Virus record (IMG/VR): IMGVR_UViG_3300021368_001032
Span: 1-44,605 of that record
Source of the DNA: a virus
Length of the DNA: 44,605 bases
Reading direction: 5' to 3' (one strand)
Shown: positions 1 through 44,605 of the stretch, piece after piece
How the letters are laid out: the number at the start of each line of letters is the position of its first letter
Numbering within the stretch: the stretch's first letter is position 1
Position numbers and translations under genes: made by a program
Notes under the pieces: model-generated
The model's database searches: none
What the model saw: only the letters and a program-made list of their open reading frames with translations
What the model was told of the DNA's origin: nothing

Positions 1-178
1 ATAGGACCTCTTCACATACATCAATGGGTTGATATTCTTCATCACCGTTATCATCGATTGTAAAAATGTCTTCATTGGTGTAGATCCAGTAAGCAGCAGG
101 TGCGTCTGGTCCTTGTTGATCAATGAGATCATTTACGCGCTGTTGGAGTGACTTGAGAGTGTAATTGAAGGATGCCAT
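1..178 (-). CDS. hypothetical protein, 3' end cut by the window
   Basis: An open frame starts at an ATG (complement of 176-178) and runs off the left edge of the window after 59 codons. The visible protein begins MASFNYTLKSLQQR, looks helical at first, and turns acidic later (TIDDNGDEEYQP). It lies just downstream of the 44-aa gene in the early small-gene block. I do not recognise a family; the function is unknown. Confidence 0.6.
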   Translation of the reverse strand, partial: MASFNYTLKSLQQRVNDLIDQQGPDAPAAYWIYTNEDIFTIDDNGDEEYQPIDVCEEVL

Positions 179-186
179 GATGATAA

Positions 187-321
187 TCAGTGAGTGGAGA
201 TGATGGAAACTTTGAGAGTTTTGGGGTCTAGAACTTTGATGAATTTAGGTTGTTTTGTGTTGGGGATTGTTGTGAATTTAGTGTAACCAACACGGCGAAC
301 GATGTTAGGAGTTTGCATCAT
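187..321 (-). CDS. small basic hypothetical protein (44 aa)
   Basis: This short frame ends in TGA (187-189). It has tandem ATGs at 321 and 318, so the start could be either; the first overlaps the TAA stop of the 66-aa gene upstream. The product (MMQTPNIVRRVGYTKF..., ending SIISTH) is basic and rich in Lys, Thr and Pro. No domain is recognisable. The stop/start overlap suggests translational coupling, as with most genes nearby. Confidence 0.5.
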   Translation of the reverse strand: MMQTPNIVRRVGYTKFTTIPNTKQPKFIKVLDPKTLKVSIISTH

Positions 322-521
322 TAACCTACATGAGTGACGGTGTATCTTTTGTGAGGAATTTGATCGCGGTCAAGTTCATCAGCAACACGATTCACTAAAT
401 TTTCTAACTGACGATTCAGACCGCGAGTAGATTTAGTGGCAGTTAATTCACGATGGAGAACAACAGTAAAGATGCTGCCATCTCGTTCGATTCGATCAAC
501 TTCAATGCAGTAACGGTTCAT
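321..521 (-). CDS. hypothetical protein (66 aa)
   Basis: I start it at the ATG complementary to 519-521 (MNRYCIEVDRIERDG). The frame is open further upstream, but that extension would run into the preceding gene. The protein has a beta-like N-terminal half and a helical half rich in Arg, Asp and Asn (LENLVNRVADELDRD). It ends in TAA at 321-323, overlapping the next gene. It resembles the small conserved proteins of cyanophage early regions; the function is unknown. Confidence 0.6.
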   Translation of the reverse strand: MNRYCIEVDRIERDGSIFTVVLHRELTATKSTRGLNRQLENLVNRVADELDRDQIPHKRYTVTHVG

Positions 522-528
522 GATAAGA

Positions 529-768
529 TCAGACAGAAATGGTGAAGTTTTGAAGATCAGTTGAAGTGATGGTTTCTTTACCTGAGAGGACTGAAAAATC
601 ATCTCTCAGTGTCCACATCTTGTCATCTTGTGCGATAACAGCGAAACCGAAACATCCAGGCACTGGCATCATAAACAGACCGTGCTTTTCTGCTTGTTTG
701 GGTGAATCAAACCCTCGTGCAGTAATTGTCCAATCTTTACCAAAGTAAGCACAAATGAATTCAGTCAT
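529..768 (-). CDS. hypothetical protein (79 aa)
   Basis: The full 79-codon frame begins MTEFICAYFGKDWT and ends LQNFTISV. It is a soluble alpha/beta-looking small protein with a central Gly/Pro-rich MMPVPGCFGF segment. It sits 7 nt upstream of the 66-aa gene and 11 nt downstream of the 78-aa gene, so it is probably co-transcribed from the promoter at about 1044-1086. No family was recognised. Confidence 0.6.
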   Translation of the reverse strand: MTEFICAYFGKDWTITARGFDSPKQAEKHGLFMMPVPGCFGFAVIAQDDKMWTLRDDFSVLSGKETITSTDLQNFTISV

Positions 769-779
769 GATGATAATAA

Positions 780-1016
780 TCAGGCGAAGTTGTACTCAGT
801 TTGGCAGCGATTGTCTGCTGCTTCCCAATAAGTATAGAAGTCATTCCATGCATCTTCGTTATCAACAAAGGAGTCGATTCCGAGTTGCTCACAGACAAAA
901 TCGTATGCCATATCGATGTCGGCATTTGTGTCATCAACGAAGGACAACATTTGTCCCATGACATAATCCCAGGACTGTTGCATTTCGGAGGAAAGTTGGA
1001 AGATTGGAGTGGACAT
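780..1016 (-). CDS. acidic hypothetical protein (78 aa)
   Basis: I start it at MSTPIFQLSSEMQQSW (ATG at 1016). The frame is open further upstream, but that part covers the promoter. The protein is acidic and rich in aromatic residues (AWNDFYTYWEAADNR), with pI well below neutral by eye, and could be an alpha-helical binder. It is the first gene of the unit that runs down to the window edge. No family was recognised. Confidence 0.65.
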   Translation of the reverse strand: MSTPIFQLSSEMQQSWDYVMGQMLSFVDDTNADIDMAYDFVCEQLGIDSFVDNEDAWNDFYTYWEAADNRCQTEYNFA

Positions 1017-1043
1017 GTTTTTGTGTTTTTTGATCTTGAATGT

Positions 1044-1086
1044 ATTATTGCAGATTTTGAGGTGAGTTACAAGGGGCATTGTGCCA
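1044..1086 (-). promoter_or_regulatory. early sigma-70-type promoter with upstream TGGCACA box
   Basis: Reading the minus strand: TGGCACA (1080-1086), 7 nt, TTGTAA as a -35 (1067-1072), 17 nt, AATAAT as an extended -10 preceded by TG (1044-1049). It lies 28 nt upstream of the 78-aa gene. The box-to-hexamer geometry matches that of other early promoters in the window. Confidence 0.55.
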
Positions 1087-1101
1087 CCTTGCCAACTGGT
1101 T

Positions 1102-1317
1102 TCAGGCGTAATGCTTTGCCAGTGCGATCACCTGAGAATCCTCTACCATGCTTTTAGGCGCGGGAGAGCAGTCCCACTGATGGAAGGTCTTGCCCTCGTC
1201 ACCTTCCCATTGGATGGACTCCACAAGGGTGGGAGAGACAGCAGGCACCACGAAGGTGCCGAGGTAGGAACCGCCGAAGTGAGCGGAGAGGATTTCGATT
1301 GCTTGTGTTTTTTCCAT
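1102..1317 (-). CDS. hypothetical protein (71 aa)
   Basis: It starts at ATG 1317 (MEKTQAIEILSAHFGGSY). The frame is open for six more codons upstream, but those lie in the 5' gap. A competing 105-aa frame at 1143-1460 has shadow-like composition. The product is soluble with a Trp-rich centre (SIQWEGDEGKTFHQWD). The next promoter follows directly after its stop. No family was recognised. Confidence 0.6.
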   Translation of the reverse strand: MEKTQAIEILSAHFGGSYLGTFVVPAVSPTLVESIQWEGDEGKTFHQWDCSPAPKSMVEDSQVIALAKHYA

Positions 1318-1364
1318 GGTTCTAATATGGCACATTTTTCAGAATTTTGCTGTATCAACGGATA

Positions 1365-1399
1365 CAAAACGGGGAAACCAGTTGGCGAACTGTCCCCCC
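1365..1399 (-). terminator. probable intrinsic terminator after the 146-aa gene
   Basis: On the minus strand a GGGGGGACAGTT arm pairs with AACTGGTTTCCCC across a CGCC loop (about 12 pairs, including G-U pairs and one mismatch), followed by GTTTTG. It lies 16 nt past the stop of the 146-aa gene. The U-run is short, so the strength is uncertain. Confidence 0.45.
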
Positions 1400-1414
1400 T
1401 TGCTATCTTACATT

Positions 1415-1855
1415 TTACAGGTAAAGATAACCGCCTGCCCAATGACAACGGGCGAAACATTCTTCGCGGGAGTTATCATCAAGCAAATTGAATCGTATAT
1501 GTTTTGCAGGTGCTTTCCATGATGCTGGTTTATACACAGCACCAGAGTTCTTATCAATGAACGCATGAACACTGCGCGAACCTGCTTCAGTCTCCATGAT
1601 GAGTTTGTGATACTTACGACCGCTCTCAATGTAGAACTTATAGTCGCAAGATCTGCCGTTGATTCTACCTTTGAAGTCTTGCAGCAATGCTTCACAAAGC
1701 ATCTCAGAATACTTCAGCACAGTAGCAACCTGCTCATCTTTTGCGGGTTTGGTTTCTTTGAACTCTTGGAAAGTAGGCATCAGTTCTTGAAAGAAAGTGT
1801 GAGAAAAGTTTGCTTGCTCGTAGTCAACTAGAGCGGGAAAGTTAATGACGCTCAT
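1415..1855 (-). CDS. conserved cyanophage hypothetical protein (146 aa)
   Basis: The frame begins MSVINFPALVDYEQANF and ends GGYLYL. The N-terminal two thirds look helical. The C-terminal third contains YHKLIMETEAGSRSVHAFID, then VYKPASWKAPAKHIRF and a Trp-Ala-Gly-Gly end. From memory this C-terminal block is shared by proteins of many T4-like cyanophages with no assigned function; I could not check that here. It follows the 83-aa gene after 1 nt, so the two form one unit, and it is followed by a terminator-like hairpin. Confidence 0.75.
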   Translation of the reverse strand: MSVINFPALVDYEQANFSHTFFQELMPTFQEFKETKPAKDEQVATVLKYSEMLCEALLQDFKGRINGRSCDYKFYIESGRKYHKLIMETEAGSRSVHAFIDKNSGAVYKPASWKAPAKHIRFNLLDDNSREECFARCHWAGGYLYL

Positions 1856-1856
1856 A

Positions 1857-2108
1857 TCAGCAGGCGAGACACATTGCAGAGTTAAAGAGTTGCGGTGCAG
1901 TGTGCATGTCGGTCACTTCATAACCATAACCCTCCACACGAGATGTAACCTCACGATCAAAATCACGCTTGAGGATGTAACGCTTAGACTGAGATTGTCC
2001 CATGAAGGTAACAGTCTTCAGAATGTAGCGGGTGCTGATGTCACCGTCAGCAAATTTTACGGGGTAGAAGTCAACAACCATGTTGGCATCTTTGGAAGTG
2101 AGTTGCAT
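1857..2108 (-). CDS. hypothetical protein (83 aa)
   Basis: It starts at ATG 2108 (MQLTSKDANMVVDFYPVKF), 12 nt past the conserved AGAGTCAAAGG block. In-frame codons further upstream would cover the promoter. The product is beta-rich with many Arg/Lys (SQSKRYILKRDFDREVTSRV) and may be a small nucleic-acid-binding or adaptor protein, but no family is recognisable. It is the first gene of a two-gene unit. Confidence 0.65.
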   Translation of the reverse strand: MQLTSKDANMVVDFYPVKFADGDISTRYILKTVTFMGQSQSKRYILKRDFDREVTSRVEGYGYEVTDMHTAPQLFNSAMCLAC

Positions 2109-2133
2109 GTGGTGAAATCCCTTTGACTCTCTT

Positions 2134-2175
2134 AATATACACGGAAACAGGCACCGTGGGGAGAATTGTGTGCAG
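2134..2175 (-). promoter_or_regulatory. early promoter, weak -35, with upstream CTGCACA box
   Basis: On the minus strand the -10 is TATATT (2134-2139), followed by AAGAGAGTCAAAGG, a block also present at three other early genes. Seventeen nt upstream is TCCCCA, a poor -35. CTGCACA (2169-2175) lies at the position where the other early promoters carry TGGCACA. This suggests activator dependence. Confidence 0.45.
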
Positions 2176-2184
2176 TACGAGAAC

Positions 2185-2227
2185 TGGCACACGCGGAGTT
2201 GACAGAATTAAATATACAAATTATTCA
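2185..2227 (+). promoter_or_regulatory. possible plus-strand (antisense) promoter
   Basis: On the plus strand TGGCACA (2185-2191) is followed after 7 nt by TTGACA (2199-2204) and after 17 nt by TATTCA (2222-2227). This is the same geometry as the minus-strand early promoters, but pointing into the antisense side of the small genes to the right. The -10 is weak and there is no plus-strand gene downstream, so this is tentative. Confidence 0.3.
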
Positions 2228-2399
2228 TAAAAATGAACTCGGTGTCTTCATCTTGCGGATCTTTACCATCAATCATCCATTCTTCACAAATAGAAAGCGC
2301 ATCATCATTCTCACCGTTCTTAATATGCTCTTGCATGATAAGAAATAGTGTGTCTGCCATGTTATCGATGCAGGTTTCGCGTTCTTTGTTCATGTTCAT
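2208..2399 (-). CDS. acidic hypothetical protein (63 aa)
   Basis: Two ATGs (2399 and 2393) could start this frame, MNMNKERETCIDNMAD. The frame is open further upstream, but that stretch overlaps the preceding gene with unlikely composition. The product is acidic and helical (ALSICEEWMIDGKDPQDEDTEF) and ends FMNNLYI. It begins 11 nt after the 60-aa membrane-peptide gene. No family was recognised. Confidence 0.55.
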   Translation of the reverse strand: MNMNKERETCIDNMADTLFLIMQEHIKNGENDDALSICEEWMIDGKDPQDEDTEFIFMNNLYI

Positions 2400-2409
2400 G
2401 ATGTTGGTT

Positions 2410-2592
2410 TCAGTTAGTAGGACGGGACCAATTGTCCCATTGTTTTTCAATCTTTTGCTGCAATTGTTGCTCAAAAGATGGTTCGGTGTAGATAATATCT
2501 GCACCCTGTCGCATGTAATCAGCGATGAACTTACGAGCGGGAGGGTGTTGAGCAATCATCACACCTGCAATGATCAATATAACTGTTTTCAT
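2410..2592 (-). CDS. small membrane-anchored or secreted peptide (60 aa)
   Basis: The first 14 residues (MKTVILIIAGVMIA) form a hydrophobic segment that could be a signal anchor. It is followed by QHPPARKFIADYMRQGADII and a Gln-rich, charged tail. The pattern of a hydrophobic stretch followed by PP-x-R recurs in the 61-aa neighbour immediately upstream, so the two may be diverged duplicates. Function is unknown; an inner-membrane or thylakoid location is an inference. Confidence 0.6.
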   Translation of the reverse strand: MKTVILIIAGVMIAQHPPARKFIADYMRQGADIIYTEPSFEQQLQQKIEKQWDNWSRPTN

Positions 2593-2594
2593 GA

Positions 2595-2780
2595 TTATTC
2601 TCCAGCGAGAGTGTTACCAGTGAAGGCGATTAAGTTACCAGCGAATGACATAGTGCTGCCAGCGATGACACGAACAGGAGGGAAGAACACAACAGCGAGG
2701 ATGAAAACAATTGACCAGAACTTCATGTGAATTGAGAGAAGATTGCGTGAAGAACGAGTTTTGTTAAGTGCTTTGAACAT
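2595..2780 (-). CDS. small membrane peptide (61 aa)
   Basis: It starts at MFKALNKTRSSRNL, supported by a GGAGG ribosome-binding site 9 nt upstream, which lies in the end of the previous gene. A basic N-terminus is followed by one transmembrane stretch (SIVFILAVVFFPPVRVIAG) and a small-residue tail. The PPVR after the hydrophobic run mirrors PPAR in the next gene, which follows after 2 nt. A later in-frame ATG (MKFW) has no ribosome-binding site. Function is unknown. Confidence 0.6.
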   Translation of the reverse strand: MFKALNKTRSSRNLLSIHMKFWSIVFILAVVFFPPVRVIAGSTMSFAGNLIAFTGNTLAGE

Positions 2781-2785
2781 TGTTG

Positions 2786-2947
2786 TTAACCTCCGAACAT
2801 ATCGTCGAACAGTTGTTGTGCATCACGGGCACATTCTTCACGCATTTCTTTCATGCGTTGCTCTTCAAGTTCCATGCGTCGTTTTGCTTCAAACGGTGTA
2901 AGTTGATCGAGCATCAGGATTCGGTTGTTGTGTCCTTTGGTGAGCAT
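2786..2947 (-). CDS. charged helical protein (53 aa)
   Basis: The frame ATG 2947 to TAA 2786 encodes MLTKGHNNRILMLDQLTPFE followed by a highly charged Glu/Arg/Met helix (RRMELEEQRMKEMREE), likely a short coiled coil. The start lies 12-14 nt past the conserved AGAGTCAAAGG promoter block, which makes it the first gene of the unit. The stop region supplies the ribosome-binding site of the next gene. No family was recognised. Confidence 0.55.
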   Translation of the reverse strand: MLTKGHNNRILMLDQLTPFEAKRRMELEEQRMKEMREECARDAQQLFDDMFGG

Positions 2948-2973
2948 TTTGGTTCGTTTCCTTTGACTCTTAT

Positions 2974-3015
2974 AGAATACACGATTTTAAGGCGTCCACA
3001 ACCCCTTGTGTGCCA
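2974..3015 (-). promoter_or_regulatory. early promoter with TGGCACA box
   Basis: Minus strand: TGGCACA (3009-3015), 7 nt, TTGTGG (2996-3001), 16 nt, TATTCT (2974-2979), then ATAAGAGTCAAAGGAA leading to the 53-aa gene. The hexamers are poor on their own, but box position and downstream block match the other early promoters. Confidence 0.5.
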
Positions 3016-3027
3016 CTACGACAGGCG

Positions 3028-3318
3028 TCACATCCAAAGTGACTCTAATCCCTTAAGATTGAGTTGCATCGCTGTTAGCGGGCGTGTGGAGTTAATGTCA
3101 ACAACTGCACCAACTTTCTTTGAATTGATTGGTGCGAAGTATTGTCGTTTCTTTGTGTTGTAAAACCCCCAGATGGTGCTAACTTGATCGCCATCATTGA
3201 AATTATAATGGTTAAGATGGTCACACCAGATACTAATAACATTTGCCTTAAACTGGGCGGTTCTGTATCTGAATCCTTTGGGTGCTTCATGAATAAAATC
3301 GGGAGGAAGTTCAGTCAT
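3028..3318 (-). CDS. hypothetical protein (96 aa)
   Basis: The frame begins MTELPPDFIHEAPKGFRYRT. It has a beta-rich middle (VISIWCDHLNHYNFNDGDQV, then STIWGFYNTKKRQYF) and ends LKGLESLWM. Many aromatic residues and no transmembrane segment suggest a compact cytoplasmic domain. It starts 6 nt after the 42-aa membrane peptide gene and ends before the promoter of the next unit. No family was recognised. Confidence 0.65.
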   Translation of the reverse strand: MTELPPDFIHEAPKGFRYRTAQFKANVISIWCDHLNHYNFNDGDQVSTIWGFYNTKKRQYFAPINSKKVGAVVDINSTRPLTAMQLNLKGLESLWM

Positions 3319-3324
3319 TTACAA

Positions 3325-3453
3325 TCATTTTCTTAGAGGTGAATTGAAGTAGCGAGTGAATGCTGTGAACAGAATGATTCCAGTTGATACAACACCAATA
3401 AATCCAATAATTGTGATTGCATCACCAGTGAAGTTGAAAGTGTCAGGGGTCAT
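3325..3453 (-). CDS. single-pass membrane peptide (42 aa)
   Basis: Reading the minus strand from ATG 3453 gives MTPDTFNFTGDAITIIGF, continuing IGVVSTGIILFTAFTRYF and a short basic end. One transmembrane helix fills the middle. Its ATG overlaps the TGA of the 27-aa peptide gene (ATGA), so they are translationally coupled. The size and layout resemble small photosystem or cytochrome subunits, but I see no specific match. Confidence 0.5.
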   Translation of the reverse strand: MTPDTFNFTGDAITIIGFIGVVSTGIILFTAFTRYFNSPLRK

Positions 3454-3533
3454 CGATAAACTGCCTTGAAAAATAGAATGATACCAGCAACAGTGAGAAT
3501 GCCGGTTAGTGTGAGACTGAATTCAGTTGACAT
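3450..3533 (-). CDS. 27-aa membrane peptide
   Basis: This mini-gene lies between two stop/start overlaps (TAATG at 3531-3535 upstream, ATGA at 3450-3453 downstream). It encodes MSTEFSLTLTGILTVAGI and then ILFFKAVYR. The peptide is essentially one transmembrane helix with a basic C-terminus. The paired overlaps on both sides are the main evidence that it is real. Confidence 0.45.
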   Translation of the reverse strand: MSTEFSLTLTGILTVAGIILFFKAVYR

Positions 3534-3700
3534 TAAAAAACATTAGTCCAGCGAGTGTGATTTGCTTTGCTGATTCTACCCTCTTCTAACATGTTGTCAC
3601 ACACTCTAACAAAGACTTGAAACTTTTCTTCTCGGGTGAGAGAATGCGGTGCAGCAGTTGTTGCAATAACCTTGAGAAGTTGTATCTTGGAAGTAATCAT
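3533..3700 (-). CDS. hypothetical protein (55 aa)
   Basis: ATG 3700 overlaps the TGA of the upstream gene (3700-3702), and its own TAA overlaps the next ATG. It encodes MITSKIQLLKVIATTAAPHS, then a helical charged part (LTREEKFQVFVRVCDNMLEE) ending WTNVF. It is probably cytoplasmic. No family was recognised; the tight coupling in a run of four overlapping genes supports it. Confidence 0.55.
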   Translation of the reverse strand: MITSKIQLLKVIATTAAPHSLTREEKFQVFVRVCDNMLEEGRISKANHTRWTNVF

Positions 3701-3873
3701 CAGAAGGTAATAACGAGATGGTTAGGGTCAAGAACCTGACTCTCATCGTCAGTGTAATCTGTCATGTAAGCAGGGACAAATTCGTCATCTGCAATACTGT
3801 AGAGAGTCACAGTTTGATCGAGAGTAGAACTCGGGCAGCATTGCAGTTGTTCTAACAATTTGCGATAAGTCAT
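3700..3873 (-). CDS. conserved small cyanophage protein (57 aa)
   Basis: I start it at MTYRKLLEQLQCCPSSTLDQ (ATG 3873) because, from memory, small cyanophage proteins with this LLEQLQ...LDQTVT opening start here. An in-frame ATG at 3936 would add 21 residues (MEQPFLMSWGLIPW...). The rest is acidic (YMTDYTDDESQVLDPNHLV). Function is unknown. Confidence 0.65.
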   Translation of the reverse strand: MTYRKLLEQLQCCPSSTLDQTVTLYSIADDEFVPAYMTDYTDDESQVLDPNHLVITF

Positions 3874-3917
3874 TTGCCTGTGTGATAATTGTGACCAAGG
3901 AATGAGACCCCAAGACA

Positions 3918-4106
3918 TTAGAAAGGGTTGCTCCATGACTCATACTGTTTGAGAGTAATGTAACCCTCTTTGCAGAGTGAATCAGTGAACATGCTCCACT
4001 CCTCACGCTTCCAAACTTTGTCATTTTTCAGGCGAGGATGTTGCTTAACAATCACTTTCCAGTTGTAACGGAACTGTTCGATTGCTTGTGCTTTAGTGTG
4101 ACGCAT
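3918..4106 (-). CDS. hypothetical basic protein (62 aa)
   Basis: It starts at MRHTKAQAIEQFRYNWKVIV (ATG 4106), 11 nt past the conserved promoter block with its AAAGGA ribosome-binding site. The product is basic with several Trp residues (KVWKREEWSMFTDSL) and may bind nucleic acid. No family was recognised. The frame is open upstream, but that part lies in the promoter. Confidence 0.6.
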   Translation of the reverse strand: MRHTKAQAIEQFRYNWKVIVKQHPRLKNDKVWKREEWSMFTDSLCKEGYITLKQYESWSNPF

Positions 4107-4129
4107 GGTGCTGTTCCTTTGACTCTTAT

Positions 4130-4158
4130 AGAATACATGAAAACGGGACTGAATCAAC
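4130..4158 (-). promoter_or_regulatory. early promoter of the 62-aa gene
   Basis: Minus strand: TTGATT (4153-4158), 17 nt, TATTCT (4130-4135), then ATAAGAGTCAAAGGAA. The downstream block is nearly identical to that at 2959-2982. At the place of the upstream box there is only a degenerate AGTGTCCAC. Confidence 0.5.
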
Positions 4159-4352
4159 CGATGGTGGACACTTTGAGCAACTGGCACAGGGGCAGAGTTT
4201 GGGTAGAGTCAGGGGCAGAGTGATCGAGACTCAGACTAGACTCAAACCGCCCCAGTGATAGCAAGGGGTTTCAGGGTATAAAGAATTGATTTTCTTGCAT
4301 TTTGACTGCAAAGGGGCAACAGGTCATCCCTGCCGCTCCCAATGCAAGAAAT
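4159..4352 (-). other. 194-nt noncoding gap with direct repeats
   Basis: No convincing gene is present between the helicase stop and the next promoter. The plus strand holds a 12-bp direct repeat CAGGGGCAGAGT at 4188-4199 and 4211-4222, runs of GACTC-type sequence at about 4225-4245, and an inverted repeat listed separately. A TGGCACA at 4183-4189 is in plus orientation and has no promoter hexamers at the right distance. Confidence 0.5.
4291..4351. repeat. 11-bp inverted repeat after the helicase gene
   Basis: TTTCTTGCATT (4291-4301) is perfectly complementary to AATGCAAGAAA (4341-4351), with 39 nt between. It starts one base after the helicase stop codon. There is no U-run typical of an intrinsic terminator, so it may be an mRNA 3' structure instead. 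Confidence 0.5.
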
Positions 4353-5591
4353 TCAGCAGTATGCAAGAGGGGGCACACCTTCGATGAAGATGTTGTTAAC
4401 AACATTCTGCAATCGCTTGGCAATAGCATCACCCATCTTGTAACCTGTTGGCATGGTAACAACACCTTCCTGCTTTTTATAGAGGTGAAATGCACCAGCA
4501 GGAATGCGACCTTCAGCAACAGCAGCACGGTCATCTTTATGCACACGGATAACACGACCGATCGTCTGTGCCATCTCTACGATGGGCAGATTACGGAGGA
4601 GAATAGTGTGAGTCAGACCAGGCACATTGATGCCCTCACTGAGAATAGAATAGTGGAAGATCACAAACTTTTTAGTGTCATCAGCACCCCAAGATTGCAG
4701 AGTGTTGAAGAACTCTTCACGACCAACTTTCTTGTCGTTGATGACAGCACCGAACTTGGAGGTGATGTGCATCACATCATAACCTTTGCGATAGAAGTAA
4801 TCAAGAATGTCAGTTTGTCCGAGCATAGTACCCAGCACCTTGGAAGATGGTGCAGACACGAGAACTTTAGGGTTCTGGAATACATCGAGTTGCTCGAACA
4901 TATCCTTCAGGTTGTCAGCATCAACATCATGTGCATTGTGCTTAGTACGAACACGATTGGTCTCGAAAGGCACAACTTTAGGAGGAACGATTGCACCTGC
5001 TGCGATGAGTTCTTTAGCAGGAACATTGCAGAGGGTGCCACCATAAACATCGCTGTTGTTCATGCCGCGAGCAACACTCACGCCACGACCAGTTTTAGGA
5101 GTAGCAGTGAAATAGTAGCGGCGTTTGGCATACTGAGAGACAGCAAATACGCTCTTGAAGAAAGAACGACCGCAAGCATTGTGTGCTTCGTCGTAATAAA
5201 TGGTATCAATATCAATGCCACTATCTACAACGCGGTGCAGAGAATGATAGGTGGTAAAGATAATGCAGGACTCTTTTGCTGCTCGCGCAGTGTTAGCGAA
5301 CAGAGCAATCTTGTCAGGGTTAGTGCTGCTGAAGTGATGCGTTTCGCCACTGTGAACATGACAAACATGTGTCCAAGTAGCAGACACAAACTCCATAAAC
5401 TCTTCGCACAGTTGATTAGCGAGAAGAATACGAGGAGCAACAACAACTGTCGTGCTACCTTGTGCAGCACGAGAGAGACAATCAGCGATCATGATGTAAG
5501 TCTTGCCGCCACCAGTAGGCACAATAATTTGACCACAATCCTTCTGCTGCATAGCATCGAAGGCGCGTTGCTGATGAGGACGAAGTTGCAT
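4353..5591 (-). CDS. SF2 DEAH-type DNA/RNA helicase (412 aa)
   Basis: The start chosen is MQLRPHQQRAFDAMQ; an 18-residue in-frame extension would overlap the promoter. Motifs in order are a Q-motif-like start (LRPHQQRA), Walker A PTGGGKT (25-31), motif Ia VVVAPR, motif II DEAH (134-137), motif III TATP (162-165), and, near the C-terminus, motif VI QTIGRVIR (about 355). This is a complete two-lobe ATP-dependent helicase, like T4 UvsW-type or restriction-helicase-like enzymes. It probably acts in phage replication, recombination or branch migration in the cytoplasm. It is transcribed from its own strong promoter and starts 46 nt after the methyltransferase stop. A role together with the methyltransferase cannot be excluded. 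Confidence 0.9.
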   Translation of the reverse strand: MQLRPHQQRAFDAMQQKDCGQIIVPTGGGKTYIMIADCLSRAAQGSTTVVVAPRILLANQLCEEFMEFVSATWTHVCHVHSGETHHFSSTNPDKIALFANTARAAKESCIIFTTYHSLHRVVDSGIDIDTIYYDEAHNACGRSFFKSVFAVSQYAKRRYYFTATPKTGRGVSVARGMNNSDVYGGTLCNVPAKELIAAGAIVPPKVVPFETNRVRTKHNAHDVDADNLKDMFEQLDVFQNPKVLVSAPSSKVLGTMLGQTDILDYFYRKGYDVMHITSKFGAVINDKKVGREEFFNTLQSWGADDTKKFVIFHYSILSEGINVPGLTHTILLRNLPIVEMAQTIGRVIRVHKDDRAAVAEGRIPAGAFHLYKKQEGVVTMPTGYKMGDAIAKRLQNVVNNIFIEGVPPLAYC

Positions 5592-5612
5592 GTGATTTGT
5601 ATCGATGTGTAT

Positions 5613-5654
5613 AATATAAAGGAAAACAGATGCCCTGTCAAGCATCTTGTACCA
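5613..5654 (-). promoter_or_regulatory. strong sigma-70 promoter of the helicase, with TGGTACA box
   Basis: Minus strand: TGGTACA (5648-5654), 6 nt, TTGACA (5636-5641), 17 nt, TATATT (5613-5618). The -35 contains the TGA stop (5638-5640) of the methyltransferase gene. The start codon of the helicase is 21 nt past the -10. Confidence 0.65.
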
Positions 5655-6369
5655 GTTCTAGAATTGGACTATGGGTGCGTTGTTGAGTTGTCTTAATATA
5701 ATTCTCATCAATCTCATATCCTATCCAGTTTCTGTTAAGATCTTGTGCGACCTTTGCTGTTGTTCCGCTGCCCATAAATGGGTCAAGAATAGTATCACCA
5801 ACCTGAGTAGTAAGTTGGATGCAATTCTTGACAACTTGCTCAGGGAATGGTGCTGGGTGTTGTTTCTGTCGTTCAGGACTGATCACCCATACTTCACTCT
5901 TATATGCAGGATCTACAGCGTCACGATATACTCTCGGTTTCTTTTTACAGAACCAATAGATATGCTCTGTGCATGGCACAAGTACATCGTTCCTGATATT
6001 TGGTGAGTTGCGTCTATCCCAGATGATAAGTTGATAGAGTTGAGCATCACTCTGACTGATGAAGTCTGTTGGTAGATAACATCGGTTCTTGTATCTTCTA
6101 GGTTTATGATTGAAGAAGATAGAACCATCGGGTTTAATCACACGATGACATTCATTCAAGAATTCTATCATCCATGCCTGATATTGATCCTCGGGCATGT
6201 TATCACCATAAGATGAATAGTCAATCTGAAACTTACCCCAGATCTGATTGCCAGGTGTAACTTTACCTAGCAATCCTTTCTTATTATATGGTGGTGATGT
6301 GATGATGCAATCAATAGAACTCTCATCGAGTTCTTTCATGCCATCAATGCAATCTTTGTTGATGATCAT
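5638..6369 (-). CDS. beta-class DNA methyltransferase (N6-adenine or N4-cytosine, 243 aa)
   Basis: The catalytic motif TSPPYN (24-29) lies near the N-terminus. The AdoMet-binding motif LDPFMGSGTT lies near residue 205, followed by GYEIDENY. This order (catalytic motif before the cofactor motif) is that of beta-class amino-methyltransferases. It would methylate an adenine or cytosine exocyclic amine in DNA; the target sequence cannot be read. Its ATG overlaps the stop of the 208-aa gene upstream (6366-6369), so the two are translationally coupled. That could mean a restriction-modification-like pair, or simply a solitary phage methyltransferase next to an unrelated gene. Confidence 0.9.
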   Translation of the reverse strand: MIINKDCIDGMKELDESSIDCIITSPPYNKKGLLGKVTPGNQIWGKFQIDYSSYGDNMPEDQYQAWMIEFLNECHRVIKPDGSIFFNHKPRRYKNRCYLPTDFISQSDAQLYQLIIWDRRNSPNIRNDVLVPCTEHIYWFCKKKPRVYRDAVDPAYKSEVWVISPERQKQHPAPFPEQVVKNCIQLTTQVGDTILDPFMGSGTTAKVAQDLNRNWIGYEIDENYIKTTQQRTHSPILELVQDA

Positions 6370-6992
6370 ACAAACAGGTTACGGTGAATGTGCCACAGAA
6401 CATTGTAGCGATTGCTCAGTTTCTTTTTACCTTCACGCTGAAAGTGAAAGTAACTCTTACCTTCAGCATTTTTCAGGTGAATACCACCACGAAGGAACAC
6501 CCATTGAGCATCCTTGATCTTATCACAGATCTGCTGATAGGTCAATTCTAGTTCTTCATTATTTTTTGTATTTTTAATTACAACAGAGGTAATGTCATAC
6601 CCATTGCGTACAATTAAATCTATAACTTTTTCCTTGTTTGTATCAAGGAACTTTTTGAAGGCATCAACCTGCACAGAATCGATCTGTTTAATGGTGCGAC
6701 GATCCTTGCCATTGTAGTTGTAACCCTCACTGCCACAAAAATGAGAGATAAACTCAGCAGCATCACCGCTGATGTTCATCATCTTGATGAAATGTTTCTG
6801 TGTTGTGAGGTGAACCTGTGTAGAAGATCCTGACATGTTCTTGATGCTCTTATTGTTAACACCATCAGTTCCATCAATCTTGGTGCGAGAACCTCCAATC
6901 TGTGTCAGACCGTGAGCATCACAAACCTCCTTTTCTTTAATGTCAGAATACTCCTCTCTGATCTTGTATCCTTGTTCAGCAGTGAGTGGCAT
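6366..6992 (-). CDS. candidate nuclease partner of the methyltransferase (208 aa)
   Basis: I do not recognise this with certainty. The protein begins MPLTAEQGYKIREEYSDIKE. It has a segment TKIDGTDGVNNKSIKN (residues 37-52) that could be a D-(n)-SxK variant of the PD-(D/E)XK nuclease core (D40...S49-I-K51), followed by SSTQVHLTTQKHF. The C-terminal part is basic (EGKSYFHFQREGKKKLSNR). The product has a size usual for a type II restriction enzyme and is coupled to a DNA methyltransferase. The nuclease call is inference from context and this motif. The unit is bounded by a terminator upstream and a fresh promoter downstream, like a cassette. Confidence 0.55.
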   Translation of the reverse strand: MPLTAEQGYKIREEYSDIKEKEVCDAHGLTQIGGSRTKIDGTDGVNNKSIKNMSGSSTQVHLTTQKHFIKMMNISGDAAEFISHFCGSEGYNYNGKDRRTIKQIDSVQVDAFKKFLDTNKEKVIDLIVRNGYDITSVVIKNTKNNEELELTYQQICDKIKDAQWVFLRGGIHLKNAEGKSYFHFQREGKKKLSNRYNVLWHIHRNLFV

Positions 6993-7014
6993 TGCTTTGT
7001 TTTAACTGTTGATA

Positions 7015-7055
7015 ATATAAACGACAAAAGCACCCCTGTGTGGGGTGCTGTGCAG
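7015..7055 (-). promoter_or_regulatory. probable promoter of the nuclease-candidate/methyltransferase unit
   Basis: Minus strand: CTGCACA (7049-7055) and TATATT (7015-7020) are separated as in the other early promoters. No good -35 is seen because the terminator stem occupies the spacer. The gene starts 23 nt past the -10. The assignment rests mainly on the box geometry. Confidence 0.35.
7025..7050 (-). terminator. intrinsic terminator after the 53-aa gene
   Basis: A perfect stem AGCACCCC/GGGGTGCT with a short ACACA-type loop is followed on the minus strand by TTTTG. It lies 18 nt after the stop of the 53-aa gene and insulates the nuclease-candidate/methyltransferase unit from the genes upstream. 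Confidence 0.7.
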
Positions 7056-7067
7056 GTTGTTTGATTG

Positions 7068-7229
7068 TCACATAGGATAAACATCCCAACCTGAATGTTT
7101 TGGCACCATATGTTCAATTACATGCTGAACATTGTCAATACCAAATACAACTACTTCTTGTTGTGAGTAAAACCCATTCTTTGCTTTTGGTTTATTCCAT
7201 ACAATTTTGTAGCGATCGGTTGTGTTCAA
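7068..7229 (-). CDS. hypothetical protein (53 aa) with TTG start
   Basis: The frame has no ATG near its start. I use TTG at 7227-7229, which overlaps the TGA of the 60-aa gene (TTGA) and is preceded by GGGAGG at good spacing. The product reads MNTTDRYKIVWNKPKAKNGF, then YSQQEVVVFGIDNVQHVIEH, ending GWDVYPM. It is a small alpha/beta-looking protein. No family was recognised. A terminator follows it. Confidence 0.6.
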   Translation of the reverse strand: MNTTDRYKIVWNKPKAKNGFYSQQEVVVFGIDNVQHVIEHMVPKHSGWDVYPM

Positions 7230-7408
7230 TAGATGACCTCCCAGTCAGGATCGTTTTTTGGATCAACCCAGAATGTTATTCCGGTTGTTGGACATGCTAA
7301 CCTCCACTTATCATGACGCTCATCAACATACATGTGAGGGCGTCGTTTAAGATGATAAGTGAAGATTTCGTTTGCTGCTCTACTCTTAGGTTTAACTTTG
7401 ACTCTCAT
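7226..7408 (-). CDS. basic hypothetical protein (60 aa)
   Basis: ATG 7408 overlaps the TGA of the upstream gene (ATGA). The protein is Lys/Arg-rich at the start (MRVKVKPKSRAANEIFTYHL), with HMYVDERHDKWRLACPTTG in the middle, and ends DPDWEVIY. It could be a small nucleic-acid-binding protein; no family was recognised. Its last codons carry the ribosome-binding site of the TTG-started gene that follows. Confidence 0.6.
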   Translation of the reverse strand: MRVKVKPKSRAANEIFTYHLKRRPHMYVDERHDKWRLACPTTGITFWVDPKNDPDWEVIY

Positions 7409-7536
7409 CTAATTTCAGCGAGGACATCGTAAATTGCATCTTCATCTGTACCAATAACAGATGAAATCCATTCATCTTCTGGAACTTGAATCATGTCATT
7501 GTCGTCCCAGGTTACATCAAACTGCTCATCGTACAT
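7405..7536 (-). CDS. acidic hypothetical protein (43 aa, start uncertain)
   Basis: The preferred start is MYDEQFDVTWDDNDM (ATG 7536), with GGAGG 11 nt upstream. An ATG at 7554 (MEDSVN...) in the same frame is possible. The frame is open further still, but that part is the shadow of the upstream gene. The product is strongly acidic and ends AIYDVLAEIR; a small decoy or inhibitor is conceivable but unproven. Its stop overlaps the next ATG. Confidence 0.5.
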   Translation of the reverse strand: MYDEQFDVTWDDNDMIQVPEDEWISSVIGTDEDAIYDVLAEIR

Positions 7537-7702
7537 GTTGACCGAATCCTCCATTTTGTTCATTGTAAAAGCGTTTTTGTAGGTCAAGAAACTTTGCTCG
7601 TTTCTGTTTAAGCATCTTAAGTTCCTCCTCATTGTATAGATGAGGATTCTTTAGTGCTTTGTTGATGTTTTTGATGATGTTAATTTGCTTGCGTGAACTC
7701 AT
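7526..7702 (-). CDS. basic hypothetical protein (58 aa)
   Basis: From ATG 7702 the minus strand reads MSSRKQINIIKNINKALKNP, then a Lys/Glu-rich helix (EEELKMLKQKRAKFLDLQKR), ending GGFGQHVR. It is a basic, probably helical protein. It is the first gene of a four-gene overlapping run (58, 43, 60 and 53 aa) behind the promoter at 7736-7777. No family was recognised. Confidence 0.55.
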   Translation of the reverse strand: MSSRKQINIIKNINKALKNPHLYNEEELKMLKQKRAKFLDLQKRFYNEQNGGFGQHVR

Positions 7703-7735
7703 GGTGACATGCGAAAGATTTGCTTTGACTCTGTT

Positions 7736-7777
7736 AGTATTGCACAGATGATTTGCTGTGTCAAGATTCCTGTGCCA
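7736..7777 (-). promoter_or_regulatory. early sigma-70 promoter with TGGCACA box
   Basis: Minus strand: TGGCACA (7771-7777), 6 nt, TTGACA (7759-7764), 17 nt, extended -10 TGC-AATACT (7736-7741), then AACAGAGTCAAAG. It drives the overlapping small-gene run that ends at the terminator near 7.03 kb. Confidence 0.65.
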
Positions 7778-7778
7778 G

Positions 7779-8390
7779 TTATTTAGGTGTCACAGGAGCA
7801 ACTTGAAAATTGAGACTAAATGTGATACGAGTTTTAGTCCCTCGATGTGGTGACACTAAGTGATGATAATGTGATGGGAAGATAAGTATATCTCCCTGCT
7901 GAATACTGGGTTTAGTTGTTTGTTGTGTTGGTGATTTAATAGTATCACTCAACCCCTGCATTTGATATGCAGAATGTTCTGTATTGTAGAACATAAACTC
8001 ACAACCATCGTCATCATTTAGAGTATGGAAGTATACCATACTCAGGTTAGATGTTGGTGTGCAGTGATCATGAACTTCCTGAGAATCTCCTGGTTCATAA
8101 CGATTTGCCCAGGCATTTTGTGGCAGGATTTCTATATCACATGCTGCACCAACATTGTCAATGAACTCATCCCATACTGGTTGCAACATATCTAACCAAG
8201 ATGTCCAAGGTTCTCCACCTTGAGGCATCTTTTGCCATGATGATTGCACAGTACAATTCCATGCAGGAGGTTGATGGAAATTGTTATCATTACTCAAAAG
8301 TTTAGAGAACATGTCAACAGTTTTTTGCTGTTGTTCTTCACCTAAGGTAGTTTGAAAATACCATTTAGGACAAAATACTTGTAGGGTCAT
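7779..8390 (-). CDS. 2-oxoglutarate/Fe(II)-dependent oxygenase-like protein (203 aa)
   Basis: The double-stranded beta-helix signature is visible: EVHDHCTPTSNLSMVYF (H107-D108-H109), then GDILIFPSHYHHLV, and RITFSLNF at the C-terminus. This resembles the putative 2OG-Fe(II) oxygenase group in which a His-rich motif precedes an LS-x-VYF strand. Substrate is unknown; cyanophage members may hydroxylate proteins or nucleic acid. The first iron motif reads H-D-H rather than the classic H-x-D, so which residues bind iron is uncertain. It is translationally coupled to the 63-aa gene (ATGA, 8387-8390). It is one of three such oxygenases in the window. Confidence 0.75.
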   Translation of the reverse strand: MTLQVFCPKWYFQTTLGEEQQQKTVDMFSKLLSNDNNFHQPPAWNCTVQSSWQKMPQGGEPWTSWLDMLQPVWDEFIDNVGAACDIEILPQNAWANRYEPGDSQEVHDHCTPTSNLSMVYFHTLNDDDGCEFMFYNTEHSAYQMQGLSDTIKSPTQQTTKPSIQQGDILIFPSHYHHLVSPHRGTKTRITFSLNFQVAPVTPK

Positions 8391-8578
8391 TTATATAATT
8401 CAGATAGGTGCAACTTCTCCACAATGTTTGATACTTCCTTCATATGTCTAAGATATGCAGGAGTACCAATTAAATGCTCACCATAGTATTTTCTTTGAAG
8501 ATTCTCCACATATAAAATGAGGGCATCTTTTAACACTATTTTTTCCTCTCTAGATAGGATGGCGGAATGTGGCATCAT
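8387..8578 (-). CDS. hypothetical helical protein (63 aa)
   Basis: Two adjacent ATGs (MMPHSAILSREEKIVL) could start it. The product is helical with alternating charged residues (KDALILYVENLQRKYYGEHL) and ends LHLSELYK. Its TGA overlaps the ATG of the oxygenase downstream. A regulatory or partner role for that oxygenase is possible from the coupling only. No family was recognised. Confidence 0.6.
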   Translation of the reverse strand: MMPHSAILSREEKIVLKDALILYVENLQRKYYGEHLIGTPAYLRHMKEVSNIVEKLHLSELYK

Positions 8579-8587
8579 GGTTGGTCA

Positions 8588-8761
8588 TCAGCGACGGAGT
8601 GTGTTGCAATAGTCTAGTACATACTGACGAATATACATCAGTTCGTGATAACATTTTTGATTATGAGCACACTGACGCAATTTATGGTCAGGTTTGAGAA
8701 CGGACTCGATAAAGAGATCGAGTCCACGATTGAATTTAACTTCTTGTGATTCGTGATCCAT
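8588..8761 (-). CDS. hypothetical protein (57 aa)
   Basis: The frame runs from ATG 8761, with a GGAG ribosome-binding site about 5 nt upstream, to TGA 8588. It reads MDHESQEVKFNRGLDLFIES, then VLKPDHKLRQCAHNQKCYHE, ending DYCNTLRR. Three Cys and several His residues could bind a metal, but the spacing matches no motif I know. It lies in the dense small-gene run between the 2OG oxygenase and the promoter at 9.3 kb. Confidence 0.6.
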   Translation of the reverse strand: MDHESQEVKFNRGLDLFIESVLKPDHKLRQCAHNQKCYHELMYIRQYVLDYCNTLRR

Positions 8762-8763
8762 CT

Positions 8764-8925
8764 TTACTCCTGAACGGTGTAATCCATGTCATAGTCTACA
8801 CTAGATTCATCATCAAATTCAATCTCTTCATGAAAAGTTTCTATTTCAATACCACCCAGTGTCGGTGTCAGTTTCTGGATCAAATTTCCTTCCTTTACGG
8901 TTTGATTTGGATTGGTAATTGTCAT
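8764..8925 (-). CDS. acidic hypothetical protein, start uncertain (53 aa)
   Basis: The tail of this frame (IEIETFHEEIEFDDESSVDY, ending DYTVQE) is acidic and carries the GGAG for the next gene, so it looks coding. The chosen ATG at 8925 (MTITNPNQTVKEG) lies 80 nt inside the preceding 65-aa gene in another frame. The open frame goes on to 9021, but that part is probably a shadow. A non-ATG start just after the 65-aa stop is the alternative. Confidence 0.4.
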   Translation of the reverse strand: MTITNPNQTVKEGNLIQKLTPTLGGIEIETFHEEIEFDDESSVDYDMDYTVQE

Positions 8926-9043
8926 AGTTTTCGTCTGCCCATGTTGATCGATTGGTTCCACCTTTTTGACGCTTATCTCGAATGGATTTGCCAGGTGAGT
9001 AGTAACCTCGTTCGTTACCACCGCGTCGAAATGTCTTACCCAT
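8846..9043 (-). CDS. small basic cyanophage protein (65 aa)
   Basis: It begins MGKTFRRGGNERGYYSPGKS and continues IRDKRQKGGTNRSTWADENY, ending DTDTGWY. The Arg/Gly/Lys-rich start followed by an acidic end recalls, from memory, small basic proteins widespread in T4-like cyanophages; function is unknown, nucleic-acid binding is plausible. The start lacks a clear ribosome-binding site. It overlaps the next gene in a different frame. Confidence 0.6.
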   Translation of the reverse strand: MGKTFRRGGNERGYYSPGKSIRDKRQKGGTNRSTWADENYDNYQSKSNRKGRKFDPETDTDTGWY

Positions 9044-9084
9044 TTTTAAGATGATGAAGTAAAAATAAACTACAATAATATGTA

Positions 9085-9291
9085 TCAGTCTACATCTTTG
9101 TAGATGGAGCGATACTCTCGCTCGTCAGTCTCTGGCACAGGATGTACCTGAGTGTGCAGTTCTTCAAAGCAGTAACCTACACCTTTCAGGAAGTCTTGAG
9201 TCTTTTCAACAACATCCTGAAGGTACTCAGTCTCGAACTTTTTAGTGGTCACAGTATCTTCATCGTTGCAGATGAAAGTGAATTGAGGCAT
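9085..9291 (-). CDS. conserved small cyanophage protein (68 aa)
   Basis: It begins MPQFTFICNDEDTVTTKKFE. It has a helical centre with DFLKGVGYCFEEL and an acidic end (PETDEREYRSIYKDVD). The layout of a beta strand, a T-rich turn, then FLKGxGY resembles small proteins found in many cyanomyoviruses; I cannot name a function. The start is supported by a CGGAGA ribosome-binding site 5 nt upstream. It is the first gene of the early region after the terminator/promoter at 9.3 kb. Confidence 0.7.
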   Translation of the reverse strand: MPQFTFICNDEDTVTTKKFETEYLQDVVEKTQDFLKGVGYCFEELHTQVHPVPETDEREYRSIYKDVD

Positions 9292-9314
9292 GGTTCTCCG
9301 TTGAATACCTAAGT

Positions 9315-9355
9315 ATTATAGCATAAAAAAAGGGGGTTCAATACCCCCTGTGCCA
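9315..9355 (-). promoter_or_regulatory. early promoter embedded in the terminator, with TGGCACA box
   Basis: Minus strand: TGGCACA (9349-9355), 7 nt, TTGAAC (9336-9341), 15 nt, extended -10 TGC-TATAAT (9315-9320). The -35 lies in the loop side of the terminator hairpin that ends the fibre operon. It drives the first early genes. Confidence 0.6.
9325..9349 (-). terminator. intrinsic terminator at the late/early boundary
   Basis: Minus strand: stem GGGGGT/ACCCCC with loop ATTGA, followed by seven T. It lies about 25 nt past the stop of the 238-aa fibre protein and closes the late block. Confidence 0.85.
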
Positions 9356-9373
9356 CTTATTTTAACTGTCACA

Positions 9374-10090
9374 TCAAGCAATGGCAGTGATTGTCAGCGT
9401 AGGTCTACAAGGCGTGTCAGTTCCACTACCATCAGTCCATTCATTCTTGTGCAGAATTACTTCATAACTGCCGTTATATTCTCTACCACGAACTCTTAAG
9501 GTTTTGGGTGATGTCCATGTTTGGAACTCTGCTTCCGAAGCATTTGTGCTACCAGTACCAATTTTGATGACATATTCCATAGTTACATGTAAACCAGCAT
9601 GGTGCCAGTTTGTTGATGCATAGTTAGAAGAATATGTTCTAAATGCTCTAGTTACACTAGTTCCATCAATTTCAAACCTATAGTGTGAAATACCAGAGTT
9701 CTCGTTTACATCCAACTTGAATGCATATCTATAGTGAACTCTAGTAGTTCCTGCTGGTGGAGTATATGCGATCTCACTACCATTAGCAACCGTATAACTG
9801 GTAGTTAATGCTTGGTTTGCTGTTACATTAGCAACATTATATGTACCTGAAAGCACTGTGACAGCATCACCATCACAACTACTTGCAAGTTGTTCAATGA
9901 TTGTGCCTGGTCTAATAATGGTTTCTAAAGTAGCATAAGTGGTAGAATCTACACTACCATCTGCTTTAAGAAACTGACTAGATGTTCCTCCACTTTTTAC
10001 AATACTATCACCAGTCACCGCACCAGTAGTTGTCACGGTGTTTGCTTGCACTGAAGTTACATTACCAATTCCAGCATTTAGTTGTGACAT
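9374..10090 (-). CDS. tail-fibre-like virion protein (238 aa)
   Basis: The N-terminus MSQLNAGIGNVTSVQANTVT shares the MSQLN-type leader of the other fibre genes to its right. It is followed by the phage-fibre phrase SQFLKADGSVDSTTYATL, typical of trimeric tail-fibre repeats. The C-terminal half is beta-rich (VHYRYAFKLDVNENSGISHY) and ends PTLTITAIA; it is probably a receptor-binding or fibre-tip domain. It has its own late promoter inside the upstream gene's end, is followed by the terminator, and is the last late gene in this direction. Confidence 0.75.
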   Translation of the reverse strand: MSQLNAGIGNVTSVQANTVTTTGAVTGDSIVKSGGTSSQFLKADGSVDSTTYATLETIIRPGTIIEQLASSCDGDAVTVLSGTYNVANVTANQALTTSYTVANGSEIAYTPPAGTTRVHYRYAFKLDVNENSGISHYRFEIDGTSVTRAFRTYSSNYASTNWHHAGLHVTMEYVIKIGTGSTNASEAEFQTWTSPKTLRVRGREYNGSYEVILHKNEWTDGSGTDTPCRPTLTITAIA

Positions 10091-10099
10091 GAAATTATC

Positions 10100-10438
10100 C
10101 TACTGTTCTTCATCTTTATTTATCTTCTTAACTTGTTTATTACTCCACAATGCAAATAAGATGATAGATGCATACAGCAGAGTATCATCTAACATGACAA
10201 GAAAGAATATAACTGAACCGCCATACTTGATAAAATCAGGCAGAGGAGAGATGATCTTGGCAAATACTTTACGATATGATTTCTCAAACTTAAAGTAACC
10301 AAGGGCACCAAGTGTAACTACAAACTCACTGTATGGGATAACAAAATACAGTGACAAAATAATAAACAAGGGCCAATAATGCCGCTCAGGGATCTTAGCG
10401 ATCAGGTGAACATAACGTTTTACAAAATTCTTAAACAT
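10100..10438 (-). CDS. membrane protein with two transmembrane segments (112 aa)
   Basis: A basic N-terminus (MFKNFVKRYVHLIAKIPERH) is followed by a first hydrophobic stretch (YWPLFIILSLYFVIPYSEF). After an amphipathic loop comes a second stretch (GGSVIFFLVMLDDTLLYAS, continuing ILFALW) and a charged tail NKQVKKINKDEEQ. It overlaps the 2OG oxygenase gene by 8 nt. Size and topology would suit a holin or an inner-membrane accessory protein; nothing in sequence proves that. Confidence 0.65.
   Translation of the reverse strand: MFKNFVKRYVHLIAKIPERHYWPLFIILSLYFVIPYSEFVVTLGALGYFKFEKSYRKVFAKIISPLPDFIKYGGSVIFFLVMLDDTLLYASIILFALWSNKQVKKINKDEEQ
10117..10124 (-). promoter_or_regulatory. late promoter GATAAATA of the 238-aa fibre gene
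   Basis: The minus-strand octamer GATAAATA lies 26 nt upstream of the ATG, inside the last codons of the membrane-protein gene. It fits the T4-like late consensus nnTAAATA. Confidence 0.6.
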
Positions 10439-10928
10439 AGTTGAAGTTAATTACAATACGAAATTCTTTGTCGGTTGTGTTAGTTCCTGTGTGTCTGATT
10501 GAATTGGGAAATGTGACAAGTCTATTTGCTACAGATTCAACCTTTGTCCCATCCTCAAACTTAGTATATCCATCACATGGAGTTATGTATAGGATAGATG
10601 TCTTTAAGTAAGGACGATCTTCAGCATCTAAAACATCAACATGCATACCATGTTCAACGATGGTATCACCACCCATGACAAGATTTGCTTTGATTTTAAT
10701 TATTGCACAGGGTTGAATTTTCTGTAGGACAGGATACACGAGTTCAATACTGTTGTCAATTGGTGCATGTCTTGCATAAAACATGTGAACCAATTGTGCA
10801 TTGCGATTGTAATTTTCTGGTGTATCATCTACAATTTCAGATAATGTCCAATTAAGAACAGAACTGGTCATCCCCCGGTATATCATATTAAATGTATCTG
10901 GTGGGAGAAAATTGTCTACGACATTCAT
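10431..10928 (-). CDS. 2-oxoglutarate/Fe(II) oxygenase (165 aa)
   Basis: The iron-binding facial triad is visible: EHGMHVDVL (H96-x-D98) and a distal His in FPNSIRHTGTN (H146). FRIVINFNYV (R157) probably carries the 2-oxoglutarate-binding Arg. The length is that of the minimal prolyl-4-hydroxylase-like jelly roll. It follows the U32-like/methyltransferase fusion with a 4-nt overlap and precedes a membrane protein, all in the tail-fibre block. Modification of a tail protein or host surface is an inference from position. Function in cyanophages is otherwise unknown. Confidence 0.85.
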   Translation of the reverse strand: MNVVDNFLPPDTFNMIYRGMTSSVLNWTLSEIVDDTPENYNRNAQLVHMFYARHAPIDNSIELVYPVLQKIQPCAIIKIKANLVMGGDTIVEHGMHVDVLDAEDRPYLKTSILYITPCDGYTKFEDGTKVESVANRLVTFPNSIRHTGTNTTDKEFRIVINFNYV

Positions 10929-12646
10929 TTTTCAATCACTGCAACATAGATACCATTCCACCAATCATTCTCATCCTCAGGAGTTTCTGTGCGGATAGTG
11001 CGTTCATAGATAACATTTTTGTCCTCTGTGAATGTGTTAGTATAGTTAACTACGCCCTCAAAGTTAGCGTCATCAACAATCAGGATATAACTATCCTCTG
11101 CTTGTTTATGGATGTGTTCTAGATTAGCAACCATGTTCTCATCATTCTGTGCATCATAGAAGATAACATTGGGTTTGTATTGTTCATTAAACTCTACTTG
11201 CAACAGAGGTTTGACACAGAAACCAACTGAACAATCAACATTCATCCATTTCTCAGCGTTTTGTATGAAACTATCAATAGGATTATCAATCTCATACTTA
11301 TCAGCGAGACTGCGATTATGAGGTTTCACAACACCATCAGAATAATCATCAATAGCATATGCTTTGACAGCACTGTTATTCATCAATGCAGCAAATAGTG
11401 TGCTACCAATGTAACATCCAGCATCAACATATACTGTTCCTCTTTCAGAGCAGAGATTATTCAAGAAATGTCTGATCTTTGTTGAAGATAGACCCAAGAC
11501 ATCATATCCTTCAGGATTAAATCGTGAGTTATCATCAACAGCAGCATCGATTGCACGGATAACTCTATCTACGAGGGGATTCATTGTTCGCTGTTGTTTC
11601 TTCAAATGGGATTCTACTACAGTTTCACAGTATTTGCAATCCCAACAGTTAAACTGACATGTTTTAATCTTTTCTCTCCAGATGTCAATGGGTCTGTCTT
11701 TAACATCAACATCATCCATGTACTTCTTGTACTCAGGATACATTAAGATCTCATAATTTGCCCATCGTTCAATAAGATCCATGGACTCTTTGAGACGCAT
11801 AGCATTCTCTCTACCATGCATCTTAAACACATCGATACCATTATCTAAGAACCATTGCCAATCACTCCTCCAGGGCGGTAAATTAGCACTCTTAAGTTCA
11901 CTTGCAGGGTCTACTTGATCCCATCGTGAGCATGAAACTCTGCTAATCTCACTGTCAAAATACTGAGGTTCTGTGCCAGTTCTTGTTGAGTTGTACTGAT
12001 AATGTTCAGGCATGATAGGACAACCGCCCCAACAATGCTCATTAGCAAGTAATGATAATTCGATAGGATTACCATTCAACTCACAATATTCTTTTGCTTT
12101 TTGTATCATCACAAAAGCATTTTGATCACGCATGATGTCACGATCAAGATTGATATAATGAAATCCTGCACTAGCAAGAGTTACAATCTCATTAGGTTTA
12201 GATACATCACGCAGAATAGTATTCTTAATCTTTAACTCTGGATACTCTTTCTGTATCTGACCAGTCATCACCCATGATGTATGTGGCAGAGTAGCAGTTC
12301 TGACGCCAACATCATATAGACTCTTGAAGTTCTTGATAAACATATCAAGATTCTTTTGATCTGGTCTCACCCAAATGTTATTGAATGTAGCAGACAATGG
12401 GATACTAGTTCTCTCTGCAATATACAGAGCATTTCTGATAGCATCCTTAGATGATTCAGTCGTCACAAAAGTATCCCCCATCGCATCTTGTGTGAATGGG
12501 GGCATACGAGATGTGAAATACAGGTCGTAGATTAAATTATTATACCTAAGAAGAAATGGAATAAAATGATCTTCTAGATAATCAGGATCCAATTTGGGGT
12601 TGATCGGCAGACTGAAGGAACCTATCTGTGATGTTGTTGGTTGCAT
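10925..12646 (-). CDS. U32-peptidase-like Fe-S domain fused to SAM methyltransferase (573 aa)
   Basis: Residues about 50-250 resemble the TIM-barrel U32 family: SLLANEHCWGGCPIMPEHY (C205, C209) with a further Cys at 239. In characterised U32 proteins such Cys residues bind a 4Fe-4S cluster in RNA or cofactor hydroxylation. A second cluster, TCQFNCWDCKYC (C330, C334, C337, C340), links to the C-terminal class I methyltransferase: VYVDAGCYIGSTLF (motif I, 407-416), then AIDDYSD and ILIVDDANF. The fusion suggests an oxidoreductive step combined with methyl transfer on a small molecule, RNA or protein. It lies between two coiled or chaperone-like proteins and a 2OG oxygenase. The start overlaps the upstream gene by 65 nt. 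Domain calls are from motifs only. Confidence 0.7.
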   Translation of the reverse strand: MQPTTSQIGSFSLPINPKLDPDYLEDHFIPFLLRYNNLIYDLYFTSRMPPFTQDAMGDTFVTTESSKDAIRNALYIAERTSIPLSATFNNIWVRPDQKNLDMFIKNFKSLYDVGVRTATLPHTSWVMTGQIQKEYPELKIKNTILRDVSKPNEIVTLASAGFHYINLDRDIMRDQNAFVMIQKAKEYCELNGNPIELSLLANEHCWGGCPIMPEHYQYNSTRTGTEPQYFDSEISRVSCSRWDQVDPASELKSANLPPWRSDWQWFLDNGIDVFKMHGRENAMRLKESMDLIERWANYEILMYPEYKKYMDDVDVKDRPIDIWREKIKTCQFNCWDCKYCETVVESHLKKQQRTMNPLVDRVIRAIDAAVDDNSRFNPEGYDVLGLSSTKIRHFLNNLCSERGTVYVDAGCYIGSTLFAALMNNSAVKAYAIDDYSDGVVKPHNRSLADKYEIDNPIDSFIQNAEKWMNVDCSVGFCVKPLLQVEFNEQYKPNVIFYDAQNDENMVANLEHIHKQAEDSYILIVDDANFEGVVNYTNTFTEDKNVIYERTIRTETPEDENDWWNGIYVAVIEK

Positions 12647-13463
12647 AATCAGTTAATACTCCATTAGTTTCAAACATTTGAGGACCTTGACCTTCTAGCA
12701 TCTTCTCTACTTTTGCTTCTGCTGCCTCTTTAATCTTGCCAACATTGATATTCATTGCGGTAGAATATGTCAGAGCAAGATCAGCAACTGCTGCCTGATC
12801 TTCAGGACACATCATCAACATACTGTCAAGATTTCCTGCTTGAATTCTACCAGTAGTTAACAGATCAAGAGAGCATTGTTTTGCCATACGAGCAATCCAA
12901 TACTTATGTTCTTCTAGTTCTTCATTCTCTTTGTTGAGAACAGTTTCAGTGAGTTTTTTCATGTTAGTCTCACCACCAGTATGCTCTTTGATGATTCTAA
13001 GTAAACCATTGATCTCATACTTACATTGTTGAACTTTGTTCATGTAAATCTGCTTGTCACACATAAGCAATTCAATTTCATATTGCTTATCTTGTTTGGC
13101 AAAGCGATCTTCTTCCTGTTCCATCTCGTGTTTAACACGCTCGATGTCATTCAGGGTTCTTTTATAATTGATAGTTACTTTTTGCAGTCCGTTCAATCGT
13201 GTTTGAATCTCCATCACTGCTTGACGAATTTGTCGCCAAGGTGTGACCTGTGAATTGACTACAAAGTATTTGTTTTGGTATTCAGTTTGCCCAAAATATT
13301 GGGATTCAGACCAGTTTATCAAATCACTATCAAAGTCATTGATATCCCATGCTGAATCACCATCAATGTCTTTCAGATCATTCAATACATCATAAAAGTT
13401 GTATGTATCAGAACTTGATTCCGTACTCAAAGGGTTCTTTTCTAATGATTCTTCCATCGTCAT
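12582..13463 (-). CDS. coiled-coil protein, tail-fibre-associated candidate (293 aa)
   Basis: I start it at MTMEESLEKNPL (ATG 13463); a TTG at 13481 would add six residues. The N-terminal part is acidic (NDLKDIDGDSAWDINDFDSD). The centre is a long charged coiled coil (RTLNDIERVKHEMEQEEDRF, then QDKQYEIELLMCDKQIYMNK), and the C-terminus is helical. It overlaps both neighbours. Position directly downstream of the 247-aa putative chaperone suggests a fibre assembly or scaffolding role; no family is certain. Confidence 0.65.
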   Translation of the reverse strand: MTMEESLEKNPLSTESSSDTYNFYDVLNDLKDIDGDSAWDINDFDSDLINWSESQYFGQTEYQNKYFVVNSQVTPWRQIRQAVMEIQTRLNGLQKVTINYKRTLNDIERVKHEMEQEEDRFAKQDKQYEIELLMCDKQIYMNKVQQCKYEINGLLRIIKEHTGGETNMKKLTETVLNKENEELEEHKYWIARMAKQCSLDLLTTGRIQAGNLDSMLMMCPEDQAAVADLALTYSTAMNINVGKIKEAAEAKVEKMLEGQGPQMFETNGVLTDYATNNITDRFLQSADQPQIGS

Positions 13464-14151
13464 TTTTAATGCACCGTCCAAATGCTAAACATTGTTGTTC
13501 GCTCATTGCAATACCATAATAATCCTCAAGGAATACATTAATATCTGCAATGTTCTTTGCCTCCTTTAATTTAGAGATCAAAGTTTGTTCTTCGATAGCA
13601 AGATCATAGAGTTTTGTTTTCCACTCTTCTTGCTTTGTTACTACTTTAGCAGCAAATTCACCTGTAGTCAATCCCCTCAACTCTGCCAATCTATGAATCA
13701 GTTTAGTTTCAGTTGTATCATCTAACAGGTATGCATTAGATTCTGCAACCTGATCATCCCAAGTTGCTTCCTCTAACTGGGAATATTTAGTACGCAACCC
13801 ATTATATCTTTTTTCGTAAATCTCTTGAATTGATAGACGGATAACCGCCAACATGAACGGTCTTACATAATCATTTTTGATTGCATCTTCAACAGGAATC
13901 TTTCCCTTTTCACCATCTTCCCCATATGCAGAAACCTCTGCCCTGATTTCACCCCAGTATCTACGACCAAAATCACCCATTTTGTGATCAAATCGCAGAT
14001 AACTAATGTGCTGTGGAATATATTGGAAATAATTATCATCGAGTTCATAAAACTCTAGACCAAGTTCACCACCAAGTTTTGTCCCCCAAATTCCAACTTC
14101 GGGGAATCTCTGTTCGTCAATGACGATAATATCAGGATTAGTTTTTGTCAT
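13408..14151 (-). CDS. putative tail-fibre assembly chaperone (247 aa)
   Basis: The N-terminal half is of unknown type (MTKTNPDIIVIDEQRFPEVG). The C-terminal half has the layout of phage tail-fibre assembly proteins: TWDDQVAESNAYLLDD, then RLAELRGLTTGEFAAKV, followed by helical repeats of Lys/Glu. This Trp/Gln/Ala-Tyr-Leu then RG...FA pattern is common next to fibre genes. It directly follows the 464-aa fibre gene with a one-base stop/start overlap. Chaperone function is inferred. Confidence 0.6.
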   Translation of the reverse strand: MTKTNPDIIVIDEQRFPEVGIWGTKLGGELGLEFYELDDNYFQYIPQHISYLRFDHKMGDFGRRYWGEIRAEVSAYGEDGEKGKIPVEDAIKNDYVRPFMLAVIRLSIQEIYEKRYNGLRTKYSQLEEATWDDQVAESNAYLLDDTTETKLIHRLAELRGLTTGEFAAKVVTKQEEWKTKLYDLAIEEQTLISKLKEAKNIADINVFLEDYYGIAMSEQQCLAFGRCIKNDDGRIIRKEPFEYGIKF

Positions 14152-15545
14152 CAGAAGTTAGGAATAGTTGTACCATAATCATATGCTGTGCTGCCATCAT
14201 CATTAACACCAGAAACAGCAGAAGAGGAAGAACAGTGTGCAGAACTCATGCCACTGTGTCCCTGAGGTTGTGCAGTAGAACCTAAGTTAGTAACACCATC
14301 AGTTTGATAGTTAACTTTGAAGGTGTTGTTATTCTGAGAACCATTGTAGTTACCAAGACAGTAACCTTTTCTCATACCCATTTCAAAGTTTTCTTCACCC
14401 ATCTGACCAAAGTTTCTATTCTGCAACAGAACACCAGTAGTATCATCAATTCTAGCATTACCATTCGTATTGTTATTACCAGTGCCACAGTATAAATGTC
14501 CCAACATTGTCGATAACATTTTTTTCCAACCATTACCACCAGGACCATTATCCCAGTCTGTCCAGGTTTCTGTTGCCCAGTTAAGAGATTCTCTTACAGT
14601 GTTTCTCTTATGCCATCCTCTTAATCTACCATGACCACCCCATGTAGGGTCAGCACCACCATCCCCCTGATTAGGCGGGAATCCTGATGTTCTCATGACC
14701 TCAGTTTTGAGGTTAAATGCATCAGTTCTTGCATTACCACCACCAGTTAGGTAAGAATAAGCTCCAGAGAATACATGATCCTGTAAAGAACCCATTGATC
14801 CTCTGTTTACAGTCATATCCCATTGTGACTGGTGTGCAATACCAGACTCAGAAGTCATACTGAAACCAGAAGTATAGTTAGAAGAACCTCTGTAAGTATT
14901 TTCCATCGAATGGAAGAAATGGCGAGTATCATTCCAAGATCCTGCCATATAAGCACCAGATCTATCCAAAGTGTCACCTAAGTTTGTAGATGTATCTGTA
15001 GCATGAACTGTACGGTTTACATTACTCCAGGGTGAACCTCCTCTATATCCTCCACCAACATATCCATGTGTCCAGATTCTTGCCATGGACCATCCGCTGG
15101 CATTTTGTGCATCAAATGCCCAATAAGTTTCAGTACCATCAGATTTAAGGACAGCACCTTCAGAATAATCTTCACTATAACGATTAGCAGATTGTGGAGG
15201 TGTACCACCAGCACCTGCAATTGGTCCCCATTCTGTAACATTAGTTGCTGGGTTGAAGGAGTAACCTTCAAATGTTCTGTCGGTAGAATTATATCTGAAT
15301 AATCCTTCAATTGGTGTTGATGGTCTTTGACCAGTTGTTCCAACAGGAACAACCATGCCGTCACTTCCAGCAAGATCAAGAGTGACTCTTGGAGTTGTTG
15401 TATTGACTCCGACTCTATCATTGACAGTATCAACATACAATGTTCCAGCATCAAAGTTGAAGTTGCCACTGGACTCCAACTGCATGAAAGCAGTACCACC
15501 GCCACCTGCTAGAGATATAACCTTATCTACATTTAATTGTGACAT
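14151..15545 (-). CDS. tail-fibre protein (464 aa)
   Basis: The leader MSQLNVDKVISLAGGGG matches that of other fibre genes here. Next comes the shared module GTTGQRPSTPIEGLFRYNST. The C-terminal domain is Gly/Asn/Trp-rich (YWAFDAQNASGWSMARIWTH, then GYVGGGYRGGSPWSN) with repeated GNNNTNG-type turns. I believe this domain recurs in several cyanophage virion proteins. It is probably a receptor-binding fibre exposed on the virion. It is preceded by the late octamer GATAAATA and followed by its likely chaperone. Confidence 0.8.
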   Translation of the reverse strand: MSQLNVDKVISLAGGGGTAFMQLESSGNFNFDAGTLYVDTVNDRVGVNTTTPRVTLDLAGSDGMVVPVGTTGQRPSTPIEGLFRYNSTDRTFEGYSFNPATNVTEWGPIAGAGGTPPQSANRYSEDYSEGAVLKSDGTETYWAFDAQNASGWSMARIWTHGYVGGGYRGGSPWSNVNRTVHATDTSTNLGDTLDRSGAYMAGSWNDTRHFFHSMENTYRGSSNYTSGFSMTSESGIAHQSQWDMTVNRGSMGSLQDHVFSGAYSYLTGGGNARTDAFNLKTEVMRTSGFPPNQGDGGADPTWGGHGRLRGWHKRNTVRESLNWATETWTDWDNGPGGNGWKKMLSTMLGHLYCGTGNNNTNGNARIDDTTGVLLQNRNFGQMGEENFEMGMRKGYCLGNYNGSQNNNTFKVNYQTDGVTNLGSTAQPQGHSGMSSAHCSSSSAVSGVNDDGSTAYDYGTTIPNF

Positions 15546-15567
15546 GCCTATACTTGTTCCTTCGTAT

Positions 15568-15575
15568 TATTTATC
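15568..15575 (-). promoter_or_regulatory. late promoter GATAAATA of the 464-aa fibre gene
   Basis: The minus-strand octamer is 22 nt upstream of ATG 15545, with a GAAGGAA ribosome-binding site between. It overlaps the TGA stop of the preceding fibre gene. Confidence 0.65.
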
Positions 15576-16596
15576 AGATATCGAAAGTATCCTTGTAGTA
15601 GTTGTAGATTTGATTTCTATCGACCTGCGTAATGTGTCTATTATAATACATAAACACAGCAATATTACCGGAAGGTTGAGATGAACTATGAGGATCTCTA
15701 CTACTATTACCCCACGCACCTAGGTGGTGAAATCCTCTGTTCATTCTACTATTACTGTTGTTAACAGTTCCCCGAGCATTTGCTTCATCCTTAAAGAAGC
15801 ATTGATAATTTGGAGAATATACACCAGATTCATATGAAGAGAATCTCCAAGTGTACATATTAAATTTAGTGTCCCAATCATCGAATGAGTTAATATCATA
15901 TCCAGTATCTTGAAAACCCTGACCATTATTGTCATACATTCCAAGATTTTTGTTCCCTGACTGTATAATCACATGGTGATCACCCGAACGAGATCTAAGT
16001 AATGTTCTCCAGTTAGTATCAGTAGTTCTCCACATCAAAAAGCAAACTACGCTGCAATGAGGATACCAAGGACTATCAAGATAACTACCTGCCGATGCTA
16101 ACTTTGCAGCACCAGCACCTTCAGTGCTAAAATCTAGATACTTAACAATATTGCCATTGATATTTGTTGTAGAAATTCTGTCAGTAGGAATTGCCCAGTG
16201 AAAATTATTCTGCCTTAAGTTATACCAGTAGTTTGCATCTTGATCATTAGGTTCCAGCATAGATTCTGGATTATTACAATCATGCCACATAACTAATCCC
16301 TTTTCAGGAACAGTTGCAGTCGTAGAATCCTCTTCGACAGTTTGAGCGGGAACCATTAGATTTGACCACTCAGTTCCATTATATCCTTCAACAGTTCCTA
16401 AGGTGCTGTTAAATCTAATATCTCCAGCATTAGGATTTGTAGGTCTTTCATCTGTAGTGCCTACAGGTAATTTTAGAGCAGAGTTAATGTCCTGTGCAAA
16501 TCCTCCCTGCACATTCAAATATGCATCTCCTTGCATATTGATGTTGAACTGATTGTCTGACGCTCCGGTCAGATTTTTTAATCTAATAATACTCAT
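15574..16596 (-). CDS. tail-fibre protein with LamG/concanavalin-like C-terminus (340 aa)
   Basis: The leader MSIIRLKNLTGASDNQFNIN is followed by the shared module GTTDERPTNPNAGDIRFNST and VEGYNGTEW. The C-terminal ~230 residues begin GLVMWHDCNNPES and end GNIAVFMYYNRHITQVDRNQ, the hallmark last strand and helix of LamG/concanavalin-A-like jelly rolls. It would bind a glycan on the host surface. Its ATG overlaps the stop of the gene upstream, so the fibres are co-translated. Confidence 0.75.
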   Translation of the reverse strand: MSIIRLKNLTGASDNQFNINMQGDAYLNVQGGFAQDINSALKLPVGTTDERPTNPNAGDIRFNSTLGTVEGYNGTEWSNLMVPAQTVEEDSTTATVPEKGLVMWHDCNNPESMLEPNDQDANYWYNLRQNNFHWAIPTDRISTTNINGNIVKYLDFSTEGAGAAKLASAGSYLDSPWYPHCSVVCFLMWRTTDTNWRTLLRSRSGDHHVIIQSGNKNLGMYDNNGQGFQDTGYDINSFDDWDTKFNMYTWRFSSYESGVYSPNYQCFFKDEANARGTVNNSNSRMNRGFHHLGAWGNSSRDPHSSSQPSGNIAVFMYYNRHITQVDRNQIYNYYKDTFDI

Positions 16597-17648
16597 CTTA
16601 CAAACATGTACCCGGAATTTCCTTGTCCACCACCAGTAAAAGAATCACTTCCACCGTAAATGCCATTAGAGGTATTTCCAGTATACCCCCATAAGACTCT
16701 ATTTTGACTATATCGAGAAGTTCTATTACTCGATGGATTTGAGTGATAATCAAACAATTTATAATTATTATTATATAGTTGAATGTGATCATAACCGCCC
16801 GGTCTTTCCCAGTTATAGGGATAAACATGAGAGACGCTAAATGATCCTTCAGGTTCACCACCTTGAGATAAATCCAGTCCAGTATTTAATGAACTGAAGT
16901 ATTGAATGCCTCTGTTATATCTAACAAAAGAAGCATATCTCCAATCAGCAGTAGTACCTCCAGCATATGTATCATATTCATTACCAGGAGGTTGAGCACC
17001 ATTTCTTGCAACTCTTACATTAATTACTTCTTCTCCACCATTATCATTAGATGCAACATCACGAATGAAAGTATCATCCCAACGACGAGTTGCTGTCGTT
17101 GAATATCCCGTACCAGAGAAAGGTACATAGTCAGTTGCTATTCCATCAACAGTAGCAGAATATAAATTATTAGCATCAAATACACTGTAATGTGTAGTAC
17201 CACTAGATCCTACTGCCATTACTAATACCCAACCTCCATCATAAAGGGTGTTGTCAACATAACAATATCTAGGTGTATCATATCCAACAGGTTGAATCCA
17301 ATAATAACCTGTTGGTTTACCAGCATCTCTGAGTGCAATACCACTAATTGCAGGATTATTATAACTTCCAATATCTCCCGAAGCACCTGCACTAGCATTG
17401 CCAATTCCACCCCACACTGCCCCATCATAAACCTCAAATATATTTGAGTCGGTATTAAATCTTAACAATCCAATACTATTACCAGTGGTAGAAGGTCTGT
17501 CAGCAGTGCTACCACCAGGAACTTTATGAGCACCAGTGAAATCTAAATCTAGAGCACCTTTGATCTCAAAAGTGTGTCCGGTGGGGACAGTAACTTGAAA
17601 TAGTGTTGAGGCAATACCTCTTAATTCAGAAACCGTTACTTGACTCAT
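16593..17648 (-). CDS. tail-fibre protein with fibrinogen-like domain (351 aa)
   Basis: The leader is MSQVTVSELRGIASTLFQVT, with the shared module GSTADRPSTTGNSIGLLRFN followed by EVYDGAVW. The C-terminal part from about residue 100 has the fibrinogen-related layout: SGIALRDAGKPTGYYWIQP, then RYCYVDNTLYDGGWVLVM, and later tyrosine/asparagine-rich segments. This domain usually binds acetylated sugars in animals and occurs in some phage and bacterial proteins. It is probably a host-sugar-binding fibre. SD AAGGTG precedes the start. Calcium or ligand residues cannot be assigned by eye. Confidence 0.7.
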   Translation of the reverse strand: MSQVTVSELRGIASTLFQVTVPTGHTFEIKGALDLDFTGAHKVPGGSTADRPSTTGNSIGLLRFNTDSNIFEVYDGAVWGGIGNASAGASGDIGSYNNPAISGIALRDAGKPTGYYWIQPVGYDTPRYCYVDNTLYDGGWVLVMAVGSSGTTHYSVFDANNLYSATVDGIATDYVPFSGTGYSTTATRRWDDTFIRDVASNDNGGEEVINVRVARNGAQPPGNEYDTYAGGTTADWRYASFVRYNRGIQYFSSLNTGLDLSQGGEPEGSFSVSHVYPYNWERPGGYDHIQLYNNNYKLFDYHSNPSSNRTSRYSQNRVLWGYTGNTSNGIYGGSDSFTGGGQGNSGYMFVR

Positions 17649-17652
17649 TGTT

Positions 17653-19089
17653 TTACACCTTATCGAAAGTTACGCCATATGCTGCCCAACCGCCTTGGGT
17701 TCCTACATTTGGATATGTAAGAGCAGATGAGTTAATATCAACCATCTCTATCATATACCATCTATATCCAGCAGTGTTGCTGAAGGTTCTAGCAACTTGA
17801 GCACCTTCACTACCAGCACCTGCACCGCCAAAATGTAATCGAGCAAGAAATGTCCAATTAACATTTGTGTTGGTAAAATTAGATCGTTTAATATCTTTAT
17901 TGCTGCCCCACAGATTTACATTACCAATCATATTGGTATGTTTATACCAACGAATTCTATCTAAAACTTTACCATATCTATCATTGCTAACTTTGATGCA
18001 AAGAAATTGGGGCCAAGCAACATTACCAGGAGAAGAGTGTCCCGTGTGAAATGCAAAGTTGGAATTACTTGTAGATGAAACATACTCTAAAAACTGACGA
18101 GTATTTGCCGTTGCACTTAAAGTTTCATCCCCAGTTGTACCATCATTATATCTCAGACCTTCATGCAAGATATAATTGTGACCACTAGTATAAACATTGT
18201 GTCCTGCATTATTAGCACCATCTGCTACAGTAAATCCTCCACCAGCACCAACTGTTCCAACTGGTTCTGCAATAGCAGAGTCACTTGCACCAGCAACAGA
18301 GGTAAATCCTTCTCCATCTTTATAAACTTGAAGAACCCCTTCACTATCTGCCCAACGAATACTCCCCTCTTTATATGAATAAGGATTTTCTAGTGTAGGT
18401 TCAGCAGAAGCAGTAAATGTAGAGGGCGTTGAACCTCTCTCTACCATTGCACCATCAAACCATAATTGTGTGCCTAATGCACTTGAGGAATGAGCATCTA
18501 CTCTTACTTGCAATCTATCTGTTGCAGCGTTTGAGATAGTTCTAGTAACAGAAACTCTTTGCCAAGTTGTACCAATGTTTACTGTAACGCTTGGTGCTGA
18601 AACATATGCGCCCGAGGCAATTGCTTCAAATAAGTAGATCTGTGTTTGAGTGCTTTGATTTGCCTTCACATAAACACTGAATGTCCAGGTTTGCCCCTGT
18701 TTGACTAATCCTTCAGCAAAACTCCATTCATTAGTGTTATAAGTTCGTGTATAAGGATCATTATTAGCAGTAGGAACCATTTTCAATGGCACACCACCAG
18801 CAGGAGAATCAGTAACTGAAGTATCACGAGACATCGTTGCTCGGGCAGCACTTGTACCAAATGGTTCTTGTCTAACAGTTCCATCAGTATTCAAACTGCC
18901 CGCATACATGTCAACGGGATTAAATCTTGTCGCAAAATAATTAGGCGTTTGTGCTCTAGGTAACTGCTGATACTGTTGCTGAAGAATTCTAACACCACCT
19001 TCAGGTTTTAATGTGTTACCTTCTGGAACAGTTACTGTGAATGCCTCAGTAGAAAGTCCTTGTACTTGTGCTACATTTAACTGACCCAT
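17653..19089 (-). CDS. tail-fibre protein with CBM-like and discoidin-like domains (478 aa)
   Basis: The leader is MGQLNVAQVQGLSTEAFTVT. Residues ~80-240 form a carbohydrate-binding-module-like jelly roll (WTFSVYVKANQSTQTQIYLF, then WQRVSVTRTISNAATDRLQV). A linker with SIRWADSEGVLQVYKDGEG follows. The last ~130 residues resemble an F5/8-type C (discoidin) domain (VNLWGSNKDIKRSNF, YRWYMIEMVD). Two sugar-binding-type domains in one fibre suggest a multivalent adhesin. Its ATG overlaps the stop of the 140-aa gene. Confidence 0.7.
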   Translation of the reverse strand: MGQLNVAQVQGLSTEAFTVTVPEGNTLKPEGGVRILQQQYQQLPRAQTPNYFATRFNPVDMYAGSLNTDGTVRQEPFGTSAARATMSRDTSVTDSPAGGVPLKMVPTANNDPYTRTYNTNEWSFAEGLVKQGQTWTFSVYVKANQSTQTQIYLFEAIASGAYVSAPSVTVNIGTTWQRVSVTRTISNAATDRLQVRVDAHSSSALGTQLWFDGAMVERGSTPSTFTASAEPTLENPYSYKEGSIRWADSEGVLQVYKDGEGFTSVAGASDSAIAEPVGTVGAGGGFTVADGANNAGHNVYTSGHNYILHEGLRYNDGTTGDETLSATANTRQFLEYVSSTSNSNFAFHTGHSSPGNVAWPQFLCIKVSNDRYGKVLDRIRWYKHTNMIGNVNLWGSNKDIKRSNFTNTNVNWTFLARLHFGGAGAGSEGAQVARTFSNTAGYRWYMIEMVDINSSALTYPNVGTQGGWAAYGVTFDKV

Positions 19090-19511
19090 TATCTAACACT
19101 CCATGCTGCTCCGGTTTCAATAGTAACAGTATATCCATTAGCAATTGTAATAGGTCCAGCACTCATTCCATTTGTGAATTCATCACCATTGTTTGCAGTA
19201 GGTCCAACAGTCAGATTCTCTTCAATCGTATCATGGTTTGTTCTGATGACACTATCTTGACCAATAGCAGGACCGCCACCAGCAACGGGTGCCCAACCTG
19301 TTGCACCTGTTCCATTATCTGCCTTATAAATCTCTGCTGAGTCTAAATCAGTGTTAAATCGCAGAGTACCTATAGAAACGCCAGTAGGTCTCTGTGCTTG
19401 AGTACCAGTTGGCAATCGAAATACACTGGTTCCATTTAAGAAACTCAGTGTAGTGATAATTGCTTCGGTTGAAGTGGAGATCTGGTTTCCACTAATTCTT
19501 GAGAGTGCCAT
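19089..19511 (-). CDS. short fibre-family virion protein (140 aa)
   Basis: The leader MALSRISGNQISTSTEAIIT is followed by the shared module GTQAQRPTGVSIGTLRFNTD and AEIYKADNGTGATGWAPV. The short end (TIANGYTVTIETGAAWSV) looks like a trimerisation or cap strand. It lacks the adhesin domain of its neighbours, so it may be a connector or collar of the fibre. AGGAGG 13 nt upstream and a late octamer support the start. Confidence 0.7.
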   Translation of the reverse strand: MALSRISGNQISTSTEAIITTLSFLNGTSVFRLPTGTQAQRPTGVSIGTLRFNTDLDSAEIYKADNGTGATGWAPVAGGGPAIGQDSVIRTNHDTIEENLTVGPTANNGDEFTNGMSAGPITIANGYTVTIETGAAWSVR

Positions 19512-19533
19512 ATGACCTTATTATCCTCCTTAT

Positions 19534-19541
19534 TATTTAGA
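19534..19541 (-). promoter_or_regulatory. late promoter TCTAAATA
   Basis: The minus-strand octamer lies 22 nt upstream of ATG 19511. The central TAA is the stop codon of the 1337-aa gene (19537-19539). Confidence 0.6.
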
Positions 19542-22500
19542 TAGGCAGTTCTAAGATATGAACGGTATCTGATGCTAAAGGAGCATCTCCGGAGTTGAAT
19601 ACAACATTAGAACCATTAGCATCTACAGTGTAGTTTGTTCCTGCAATCTGTGCAACACCATTCAAGAATACAAGAACAGAGTTGGCAGTATGAGGATTAG
19701 TAGCATATGCAGTGATTGCAAATGTGAGAGAAGATCCATCACCGGTATATGTTCTAGTGACATACTTACCGGGTCCTACAAGACCTCTTCCAGTACCAGT
19801 AACATCACCCTCAATTCTTACATCACCATCAATTTTGATCCTATAATTAGCATCTGCTGCTGTACCAATACCAACATTCTCAGTTAGAGTATTGCTATTA
19901 GGATCAAAGGGTCCAATGTCAATGAATCCGGTAGCACTTAAACCAAACTGTCTCCATGCTGCACCATAATAAATCCAACCTAGAGACTTACCAGGTTGCC
20001 AATTAATGTTATAAACCAGGTCACCATCTGCCGGAGTTGTGTAACCAGAAACCGCAGAGAGATTAGGACCAAGAGAAGGATCACCATCACCATTGCCATC
20101 TAATGTTTCTGGCGCAAGTAATGTTTGCTTAATTACAGTACCATCCTGGTTGTAATAAGAAATCTTTCTTGCCTGAATGTTATCTGTAAATGTAGTCAGA
20201 CCTTGGAATGTAACAGGACCAGCGAAGATAGATTCTAACTGGTTAGATGCACCACCGATAACAGTGAGTTTGTCAGTAAGAACCAACTCAGAGAATGTTT
20301 CAATCGTTGTATTCTCTTCACCGATGACATTCAACTGTGCAATATCTTCATTTGTTACCTGACCAGTAACAGGGTTAATGATCTGGTTACCAATGAACAG
20401 GTCACCATTAGAGTTCAGACCAGAGTAGAATGCAACACCTGCTTCTTCTTTGATCGACTGTGAGAACTTAACCTGATCTGCACTCAGAGTTTCTACCTGA
20501 GTCTGCGGGAATGCAGTCGAGTAGTTACCAGGACCGAATCCCAGATATTCAAAGGTATGGTTACCAGATCTGAGGATGGAGTGTCTTCTGAACTCAACAT
20601 TGATTGGCGCGACTGTTCCATCATTGTTTTCGCGGATATTAATCTTTCTTGTTTCTTCATCACCAGCACGAGCAGTTAATTCAACGGTAGATAGTCTTCC
20701 TGTAACAGAATCAAAGTTAGGAGTTGTACCTGTAGGGGACCATCCGCTATCAGTCAATAAGAACTCTGTCGCTTCTTTAGTGATAGAAAGTTTAGGATCT
20801 TTATTTGGTGTAGGTGTAGCACCATCAGTTGCATTTACGAGTCCGATAGTGACGTTGTCAGCGACGGAAATCGAAGCATCAGGGTCAGCAACAGGGTTGT
20901 CTCTGTCAAACGTAGGATAGACTTCGTTGACATTTTGAGAGAACTTTCTGTCATTGAAATTAGAAGTTGAAGGTGCAATAGATGCACAAAGGAGGGTAAG
21001 GTAGTAGATTCCATCAGAGATACCTCTCTCAAACTCTTGTACAACTTCAATATCATAGATGTAGAATGTTCTATTAAGATTGAAGTTTGTTGTGTCACTG
21101 TTCAACGGTTGCATGACATAACCCGACAGCGGATCGCGGGGCAGAGGATTCGTCTTGTTCTTATCAATAACATATCTTACACGATAAGTTCTATCCTGCA
21201 AGTCACGAGGGTCAGGAATTCTCTTAAGGAAGGTAGTAGGAGTGAAGTTTACATTACCATAAGTCTGCGTGTTATTTGTGATAACAGAGTAGATTCCATT
21301 ATCAGTAGCAGTATTGTCGCAATTGATGTACCAACCGCCAGTGACAACGTTTCCACTGCCAGCAGGTACTTCATAAGTATTTCCATCAAATTGAATAGGA
21401 GAACCTGCTTCTCCAGGACTAATACCAGCAACAGTAGGACCAAAAGGAGAGATCTTTGCTGTTTGAACAACAGCAGATTGTCCCTGAGTAGGAATCAAGA
21501 GGCAGTGTATTTTGTCGGGTACAGCGTTAACACCCGTGCCATCTTGACGCGCACCAACAGTGAAACCTTGGACTCTTGAAGTTGGAGGTGATGCCTCAGT
21601 TGTGTATCCATAAAGATAGAGTCTGGAACCGGCAAGAATTCCTGTTGGTGCCAATGCTGCAGCAATCGTTTTAGTGCGAGGAATATCAATGTTTACCCAG
21701 TTTACAGCAGTTTCTTCACCAAAAATAACATTATTATTAACGGTTCCACTATTTACAACCGACAGAGTTACTGCTCTTGTATTAACATTAACAGATATAA
21801 CCTCAGCACCAGATCCAACACCATTACCAGTGAGTGTCATTCCTTGAATTACACCATTGACAGAACCATCATTTGCCAGTGTAATTGTGTTTTCTCCTGT
21901 AGTACCTGTTGCAGTTGTACTAATAACATTAAGTGCTTTAGGAGGGATGATGTGAGTTATAGCACCTGCTTTGTCCTTAGAGAATGATTTTGCCTTGAAT
22001 CCTGCAGATCTAAGAGCTGTGTTTCCGAAGTTTGAGTTCGAGTTAGTAATAGACATGTCACCACCGCTCTCAGCAGTGAAGTGTGTATCATATCCAACAG
22101 CGAACACCGAAACTGCCTGAATGAAAGAGTCATTAGAGCAAACAATGTGTCTATGTCCCCAACCTTTACGATACTCACAGAAACCATCTAAGTGAGCACC
22201 AGATCCGGCAGTTTGTACAACATAACTACCAGTTGTTTCATCATATTTAACAAATGCACGGTCATCTTTTTGAAGGCTCAGACCCGTGAACTGTGCCACA
22301 ACCATTGATTTGAAACCAGTTGCTTTTGCACCATTTGCATTCATGCCATTCATACCCCAGACACTTCTCAGTGACAGGTTGAATGCATAAGGAGATGCAG
22401 AGTCAACAGTATCAATCTCGGTCTTAACTGTCATGTTTGTACCAACAGCACTTCCTGTTGGTTCTCCTTGCATCTGATAAGTAAATCTATTGTTACTTGC

Positions 22501-23550
22501 AGATGTAACAGTAAAGGATCCATTATACAAAGATGCGTCTAATTCAGACTGAGGACCGGAAGATCCTTCAACACCACTGATATTAATGTTAACACCAACA
22601 GAGAATCCATGATTTCTTTCTCTGCCGAATTCATCGACAGTAAATGCAGTTGCAGTGTTACCATTACGAGTAATCTGGAACACTCGATATTCATCAGAAA
22701 TAGGACCAACGATTCTGTTTTCTTCGACTCTTGCCTGAATCTGGTCTTGTGAAGGATCTCCGGATGTTACAGGAATTGTAGAGAATGCTTTGGAGATCTT
22801 CTGATAATAAATCTCAAGGTCTGTTCTCTCAAGAATATTAGGAACTGCGGAGTAATCTCCATTAGGAACAGTTCCACCAGCAATTAACTGAGACAATGTA
22901 TTAACACCATCAGCAAACTCAAAGCAAGTAAGTCTATGGTGAGAGAATTTAGGTGCAAGAGTATCTACACTATCAGGTTTATAATATACACCTTCCTCAG
23001 CACCATCAAAGAAGGAGAACTGCCAGAAATATGTACCACCAGTTACCTTGAAGATTGCAGTTCTAGAAGGAACTTGAGTTTCGTTATTAATACCTTTAGA
23101 AGGAAGAACTGTAGGGTAAGGTACATACTTCGGAATAATCTTAGTACGACGAAGATCAGTACCAACTAAGGAACAACCTCTGGGAACAATAACTCCACCT
23201 TCAATAGAGTTATACTTATAAAGAACATTATTTGATGATGTCAAATCTAAGTTTGAATTTCCATCAATAGGAGGAACATTCGTATATTGAATTTCTCCTG
23301 GTCTATTATCAATGATATATTCTGCTGGATACAGCATAATCGAGAAGGCGTCGAATTCGTCGTTCGACAGACCTACTCGATAAGAGAATCTAGCAACTTC
23401 GAGAAATGCCCTCTGAATAGACTTGAAGGGACGCAGAGCAGAGTTACCTCTGTTATCAATAGCGTCCGATGCATCAAAGTCATCCGGGTTGACATAGATA
23501 ATTCTTCCCGTCCGGGAAGTGATAATATTCTTTAGTCTAGTAAGGGACAT
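19537..23550 (-). CDS. large beta-helical virion structural protein (1337 aa)
   Basis: The leader MSLTRLKNIITSRTGRIIYV is followed by a pectate-lyase-like start: GNSALRPFKSIQRAF and FSIMLYPAEYIIDNRPG. A long beta-helix-type region follows, with GGDMSITNSNSNFGNTALRS near the middle, then repeats of short strands. The C-terminus (YTGDGSSLTFAITAYAT, then VLVFLNGVAQ) is a module I associate with cyanophage fibres. Protein size and position argue for a long tail fibre or baseplate-attached structural protein. No catalytic residues of a lyase can be claimed. Its start has SD AAGGTAGGA. Confidence 0.8.
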   Translation of the reverse strand: MSLTRLKNIITSRTGRIIYVNPDDFDASDAIDNRGNSALRPFKSIQRAFLEVARFSYRVGLSNDEFDAFSIMLYPAEYIIDNRPGEIQYTNVPPIDGNSNLDLTSSNNVLYKYNSIEGGVIVPRGCSLVGTDLRRTKIIPKYVPYPTVLPSKGINNETQVPSRTAIFKVTGGTYFWQFSFFDGAEEGVYYKPDSVDTLAPKFSHHRLTCFEFADGVNTLSQLIAGGTVPNGDYSAVPNILERTDLEIYYQKISKAFSTIPVTSGDPSQDQIQARVEENRIVGPISDEYRVFQITRNGNTATAFTVDEFGRERNHGFSVGVNINISGVEGSSGPQSELDASLYNGSFTVTSASNNRFTYQMQGEPTGSAVGTNMTVKTEIDTVDSASPYAFNLSLRSVWGMNGMNANGAKATGFKSMVVAQFTGLSLQKDDRAFVKYDETTGSYVVQTAGSGAHLDGFCEYRKGWGHRHIVCSNDSFIQAVSVFAVGYDTHFTAESGGDMSITNSNSNFGNTALRSAGFKAKSFSKDKAGAITHIIPPKALNVISTTATGTTGENTITLANDGSVNGVIQGMTLTGNGVGSGAEVISVNVNTRAVTLSVVNSGTVNNNVIFGEETAVNWVNIDIPRTKTIAAALAPTGILAGSRLYLYGYTTEASPPTSRVQGFTVGARQDGTGVNAVPDKIHCLLIPTQGQSAVVQTAKISPFGPTVAGISPGEAGSPIQFDGNTYEVPAGSGNVVTGGWYINCDNTATDNGIYSVITNNTQTYGNVNFTPTTFLKRIPDPRDLQDRTYRVRYVIDKNKTNPLPRDPLSGYVMQPLNSDTTNFNLNRTFYIYDIEVVQEFERGISDGIYYLTLLCASIAPSTSNFNDRKFSQNVNEVYPTFDRDNPVADPDASISVADNVTIGLVNATDGATPTPNKDPKLSITKEATEFLLTDSGWSPTGTTPNFDSVTGRLSTVELTARAGDEETRKINIRENNDGTVAPINVEFRRHSILRSGNHTFEYLGFGPGNYSTAFPQTQVETLSADQVKFSQSIKEEAGVAFYSGLNSNGDLFIGNQIINPVTGQVTNEDIAQLNVIGEENTTIETFSELVLTDKLTVIGGASNQLESIFAGPVTFQGLTTFTDNIQARKISYYNQDGTVIKQTLLAPETLDGNGDGDPSLGPNLSAVSGYTTPADGDLVYNINWQPGKSLGWIYYGAAWRQFGLSATGFIDIGPFDPNSNTLTENVGIGTAADANYRIKIDGDVRIEGDVTGTGRGLVGPGKYVTRTYTGDGSSLTFAITAYATNPHTANSVLVFLNGVAQIAGTNYTVDANGSNVVFNSGDAPLASDTVHILELPI

Positions 23551-23571
23551 TTCCTACCTTTCTTTTGTGAT

Positions 23572-23579
23572 TATTTATT
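23572..23579 (-). promoter_or_regulatory. late promoter AATAAATA of the 1337-aa gene
   Basis: The minus strand reads GTTAAATAAATAATC here, so two registers (AATAAATA, or GTTAAATA at 23576-23583) are possible. Both overlap the TAA stop of the 498-aa gene and lie 21-25 nt from ATG 23550. Confidence 0.6.
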
Positions 23580-25075
23580 TAACTTGCAGCATCGCCACTG
23601 AGGTCAGCGGTGAATACTCTAGTGGTAAATCCTGTTGAATTATCTTCAAATCCAATAAGAACAAAGGAACAATCTGCTGCGGCATTGTTAACAATGAGTC
23701 TCTGTGCAGGACCAATAACCAAGGATTTAATTTCTTCCGTGGCATTAGCAGAAATAGTTGCTGCATTACGAATAACATCCTGTGCTTCATATGCACCAGT
23801 TGCTACATCAACACTGCTGACAGTTGCCTGAGAACGAATTGCTGTAGCATCTACTGGATTGTCATTAAATGTATCAGTACCAGCAAAGTCTTGCGAACCT
23901 TTACCCTTAATTACATAAAGTGTAGTTCCAGAATAAGAGCGAACATATCCATAAGGACCAGCATTAACAGTGTTAACTGTATAGGTTACACCATTGAAGT
24001 CAAATCCGTCAGCACCAGCAGTCCATGCGAGACCACCAAGGTCATAAACATAGATCTGGTCGTAAGAAAATTCCTGAGTTGTTGAGAAGTTACGGTCACT
24101 TCCACCAAAATTAGCGTTAGTTGCCGCACCAGTTCCATTGTCATAGAAATAAAAGACCTCAGGCAAACCAGGATCCTGGGAAAAATCATACTGAACATAT
24201 GCACCAGCACTACCTGCTGTGCCGTTAGTTGTTTTACCAGTAGTATATTCTGTACCTTCATCACCAGTATCGCTTGGATCACCAGGGGCATATCCATCAG
24301 GACCCCATACACCATTAACGACATCCGAGATTCTGAAGTCTCTACCACTCATGGTAGAATCAGAAACATCAAAACGATATGCTCTGTCACCAAGAAGAGT
24401 AAGTGTTACTCCAAGGAACATACTTTCAATTCCATTTGCTTCTTGAAGAGTAAATTCATCTTGAGCAGATCCAACTCCACTCACAGAAACAGTAGCAGTT
24501 GCTCCGGAAGTACCTGTGATAGAATCACCATCAGCAAAATCTGTGCCTGCTCCGTTAATTGTTGCAGGTCCAGTGTAGAGAACTACACTTCCAGAAACAT
24601 CCTCAACGGCATAGAGAATTGCAGTAGTTGTATCGCCGCCGCTTCCTTTCGTAATAGTGTCACCAATTACAAATGCGTTAGTAACAGATTCTGCTGCAAT
24701 TGAACGAATGGATCTTACGCGAACATCAATCTCAGTAAAATCTGGAATATTAAATGACTCAAACCGAGCAGTAGATTCTCCATCAGTAGATGTCAACAAT
24801 GCACCAGGACTCAATCCTGCAGCACCAGGAATTGCTTGGTCAAGTTCAAAGGAATAGTCGGTGATTACATCACCTACATGAAGAAGATAGGTTGACGCAT
24901 CCAATGTAAGTTTTTGATCGTAATCTTTTACAATTACATCAAAAGTCGTACCACTACCACCTTGAGCGGTGATATTAAGTACCGTGCTTGCTGATGCATC
25001 TACAGGTGCCGAATACAGTAAAGTATCTGTGCCCGCCCCCGGTTTTGCTTTTGCTAGAATACCTTGTCGTGCCAT
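23579..25075 (-). CDS. virion structural protein (498 aa)
   Basis: It begins MARQGILAKAKPGAGTDTLL, followed by Gly/Ser/Thr-rich beta repeats (TITGTSGATATVSVSGVGSA). The C-terminus (SFVLIGFEDNSTGFTTRVFT) is beta-rich. The composition (few Cys, many Thr/Gly/Ala) is that of a trimeric phage structural protein. It follows the 442-aa protein after 6 nt and has no late octamer of its own, so the two are likely one transcript. Similar proteins are virion components in cyanophages as I recall; exact role unknown. Confidence 0.7.
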   Translation of the reverse strand: MARQGILAKAKPGAGTDTLLYSAPVDASASTVLNITAQGGSGTTFDVIVKDYDQKLTLDASTYLLHVGDVITDYSFELDQAIPGAAGLSPGALLTSTDGESTARFESFNIPDFTEIDVRVRSIRSIAAESVTNAFVIGDTITKGSGGDTTTAILYAVEDVSGSVVLYTGPATINGAGTDFADGDSITGTSGATATVSVSGVGSAQDEFTLQEANGIESMFLGVTLTLLGDRAYRFDVSDSTMSGRDFRISDVVNGVWGPDGYAPGDPSDTGDEGTEYTTGKTTNGTAGSAGAYVQYDFSQDPGLPEVFYFYDNGTGAATNANFGGSDRNFSTTQEFSYDQIYVYDLGGLAWTAGADGFDFNGVTYTVNTVNAGPYGYVRSYSGTTLYVIKGKGSQDFAGTDTFNDNPVDATAIRSQATVSSVDVATGAYEAQDVIRNAATISANATEEIKSLVIGPAQRLIVNNAAADCSFVLIGFEDNSTGFTTRVFTADLSGDAAS

Positions 25076-25081
25076 TGTTTA

Positions 25082-26410
25082 TTAGAATCCTGAGTAGAAG
25101 AATTGTTGTTGTCTGGTTAAACCAGTCAGGTTGTTAGCGCCAATACCAGCACCGAAGTTAACATCATCGAGGGTGACGTTTTCTGTAGAAAGAAGTGTTG
25201 CATCTGCATCTGGGAACCTAATTGTTCTCGGACCAGAAATGCCTTCAGTAGAAAAGATAATCGTTCCATCAAAATTAGAAGGAGACGAAATTCTTGGGTT
25301 ACTTAATGTTTTGTTTGATAGAGTTTGGGTGGCAACTTCTAAAACAAAAACATTATCGTTACCCGAATTATTTAGGACATTGGGGTCGGGGAATGAAAGA
25401 CTCTCATTTGTGAGAGTATTTTGATTTGCAAGATTAAGAGTAAATCTTTTTGTAGTGTCCGTAGAATCTGAAAAAGAAGCATCAGCATAAATTTTGTTGG
25501 TAATAGTCTGTGTTGACTCTTCACCGACAAGAGTTAAACTTTGATCAGGAAGAGTAAGAATTCTATTCGCTGTCAAAGCATCACTATTAAACTGTGCAAA
25601 AGCAGTGTCGTCCTCAGCATTAGCAGCAATACTTGGATTAACAAACTTTTTGTTCAAAGCAGTTTGAGTTGCTTTAGTGTCAAGCAAAGTCGATGCAGTT
25701 GCTGTAGGTTCTGCTGTAGTAGTTACAACTCCTGCATCAGGTAAGAAATATTGACGACGAGCGCCAGAAGTTTCTGCCCAGTTAATCTGGAATACTGCTT
25801 CTTCTGCTCCATCAACTAAAACAAAATTATTCTCATCAATTAAGATAGTTTTGTTAGTTAATGTTTGAGAAGTATCATCACCGACCATCACTGTACCATT
25901 ATTTGCAGTGATGTTAGGAATAGAAATAATTCTAGTCCCTGTACCAGTTCCAACATTACCGATTTCAAATCTAACCCTAGGACCTTGAGCATCTTCCAAA
26001 ATGAAAGATTGGTCTGCCATAACAAAGTTACTGGTGACTTTAACTTCTCCAGTTCCTTTTGGGGATAGAACTAAGTCAGCATTATTTTCCGTTTCATCAA
26101 TAGCAGTGATATACAGAGAGGCACCTTGACCAACAGTACCGTTTAAGATTCTGCTCATATAAAGACCACCGTCACCAAAACCAATACCAATTTGATCATA
26201 CGCATTTTGGTATAATCCGGTATCTCGGTCTAGGTCAAAACAAAGTCCGGGATCTGTTTTTGTTCCCTGTGCTACACCACGAAACAACTGATTAACCTTC
26301 GCCTTTCGGTTAGGAATCAGGGGATCGGACACAACAACCGGAAGAATTGCTTCTCCCGAAAGATTAGCATCCGAAATCGTTTCTAATTGAGAAATTTTTC
26401 TTGTTCCCAC
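25082..26410 (-). CDS. virion structural protein with NKT repeats, GTG start (442 aa)
   Basis: The first usable codon is GTG (26408-26410, MGTRKISQLETISDANLSGE); a stop lies three codons upstream in frame. The body has repeats of the type SQTLTNKTI, TQTITNKIY and TQTLSNKTL separated by LP/FPD-containing strands, typical of fibrous phage proteins. FYSGF closes the protein. The leader KISQLETI resembles the other fibre leaders. It is driven by the late promoter TATAAATA 27 nt upstream and is the first gene of the fibre block. Confidence 0.75.
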   Translation of the reverse strand: MGTRKISQLETISDANLSGEAILPVVVSDPLIPNRKAKVNQLFRGVAQGTKTDPGLCFDLDRDTGLYQNAYDQIGIGFGDGGLYMSRILNGTVGQGASLYITAIDETENNADLVLSPKGTGEVKVTSNFVMADQSFILEDAQGPRVRFEIGNVGTGTGTRIISIPNITANNGTVMVGDDTSQTLTNKTILIDENNFVLVDGAEEAVFQINWAETSGARRQYFLPDAGVVTTTAEPTATASTLLDTKATQTALNKKFVNPSIAANAEDDTAFAQFNSDALTANRILTLPDQSLTLVGEESTQTITNKIYADASFSDSTDTTKRFTLNLANQNTLTNESLSFPDPNVLNNSGNDNVFVLEVATQTLSNKTLSNPRISSPSNFDGTIIFSTEGISGPRTIRFPDADATLLSTENVTLDDVNFGAGIGANNLTGLTRQQQFFYSGF

Positions 26411-26437
26411 GAATAATCACGCTATTTGCTACAGGTC

Positions 26438-26445
26438 TATTTATA
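26438..26445 (-). promoter_or_regulatory. late promoter TATAAATA, perfect T4-type octamer
   Basis: It lies 27 nt upstream of GTG 26410, in a gene-free gap. It opens the 17-kb fibre block. Confidence 0.75.
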
Positions 26446-26447
26446 AG

Positions 26448-26485
26448 GGTACAGTTCATTGTACCTGAGAAATCTCCTAAGAGAT
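26448..26485. repeat. two small hairpins upstream of the fibre-block promoter
   Basis: GGTACA-gttcat-TGTACC (26448-26465) ends 2 nt from the late octamer; ATCTC-ctaa-GAGAT is at 26472-26485. Neither is followed by a clear U-run on either strand. They could end the accessory transcript coming from the right or act as an operator. Confidence 0.4.
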
Positions 26486-26530
26486 GGTTTTACTTCAAGA
26501 GATTCACACACTGCAAGGTAACTTACCCAT

Positions 26531-26800
26531 TCAGTCTGTAAGTCCGGGGGAATCGAGAGATTCGATTCCTCTGTGTCCGAGCATGAGTTGGTAGAGTTCA
26601 TTTGCTTTTGTTAGTTCTTTGTCATGATACTTAATAAGTTCTTCCACACAAGCAAGAATATCTTCATATGTCCGTCGTGCAGTTACTTTCTCATCACAGA
26701 GATAATCGTCGATAGCATCTTGCATACGACATTTGCGCTGTTCAGCATAAGTAATTTCTGGTTCAAGTCCCAGAAATGGGCGTCCTTCTTCAGTAGTCAT
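26531..26800 (-). CDS. hypothetical helical protein (89 aa)
   Basis: It begins MTTEEGRPFLGLEPEITYAE and is largely helical and charged (LACVEELIKYHDKELTKANE), ending SLDSPGLTD. AAGGAGA precedes the ATG. Its ATG overlaps the TGA of the 58-aa gene. It is the last gene of the second accessory cassette. No family was recognised. Confidence 0.65.
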   Translation of the reverse strand: MTTEEGRPFLGLEPEITYAEQRKCRMQDAIDDYLCDEKVTARRTYEDILACVEELIKYHDKELTKANELYQLMLGHRGIESLDSPGLTD

Positions 26801-26973
26801 TCTTTAGTCTCCTTTTTGAGTTTGAAATACAGTTTATAGTATCTGTTACACATCTCACGAAGAACATCACGATCTTCTTCCCATCCCCACTTCTTAGTGT
26901 GTTGATAAGATCCTTCTAGTTCTGATATGAGTAGAAGGACATCAACTGGTTTAGGATTATTTTCCAACTCCAT
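26797..26973 (-). CDS. hypothetical protein (58 aa)
   Basis: ATG 26973 to TGA 26797 reads MELENNPKPVDVLLLISELE, then a charged helical part (WGWEEDRDVLREMCNRYYKL) ending KLKKETKE. It starts inside the end of the 53-aa gene and overlaps the next ATG, so it belongs to a coupled run. No family was recognised. Confidence 0.6.
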   Translation of the reverse strand: MELENNPKPVDVLLLISELEGSYQHTKKWGWEEDRDVLREMCNRYYKLYFKLKKETKE

Positions 26974-27118
26974 AATCTGGTGCCTTCAATTCCAGTTCGC
27001 GAATGTCTGCATGGAGACGATTGGTTGCATGAAGTTTTTTAATTGCTTCACGAACCTCATCCGTTTCTTCCCATTCAAAGGTGTCGCCAGATTTAGTCAC
27101 GAATTGTTTTTTTGTCAT
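26957..27118 (-). CDS. hypothetical protein (53 aa)
   Basis: The minus strand from ATG 27118 reads MTKKQFVTKSGDTFEWEETD and continues EVREAIKKLHATNRLHADIR, ending YGVGK. GGAGGT 5 nt upstream of the ATG supports the start, which overlaps the TGA of the 111-aa gene. It is helical and charged. No family was recognised. Confidence 0.6.
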   Translation of the reverse strand: MTKKQFVTKSGDTFEWEETDEVREAIKKLHATNRLHADIRELELKAPDYGVGK

Positions 27119-27450
27119 AGTTTACCTCCAACTACTCCACTATTTACCACACGGGTATAATCTTGCATGGTGCCTTCCTGAAGACACTTAAGATGCCAAC
27201 GCGATACATTAATCACTCCTTCTCTAGTAGCACCAGTAATGAAATGTTGACCAAGAGGATCTTTTAAAATACTGGTATACAATCCAAAGCGAGTCTCTTT
27301 GATATAAAATGTATCATCAATCCATTGAACATCTTCAGGAATATCTTGTTCTACAGTTCCCCCAAAAGAATCACTCAATTTTGGTTTTCTTGTTGAAACC
27401 GAAGGGTCCGATTTTGTCGTTAGCTCGTTTTGCAATTGCTTTTGCTCCAA
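27115..27450 (-). CDS. hypothetical protein (111 aa, start uncertain)
   Basis: The ATG at 27450 gives 111 residues and overlaps the upstream 67-aa gene by 80 nt in another frame. A TTG at 27378 (just past LSDSFGG) would remove the overlap and leave about 87 residues. The credible part reads DIPEDVQWIDDTFYIKETRF, then GQHFITGATREGVINVSRWH, and is beta-rich, so the core is real either way. Function is unknown. Confidence 0.6.
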   Translation of the reverse strand: MEQKQLQNELTTKSDPSVSTRKPKLSDSFGGTVEQDIPEDVQWIDDTFYIKETRFGLYTSILKDPLGQHFITGATREGVINVSRWHLKCLQEGTMQDYTRVVNSGVVGGKL

Positions 27451-27574
27451 GATTTTCTAGAATTTTAAGTTTGTCTTCGACCGAAGCATCAGGAAATCTT
27501 TCCGTAACTAGGTCATACTTTGGTGCCCAATCATCTAGAGCATCTTTTAATTCTTCAACTGTCACTGGTTTCAT
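27371..27574 (-). CDS. hypothetical protein (67 aa)
   Basis: I start it at MKPVTVEELKDALDDWAPKY because GGAGG lies 6 nt upstream of that ATG (27574), while the earlier in-frame ATG is too close to it. The product is helical (KILENLGAKAIAKRANDKI) and ends FNKKTKIE. It overlaps the end of the 216-aa gene and the beginning of the 111-aa gene. Function is unknown. Confidence 0.6.
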   Translation of the reverse strand: MKPVTVEELKDALDDWAPKYDLVTERFPDASVEDKLKILENLGAKAIAKRANDKIGPFGFNKKTKIE

Positions 27575-28205
27575 TTTCATCCTCCGTTCGATAATTCCAG
27601 TCATTTGTATGCCCAACAGACCACTTTAGAGTATTCTCAACCATATAGTTTTGAGTACATACTTTGAAGTCTGGGGTCTTAGTTTTGGTAGGAATTAAAC
27701 TTGGATCTTTCCATACAATTCTATTATTTGGTTGAGCAGCAAACTGCCCGTTATCTAATTTAAGTATGTTGAAAGATTTATGCTCAGGGTCATGCTCACT
27801 AAAGTTTGTATCTATTGTCGAAGATTCGCTGTGACAGGTATCAATAGTGAACATGTATTGACCAGGATGCATTTGTTTATCCTTTCCAAAAAATTCGCAT
27901 CGACATAATAGAGGTTTTTCTATTACTGTGATATTATAGTCGAAACAGTCCCATAATTGCAAGGCATCCAACGAAAGATAATTGTCTGGATATTTCCAAC
28001 AAAAAGCACTGATCGGCAATTTGTCAAACAGTGCTCCATATTCAGGAATGAGCGTTTCAAAATACAATGCTTTTCCCTGAACACTCTTTACAGAAATCCA
28101 AATACCTTCTACAAATTGTCCCTCGTATTCTTTATCAAGATCATAAAGATATTCTTTACGAATCAATACTTCAACAGGGGGTAAATTATGCACTAAAAAT
28201 GCCAT
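27555..28205 (-). CDS. conserved hypothetical protein (216 aa)
   Basis: I start it at MAFLVHNLPPVEVLIRKEYL (ATG 28205). The frame is open for another 77 codons, but those run through tRNA-Asn and cannot be coding. The protein is aromatic and acidic (EGQFVEGIWISVKSVQGKAL, then YPDNYLSLDALQLWDCFDYN), with a Cys-containing stretch LLCRCEFFGKDKQ, and looks beta-rich. It begins the gene run behind tRNA-Asn. I recall relatives in cyanophages with no assigned function; unproven here. Confidence 0.65.
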   Translation of the reverse strand: MAFLVHNLPPVEVLIRKEYLYDLDKEYEGQFVEGIWISVKSVQGKALYFETLIPEYGALFDKLPISAFCWKYPDNYLSLDALQLWDCFDYNITVIEKPLLCRCEFFGKDKQMHPGQYMFTIDTCHSESSTIDTNFSEHDPEHKSFNILKLDNGQFAAQPNNRIVWKDPSLIPTKTKTPDFKVCTQNYMVENTLKWSVGHTNDWNYRTEDENETSDS

Positions 28206-28267
28206 TATTATAAAGGGGGCGCTCTTTCTATGTAGAGATCTTTTGTACTCCCCCAATGTATATATAA

Positions 28268-28339
28268 CTCCCGAGGCAGGATTTGAACCTGCGACCGAGT
28301 GATTAACAGTCACCAGCTCTGCCACTGAGCTACTCGGGA
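28268..28339 (-). tRNA. trnN: tRNA-Asn(GUU)
   Basis: The minus strand forms a full 72-nt cloverleaf: acceptor TCCCGAG/CTCGGGA, D-arm AGCTCAGTGGCAGAGC, anticodon stem GGTGA/TCACT with loop CTGTTAA (anticodon GTT), and TtTΨ-type arm GCAGGTTCAAATCCTGC. No CCA is encoded. It lies 62 nt upstream of the 216-aa gene. Confidence 0.9.
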
Positions 28340-28484
28340 ATGACATTACACTTATCCGAATGCTTGCTATGGGGCATTTTCTAAACCCTAACATTCTGAC
28401 AGTTTGTAATGGAGCAAGAGAGTAACCAACTCTCATTCACAGTATGGTTAGTACCGTCGCGGGCGAGCTCATTCCCCGTCTAAG

Positions 28485-28558
28485 AGCCAAATAACAGACT
28501 TGAACTGTTGACCTACTGTTTACAAAACAGTTGCTCTATCCAGCTGAGCTAATTTGGC
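28485..28558 (-). tRNA. trnT: tRNA-Thr(UGU)
   Basis: Acceptor GCCAAAT/ATTTGGC, D-arm AGCTCAGCTGGATAGAGC, anticodon stem ACTGT/ACAGT with loop TTTGTAA (anticodon TGT), and T-arm AACAGTTCAAGTCTGTT are all visible. Its 5' end is 9 nt past a consensus sigma-70 -10. The 145 nt between it and tRNA-Asn hold only a small GAGAG/CTCTC hairpin and no gene I trust. Confidence 0.9.
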
Positions 28559-28566
28559 ATGTGACA

Positions 28567-28595
28567 ATTATACTTTATAGTGAAATAATTGTCAA
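28567..28595 (-). promoter_or_regulatory. perfect consensus sigma-70 promoter for tRNA-Thr
   Basis: Minus strand: TTGACA (28590-28595), exactly 17 nt, TATAAT (28567-28572). Transcription would begin at about the tRNA 5' end. A perfect 10-bp inverted repeat (28562-28571 and 28585-28594) spans the two hexamers. At 29 nt from the -10 there is CTGCAAC, a weak version of the early box. Confidence 0.8.
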
Positions 28596-28697
28596 GGAGG
28601 GTTGCAGGCTCGCCACCAATTCTTTAACTGGAAATTGGAAACCAGGCGGGGTAACCCCATCCGCACCACTTACTCTTTAGATGGAAGTAAGAAACCA

Positions 28698-29204
28698 TTA
28701 ATTCCATTCTCCAAGTATTCGATCCCATGGATTACACATAACAGAATGTCTGTATCCAGTGTAAGGTTCAACATAATGTTCGAGACCGGGACCAAACATG
28801 ACCAATCTATTTTCAATAGGAGTTACATATTCTTTAATTCCTAATTTGGCATCTCTCATCAAAAGTCTTCCGCCAACTACATCTTCTACTTTGAGATAGT
28901 ATATAGTTGATAATAATGGATAAACATTTTCTATTCTCAAACTATTGAATAGAACTTCATCTTTATCACGATGCCATCCCGCTGGTCTGGTACAGTTTTG
29001 TTCCCATACCTCATAATACTTTGCAGCACTAAGATTTATATAATCGTTAGCATGTTTAAGAATCGGATGAATTGCACTTATATAATCATACCGATACTGG
29101 TCATTTGATGAAAACTCATTTTCATCAACAAACTTTTTTAATGCCTTAATTTCATCTTTTGTTAGGGCATTATCAACAATTTTATGAGGAATTTTAAAAT
29201 TCAT
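28698..29204 (-). CDS. 2-oxoglutarate/Fe(II) oxygenase (168 aa)
   Basis: The iron motif is AGWHRDKDEV (H78-x-D80). The distal His is in GYRHSVMCNPW (H153), and a strand VGGRLLMRD lies between. This is a complete minimal 2OG-Fe(II) dioxygenase fold of prolyl-hydroxylase type. The substrate is unknown; cyanophages often carry several such genes. It starts 14 nt after tRNA-Leu in a gene run driven by the promoter at about 29.9 kb. About 100 nt follow before the tRNA-Thr promoter, with no gene I trust. Confidence 0.9.
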   Translation of the reverse strand: MNFKIPHKIVDNALTKDEIKALKKFVDENEFSSNDQYRYDYISAIHPILKHANDYINLSAAKYYEVWEQNCTRPAGWHRDKDEVLFNSLRIENVYPLLSTIYYLKVEDVVGGRLLMRDAKLGIKEYVTPIENRLVMFGPGLEHYVEPYTGYRHSVMCNPWDRILGEWN

Positions 29205-29218
29205 TTGTAAAAGTGCAA

Positions 29219-29303
29219 TAGGAGTGGGGGGACTTGAACCCCCACGAGATTAATTCTCAACAGATTTTAAGTCTGGTGCGTCTACCGATTCCGCCACACT
29301 CCC
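29219..29303 (-). tRNA. trnL: tRNA-Leu(UAA)
   Basis: An 85-nt class II tRNA is present: acceptor GGGAGTG/CACTCCT, long variable arm TTGAGAATTAATCTCG, anticodon stem CCAGA/TCTGT with loop CTTAAAA (anticodon TAA), and T-arm GGGGGTTCAAGTCCCCC. Its first 54 nt overlap the 3' end of the 67-aa frame upstream. Confidence 0.9.
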
Positions 29304-29450
29304 ATCATAAGTTGGAGGATGAAAATTACAATATTCATTGAAAGTGATCTTCATTTCCTTATGCGAAAGACCACAATGTGCCGCTGCTTTAGGTAGATTC
29401 CATTTTGATGCCCAAAGCATCTCCATCGATTCGCGTGTTTCTGGTCTCAT
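29250..29450 (-). CDS. hypothetical protein whose end overlaps tRNA-Leu (66 aa)
   Basis: I start it at MRPETRESMEMLWASKWNLP (ATG 29450); a TTG one codon earlier is also possible. Residues about 13-45 (LWASKWNLPKAAAHCGLSHK) resemble a helix-turn-helix-like block seen in small cyanophage proteins, which may bind DNA. The tail DGSVAESVDAPDLKSVEN is read from the tRNA-Leu gene, so a shorter protein is biologically more likely, but no earlier stop exists in this frame. It overlaps the 93-aa gene by 62 nt. Confidence 0.5.
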   Translation of the reverse strand: MRPETRESMEMLWASKWNLPKAAAHCGLSHKEMKITFNEYCNFHPPTYDGSVAESVDAPDLKSVEN

Positions 29451-29670
29451 CAATTTCGTCCATTACTTGAGTGAATTCTTTTCTAAATTCTTCCACCTGT
29501 TGTTGAATATCTTCAGGAACAGGAGGAATTTCGTTAACAGGAACCAGCATAACAGACTTTCCATCTTCTCGGGTAATTTTCCAACACACATGTTGTGTAT
29601 CGGTTAAATCAACCATAAATTCAAGATACTGTTCTGCTTGTTCTACAGTGACTCCAATAGGTCCAATCAT
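29389..29670 (-). CDS. hypothetical protein (93 aa)
   Basis: It starts at MIGPIGVTVEQAEQYLEFMV (ATG 29670); the codons before this belong to the 65-aa gene. It is mixed alpha/beta with EDGKSVMLVPVNEIPPVPED and a charged helical end (VEEFRKEFTQVMDEIDE). It is likely a small cytoplasmic protein of the accessory cassette. No family was recognised. Confidence 0.6.
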   Translation of the reverse strand: MIGPIGVTVEQAEQYLEFMVDLTDTQHVCWKITREDGKSVMLVPVNEIPPVPEDIQQQVEEFRKEFTQVMDEIDETRNTRIDGDALGIKMEST

Positions 29671-29864
29671 TTTACAGCAAAGCAATAGGTAATCATGTCA
29701 TCATCAAGAATTTCATGAAGTTCAGAGATAGTTTCGGAGAAACCTTCTGTTCCTTCAGAATCAAACTTCCACTCTACAGTCTTCTCGTAACCTTCGTCAT
29801 CTACAATCTGCATAGACCGTCTTGAAAAATTAACGAACACATGAGCGAGAGTAGTGTTGGACAT
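29667..29864 (-). CDS. hypothetical protein (65 aa), first gene of the cassette
   Basis: It begins MSNTTLAHVFVNFSRRSMQI, is beta-rich at first and acidic later (SETISELHEILDDDMITY), and ends CFAVK. The ATG follows CCCCTCTA, which is part of a leader hairpin, and the TAA overlaps the next start. The promoter at 29892-29933 lies 28 nt upstream. No family was recognised. Confidence 0.65.
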   Translation of the reverse strand: MSNTTLAHVFVNFSRRSMQIVDDEGYEKTVEWKFDSEGTEGFSETISELHEILDDDMITYCFAVK

Positions 29865-29892
29865 TAGAGGGGTTCGCTTGAGTACCCTCTAA
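29864..29892 (-). promoter_or_regulatory. leader stem-loop covering the start of the 65-aa gene
   Basis: TTAGAGGG (29864-29871) and CCCTCTAA (29885-29892) form an 8-bp stem with a 13-nt loop. On the minus strand it begins at the predicted transcription start and its 3' arm touches the ATG. It could limit ribosome access, or be an operator. Confidence 0.5.
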
Positions 29893-29933
29893 TTATAGCA
29901 GACCTCAGGGGCAGCGTCAACCCGAGTGTGACA
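29892..29933 (-). promoter_or_regulatory. sigma-70 promoter of the second accessory cassette, with TGTCACA box
   Basis: Minus strand: TGTCACA (29927-29933), 6 nt, TTGACG (29915-29920), 17 nt, extended -10 TGC-TATAAT (29892-29897). The -35 contains the TGA stop of the gp5-like gene (29917-29919). Confidence 0.75.
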
Positions 29934-32295
29934 CTACTGAACTGTCCCCGATCCTTACATTATATAGACCTCTTGTTATCGTTTCATTATACGCTGCATT
30001 CGCATCCGTAGGAGCAATTCTATAGTCCTGAGCATTCGTAGGATTGATGTATGTTTCACTTCCACCAACAATAACTGTTCTAATACCAGTATTTAACTTG
30101 GTAACGGCAGAATTTTCGACATTAATTAATTGAAGTAAGTGTGGAGTAGAAACTATCATGGAATTTTCAGAAGAATTGATCATTTCAATTGCACTATTCG
30201 TTTGTTGTTGACAAGAATTTTCATATAGATTGCCCGTAATTCTGGTAGTAATAGAAGACATCTGCAATTCACTTGCTTGGAGTTCAAACTTTGCTCCAAC
30301 AACATTCATATCAAGGTCAGAACCAAACTTAATCGCGTGTTTTTGAACCTCTGTCATGCCATCAGAAAGCATTGGTGCTCCCTCTGCACTGAAATAGAAT
30401 CCTCCACCGACTTCAATATGACAATTACCAGTAATTTTTAAATGATAGTCACCATCAACTGTCAAGGCATAACTCTTTTCGACTAACTTACAGTCATCAC
30501 CATGCACTTCTTGAGTAAGATTGCCTGCATATGAGATATGATCAGCAATTAATGCCCCAGTGTCTCCTTTACCATTAGTAGATGTATTGATATGTTCTCT
30601 AACCTTTGCTTCAATTAACTCAGCATCAGCGTCTGGGTAATCTCTTCTAACAGCATCTCTAGCGATCTTCTCAGCATAATATGCATTGTTATAAAGAACT
30701 GAGGTATATGTTGTGCCGTTTGATTTCTTATGAACCTGCCCTTGCCTACCAGGGTTTCCTAACCATAAATCATATGCCCCATTAGGATAATTCTTAGATG
30801 ATGATACATTCTGATCAGCATCATTAAAGATAGCACTAAACAAATCACTACTGTCTGCACCTAAGTTCTTACCCTTCAATACTTCAACCGATTTCAGTTG
30901 CTCATCAGAAGTAATCATACCGAACAATGGCCACCATCCATACACTTTACTAGATCCATAAGAAGTTCTAGAACAATTTGCACCAGCAGATGTAATAAAG
31001 ATCTTCATCAATCCAGTGAGATTTGTTTTTCCAATCTCAGTTAAATTATTAGCACTACAAAAGATGGCGTTCTCTTTTTCCCAAGCATCAATGGTGTGCA
31101 TGGCATCTGTGTTATCAGATAACAATTCTTTAATAGTATCGATAGTGCCACTAGTATCCGACAAAACATTTTCCACTGTAGAAATGATTGTGCTAACAAC
31201 TTTATCAACAGTCTTTACAATCATTTCTGACTTAGGAGTGGCAGACTCTAAGTAGGAATCGATTGCATCAATGACCGGTTTAGTCGCAGTTGTCACATAA
31301 GAACTAATCATAGCATCTTGAGTGCATGACTTTGACAAAATTGTAGTGACAGCAGTCTGAACTAAATTATAGATTGCAAACGGAGTACCATCAGCAGAAA
31401 CAATAAGAGTAGAAGTTTTTAGTTCTTGTGCAAGATTGACAAGAGATTCTCTAATTGCAGAGATAATCTGAGCATAGATAGATCCCAAATAATTTTCAAC
31501 TCTTCTCGTTAACTGTGCCTTAGTTACTAATTTGCCATTGATGAGATCGATATAGTTCTTATCATCATTGATTACAAGTGTTCCAATCATATTAGAAACA
31601 TCTTCTAGTAAATATGCCAACTTATACTCTAAAGTCTTCCAGGGTCCACCAACACCATTAGCAGCAGGTATTGGTTTGCTAGCATCAATTGGTTTAATAG
31701 AGTTGGAAGAACTTCCTGGGATTCCTGCATGGGATCCAATATTTTTAGACGATCCAGTACCACCTACAGTTGTTGCTGTCTGACCAGGATAAGCAACAAT
31801 ATTTGAATTAGTTTGTCTGTTGCTGACTGGAGTAACTACATTTTTTTCTGCGGGATGAATAGCAGAGTGATTGACAGCATTACCAGATGCAATTGTCTGT
31901 TCCGAAAAAGAAAATAATCTTGTGTTAGTAGTTCTCTCAGACTTTTGCACTCTCATGACACCCATGACACATGGCATCTGAGCATATTCACCATCTAGAA
32001 AGAATCCTAAAACAACTGCACCAGGTTGCAACTGACCGCAACTTTCTCCCTGACCATCATTACCTGCCTGAGAAGTATGCTGCAACACTGTTGCCCAAGG
32101 AAGAAACTTGGTGGGAAGATTATCAGTAGTTCCTGCTGTAAAATTAGTATAGTAACCAAGAATACGCACTTTGACCCTACCTAATTCCAGAGGGTCTTCG
32201 TTGTCTTCAACTTCACCAACCCACCAGAAGAATCCATCTTTTCCTACATACCCTCTTGTTCTTTCACCCAGTATATTGTCAACATTAAGTGCCAT
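29917..32295 (-). CDS. gp5: baseplate spike/hub protein, gp5-like without lysozyme domain (792 aa)
   Basis: The N-terminal OB-fold of T4 gp5-like proteins is clear: FFWWVGEVEDNEDPLELGRV, then KVRILGYYTNF and VLGFFLDGEYAQMPCVMGVM. The C-terminal part (LKITGNCHIEVGGGFYFSAE, then FELQASELQMSSITTRITGN) is a triple-beta-helix needle. Between them, T4 has a lysozyme; here there is a long helical region with no lysozyme motif. The protein should form the membrane-puncturing tip below the tail tube. It ends in a promoter for the next cassette and begins after a late octamer. Hydrolysis may be supplied by the two-hydrolase tail protein at 41.7-44.6 kb. Confidence 0.85.
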   Translation of the reverse strand: MALNVDNILGERTRGYVGKDGFFWWVGEVEDNEDPLELGRVKVRILGYYTNFTAGTTDNLPTKFLPWATVLQHTSQAGNDGQGESCGQLQPGAVVLGFFLDGEYAQMPCVMGVMRVQKSERTTNTRLFSFSEQTIASGNAVNHSAIHPAEKNVVTPVSNRQTNSNIVAYPGQTATTVGGTGSSKNIGSHAGIPGSSSNSIKPIDASKPIPAANGVGGPWKTLEYKLAYLLEDVSNMIGTLVINDDKNYIDLINGKLVTKAQLTRRVENYLGSIYAQIISAIRESLVNLAQELKTSTLIVSADGTPFAIYNLVQTAVTTILSKSCTQDAMISSYVTTATKPVIDAIDSYLESATPKSEMIVKTVDKVVSTIISTVENVLSDTSGTIDTIKELLSDNTDAMHTIDAWEKENAIFCSANNLTEIGKTNLTGLMKIFITSAGANCSRTSYGSSKVYGWWPLFGMITSDEQLKSVEVLKGKNLGADSSDLFSAIFNDADQNVSSSKNYPNGAYDLWLGNPGRQGQVHKKSNGTTYTSVLYNNAYYAEKIARDAVRRDYPDADAELIEAKVREHINTSTNGKGDTGALIADHISYAGNLTQEVHGDDCKLVEKSYALTVDGDYHLKITGNCHIEVGGGFYFSAEGAPMLSDGMTEVQKHAIKFGSDLDMNVVGAKFELQASELQMSSITTRITGNLYENSCQQQTNSAIEMINSSENSMIVSTPHLLQLINVENSAVTKLNTGIRTVIVGGSETYINPTNAQDYRIAPTDANAAYNETITRGLYNVRIGDSSVVSHSG

Positions 32296-32316
32296 TTAAT
32301 TCCGGTAGTTTTTTAG

Positions 32317-32324
32317 TATTTATT
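32317..32324 (-). promoter_or_regulatory. late promoter AATAAATA of the gp5-like gene
   Basis: The minus-strand octamer is 21 nt upstream of ATG 32295. Its central TAA is the stop codon of the metallopeptidase gene (32320-32322). Confidence 0.65.
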
Positions 32325-33006
32325 CGGGCTTAATGTAATTATTCTCTTCTAACCATTTACGAGTCAATGGTGTAGGTTCGTAATCAGACCACATAGTACC
32401 ATTAGCACAAGATTCAAGTGCTTCCTGTGTCATTCTCTCAGTTTTGCCTGCCCATGTTGCTTCTGCTTCCCATGGTTGGGCATATTCTGGATAGGTACGC
32501 TTCACCATCTCCCTCCACAACATAGGCACATCTTCCTCTGGCATGATAATAGCAATCATGTTGTTCTTGATTGTACCTGCCATACAATCTTGAGCAGCGT
32601 GCCAACCTTCATGACGCATTACACTCATAAGTGCAGAAGGACGATTCATATATCTCTTATTGAGATAGAAATTATTGCTTACAGTGTGATAAACACCGCG
32701 ATGACCAGGAGGGAAATATCTTTCATCTGCAAGAAATACTTTACTGCCAATCTGATTCAATGTCATCAGTAACAGATTAAATTCAATGGCTACTGAAGTG
32801 AATTCTTGGGTATTAGGATATTGTGAAGAAATATCTAAAAGAGAAAATACTTCTTCTACATCATTAGTACATTCTCGAAGGAGCATACACCCCATTGAAT
32901 CATAAGAGTTATATCCTTGAGTGATCTTTTCTTCTCCTGCCTTCACACTCATACCGTGCGTCATGGCAAACATCAATCCTGCCAAGATGGCATTACGCAT
33001 TTTCAT
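32320..33006 (-). CDS. secreted zinc-metallopeptidase candidate, HExxH (228 aa)
   Basis: The N-terminus MKMRNAILAGLMFAMTHGMS followed by VKAG is a plausible signal peptide (cleavage after A23). The centre carries MRHEGWHAAQDC with the zincin motif H132-E133-x-x-H136. Two Glu residues in PWEAEATWAG (E180, E182) are candidates for the third zinc ligand. It would act in the periplasm or outside the cell. In a lytic cyanophage this may mean lysis, envelope or thylakoid damage, or superinfection defence; all are guesses. It overlaps the 55-aa gene and lies in the cpeT-like cassette. Confidence 0.7.
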   Translation of the reverse strand: MKMRNAILAGLMFAMTHGMSVKAGEEKITQGYNSYDSMGCMLLRECTNDVEEVFSLLDISSQYPNTQEFTSVAIEFNLLLMTLNQIGSKVFLADERYFPPGHRGVYHTVSNNFYLNKRYMNRPSALMSVMRHEGWHAAQDCMAGTIKNNMIAIIMPEEDVPMLWREMVKRTYPEYAQPWEAEATWAGKTERMTQEALESCANGTMWSDYEPTPLTRKWLEENNYIKPE

Positions 33007-33160
33007 CAGAGTCTCCTTCGAGGTAATCGAAAACCATATTATGTAGTTCCCAATATCGTAAATACCAATCAGGTATCAAACCATAATGAGGAAGTGTATG
33101 ATAATCGGAATAGTTGTTATATAAGAGATCGATAATCTCTTCTTTAGTAGGTTTTGTCAT
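32993..33160 (-). CDS. hypothetical acidic protein (55 aa)
   Basis: It starts at MTKPTKEEIIDLLYNNYSDY (ATG 33160). It is aromatic and acidic and ends FDYLEGDSDENA. Its TAA overlaps the first codons of the metallopeptidase gene by 14 nt. It is the first protein gene after the tRNA-Gly/tRNA-Val pair. No family was recognised. Confidence 0.6.
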   Translation of the reverse strand: MTKPTKEEIIDLLYNNYSDYHTLPHYGLIPDWYLRYWELHNMVFDYLEGDSDENA

Positions 33161-33175
33161 ATTGATAAACGACAA

Positions 33176-33247
33176 TGCTCGCTGACGGGATCGAACCGCC
33201 GACCGACTCGGTGTAAACGAGTAGCTCTACCTCTGAGCTAAGCGAGC
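33176..33247 (-). tRNA. trnV: tRNA-Val(UAC)
   Basis: The minus strand gives GCTCGCT/AGCGAGC acceptor, D-arm AGCTCAGAGGTAGAGCT, anticodon stem ACTCG/CGAGT with loop TTTACAC (anticodon TAC), and T-arm GGCGGTTCGATCCCGTC. It is 3 nt downstream of tRNA-Gly. Confidence 0.9.
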
Positions 33248-33250
33248 GAG

Positions 33251-33322
33251 AGCGGATAAGGGGACTTGAACCCCTGACATTCAGCTTGGAAGGCTGACGT
33301 TCTACCACTGAACTACATCCGC
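33251..33322 (-). tRNA. trnG: tRNA-Gly(UCC)
   Basis: Acceptor GCGGATG/TATCCGC (with one G-T pair), anticodon stem TCAGC/GCTGA with loop CTTCCAA (anticodon TCC), and T-arm AGGGGTTCAAGTCCCCT are visible on the minus strand. Its 5' end overlaps the last codons of the cpeT-like gene by 10 nt. Confidence 0.9.
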
Positions 33323-33768
33323 GTTCTAGTGAAGCGATACAGTTCTGTACTGCCCCATACTAGTTTATCATTCTGGTCATATCCTTGATCCATAGTATGT
33401 AATTTGTTTCCATACGCACGAATCACAGATACAACTCGATCTCCTCTATAACCTCGGCATTTTCCAGGATACATAAGTTCCCCAATCCATACCTTGTCTT
33501 CGAGTTTAAACATTATATCACAATCCGGATGAGGTGTCCAGTCTAAATGATGGTTGTGAACAATTGCTTCAGTCTCTGATATGTACTCAATGGTGTGCCT
33601 TTTCTTTCTATAAGGATCCTCAGGACCTATACACCTCTTAAAGTTCATAGATTCATATCCTCCTTCAACTTCCTTCCATATAATCTCTACAGAAGCAAAT
33701 GTATGAGGATTAGATTGTGCCTGGGATCGATTGGTCCACCTACCAATAAGATAGTCTTCAAGTCTCAT
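33313..33768 (-). CDS. cpeT: CpeT-type phycobilin lyase-like protein (151 aa)
   Basis: The family's N-terminal motif is LIGRWTNRSQAQSNP. Other hallmarks are YRKKRHTIEY, a conserved Cys in PHPDCDIMF, then PGKCRGYRGDRV. The closing MDQGYDQNDKLVWGSTELY matches the DRG...WGS signature of CpeT/CpcT. Cellular CpeT attaches phycoerythrobilin to phycoerythrin and is near 200 aa; the phage forms I recall are about this shorter size. It probably maintains or alters light-harvesting antenna pigments during infection. Its own sigma-70 promoter lies upstream. Its TAG stop lies inside tRNA-Gly. Confidence 0.85.
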   Translation of the reverse strand: MRLEDYLIGRWTNRSQAQSNPHTFASVEIIWKEVEGGYESMNFKRCIGPEDPYRKKRHTIEYISETEAIVHNHHLDWTPHPDCDIMFKLEDKVWIGELMYPGKCRGYRGDRVVSVIRAYGNKLHTMDQGYDQNDKLVWGSTELYRFTRTRM

Positions 33769-33806
33769 AATTAATCTCTAAGATTTTTCTGAACCCTTAC
33801 ATGGTT

Positions 33807-33835
33807 ATTCTATTCAAAATTGTAAGAGTTGTCAA
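33807..33835 (-). promoter_or_regulatory. sigma-70 promoter of the cpeT-like cassette
   Basis: Minus strand: TTGACA (33830-33835), 17 nt, TAGAAT (33807-33812), 38 nt before the cpeT-like start. It begins 1 nt after the stop of the 75-aa late gene. No TGGCACA box is seen. Confidence 0.7.
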
Positions 33836-33836
33836 G

Positions 33837-34064
33837 TCAGTCGTCGTAAACCAAGCATTCAGGTTCGCTAGGATTTTGATCACAGAACAATTCTAAGTAA
33901 CTGGGATCGTGATGATCGCCTGCTTCGATTTCTTTTTTATGATGCTCAACATACTCTTCCAAATCATGCAATTCGCCTTCAATATGACGACGCATTTGGG
34001 GGTTAGTTGTAGGGTCTTGAAGGATTTCTTTGTCTTTCTCGATATGCTGTTCGATACTGTCCAT
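33837..34064 (-). CDS. small acidic late protein (75 aa)
   Basis: I start it at MDSIEQHIEKDKEILQDPTT because GGAGGT lies 9 nt upstream of that ATG (34064); the longer frame would begin inside the promoter. It is a charged helical protein with a His/Glu-rich coil (ELHDLEEYVEHHKKEIEAGD) and an end with two Cys (LFCDQNPSEPECLVYDD). It is driven by a perfect late octamer, so it is made with virion proteins; function is unknown. Confidence 0.7.
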   Translation of the reverse strand: MDSIEQHIEKDKEILQDPTTNPQMRRHIEGELHDLEEYVEHHKKEIEAGDHHDPSYLELFCDQNPSEPECLVYDD

Positions 34065-34089
34065 TTTTTGTGTACCTCCGATGCGATAA

Positions 34090-34097
34090 TATTTATA
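34090..34097 (-). promoter_or_regulatory. late promoter TATAAATA
   Basis: A perfect T4-type octamer lies on the minus strand 25 nt upstream of ATG 34064. Its central TAA is the stop codon of the hub-like gene (34093-34095). Confidence 0.75.
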
Positions 34098-35469
34098 TTG
34101 GGAGAGAATCTCGACATACATCACAGATAGTAGTCATTTGATCTCCTGTGATATTGTGTGTGACAGAAGTAATTAAATACCTGCCAGAGTATCTAGGATC
34201 ATCATACCTCTTGCCAACACCTTCCTTTTTAATAGAAGGAATTCTAATCTTTACACCTCTCCCAGAATAAAGATCAAGGTTGCCCTTTACTCGCAATCTT
34301 CCTTGAATGTGTTTTAAACTACTTATCCTCACACTGCGATAAGTATCCATCAAAGAAACTTCTGCATAGTTTGGTCTATTTAAATCATTTTTAGTATCAT
34401 ATATTTTATTTGGCAACATATTGTACCTAACTCTTCTAGGAGTGTCAACATAATTTTTTATTGTACTATCAACTACACTGATAGGATTTCCTCCTTTATT
34501 CAAATCAAGATGTTCCATGTCAGACCACATGTCATTCAAATGATACTTGAATGCTTTTTCGGGCATATCCGAACTCAACCCAACTTGAGAAGAATTTAAT
34601 GATATTGGATCAAATCCAACAGAATACCCAGTAATATTACCATTTCGCATTCTTCTGAATAAGTTTCCTTCTTCTAAGATAGAAAATCCTTCTGCTCTAA
34701 ACACTTCAGAATCAATACCTTCAGATTCAGGGTTGAGTCCTACAGGTGATAAGGTATACTCATATAAAGCAGCAGTTCCTTTCTTAGGATCTGTTGGCAT
34801 ATCAATCTTTCTAGTTGCTTTAACACCTTCAATCATTTTGTCAATAGTATGAAAGTTGAATCCTAAAGCATTTTCATAAAAAACATATCCGCTTTGCAAC
34901 TTATTCTTTGCTGCCTTTTCATTCTTTCTGTATGATCGTTCTGCAAGATAACCAATTACATCAAGCGGTCTCCAATTAGGAACAGTTATACTATGCTTAT
35001 TGAGACTTTCTTCGATGAAAATATTTTTTTCACTGTTAAGATAATCTTTTCCCCTTACAATTGTTTTAACAATATTAGCAGCACTAGTGTCACCAAAGAT
35101 AACTTCAGTGTGTCCAAATATATTCTTAGATTCATTCCTTAAATATTCTTCACTATAACAAACGATAGTGTACATTTGAGATCCTTTTGAATCGGGAACC
35201 TTATTTACAACACCATTAGCTCTTACATATAATGTTCTATCACTTATAGGTGTAGATAATTCAATTTTATACAATTCCGTGCCGGTAAGAGTTTGGGCAA
35301 AATCTGCATAGTCATTTAAGGTCAGTCGAACTTCAATCGAAGGACTCGACATAGACTCAAAAATCTGAAGGTTTTCAACATAATCTTCGATGAATCTTTC
35401 TCCAAAGTCTCCAGCAACTTTTTGCCCACCTTTAATGATAGAAATTCTCTTACCAATAAAATATGTCAT
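34093..35469 (-). CDS. baseplate hub protein candidate, gp27-like (458 aa)
   Basis: It begins MTYFIGKRISIIKGGQKVAG. The N-terminal beta-rich part contains SIEVRLTLNDYADFAQTLTG. The C-terminus carries a late-control-D/gp27-type end: DLYSGRGVKIRIPSI, then RYSGRYLITSVTHNITGDQM and TICDVCRDSL. In T4, gp27 forms the torus on which the gp5 spike sits. Here the two genes are separated by the small late gene and the cpeT cassette. The assignment rests on the end motif and position; a plain baseplate structural protein is the alternative. Confidence 0.65.
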   Translation of the reverse strand: MTYFIGKRISIIKGGQKVAGDFGERFIEDYVENLQIFESMSSPSIEVRLTLNDYADFAQTLTGTELYKIELSTPISDRTLYVRANGVVNKVPDSKGSQMYTIVCYSEEYLRNESKNIFGHTEVIFGDTSAANIVKTIVRGKDYLNSEKNIFIEESLNKHSITVPNWRPLDVIGYLAERSYRKNEKAAKNKLQSGYVFYENALGFNFHTIDKMIEGVKATRKIDMPTDPKKGTAALYEYTLSPVGLNPESEGIDSEVFRAEGFSILEEGNLFRRMRNGNITGYSVGFDPISLNSSQVGLSSDMPEKAFKYHLNDMWSDMEHLDLNKGGNPISVVDSTIKNYVDTPRRVRYNMLPNKIYDTKNDLNRPNYAEVSLMDTYRSVRISSLKHIQGRLRVKGNLDLYSGRGVKIRIPSIKKEGVGKRYDDPRYSGRYLITSVTHNITGDQMTTICDVCRDSLPI

Positions 35470-35490
35470 TTGTGATACCTACCGTATTAG

Positions 35491-35498
35491 TATTTAAG
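35491..35498 (-). promoter_or_regulatory. late promoter CTTAAATA of the hub-like gene
   Basis: The minus-strand octamer lies 21 nt upstream of ATG 35469. Its central TAA is the stop of the 2059-aa gene (35494-35496). Confidence 0.65.
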
Positions 35499-38400
35499 CA
35501 TTCATGCTTCCAAAACTTGAAGCAAGAGTTCCGATTGAAACTAATTGCTCAGAATTAGATGATCCTGCTCCTGCAGAACCTTGCATCTTCGCTACTGATG
35601 CTGCTGCATTAGCAACATCGGTTCTTACTTGAGCATTAATTGATTCAACTCGGGCAAGAGTTTGCTGAACCATTCTTGAAGATTGCTCACTGATCCTCTC
35701 TTGACCATATTGCCTTTCTTTAAATGCCTGAGATTGTGCATTTTGCTGAACAGCAGACTGCTGCATCTGTGCAGGTCCCTTAGACATCAAAGAAGTATCA
35801 TCCAAATCACCCTGACCCTGATCAGGATCATTTGCTGCTGTTCCTCCCGGAGGACCCGAACCAAACAAATCATTACCATCTCTCATGCCGGAAATGTTTG
35901 CAGCAGATCCTTGCTTTGATGCGGGGGCATCTTGTCCACCACCGAAGAAAGGTATCTTATTAGGACCGTTTCTTTCTTGCTGTGCAAAACCTGCGCCATC
36001 TCTGCTTGCAACAGATGCAAATGACTTACCACTCTTACCAAGAACTGCATCAGCACTCATCAAATTCATTGGTCTGCTTCCACTACCTCCTGAGGAAACA
36101 AGCGGTTCAGGCAAATTGACTTGAGGTCTCTTTGCATTATATGTGGGATTATTATCACTAGTAAACTTCAATCCTCCCCCAAATGGCATAAAATTAGTTG
36201 AGTTTACGATTTGCTCTGCAGTCTGTGTATCTCCACCAGTAGTGGCAACATTTGCATTGTACAACGCCTCTGCGTTTGTACCTAAATTCCAAGCCGGTTG
36301 AAGTTTGTCTACATCAAAATCCCATAAATCTGTATTGAGATTAAAATCATTGCCCATTGTAAAGCTTGGATCAAAAATTGATGCCCCTTCAAATCCTCCA
36401 AATGCTTGAGAAGTTTTTGAAGTATCAAATTTATTTGCCATTCCAAATGCATCAGGCATATTGAACTGACCATTCAAAATACTTGATAAATCTCCACCAT
36501 CTTCTTGAGCATTATTAGTAATGGCATTGATCATATTTGCCATGTCAAGTGTTGATGATCCTGACGGTGCTTGATCAGAAACTGCTTGACTGATTGCTGC
36601 CTGCTGCATCTCATCAACACCACCCTGAACAGTTCCCAAACTACTGCCCGATGATGCTTTCTCGTCTTTAGCAAATCCTAAGTGAAGTTGATCTGGATAA
36701 CCAAACTTACCGGGTCCTTCACGCTTACCACCAACAATCCATGAACCCCAATTATCAAATGTAACCTGAGTTAATTTGTTGTCAACTTTACGATTAAACA
36801 TCTCTGCTGCCAGAGATTGCAGACGAGATCCTCCACCATCAGGTCTAAAATCCCCAACATCTAATCCTAAACCAAGAGCATGTTTCTCGCCGGTAACTTT
36901 TTCACCACCACCTTGCACAAATCCCTTTCCTTGGTTTGATGTATACTCAGACCATTTGTTATTTCTAAAGTTGGGGTGATTGAATACTGAGAAACCTTGA
37001 TTGAGGATCGATTTACCTGCCGCGATAGATGCTTTTATACCGCCACCAGGCATCTCAATATCCGATCCCCCCAGCGACTGTCCAGCACCAGGTCCTAGAC
37101 CCGCTGAAGGACCTCCTGGGACATCTCCAGCAGCAGCTGCGAGTCCTGCATTAGGTCCTGCTAGACCCTCACCATTGAGCATCTTGGCATAATTAACAGA
37201 GTTCGCAACATCAACGCCAAGAGCACTAGCAATAGGTCTAACCCATTTACCATATTTTGTACCACTTAATGCATCATTCAATGCAAGAGCAACTTTTTCA
37301 CCAAATGTAAATTGCTCAGATCCAGGACCAAACAAAATATTTCCATATCTTCCAACTTTACCTAAGAGACCTTTCTTATCCTTAAAGAAGTAACTTGCAA
37401 GTCCTGCAGCAGAAGACAGAATATCACCAGGAGTAGCAGCTCCATCTGGTCCACTACCGCCACCACCAAAGATCTTAAACAAAGTATTGCCAATAGCACT
37501 ACCAGTCTTAGATCCATCTTCTCCACCAAAAATCTTTCCAAGTTCCTTACCCAGTCCACCTGCTTGACGCATAAGTCCAGGGAAGATGCTCTTACCTTGA
37601 ATTGTTCCGTCATCGTTATAGGTGAATCCCCATTTCTGACCCTGCGAAATTGACGCTTGGGTCAGGGGATTTAAGTCTGCAAAAGGATTTGTGTTTTGCT
37701 GTTGCCCGTATATATTACCAATGCCTAATGTGTCAGTAATATTGCTCAACCAAGGCATTTCAAATGATGGTGCGTTATTGCCACCAAAAATATTGCCAAC
37801 ATCAAAACTACCCATATCACCGAAGCTTGGCAGACCAAGATCTTGACCAAACATGTTGCCAACATTTGCTATTGGCGCTGGTGTTTGTTGTTGCTGACCA
37901 CCACCAAAAAGACCGCCAACAAAATTACCAATTCCACTAATGGCATTACTAAGGAATCCGCCACCGCCACCGCCACCAGAATCTTTATTACCACCACCAA
38001 ACAATCCGCCAATGGCACTACCAATTCCTTTGACTAATCCGCCAAGGAAGAATCCGTCTTTTCCAGTATGTACGACAGATGTAGTTTGTCCGGGGTGTCT
38101 AAAGTCCTGAGCACCCGGTCTCTTTTTAGGAACATTGAATCCTTCAGCAGCAGCACTAGCAATATTTGTCTTTGCTACCTTTCCACCTAAACCATGATAA
38201 GGCAGAACCGCAAATTCACCCGTAGGTTTCTTTGAAATATACTCAGTACCGTGAGCGATAAAGTCTGGTCTACCTCTACCCTTAATAGAAACAGGATAAC
38301 CAGACATAGGTCCAGTAACCCAACCGCCCTGAGGAAGATGCTGTACCTTATGTTTACCCTCACGCATTCTAATTTGAGGACCTTCCATCTTAGGAAGGTA

Positions 38401-41400
38401 ACCTTCCTTGTGTTTGCCTCCCTTAGAAAATCCATCAAAATTAATAAATTTACGGATCCAGTCATCAGCACCAATTTTTGATGGACCTATAAATCTACCA
38501 TCTTCAAACTCCTTACCAAGGAGCATTCTCAGTCGCCAATTCTTCGGTCTATTCGGATCAGCAGAGATGCCAGGAGTACGCCCACCATAACGGTAAGTAA
38601 ACTCTTGAAGGCGTCTAGGATCCGTTTCACGATTACGCCGCTCCAGCAGCATCTTCTGTCTTGGACTTAACTTAGTTCCCTCTGGAATTGACTCTCTGAA
38701 TGCATCGCGTTTTCTATAAGGATCTAAATTGCCTCCATATACCCTTTGCAGCAATCTTTCATATTGTTGCTTGGCAAATAACCGACGCTGCTCACTAGAA
38801 GGTAACCCAGTTTGACTGTTATACTCTCCTCTTTGAACCTGTTCTGCTTGGCGTCTGAATTCAGATGCTGAAATCTCTTTCCGTTGGAATTTACTCCGTA
38901 AATCCTGAATTATGTCACCGGCAGATTTTTGTATCTGAGGAACAATACCAGGAGTACGCTGACCACCACTCGGAGGTTGGAAGATAAATGGTCTCGTCGG
39001 TTGTCTTTCGGGAACAATACCAGGAGTACGCTGACCCTCAGTTCTTGGGACAAAGGTTCCAGAAGGTAATCCAACTGGTTGATCTGCCCAGATCGGAGGT
39101 GGAATTCTTCTCTGAGTTTCTGGAGGGAGTTGACTCCAAGGAATCTTCTGCTGTTGTTGCCGTCTCTGTTGCTGACCACCACCAGTTAACAAATTGATAG
39201 TTCTTTGGAACCAATTTGGTTTTTGCTGCTGTTTCTGCGGTTGCTGTTGTTGCTGTTGTTGCTGACCAAGACCGAAGAAATTTTTAAATCTATCAATGAG
39301 ACTAGGTTTCTTCGGTTGAGTTGGTGCTGGTTGACCTGTAAAGTTTCTAAGTTTATCAAGTGCATCTTGACCAGTTGCAGGTGCAGAATCTGGAACTAGA
39401 GGACGAGATTTTGGTGCAGGATTAAGAATATCGTATCCTACATCACCAGGTTTTAATTTCTTAGCAAGTTCTGGATTTGCTTTTGCCCAAGCTTTAATGC
39501 CAATGCTTCTAGCATCAGAACTTTCCTTGTAATCCCAAGGTTTCTTAATGGCACTTCTTGCTTTAATATACTCAGCATTTCTAGAATCAGTTGCTGGAGT
39601 ATACGATGGGGGAGCCGGAGTAGATACTGGTGGAGTAACTACAGGAGGAGTAATTACAGGAGGTGTTACTACAGGAGGATCAACTGCTGGAGGTGCAAAG
39701 TATCTCTTGAGAGAAGGATTTTCATTTACAGTTTTAAGTAATCCGCCATAAGGATTTGCGGGATCAGCCTTAGGAATTGTTGGGGTTTCAAACCTAAACG
39801 GATTTGCAGATGTACCAACAGGTGCATGAAAAGGACTGCCCCAAGTGCTTGGTTTAAAGAGATTAAATGCTCCACCATCAGACATCTGCTTGAGGCTATA
39901 TCCTCCAGCAAGTGCCTCTTTAGTTCTCTTGATCTGAAGATTTGGATCTCTATCAGTATGAGGAGTATCAATTGGGATGACAAATGCAGATCCATCATTT
40001 CTCTTAGAAACATATTCAGTTCCATGTCCAATGAATGATGGAGATTTGCCCCCGTCAAGAGAAACAGGATAACCGGACTTAGGTCCTTTAATGTAACCGC
40101 CACCCTTAGAGAAGGTAGGAACAAGACCACCCATAGACCTCTCAGGGAGAGGATTGAGTTCCTTAAGATTCTCACCAAGGTTAGTAAGTTGTTCAGAAAG
40201 TGTCTCAGTAATATTGAAATTCTGCTTCTGATTACCAGAAAGTTCTCTAATCGCTTCAACTGTCGATTCTTGGAATTCCTGTGCTTTCTCTAAATACTGA
40301 TCAATATAACTTTCGGCACTCTGATTTTCGCCAATCGGAGGAATCAGCGGTTGAGAAATTTGCGATTGATCACCAGTTAATCTAGTAAACTGTTCGGTGA
40401 CACCATCGCGAAGTTCTTGTGCTTCATCTACAATGTTCTCTTGAATTGTTTCTTGATCGCCTCTAAGGACCTCTTTACCCTGCTCAACTCTCTTATTAAA
40501 TTCAGTAGAAATTCTAGCAAACTGTTCTTGCGTGAACTCAGAAATATCACTGTACTTCTGCTGAATAAATTCTCTAAACTCTGGATCATTATCATACTTA
40601 TTCTTAACAGCCATCGCTGTAAGAGCACCACCACCAACAATAGCAAGAGCAGCTAGAGGATTTCTTGCTCCAGCTGCTAAAGCACGAATCGGTAGCGATA
40701 AAGTTGCTGCTGCTAGTTTAAATGGTACTGAAATAAACTTCAGCATCAATCCTAAACCGCTCTTGAAAGCACCAAGAACAGTACCCAAATCTTTAACGAT
40801 GTTTAGAGGATTAGATAACCATCTAATACCCAACAATAATAATCCAAGATTACCTAACGCGCCAAATAGTCCACCTAAGCGTTCTCTTAAAGATTTTTCA
40901 CCATCAAATGCTACCGCAAGACCATCTATAATTCCAACAATTCTTCCTTTTGTAAAACTATAGATGAAGTCAAAGACCTTCTTCATCGTAGTGAGAATGC
41001 TCTTAAGCTTCTCTTGATTTTCTGGATTGGCAATCCATTCAAGAATTGGTCTTACAAAAAGATATTTTAAAAGACCACCAATTAATCCAGATAGTGCCTC
41101 CCAGAATCCTTTAATGGGACCAAGAATTGCATCGCCAAGGTTAAGTGCCCTGCCAGTCTTTATCTTTTCCCTCTTACCAAACTTAGAGGTACTTTGTAAT
41201 GATGCTTTTCTTTCTTGGGCATACCTTGCCTGATCAACTTTAAGCAGGTTAGTTAAAGATACACCAATACTATTAAGTGTGGAACCAAGATTATTAACTG
41301 CCAGTGTATTGGCGTTAATTGCAGGGACGACTGTTACTATCTGGTCTGCTTTTACGGTAGATCTTGTCTGCCTACTTTCTTTTGCTTTATTTCTTTCTGC

Positions 41401-41673
41401 CTGTTTTCTAAAAATAGAAGCAACCATGCCTTTTACGACATTTTGCATGGTTGCTACAGTATATCCCGCTCCAAAGGCAGCACCTTTAGCACCACCCTTA
41501 ATACTATCTCTAATGCCAGGACCAGTCCTAGTTCTTTGCTGGTTTACAATATCTGGATCAATGGTATAAAAAGACGATCCTACTCTACCACCCGCCTTCT
41601 GCTGAGTTTTGTTTACTCCAGGAGGACGAGTTGCCTTAAAAAAATTAATCTTAGGAGTAGACGTAAAATTCAT
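35494..41673 (-). CDS. giant tail protein, tape-measure candidate with M15-like motif (2059 aa)
   Basis: It starts MNFTSTPKINFFKATRPPGV. Residues ~190-360 have several hydrophobic segments (LGLLLLGIRWLSNPL, NPLAALAIVGGGALTAM) that suit membrane insertion. Two copies of GP-x-SGYPVS plus FI-x-HGTEY occur near residues 527 and 1124. A Pro/Gln-rich linker includes QQQQQQQQ and three RTPGI motifs. Near residue 1600 HALGLGLDVGDF and later DQLHLGF resemble the zinc ligands of M15/VanY-type peptidases. Size, helical coils and membrane segments fit a tape-measure protein for a long cyanophage tail; the peptidase is tentative. FFLGGLVKGIGSAI recurs in the 957-aa neighbour. Confidence 0.7.
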   Translation of the reverse strand: MNFTSTPKINFFKATRPPGVNKTQQKAGGRVGSSFYTIDPDIVNQQRTRTGPGIRDSIKGGAKGAAFGAGYTVATMQNVVKGMVASIFRKQAERNKAKESRQTRSTVKADQIVTVVPAINANTLAVNNLGSTLNSIGVSLTNLLKVDQARYAQERKASLQSTSKFGKREKIKTGRALNLGDAILGPIKGFWEALSGLIGGLLKYLFVRPILEWIANPENQEKLKSILTTMKKVFDFIYSFTKGRIVGIIDGLAVAFDGEKSLRERLGGLFGALGNLGLLLLGIRWLSNPLNIVKDLGTVLGAFKSGLGLMLKFISVPFKLAAATLSLPIRALAAGARNPLAALAIVGGGALTAMAVKNKYDNDPEFREFIQQKYSDISEFTQEQFARISTEFNKRVEQGKEVLRGDQETIQENIVDEAQELRDGVTEQFTRLTGDQSQISQPLIPPIGENQSAESYIDQYLEKAQEFQESTVEAIRELSGNQKQNFNITETLSEQLTNLGENLKELNPLPERSMGGLVPTFSKGGGYIKGPKSGYPVSLDGGKSPSFIGHGTEYVSKRNDGSAFVIPIDTPHTDRDPNLQIKRTKEALAGGYSLKQMSDGGAFNLFKPSTWGSPFHAPVGTSANPFRFETPTIPKADPANPYGGLLKTVNENPSLKRYFAPPAVDPPVVTPPVITPPVVTPPVSTPAPPSYTPATDSRNAEYIKARSAIKKPWDYKESSDARSIGIKAWAKANPELAKKLKPGDVGYDILNPAPKSRPLVPDSAPATGQDALDKLRNFTGQPAPTQPKKPSLIDRFKNFFGLGQQQQQQQQPQKQQQKPNWFQRTINLLTGGGQQQRRQQQQKIPWSQLPPETQRRIPPPIWADQPVGLPSGTFVPRTEGQRTPGIVPERQPTRPFIFQPPSGGQRTPGIVPQIQKSAGDIIQDLRSKFQRKEISASEFRRQAEQVQRGEYNSQTGLPSSEQRRLFAKQQYERLLQRVYGGNLDPYRKRDAFRESIPEGTKLSPRQKMLLERRNRETDPRRLQEFTYRYGGRTPGISADPNRPKNWRLRMLLGKEFEDGRFIGPSKIGADDWIRKFINFDGFSKGGKHKEGYLPKMEGPQIRMREGKHKVQHLPQGGWVTGPMSGYPVSIKGRGRPDFIAHGTEYISKKPTGEFAVLPYHGLGGKVAKTNIASAAAEGFNVPKKRPGAQDFRHPGQTTSVVHTGKDGFFLGGLVKGIGSAIGGLFGGGNKDSGGGGGGGFLSNAISGIGNFVGGLFGGGQQQQTPAPIANVGNMFGQDLGLPSFGDMGSFDVGNIFGGNNAPSFEMPWLSNITDTLGIGNIYGQQQNTNPFADLNPLTQASISQGQKWGFTYNDDGTIQGKSIFPGLMRQAGGLGKELGKIFGGEDGSKTGSAIGNTLFKIFGGGGSGPDGAATPGDILSSAAGLASYFFKDKKGLLGKVGRYGNILFGPGSEQFTFGEKVALALNDALSGTKYGKWVRPIASALGVDVANSVNYAKMLNGEGLAGPNAGLAAAAGDVPGGPSAGLGPGAGQSLGGSDIEMPGGGIKASIAAGKSILNQGFSVFNHPNFRNNKWSEYTSNQGKGFVQGGGEKVTGEKHALGLGLDVGDFRPDGGGSRLQSLAAEMFNRKVDNKLTQVTFDNWGSWIVGGKREGPGKFGYPDQLHLGFAKDEKASSGSSLGTVQGGVDEMQQAAISQAVSDQAPSGSSTLDMANMINAITNNAQEDGGDLSSILNGQFNMPDAFGMANKFDTSKTSQAFGGFEGASIFDPSFTMGNDFNLNTDLWDFDVDKLQPAWNLGTNAEALYNANVATTGGDTQTAEQIVNSTNFMPFGGGLKFTSDNNPTYNAKRPQVNLPEPLVSSGGSGSRPMNLMSADAVLGKSGKSFASVASRDGAGFAQQERNGPNKIPFFGGGQDAPASKQGSAANISGMRDGNDLFGSGPPGGTAANDPDQGQGDLDDTSLMSKGPAQMQQSAVQQNAQSQAFKERQYGQERISEQSSRMVQQTLARVESINAQVRTDVANAAASVAKMQGSAGAGSSNSEQLVSIGTLASSFGSMNA

Positions 41674-41700
41674 TCCTTATCACAATCTTCTTATACCTAG

Positions 41701-41708
41701 TATTTATT
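41701..41708 (-). promoter_or_regulatory. late promoter AATAAATA of the 2059-aa gene
   Basis: The minus-strand octamer lies 27 nt upstream of ATG 41673 and overlaps the TAA stop of the 957-aa gene (41707-41709). Confidence 0.65.
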
Positions 41709-44580
41709 ACTCTTGAGGTTGAATGCTTTGTTGCTGCGGTGGTGCTGGTTTATATTTAACCTGAGTCTGAATAATAGGAACAGGTTCCTTAATTGCAACC
41801 AACTTTTCAACAATAATTGGGACATGAGTAACTTCAATTGGACCAAATTGTGCCATTTGCTGCATTACCTGATCCTGAGTATTTAACAATCTAGAAGCAG
41901 GGGGCGCAATACCAAATGCAGCGGGATTGACACCAATTGCTCCTGCTGCTTGCTCCAGTCCTAGTGCTTTAGTTGCCATACCTAATCCCATCTTAAGAAC
42001 CGCAGAAATAAGTCCACCAGCAGCATCTGCTTGTTGAGTAACAGCACCGGTAGGACTTACACCAGCACCTTCAAGAGCAGGTCCTAACAATCCTTGCATA
42101 CCAGTCATATTAACCAAACTACCAAACATCTTTCCAATTTGAGGATTCTTATCCATAAATCCTCCCAAACCTCCTAATAAATTCTTTAGTCCAGGTGCTA
42201 ATGCTTGTCCGATTCCGCCAATAGCGCCACCAATGCCACCTGTTAAGAATCCCTTAAAGACACCACCAAGACCCTCACCAAAGGTCTTATTCAATCCAGA
42301 GAAGAATGTACCCTCAGCACCAAATGTGCCAGGGAACGCACCACCCAGAGCACCAAAACCTCCAACAACAGCACCGATAATGTCACCCTGCATGAGGGAT
42401 GAAACGGCATTAATACCAGCAATAACGGGTGCTAAAGGCGGAACAAAGATACTAACAGCAGTAGTAACAATCTTAAAGATCGGATTGTTTGTGATAGATA
42501 CAACTGCTTTCTTAACAGCATTAAATGCACCACTAATTGCCTTACCAATAGATTTGAATACCCCACCAAGGAAGAATCCTTTCAGGTTATTTGGTAATGG
42601 TGTTACAGATCCTCCATCCGATAAAGGAGGAAGAGGTTGCAATGCAGGAAACTCAATGTCATTTCCTTCAGGTCCTGTAAATGTTTTTGATTTTGGTTCA
42701 AATGCATCCTGCAATTGCATCTGAAAAATTTGTAATCCTTGATCAATGGATAAATTTCTTCCTCCAAAATAACTATTCTTAACATCATCAATATCAATCT
42801 TTTGCGGACCTAGAACTTCATCCCATTGCTTACTTAAAGTATTATATGTTTCTATCAAAGGCAATTCCATTGGTGCTTGCCTTCTAGCAAAAGCATAAGG
42901 ATCTAAGGGATTGCCAAAAGAATCAGTTTGTTTTTGAATCCCATAAGGATTGTTATTTCCAAAGAAATTATTGTCTGCACCACGGAACAGATCACCAGCA
43001 GCATCTGAAACAGCGTTAGCTGCATCTCCTGCCTTTCCTCTAGCATATCCAATAACCTCTCCTGTTTTATCATATAAAGGTTGAAGTCCCCTCTGGATTG
43101 CCGATGCTCCACTCTTAAACATGTTCAGTATTCCGGAAGCAGAACCAACAGGTGCTTGGAATGCTTTTAAAGTTCCTTCTGTAAGACCTTGAATGAGTTT
43201 AGGAATTACAGCGTCATCAATAGGAACATTATCTCCTGCCAAAGATGGAGGGACTACGAGTACGCCATCCATAATGGATGCTTGGCGTTGTTCCAATTGG
43301 GGTCCAGGAACTTGACCCGTTGGTTGATTAAGTGTGGCACCCCTCATGTTTTGACCAATGAAAGGTGCCTCTAATCTATAAGTTTTCAGAGGATCGGATT
43401 TCCCTTCTAATACTCCACCAGTCCAATTTGTACCAAGTTCCCAATGTAAGTGAGGTCCAGTAGACCCGCCTGTACTACCAACATCCGCAATCTTTTGTCC
43501 TTCTTTGAGAGTTCCACTCTTACTAAATCCATCAAGAATATGTCCATATAAGTGATAAAGACCATTTTTATCTTTGAAGACAATAAAGTTACCCCATCCT
43601 TCAGGATCACCTCTCTTGGCACCAGTTTCGTTTAAAGAACCATAATCAACAATTGTACCATCAGTTGGTGCGACAAGATCAGTTCCAGGTGGTGCTGCAA
43701 TATCAGTGCCACCGTGCATTTTATCGCCACGCATCACACCATAATTACTTGACAGAGCAACACCTTCAGGAAGTTGTAAAATTGGTGTTGGTGTTGGTGA
43801 TGACTGTCGAACCTGACCTAACTGGTCTGCACCTTGTGCCTCTGCTGCCTTAATTTTGTTAAAGTAAGCAGTAATGAGAGCACGCATCTCATTACCACCA
43901 TTACTTAAAACTTGAGATTGATCAAATGGTTGTCCTGGTCTAAGTTGATCTAAGTCCCATCTTTGAGGTCTACCGGACAAAAGACCTTCTCTTGTACCAT
44001 ATCTTTCCCATTCACCATGTGTCCTTACATTAGATTGAATGGTTGATGCATTCCAACCCCAAGCATGAGCCATTCTTGCTGCTTCCAGTGCCATAGCCTG
44101 GATTTGTGCTCCAGTCGGAGGATTTTCTGCCCAACCTTTCTTCTCATCATAATAATTCTGTGTCATGCCTTGGTGACCCATGGCAGCGAGAGACAATCCT
44201 ACAGAATCACCATTGGCACCACCAGTATGATTACCTAAATCTATACCATAGTTTTCAGTATTTCTATGTGCCCTACCATCCCCAGTAAATGTCGTGTGAT
44301 ATCTAGTAGATGGTTGATTGGAAAATCCTCCAGTCCAATGTAAGAAAATTCTACGAGATTTATCACCTTGACCTGCTTTAAACTCAACATCTTTAGTAGG
44401 ACCTCCCAACAAAGGTCCGTGACTAGCGGTTACATTCTTCAAATCCTGAGACATTTCAGGAGGAACATCTAATACCGCATCAATTGATCCTTGTGCTGGA
44501 TCAGCTGGTGCAGGTCCAGATGTCAAACCCGTATCACCAATACCAAACTCAATCTTTTTCTTATCAACTCTGGCAGCCAT
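41707..44580 (-). CDS. tail protein with amidase and M23 peptidase domains (957 aa)
   Basis: Residues ~75-240 form an amidase_2-like domain: RRIFLHWTGG (H81), GIDLGNHTGGANGDSVGLSL, and RTHGEWERYG. Residues ~285-395 form an M23 (LytM) domain with KMHGGTDIAAPPG, LYHLYGHILDG and TGPHLHWELG, the three zinc-ligand motifs. The rest has helical, Gly-rich membrane-type segments (FFLGGVFKSIGKAISGAF) and a Gln/Pro-rich end. Together these cut both the glycan-peptide and peptide bonds of peptidoglycan. In the virion they would open a hole during DNA entry, which may make up for the missing lysozyme of gp5. TATAAT at 44594-44599 lies upstream; the real promoter is likely outside the window. Confidence 0.85.
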   Translation of the reverse strand: MAARVDKKKIEFGIGDTGLTSGPAPADPAQGSIDAVLDVPPEMSQDLKNVTASHGPLLGGPTKDVEFKAGQGDKSRRIFLHWTGGFSNQPSTRYHTTFTGDGRAHRNTENYGIDLGNHTGGANGDSVGLSLAAMGHQGMTQNYYDEKKGWAENPPTGAQIQAMALEAARMAHAWGWNASTIQSNVRTHGEWERYGTREGLLSGRPQRWDLDQLRPGQPFDQSQVLSNGGNEMRALITAYFNKIKAAEAQGADQLGQVRQSSPTPTPILQLPEGVALSSNYGVMRGDKMHGGTDIAAPPGTDLVAPTDGTIVDYGSLNETGAKRGDPEGWGNFIVFKDKNGLYHLYGHILDGFSKSGTLKEGQKIADVGSTGGSTGPHLHWELGTNWTGGVLEGKSDPLKTYRLEAPFIGQNMRGATLNQPTGQVPGPQLEQRQASIMDGVLVVPPSLAGDNVPIDDAVIPKLIQGLTEGTLKAFQAPVGSASGILNMFKSGASAIQRGLQPLYDKTGEVIGYARGKAGDAANAVSDAAGDLFRGADNNFFGNNNPYGIQKQTDSFGNPLDPYAFARRQAPMELPLIETYNTLSKQWDEVLGPQKIDIDDVKNSYFGGRNLSIDQGLQIFQMQLQDAFEPKSKTFTGPEGNDIEFPALQPLPPLSDGGSVTPLPNNLKGFFLGGVFKSIGKAISGAFNAVKKAVVSITNNPIFKIVTTAVSIFVPPLAPVIAGINAVSSLMQGDIIGAVVGGFGALGGAFPGTFGAEGTFFSGLNKTFGEGLGGVFKGFLTGGIGGAIGGIGQALAPGLKNLLGGLGGFMDKNPQIGKMFGSLVNMTGMQGLLGPALEGAGVSPTGAVTQQADAAGGLISAVLKMGLGMATKALGLEQAAGAIGVNPAAFGIAPPASRLLNTQDQVMQQMAQFGPIEVTHVPIIVEKLVAIKEPVPIIQTQVKYKPAPPQQQSIQPQE

Positions 44581-44605
44581 CTCACGGATGGTAATTATAC
44601 CGTCT

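What the first reader, a model, noticed from the sequence alone, without database searches (positions are those of the whole stretch)
5638..6992. DNA methyltransferase coupled to a candidate nuclease
A beta-class methyltransferase shares a 4-nt overlap with a 208-aa protein carrying DGTDGVNNKSIKN, a possible D...SxK core. The pair is isolated by a terminator (7025-7050) and by the next promoter (5613-5654). A functional restriction-modification pair on a lytic phage genome would be unusual. It could attack the host chromosome or rival phages, with the methylase protecting its own DNA.
Basis: inference. Interest (0 to 1): 0.68.

Follow-up and report, generated by a model that had tools for sequence, protein, structure and literature searches.

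The report
Phage ACGT restriction enzyme and methylase
This marine cyanobacterial virus carries what looks like a complete restriction-modification pair aimed at the DNA word ACGT, and related viruses that carry only the cutting enzyme have erased that word from their own genomes, which suggests how a lytic virus can use a restriction enzyme on its host or rivals without cutting itself.

Summary
A 208-aa protein (6366-6992, -) and a beta-class methyltransferase (5638-6369, -) overlap by ATGA in a Synechococcus T4-like phage. The 208-aa protein (PHROG 25220, unknown function) is predicted to fold like the restriction enzyme HinP1I (G^CGC; Z 16.7, 2.4 A over 183 residues) and, less closely, MspI (C^CGG). 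D40...S49-x-K51 is conserved. The methyltransferase is closest to cytosine-N4 methyltransferases.

The decisive evidence is genomic. Among 136 four-base words, only ACGT disappears from phage DNA encoding this nuclease family without the N4C methyltransferase: 4 seen against 1575 expected in 26 contigs, including 0 against 267 in one of 180 kb. Nuclease-negative relatives have 1752 against 2127. Where the methyltransferase is adjacent, ACGT survives (observed/expected mostly 0.1-0.9; window 7 against 53). A second clade (25-29% identity) gives the same fold and the same footprint.

Best reading: an ACGT-specific Type II restriction-modification pair, from a family that more often acts as a solo nuclease protected by erasure of its own sites. 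Specificity is inferred; no biochemistry was done. The likeliest job is cutting host chromosome, or rival phages.

The parts
6366..6992 (-). 208-aa HinP1I-like endonuclease, predicted ACGT-specific (PHROG 25220, otherwise unannotated)
   Evidence: AF2 model pLDDT 89.7; Foldseek E 4e-11 and Z 16.7 to HinP1I 1ynm; hhalign to HinP1I family P 4e-5; ACGT footprint
6837..6881 (-). KIDG...SIKN: candidate catalytic residues D40, S49, K51 (Met = 1)
   Evidence: D, S-I-K-N invariant in 37 relatives down to 38% identity; D and K invariant, S nearly so, in 28 sequences across both clades; coordinates
6798..6824 (-). STQVHLTTQ segment, where HinP1I has GFNQIDK; candidate DNA-contact strand
   Evidence: near-invariant; alignment with HinP1I here is ambiguous
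6426..6446 (-). HFQREGK motif, matching HinP1I IQRKGG near the C terminus
5638..6369 (-). 243-aa beta-class DNA methyltransferase, predicted cytosine-N4 type, predicted target A(m4C)GT
   Evidence: PF01555 E 3e-47; closest solved protein DNA cytosine-N4 methyltransferase 8s9m/8s9n E 5e-61; relief of ACGT loss when present
6286..6297 (-). SPPY catalytic motif of the methyltransferase
5758..5784 (-). DPFMGSGTT, AdoMet-binding motif I of the methyltransferase
6366..6369 (-). ATGA overlap of nuclease stop and methyltransferase start
   Evidence: kept in most close relatives
7029..7049 (-). terminator-like hairpin upstream of the pair
5613..5641 (-). sigma-70-like promoter of the next gene, beginning at the 3' end of the methyltransferase gene
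   Evidence: TTGACA-17-TATATT, 11 of 12
4353..5645 (-). downstream SF2 helicase (PHROG 16), probable start near 5591; neighbour, probably not part of the system
10415..10418 (.). one of only seven ACGT sites in the window (others start at 20852, 20910, 21347, 25176, 33297, 41661)

Best explanation
The two genes are a compact Type II restriction-modification pair specific for ACGT. The 208-aa protein is a HinP1I/MspI-like endonuclease that cuts unmethylated ACGT, probably as A^CGT by analogy with G^CGC and C^CGG. The partner is a cytosine-N4 methyltransferase that protects the phage's own ACGT sites. Expressed during infection, the nuclease would cut host chromosome (helping to break it down for nucleotides) and possibly the DNA of co-infecting phages, while methylated phage DNA is spared. 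In related phages without the methyltransferase the same nuclease family acts alone, and self-protection comes from having purged ACGT from the genome. Shown here: gene pair, conservation, predicted fold, co-occurrence, the ACGT footprint and its relief with the methyltransferase. Inferred: cleavage, cut position, N4 chemistry on ACGT, host or rival DNA as target.
For: Fold: window protein vs HinP1I Foldseek E 4e-11, Z 16.7, rmsd 2.4 over 183 residues; MspI Z 10.8. Independently, a clade-2 protein vs HinP1I Z 17.6, MspI Z 12.0. Sequence: A2 profile ranks HinP1I second of 177,635 PDB sequences (E 0.041); hhalign to the HinP1I family P 4e-5; the A5 profile picks up a HinP1I-type endonuclease next to a C5 methyltransferase in a bacterial genome (E 0.001). 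Footprint: ACGT 4 vs 1575 expected in 26 nuclease+ contigs without the N4C methyltransferase, vs 1752/2127 in 14 nuclease-negative contigs; log2 contrast -8.2, next word -0.4. Per locus: 53 of 54 clade-2 loci without the methyltransferase have no ACGT, against 0 of 78 nuclease-negative loci. Relief: nuclease + N4C methyltransferase contigs 0.09-0.87, repeated within clades (L147 18/37 vs L148 0/24; L114 and L150 vs L105-L113). Co-occurrence: the same 11 phage records carry both genes.
Against: No biochemistry or methylome data. Catalytic residues rest on conservation and prediction; hhalign aligns Q59-V-H61 rather than S49-I-K51 with HinP1I Q81-V-K83, so the exact core is not settled. The window protein itself does not reach the Pfam R-HINP1I threshold. 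ACGT is still depleted in the window (7/53) and some other methyltransferase carriers; L203 has 0/30. One contig (G002) with a nuclease and no methyltransferase has ACGT 58/90, but only beyond a composition break at about 15 kb, which looks like a chimera. The set of 26 leaves out G002 for that reason, and controls were sampled mostly as 60-kb pieces. Other palindromes, such as CCGG, vanish in phages without this nuclease, so loss of a word alone does not name the cause.
Confidence: 0.86

Rival explanations
1. ACGT was lost because these phages' hosts carry an ACGT-specific restriction system; the phage nuclease is a marker of lineage, and the methyltransferase is an anti-restriction protection gene.
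For: Hosts were not identified for the metagenomic contigs; other palindromes (CCGG, CATG, GATC, GCGC) also vanish in some phages.
Against: The footprint follows the nuclease across divergent clades, GC contents of 0.33-0.45 and sampling sites, while nuclease-negative cyanophages keep ACGT (1752/2127), including one whose helicase is 92% identical to the window's (L246, 84/120). Host restriction would not explain why a HinP1I-fold nuclease tracks it. Only two weak matches to this nuclease family were found in 386 genomes of the cyanobacterial phylum.
Confidence: 0.06
2. The pair is a restriction-modification system whose main role is excluding rival phages, with host DNA degradation secondary or absent.
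For: Nuclease-negative cyanophages carry roughly one ACGT per 455 bases in the sampled contigs and would be cut; cytosine-N4 methylation would mark self.
Against: Nothing here separates rival DNA from host DNA as the target; both should contain ACGT.
Confidence: 0.3
3. The methyltransferase is an orphan with regulatory or anti-restriction function, and its adjacency to the nuclease is incidental.
For: Phage orphan methyltransferases are common; more distant methyltransferases occur in many other phages; S-RIM12 has a further DNA adenine methylase next to it.
Against: The methyltransferase stays with the nuclease in altered gene orders and strands, and even next to a very divergent clade-2 nuclease (L199-L204). 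ACGT returns when it is present.
Confidence: 0.06
4. The nuclease is a structure-specific or repair nuclease (Holliday-junction-resolvase-like) and not sequence-specific.
For: It shares the PD-(D/E)xK core with Hjc resolvases (Z about 4-6) and often lies near a helicase gene.
Against: HinP1I and MspI stand far above resolvases over nearly the full length (Z 16.7 and 10.8 vs 4-5), and the single-word footprint needs sequence specificity.
Confidence: 0.03

Closest known systems
HinP1I (G^CGC) and MspI (C^CGG) monomeric Type II restriction endonucleases
   Same: Predicted fold over nearly the full length, size, QR(K/E)G motif, a non-acidic residue before xK (HinP1I QVK), a CG-centred four-base palindrome.
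   Different: About 15% identity, shorter N terminus, SxK core, inferred target ACGT, encoded by lytic phages, often without a methyltransferase.
Restriction enzymes that cut ACGT (MaeII, HpyCH4IV, TaiI; known from memory)
   Same: Inferred recognition sequence.
   Different: Homology not tested here; those are bacterial or archaeal systems.
Cytosine-N4 methyltransferases 8s9m/8s9n and bdelloid rotifer N4CMT (PMC8885841)
   Same: Closest solved structures by sequence (E 5e-61); SPPY motif. The rotifer paper states that N4CMT clusters with phage methyltransferases of unknown specificity.
   Different: Rotifer enzyme has a chromodomain and no nuclease partner. That 8s9m/n is the rotifer enzyme is from memory.
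Chlorella virus restriction-modification systems (e.g. CviAII)
   Same: A lytic virus encodes both a Type II endonuclease and a methyltransferase; role in host DNA breakdown (from memory; existence cited in PMC4081073).
   Different: Eukaryotic algal viruses; unrelated genes as far as known; no known solo form with purged sites.
T4 endonuclease II/IV host-DNA degradation (from memory)
   Same: A lytic T4-type phage cuts host DNA with its own nuclease and spares its own.
   Different: T4 spares its DNA with glucosylated hydroxymethylcytosine; here by N4 methylation or absence of sites.
R.RsaI-annotated endonuclease plus methyltransferase of Synechococcus phage ACG-2014j
   Same: Overlapping endonuclease-methyltransferase pair in a related cyanophage.
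   Different: Different endonuclease sequence; GTAC reduced, not absent.

Membership tests
HinP1I/MspI-type PD-(D/E)xK restriction endonuclease | HinP1I/MspI fold over most of the chain | tested here: met
   Z 16.7 and 10.8 for the window protein; Z 17.6 and 12.0 for a 25-29% identical relative; next matches at or below 6.7
HinP1I/MspI-type PD-(D/E)xK restriction endonuclease | Conserved catalytic D...x-x-K on adjacent strands | tested here: inconclusive
   D40 and K51 invariant, S49 nearly so, but no residue-level superposition was available and hhalign offers another register
HinP1I/MspI-type PD-(D/E)xK restriction endonuclease | Passes curated sequence model (Pfam PF11463) | tested here: not met
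   Window protein not reported; two relatives at E 0.0075, used here as a lead only. Not a defining feature of the fold group, so the claim is 'HinP1I-like', not 'PF11463 member'
HinP1I/MspI-type PD-(D/E)xK restriction endonuclease | Cleaves a defined short palindrome | tested here: inconclusive
   Genomic footprint singles out ACGT; no cleavage assay
Type II restriction-modification system | Endonuclease and methyltransferase genes linked | tested here: met
   Overlapping genes here; same 11 phage records; most viral contigs of the clade
Type II restriction-modification system | Both enzymes act on the same sequence, methylation protects | tested here: inconclusive
   ACGT tolerated when the methyltransferase is present, in three separate clades; no methylome
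Beta-class cytosine-N4 DNA methyltransferase | PF01555 domain with permuted motif order and SPPY | tested here: met
   PF01555 E 3e-47; SPPY at residue 25, DPFMGSGTT at residue 196
Beta-class cytosine-N4 DNA methyltransferase | Methylates cytosine N4 | not testable with these tools
   Only homology to 8s9m/8s9n

The most novel reading that the evidence does not exclude
Marine T4-like phages carry a widespread family of restriction enzymes used offensively without a cognate methyltransferase: self-protection is written into the genome by complete elimination of the enzyme's recognition word, and acquiring or losing a methyltransferase switches a lineage between 'purged' and 'methylated' self-protection.
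Probability: 0.75. Interest if true: 0.9.

Novelty: new variant of a known kind. Interest (0 to 1): 0.82.

Why it matters
Type II endonucleases are said to occur rarely on phages (PMC4081073). Here is a family present in many marine phages, with a recognition word that can be read from the phages' own genomes, and natural variants with and without the methyltransferase. It turns the question of how lytic phages use restriction enzymes on hosts or rivals into a direct test, gives a route to read specificities of other phage nucleases from missing words, and offers a predicted target for a phage group close to the rotifer 4mC enzyme.

Tried and rejected
First guess TCGA, from the rotifer enzyme's bacterial relatives: rejected, TCGA is near control level in nearly every group. 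Dam-family methyltransferase as cognate partner in clade 1b (L105-L113): rejected, ACGT stays at zero there despite Dam, and GATC is not lost. The 322-aa PF01555 methyltransferases of some clade-2 phages: not cognate, ACGT still 0/177. Window-only palindrome counts were not diagnostic. Scan of bacterial genomes with the phage profile found no relative. G002 exception examined: composition break at about 15 kb. PDB phmmer with the single sequence found nothing useful. HinP1I structure papers were not held. My early notes call the downstream helicase UvsW; Sf-CH1b and ACG-2014j have a separate UvsW, so it is only called a PHROG 16 helicase here.

Full report
What is there. The window is part of a T4-like phage of marine Synechococcus; its closest annotated relatives are S-CAM22, S-RIM12 and Sf-CH1b. 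On the minus strand a 208-aa ORF (6366-6992) overlaps a 243-aa methyltransferase ORF (5638-6369) by ATGA. A terminator-like hairpin (7029-7049) lies upstream and a strong promoter-like site (5641-5613) near the 3' end precedes a PHROG 16 helicase gene. Both genes are under strong purifying selection (dN/dS 0.03-0.13 and 0.04-0.15). The 208-aa protein is annotated as hypothetical or not at all in public phages, and belongs to PHROG 25220 of unknown function.

The nuclease. Single-sequence searches find nothing. An AlphaFold2 model from 26 relatives (pLDDT 89.7) matches R.HinP1I with Foldseek E 4e-11 and Z 16.7 (2.4 A over 183 residues), then R.MspI (Z 10.8), with everything else near Z 5 or below. 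A second model, of a relative at 25-29% identity, gives the same two enzymes first (Z 17.6 and 12.0). Sequence profiles agree weakly: HinP1I is second in the PDB at E 0.041, hhalign against a HinP1I family alignment gives P 4e-5, and the family profile retrieves a HinP1I-type gene beside a C5 methyltransferase in a bacterial genome. D40 and K51 (numbered with Met = 1) are invariant and S49 nearly invariant over both clades. HinP1I has QVK and is known from memory to use D62, Q81 and K83, so a non-acidic residue there fits the group; the exact register is not proven.

The methyltransferase. PF01555, motif order and SPPY make it beta-class. The closest solved proteins are DNA cytosine-N4 methyltransferases 8s9m and 8s9n (E 5e-61). 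The rotifer N4CMT paper reports that N4CMT clusters with phage methyltransferases of unknown specificity (PMC8885841).

Linkage. In the phage collection the nuclease and the window-type methyltransferase (at least 60% identity) occur in the same 11 records. In viral contigs they are adjacent in most cases, also with the order swapped or strands opposed. A divergent clade 1b pairs the nuclease with a Dam-family gene instead. A large clade 2 (54 loci) has the nuclease without the N4C methyltransferase nearby, and a few clade-2 members (L199-L204) sit beside a methyltransferase about 70-82% identical to the window's.

The footprint. If clade-2 phages use the nuclease without protection, their genomes should lack its site. 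Counting four-base palindromes in such contigs showed ACGT at exactly zero, e.g. 0 of 267 expected in 179,846 bases. Controls were then taken: 14 related cyanophage contigs without the nuclease have 1752 of 2127 expected, while 26 nuclease contigs without the N4C methyltransferase have 4 of 1575. Over all 136 four-base word classes ACGT is alone (log2 contrast -8.2; next -0.4), and no five-base word competes; the strongest six-base contrasts (GGTACC -2.5, GTGCAC -2.3) are far weaker. Per locus, 53 of 54 clade-2 loci and 10 of 11 clade-1b loci without the methyltransferase have no ACGT, against 0 of 78 nuclease-negative loci. Fisher p-values are tiny but contigs are related, so the repetition across clades matters more.

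Relief by the methyltransferase. Contigs with nuclease plus N4C methyltransferase keep ACGT: window 7/53, S-CAM22 180/333, L036 15/166, L085 37/43, Sf-CH1b 14/88, S-RIM12 41/80. Within clade 1b, L147 (with methyltransferase) has 18/37 and L148 (without) 0/24; L114 and L150 contrast likewise with L105-L113. Dam and the other PF01555 methyltransferases do not relieve the loss. This is what an ACGT-specific methylase partner predicts. The one clear exception, G002, changes base composition at about 15 kb where ACGT begins to appear, and is probably a chimeric assembly. Some short clade-1 contigs that lack the methyltransferase but keep ACGT (L012, L083, L095, L104) end close to the nuclease gene, so a neighbour may be cut off.

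Mechanism. Most likely the nuclease cuts unmodified ACGT, as A^CGT by analogy, in host chromosome and possibly in rival phages, with phage DNA spared by N4 methylation here or by absence of sites in relatives. Cleavage, chemistry and target DNA are inferred. Host breakdown is favoured because T4-like phages recycle host DNA (established knowledge), but rival exclusion is open.

Novelty. The parts are known kinds: HinP1I-type enzyme, beta-class methyltransferase, site avoidance. Type II endonucleases are described as rare on phages (PMC4081073). The searches of the held library did not find a report of this family, its ACGT footprint, or a solo phage restriction enzyme with its site purged; most subscription papers and REBASE were not searchable.

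Noticed in passing
14 nuclease-negative cyanophage contigs (e.g. L326-L365), S-CAM22 (L366-L373); compare window: CCGG is completely absent (0 of 648 expected) in all 14 control cyanophages and in S-CAM22, but normal in the window (44/49), in L182's genome (128/168) and in ACG-2014j (35/34 in one 40-kb piece). This looks like another self-purged site; no HpaII-family gene and no candidate nuclease was found.
   Followed up: partly
L347-L349 and L359-L361 (CATG); L377-L379 (GATC); L353-L358 (GCGC): Other four-base palindromes are completely absent in particular cyanophage contigs: CATG 0/234, GATC 0/173, GCGC 0/18 and 0/14.
   Followed up: no
L115:4511-5789 (Synechococcus phage ACG-2014j): A different overlapping endonuclease (annotated R.RsaI) and SPPY methyltransferase pair in a related cyanophage; like the pair in Sf-CH1b (L116) it follows a 2OG-Fe(II) oxygenase gene, so the slot may exchange such pairs.
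   Followed up: partly
L380-L382 (G002): Viral contig with an abrupt change in GC, ACGT and CCGG at about 15 kb, probably a chimeric assembly.
   Followed up: yes
L429:7583-8932 (S-RIM12): The nuclease ORF is not annotated in the S-RIM12 records, and a DNA adenine methylase gene follows the N4C methyltransferase.
   Followed up: no

Follow-up and report, generated by a model that had tools for sequence, protein, structure and literature searches.

A gene of T4-like cyanophages (T4-GC 354 in P-SSM4, P-HM2, and S-ShM2, where it is annotated as a hypothetical protein) encodes a 573-aa protein in which a predicted U32-like barrel is joined to a class I methyltransferase domain, and whose constant partners are the C-terminal domain of a presumed tail-fibre adhesin and two small genes, not a 2OG oxygenase. 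There is about an even chance that this protein is a bifunctional enzyme that would hydroxylate and then O-methylate the T4-GC 351 adhesin, with both chemistry and substrate deduced rather than observed. The fuller claim, that a divergent U32 enzyme would oxidise a side chain of a receptor-binding adhesin and the fused domain O-methylate it as a new protein-modification system, is put forward more tentatively, at somewhat below an even chance. Supporting observations are the predicted folds, the conserved residues, the fusion and natural splitting of the two halves, the strict association of the enzyme with the adhesin domain, and the duplication of the whole cassette.

The window, i.e. the whole stretch of 44,605 nucleotides that was analysed (IMGVR_UViG_3300021368_001032), belongs to a T4-like cyanophage genome. 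On its minus strand, fibre genes are followed by the adhesin, 352, 353, the enzyme, a 2OG oxygenase, a small protein, and a short fibre-like ORF. The enzyme, a match to PHROG 1458 (phrog_1458, unknown function), is encoded at 10925..12646 and the 165-aa 2OG-Fe(II) oxygenase (phrog_274; T4-GC 100) at 10431..10928, with a stop/start overlap of 4 nt. Both ORFs, the motif NEHCWGGCP, and the cysteines C330, C334, C337, and C340 are located where an earlier note on this DNA had placed them. All further features given below lie on the same strand.

The U32-like barrel and the methyltransferase half

The N-terminal 360 residues form an eight-stranded barrel in an AlphaFold model (pTM 0.80), with the U32-like (beta/alpha)8 barrel assigned to residues 1-350 (11597..12646). 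Among solved structures, the U32 protein MK0906 (5D88) matches best, at Z 15.3 and an rmsd of 3.4 A over 223 residues, while other barrels reach Z 13.1 at most in the same comparison; the earlier concern that the N-terminal half might lack a U32-like fold is thereby removed. The model is of low confidence around residues 203-246, which form the cysteine loop. By profile comparison, the barrel aligns with PF01136-positive relatives, namely two enteric T4-like phage 'peptidases' and one Desulfocapsa protein (hhalign probability 97.8, E 7e-13), whereas the match of the barrel family to canonical U32 enzymes is weak (probability 24.8, E 8e-4). PF01136 does not score above its cut-off in the window protein or in eight relatives and is reached via intermediates only, phmmer with the window protein yielded nothing useful in the PDB, and the barrel profile retrieved no U32 entry there. 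The U32 claim is thus based on fold and profile-profile evidence.

TrhP/YegQ, RlhA, UbiU-UbiV, and MK0906 (PF01136) have the same (beta/alpha)8 barrel with cysteines after strand 7, and the U32 oxidases share with the window barrel a motif of the FKxxGR/KIEGR type at strand 8. In the model, NExC of the motif NEHCWGGCP (residues 202-210) follows directly after strand 7 (NEHCWGGC, residues 202-209, with the first cysteine pair C205/C209, at 12020..12043) and FKxHGR lies at strand 8. Three cysteines are therefore found near the usual U32 site, and four more come after strand 8 as C330-X3-C334-X2-C337-X2-C340 (11627..11659), a probable second metal site. Among 30 diverse members, the N and E of NEHCWGGC and the cysteines C205, C209, C239, C330, and C334 never vary; almost the same holds for C337 and C340, one partial sequence stopping short of them. 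Each of the 109 fused relatives has both the seven-cysteine pattern, in which the third position may be C or A, and the FYD and DDxN motifs of the methyltransferase, and this answers the doubt whether the cysteines are conserved among homologues. They presumably bind one or more Fe-S clusters.

This arrangement departs from that of known U32 enzymes. The canonical motif is CX6CX15CX3/4C (PMC6747719, PMC11574389); in the window barrel, CX3C replaces CX6C, C239 is the third cysteine, and CX3CX2CX2C is additional, and none of the 109 members has CX6CX15-16C. The Glu on which TrhP depends (E162; PMC6599085), placed eight residues ahead of the first cysteine, is likewise missing: all 30 diverse members aligned have a hydrophobic residue, never Glu, at position 197. 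Because both the canonical cysteine motif and the catalytic Glu are absent, the barrel is regarded, on sequence comparison and modelling, as a divergent branch of the U32 superfamily; the barrel fold of the original U32 reading is retained, membership in the canonical U32 enzymes is not. An altered chemistry is suggested by the changed cysteine arrangement with its two probable metal sites and by the lack of the Glu. A radical SAM enzyme was considered and rejected, since CX3CX2C (C330-C337) comes after strand 8, whereas radical SAM enzymes carry theirs after strand 1; in an enteric relative, CX3CX2C is spaced differently from the window protein.

The C-terminal part of about 200 residues (residues 367-573, 10928..11548) adopts a class I methyltransferase fold and is assigned, via the Z scores of its structural relatives (14-16), to O-methyltransferases of the COMT/TrmR type. 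TomG (16.1), SafC (15.6), and TrmR (15.1) share this fold, and COMT-type enzymes were found as well. The only PDB sequence below E 1e-3 in the profile search is TrmR/YrrM of Bacillus subtilis, the tRNA ho5U34 O-methyltransferase (5ZW3; E 4.7e-4). Since the sequences are only weakly similar and the structural matches rank about equally, the resemblance to TrmR is a lead, not an assignment; the window domain also differs from TrmR in being fused to a barrel and in having no genomic tie to tRNA. Methyltransf_24 scores above its cut-off in five relatives (L049, L073, L092, L103, and L113), the window copy having no Pfam match to it, and the acidic residues D498, D525, and D526 as well as N528 are conserved. 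Fold, profile, and conservation hence agree with the earlier description of a U32-like barrel joined to a class I methyltransferase.

Constant partners in cyanophage genomes

Of 50,697 phage records, 123 contain a homologue of the enzyme, and the gene is accordingly no chance ORF. The T4-GC 351 adhesin C-terminal domain and the 353 gene are each found in 123 records too, and the 352 gene in 121. For the enzyme, 353, and the adhesin domain, the breakdown is identical: 77 Synechococcus phage, 38 Cyanophage, and 8 Prochlorococcus phage records. These are comparisons of record totals including many near-identical isolates, so that independent events are far fewer. In the window, the 352 homologue (phrog_1604) lies at 13408..14151 and the 353 homologue (phrog_1409) within the mechanical ORF 12582..13481, its true start probably being internal. 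The 351 homologue (phrog_1417, 'sericin 1 precursor-like'; 14151..15545) is a probable tail-fibre adhesin, taken as such because it is located among fibre genes and has a fibre-like N-terminus. The portion that invariably accompanies the enzyme is its C-terminal domain (14154-15113), with invariant Gly, Tyr, Glu, Asn, and Ser residues including Y167, Y199, and Y400 (numbering of the window copy); no usable search pattern could be derived from the diverse adhesin alignment.

The reverse test, starting from the adhesin domain, found the barrel gene in all 89 testable viral contigs, part of which overlap the earlier enzyme-based set. The connection with the tail-fibre block is thus stronger than first supposed. 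When environmental contigs were clustered at 85% identity, 29 of the resulting 30 non-redundant loci carried 352/353 no more than 5.5 kb upstream of the enzyme; the exceptions, L085 and L118, form one cluster of the S-ShM2 type with 352/353 located farther away. The cassette of adhesin, 352, 353, and enzyme is present twice in six loci (L023, L032, L039, L041, L043, and L044), where each adhesin has its own enzyme. The enzyme copies of these tandem cassettes are 51-53% identical, which indicates that the duplications are old, and the adhesin C-terminal domains are 38-43% identical where both are readable.

Nearly all relatives in the series L092-L119 are fused barrel-methyltransferase proteins, while in L212, L215, and L216 the two halves are separate genes with an overlap of 22 nt. 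Since they are either fused or split into overlapping genes beside the same adhesin, both activities appear to serve one task. A stand-alone barrel with 40% identity was found in a Desulfocapsa assembly (L089:1-4352), flanked on one side by the end of an RTX repeat protein and on the other by a C39-type/type I secretion ABC exporter gene. This context would fit a role with secreted adhesins in bacteria, although it is seen once only, in a sequence that probably contains sequencing indels. A bacterial origin was tried as an explanation and dropped: 93 genomes from the family of this assembly hold only the stand-alone copy already known.

Both halves come from known superfamilies. Open-licence literature on cyanophage U32 proteins, on U32 proteins with phage tails, and on tail-fibre modification yielded no description of such a system, and no report of the fusion, the cassette, or a U32 protein substrate was found there, in line with the earlier note, to which no system of this kind was known.

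Proposed reaction and competing readings

In the proposed mechanism, the U32-like Fe-S barrel would oxidise, most likely hydroxylate, an adhesin side chain, after which the COMT/TrmR-like domain would move a methyl group from SAM onto the new oxygen, with 352 and 353 possibly presenting or assembling the adhesin. The order of steps would be that of TrhP followed by TrmR on tRNA. In B. subtilis, TrhP1/TrhP2 and TrmR are encoded in one operon, and the 5-hydroxyuridine that these two U32 proteins help to form is then methylated by TrmR (PMC6599085). A natural TrhO-TrmR fusion exists in Phytophthora and Phaeodactylum (PMC6599085); it too joins a hydroxylase to an O-methyltransferase, but TrhO is a rhodanese-type, O2-dependent enzyme and acts on tRNA. 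Modified residues among Y167, Y199, and Y400 are a guess. Since the canonical Glu and CX6CX15CX3C are absent, the reaction may differ from prephenate-dependent hydroxylation. Against the proposal, genomic linkage with the adhesin is not proof of the substrate, and no characterised U32 enzyme has a protein substrate, known ones being RNA bases and ubiquinone precursors (PMC11574389); the window enzyme would differ from the U32 oxidases in its fused methyltransferase and its link to an adhesin. If correct, this would be the first U32 enzyme acting on a protein and the first adhesin known to require such a modification cassette. It would explain a gene hitherto annotated as hypothetical in the phage records examined, and reveal a novel means by which a virus decorates the protein that grips its host: an abundant group of ocean viruses would chemically alter its host-recognition protein by a cassette that moves and duplicates with it. 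Such a modified adhesin may also be the reason that part of the binding surface escapes models of phage adhesins built from sequence.

The precedent of TrhP and TrmR also suggests an RNA target, with a fused enzyme making 5-methoxyuridine or a similar base in host or phage tRNA and its location among fibre genes being accidental. Each half resembles one enzyme of the TrhP-TrmR pathway, RNA hydroxylases are among the known U32 enzymes (PMC6599085), and the window encodes tRNAs with U34 (Thr UGU, Val UAC, and Leu UAA). However, P-SSM4 has the enzyme gene and no tRNA genes, though a host tRNA could still be the target, and the gene tracks one adhesin domain in all tested loci and duplicates with it, for which an RNA enzyme would have no evident reason; on these grounds a tRNA role is less likely than an adhesin role and is considered distinctly improbable. 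If the adhesin is the substrate, the fused enzyme could act on it by other chemistry, such as C- or N-methylation or a crosslink. This is unlikely, although the altered cysteines, the probable presence of two metal sites, and the lack of the catalytic Glu would be compatible with it, as the predicted structure of the methyltransferase is that of an O-methyltransferase, with D498, D525, D526, and N528 retained.

The linkage to a fibre gene would equally suit a barrel that serves as a maturation peptidase or assembly factor for the adhesin, the methyltransferase being a separate tool. U32 proteins were originally named peptidases, and related phage genes are still annotated in this way; yet the conserved cysteines suggest bound metal clusters, motifs of four cysteines are found in most U32 families, which today count as Fe-S proteins (PMC6747719), and the window protein matches no protease family in Pfam, leaving this reading very improbable. 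The related 'peptidase' of enteric T4-like phages (phrog_5757) is PF01136-positive and has barrel motifs in common with the window enzyme, but it lacks a methyltransferase and is located among nucleotide-metabolism genes instead of fibre genes. U32-like genes without a methyltransferase lie near thymidylate synthase in enteric T4-like phages (L081:2539-3666 and L082:2494-3660) and near a dCTP deaminase-like gene in L088 and L091; these four perhaps have a role in nucleotide or DNA modification.

The least probable reading, held to be only a slight chance, makes barrel, 2OG oxygenase, and methyltransferase one obligate pathway, close to the redox-plus-methyl pair that the earlier note had proposed. 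The overlapping neighbour is indeed a 2OG/Fe(II) oxygenase as first assigned: its HxD...H...R motif is complete and conserved in the family alignment, with PF13640 at 20.9 bits below the cut-off of 27. A 2OG gene, counted from the phrog_274 family plus other 2OG enzymes, is found no more than 4 kb downstream of the enzyme in 20 of 28 non-redundant loci, compared with 6 of 30 within 5.5 kb upstream; besides the 4-nt overlap in the window, each tandem cassette copy of L023 and L039 has its own 2OG gene. Nevertheless, the phrog_274 family occurs in 225 phage records at 345 places, often without the enzyme, and is about twice as widespread as the enzyme; P-HM2, S-ShM2, and the split-gene phages lack a member of this family beside the enzyme. 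As an obligate partner it is ruled out by these counts and loci, and the pairing has to be given up in favour of a frequent, optional neighbour. The neighbourhood survey in cyanophages recommended earlier thus upheld the linkage to fibres and adhesin, with 352/353 and the adhesin domain as the constant elements, and did not uphold constancy of the 2OG gene.

Other tailoring genes near the fibres

The emerging picture is that of a tailoring island behind the fibre genes, with the barrel-methyltransferase as its constant element. In many cyanophages, phrog_274 members are annotated as 'DNA endonuclease V / denV'. As the window neighbour has no Pfam endonuclease match and a complete 2OG motif, this identity was rejected, and from the sequence the name looks wrong. 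A second 2OG-Fe(II) oxygenase is encoded in the window at 7779-8390 (PF13759, E 4.3e-14).

A flavin tryptophan halogenase (PF04820, E 1.8e-93) lies near the enzyme and the fibre genes in a few loci, at L092:8239-9804 and also in L096, L112, and L114-L116. Cyanophage prnA was earlier guessed to protect against an antibiotic (PMC2984593); modification of virion proteins by PF04820 halogenases is an idea worth a test.
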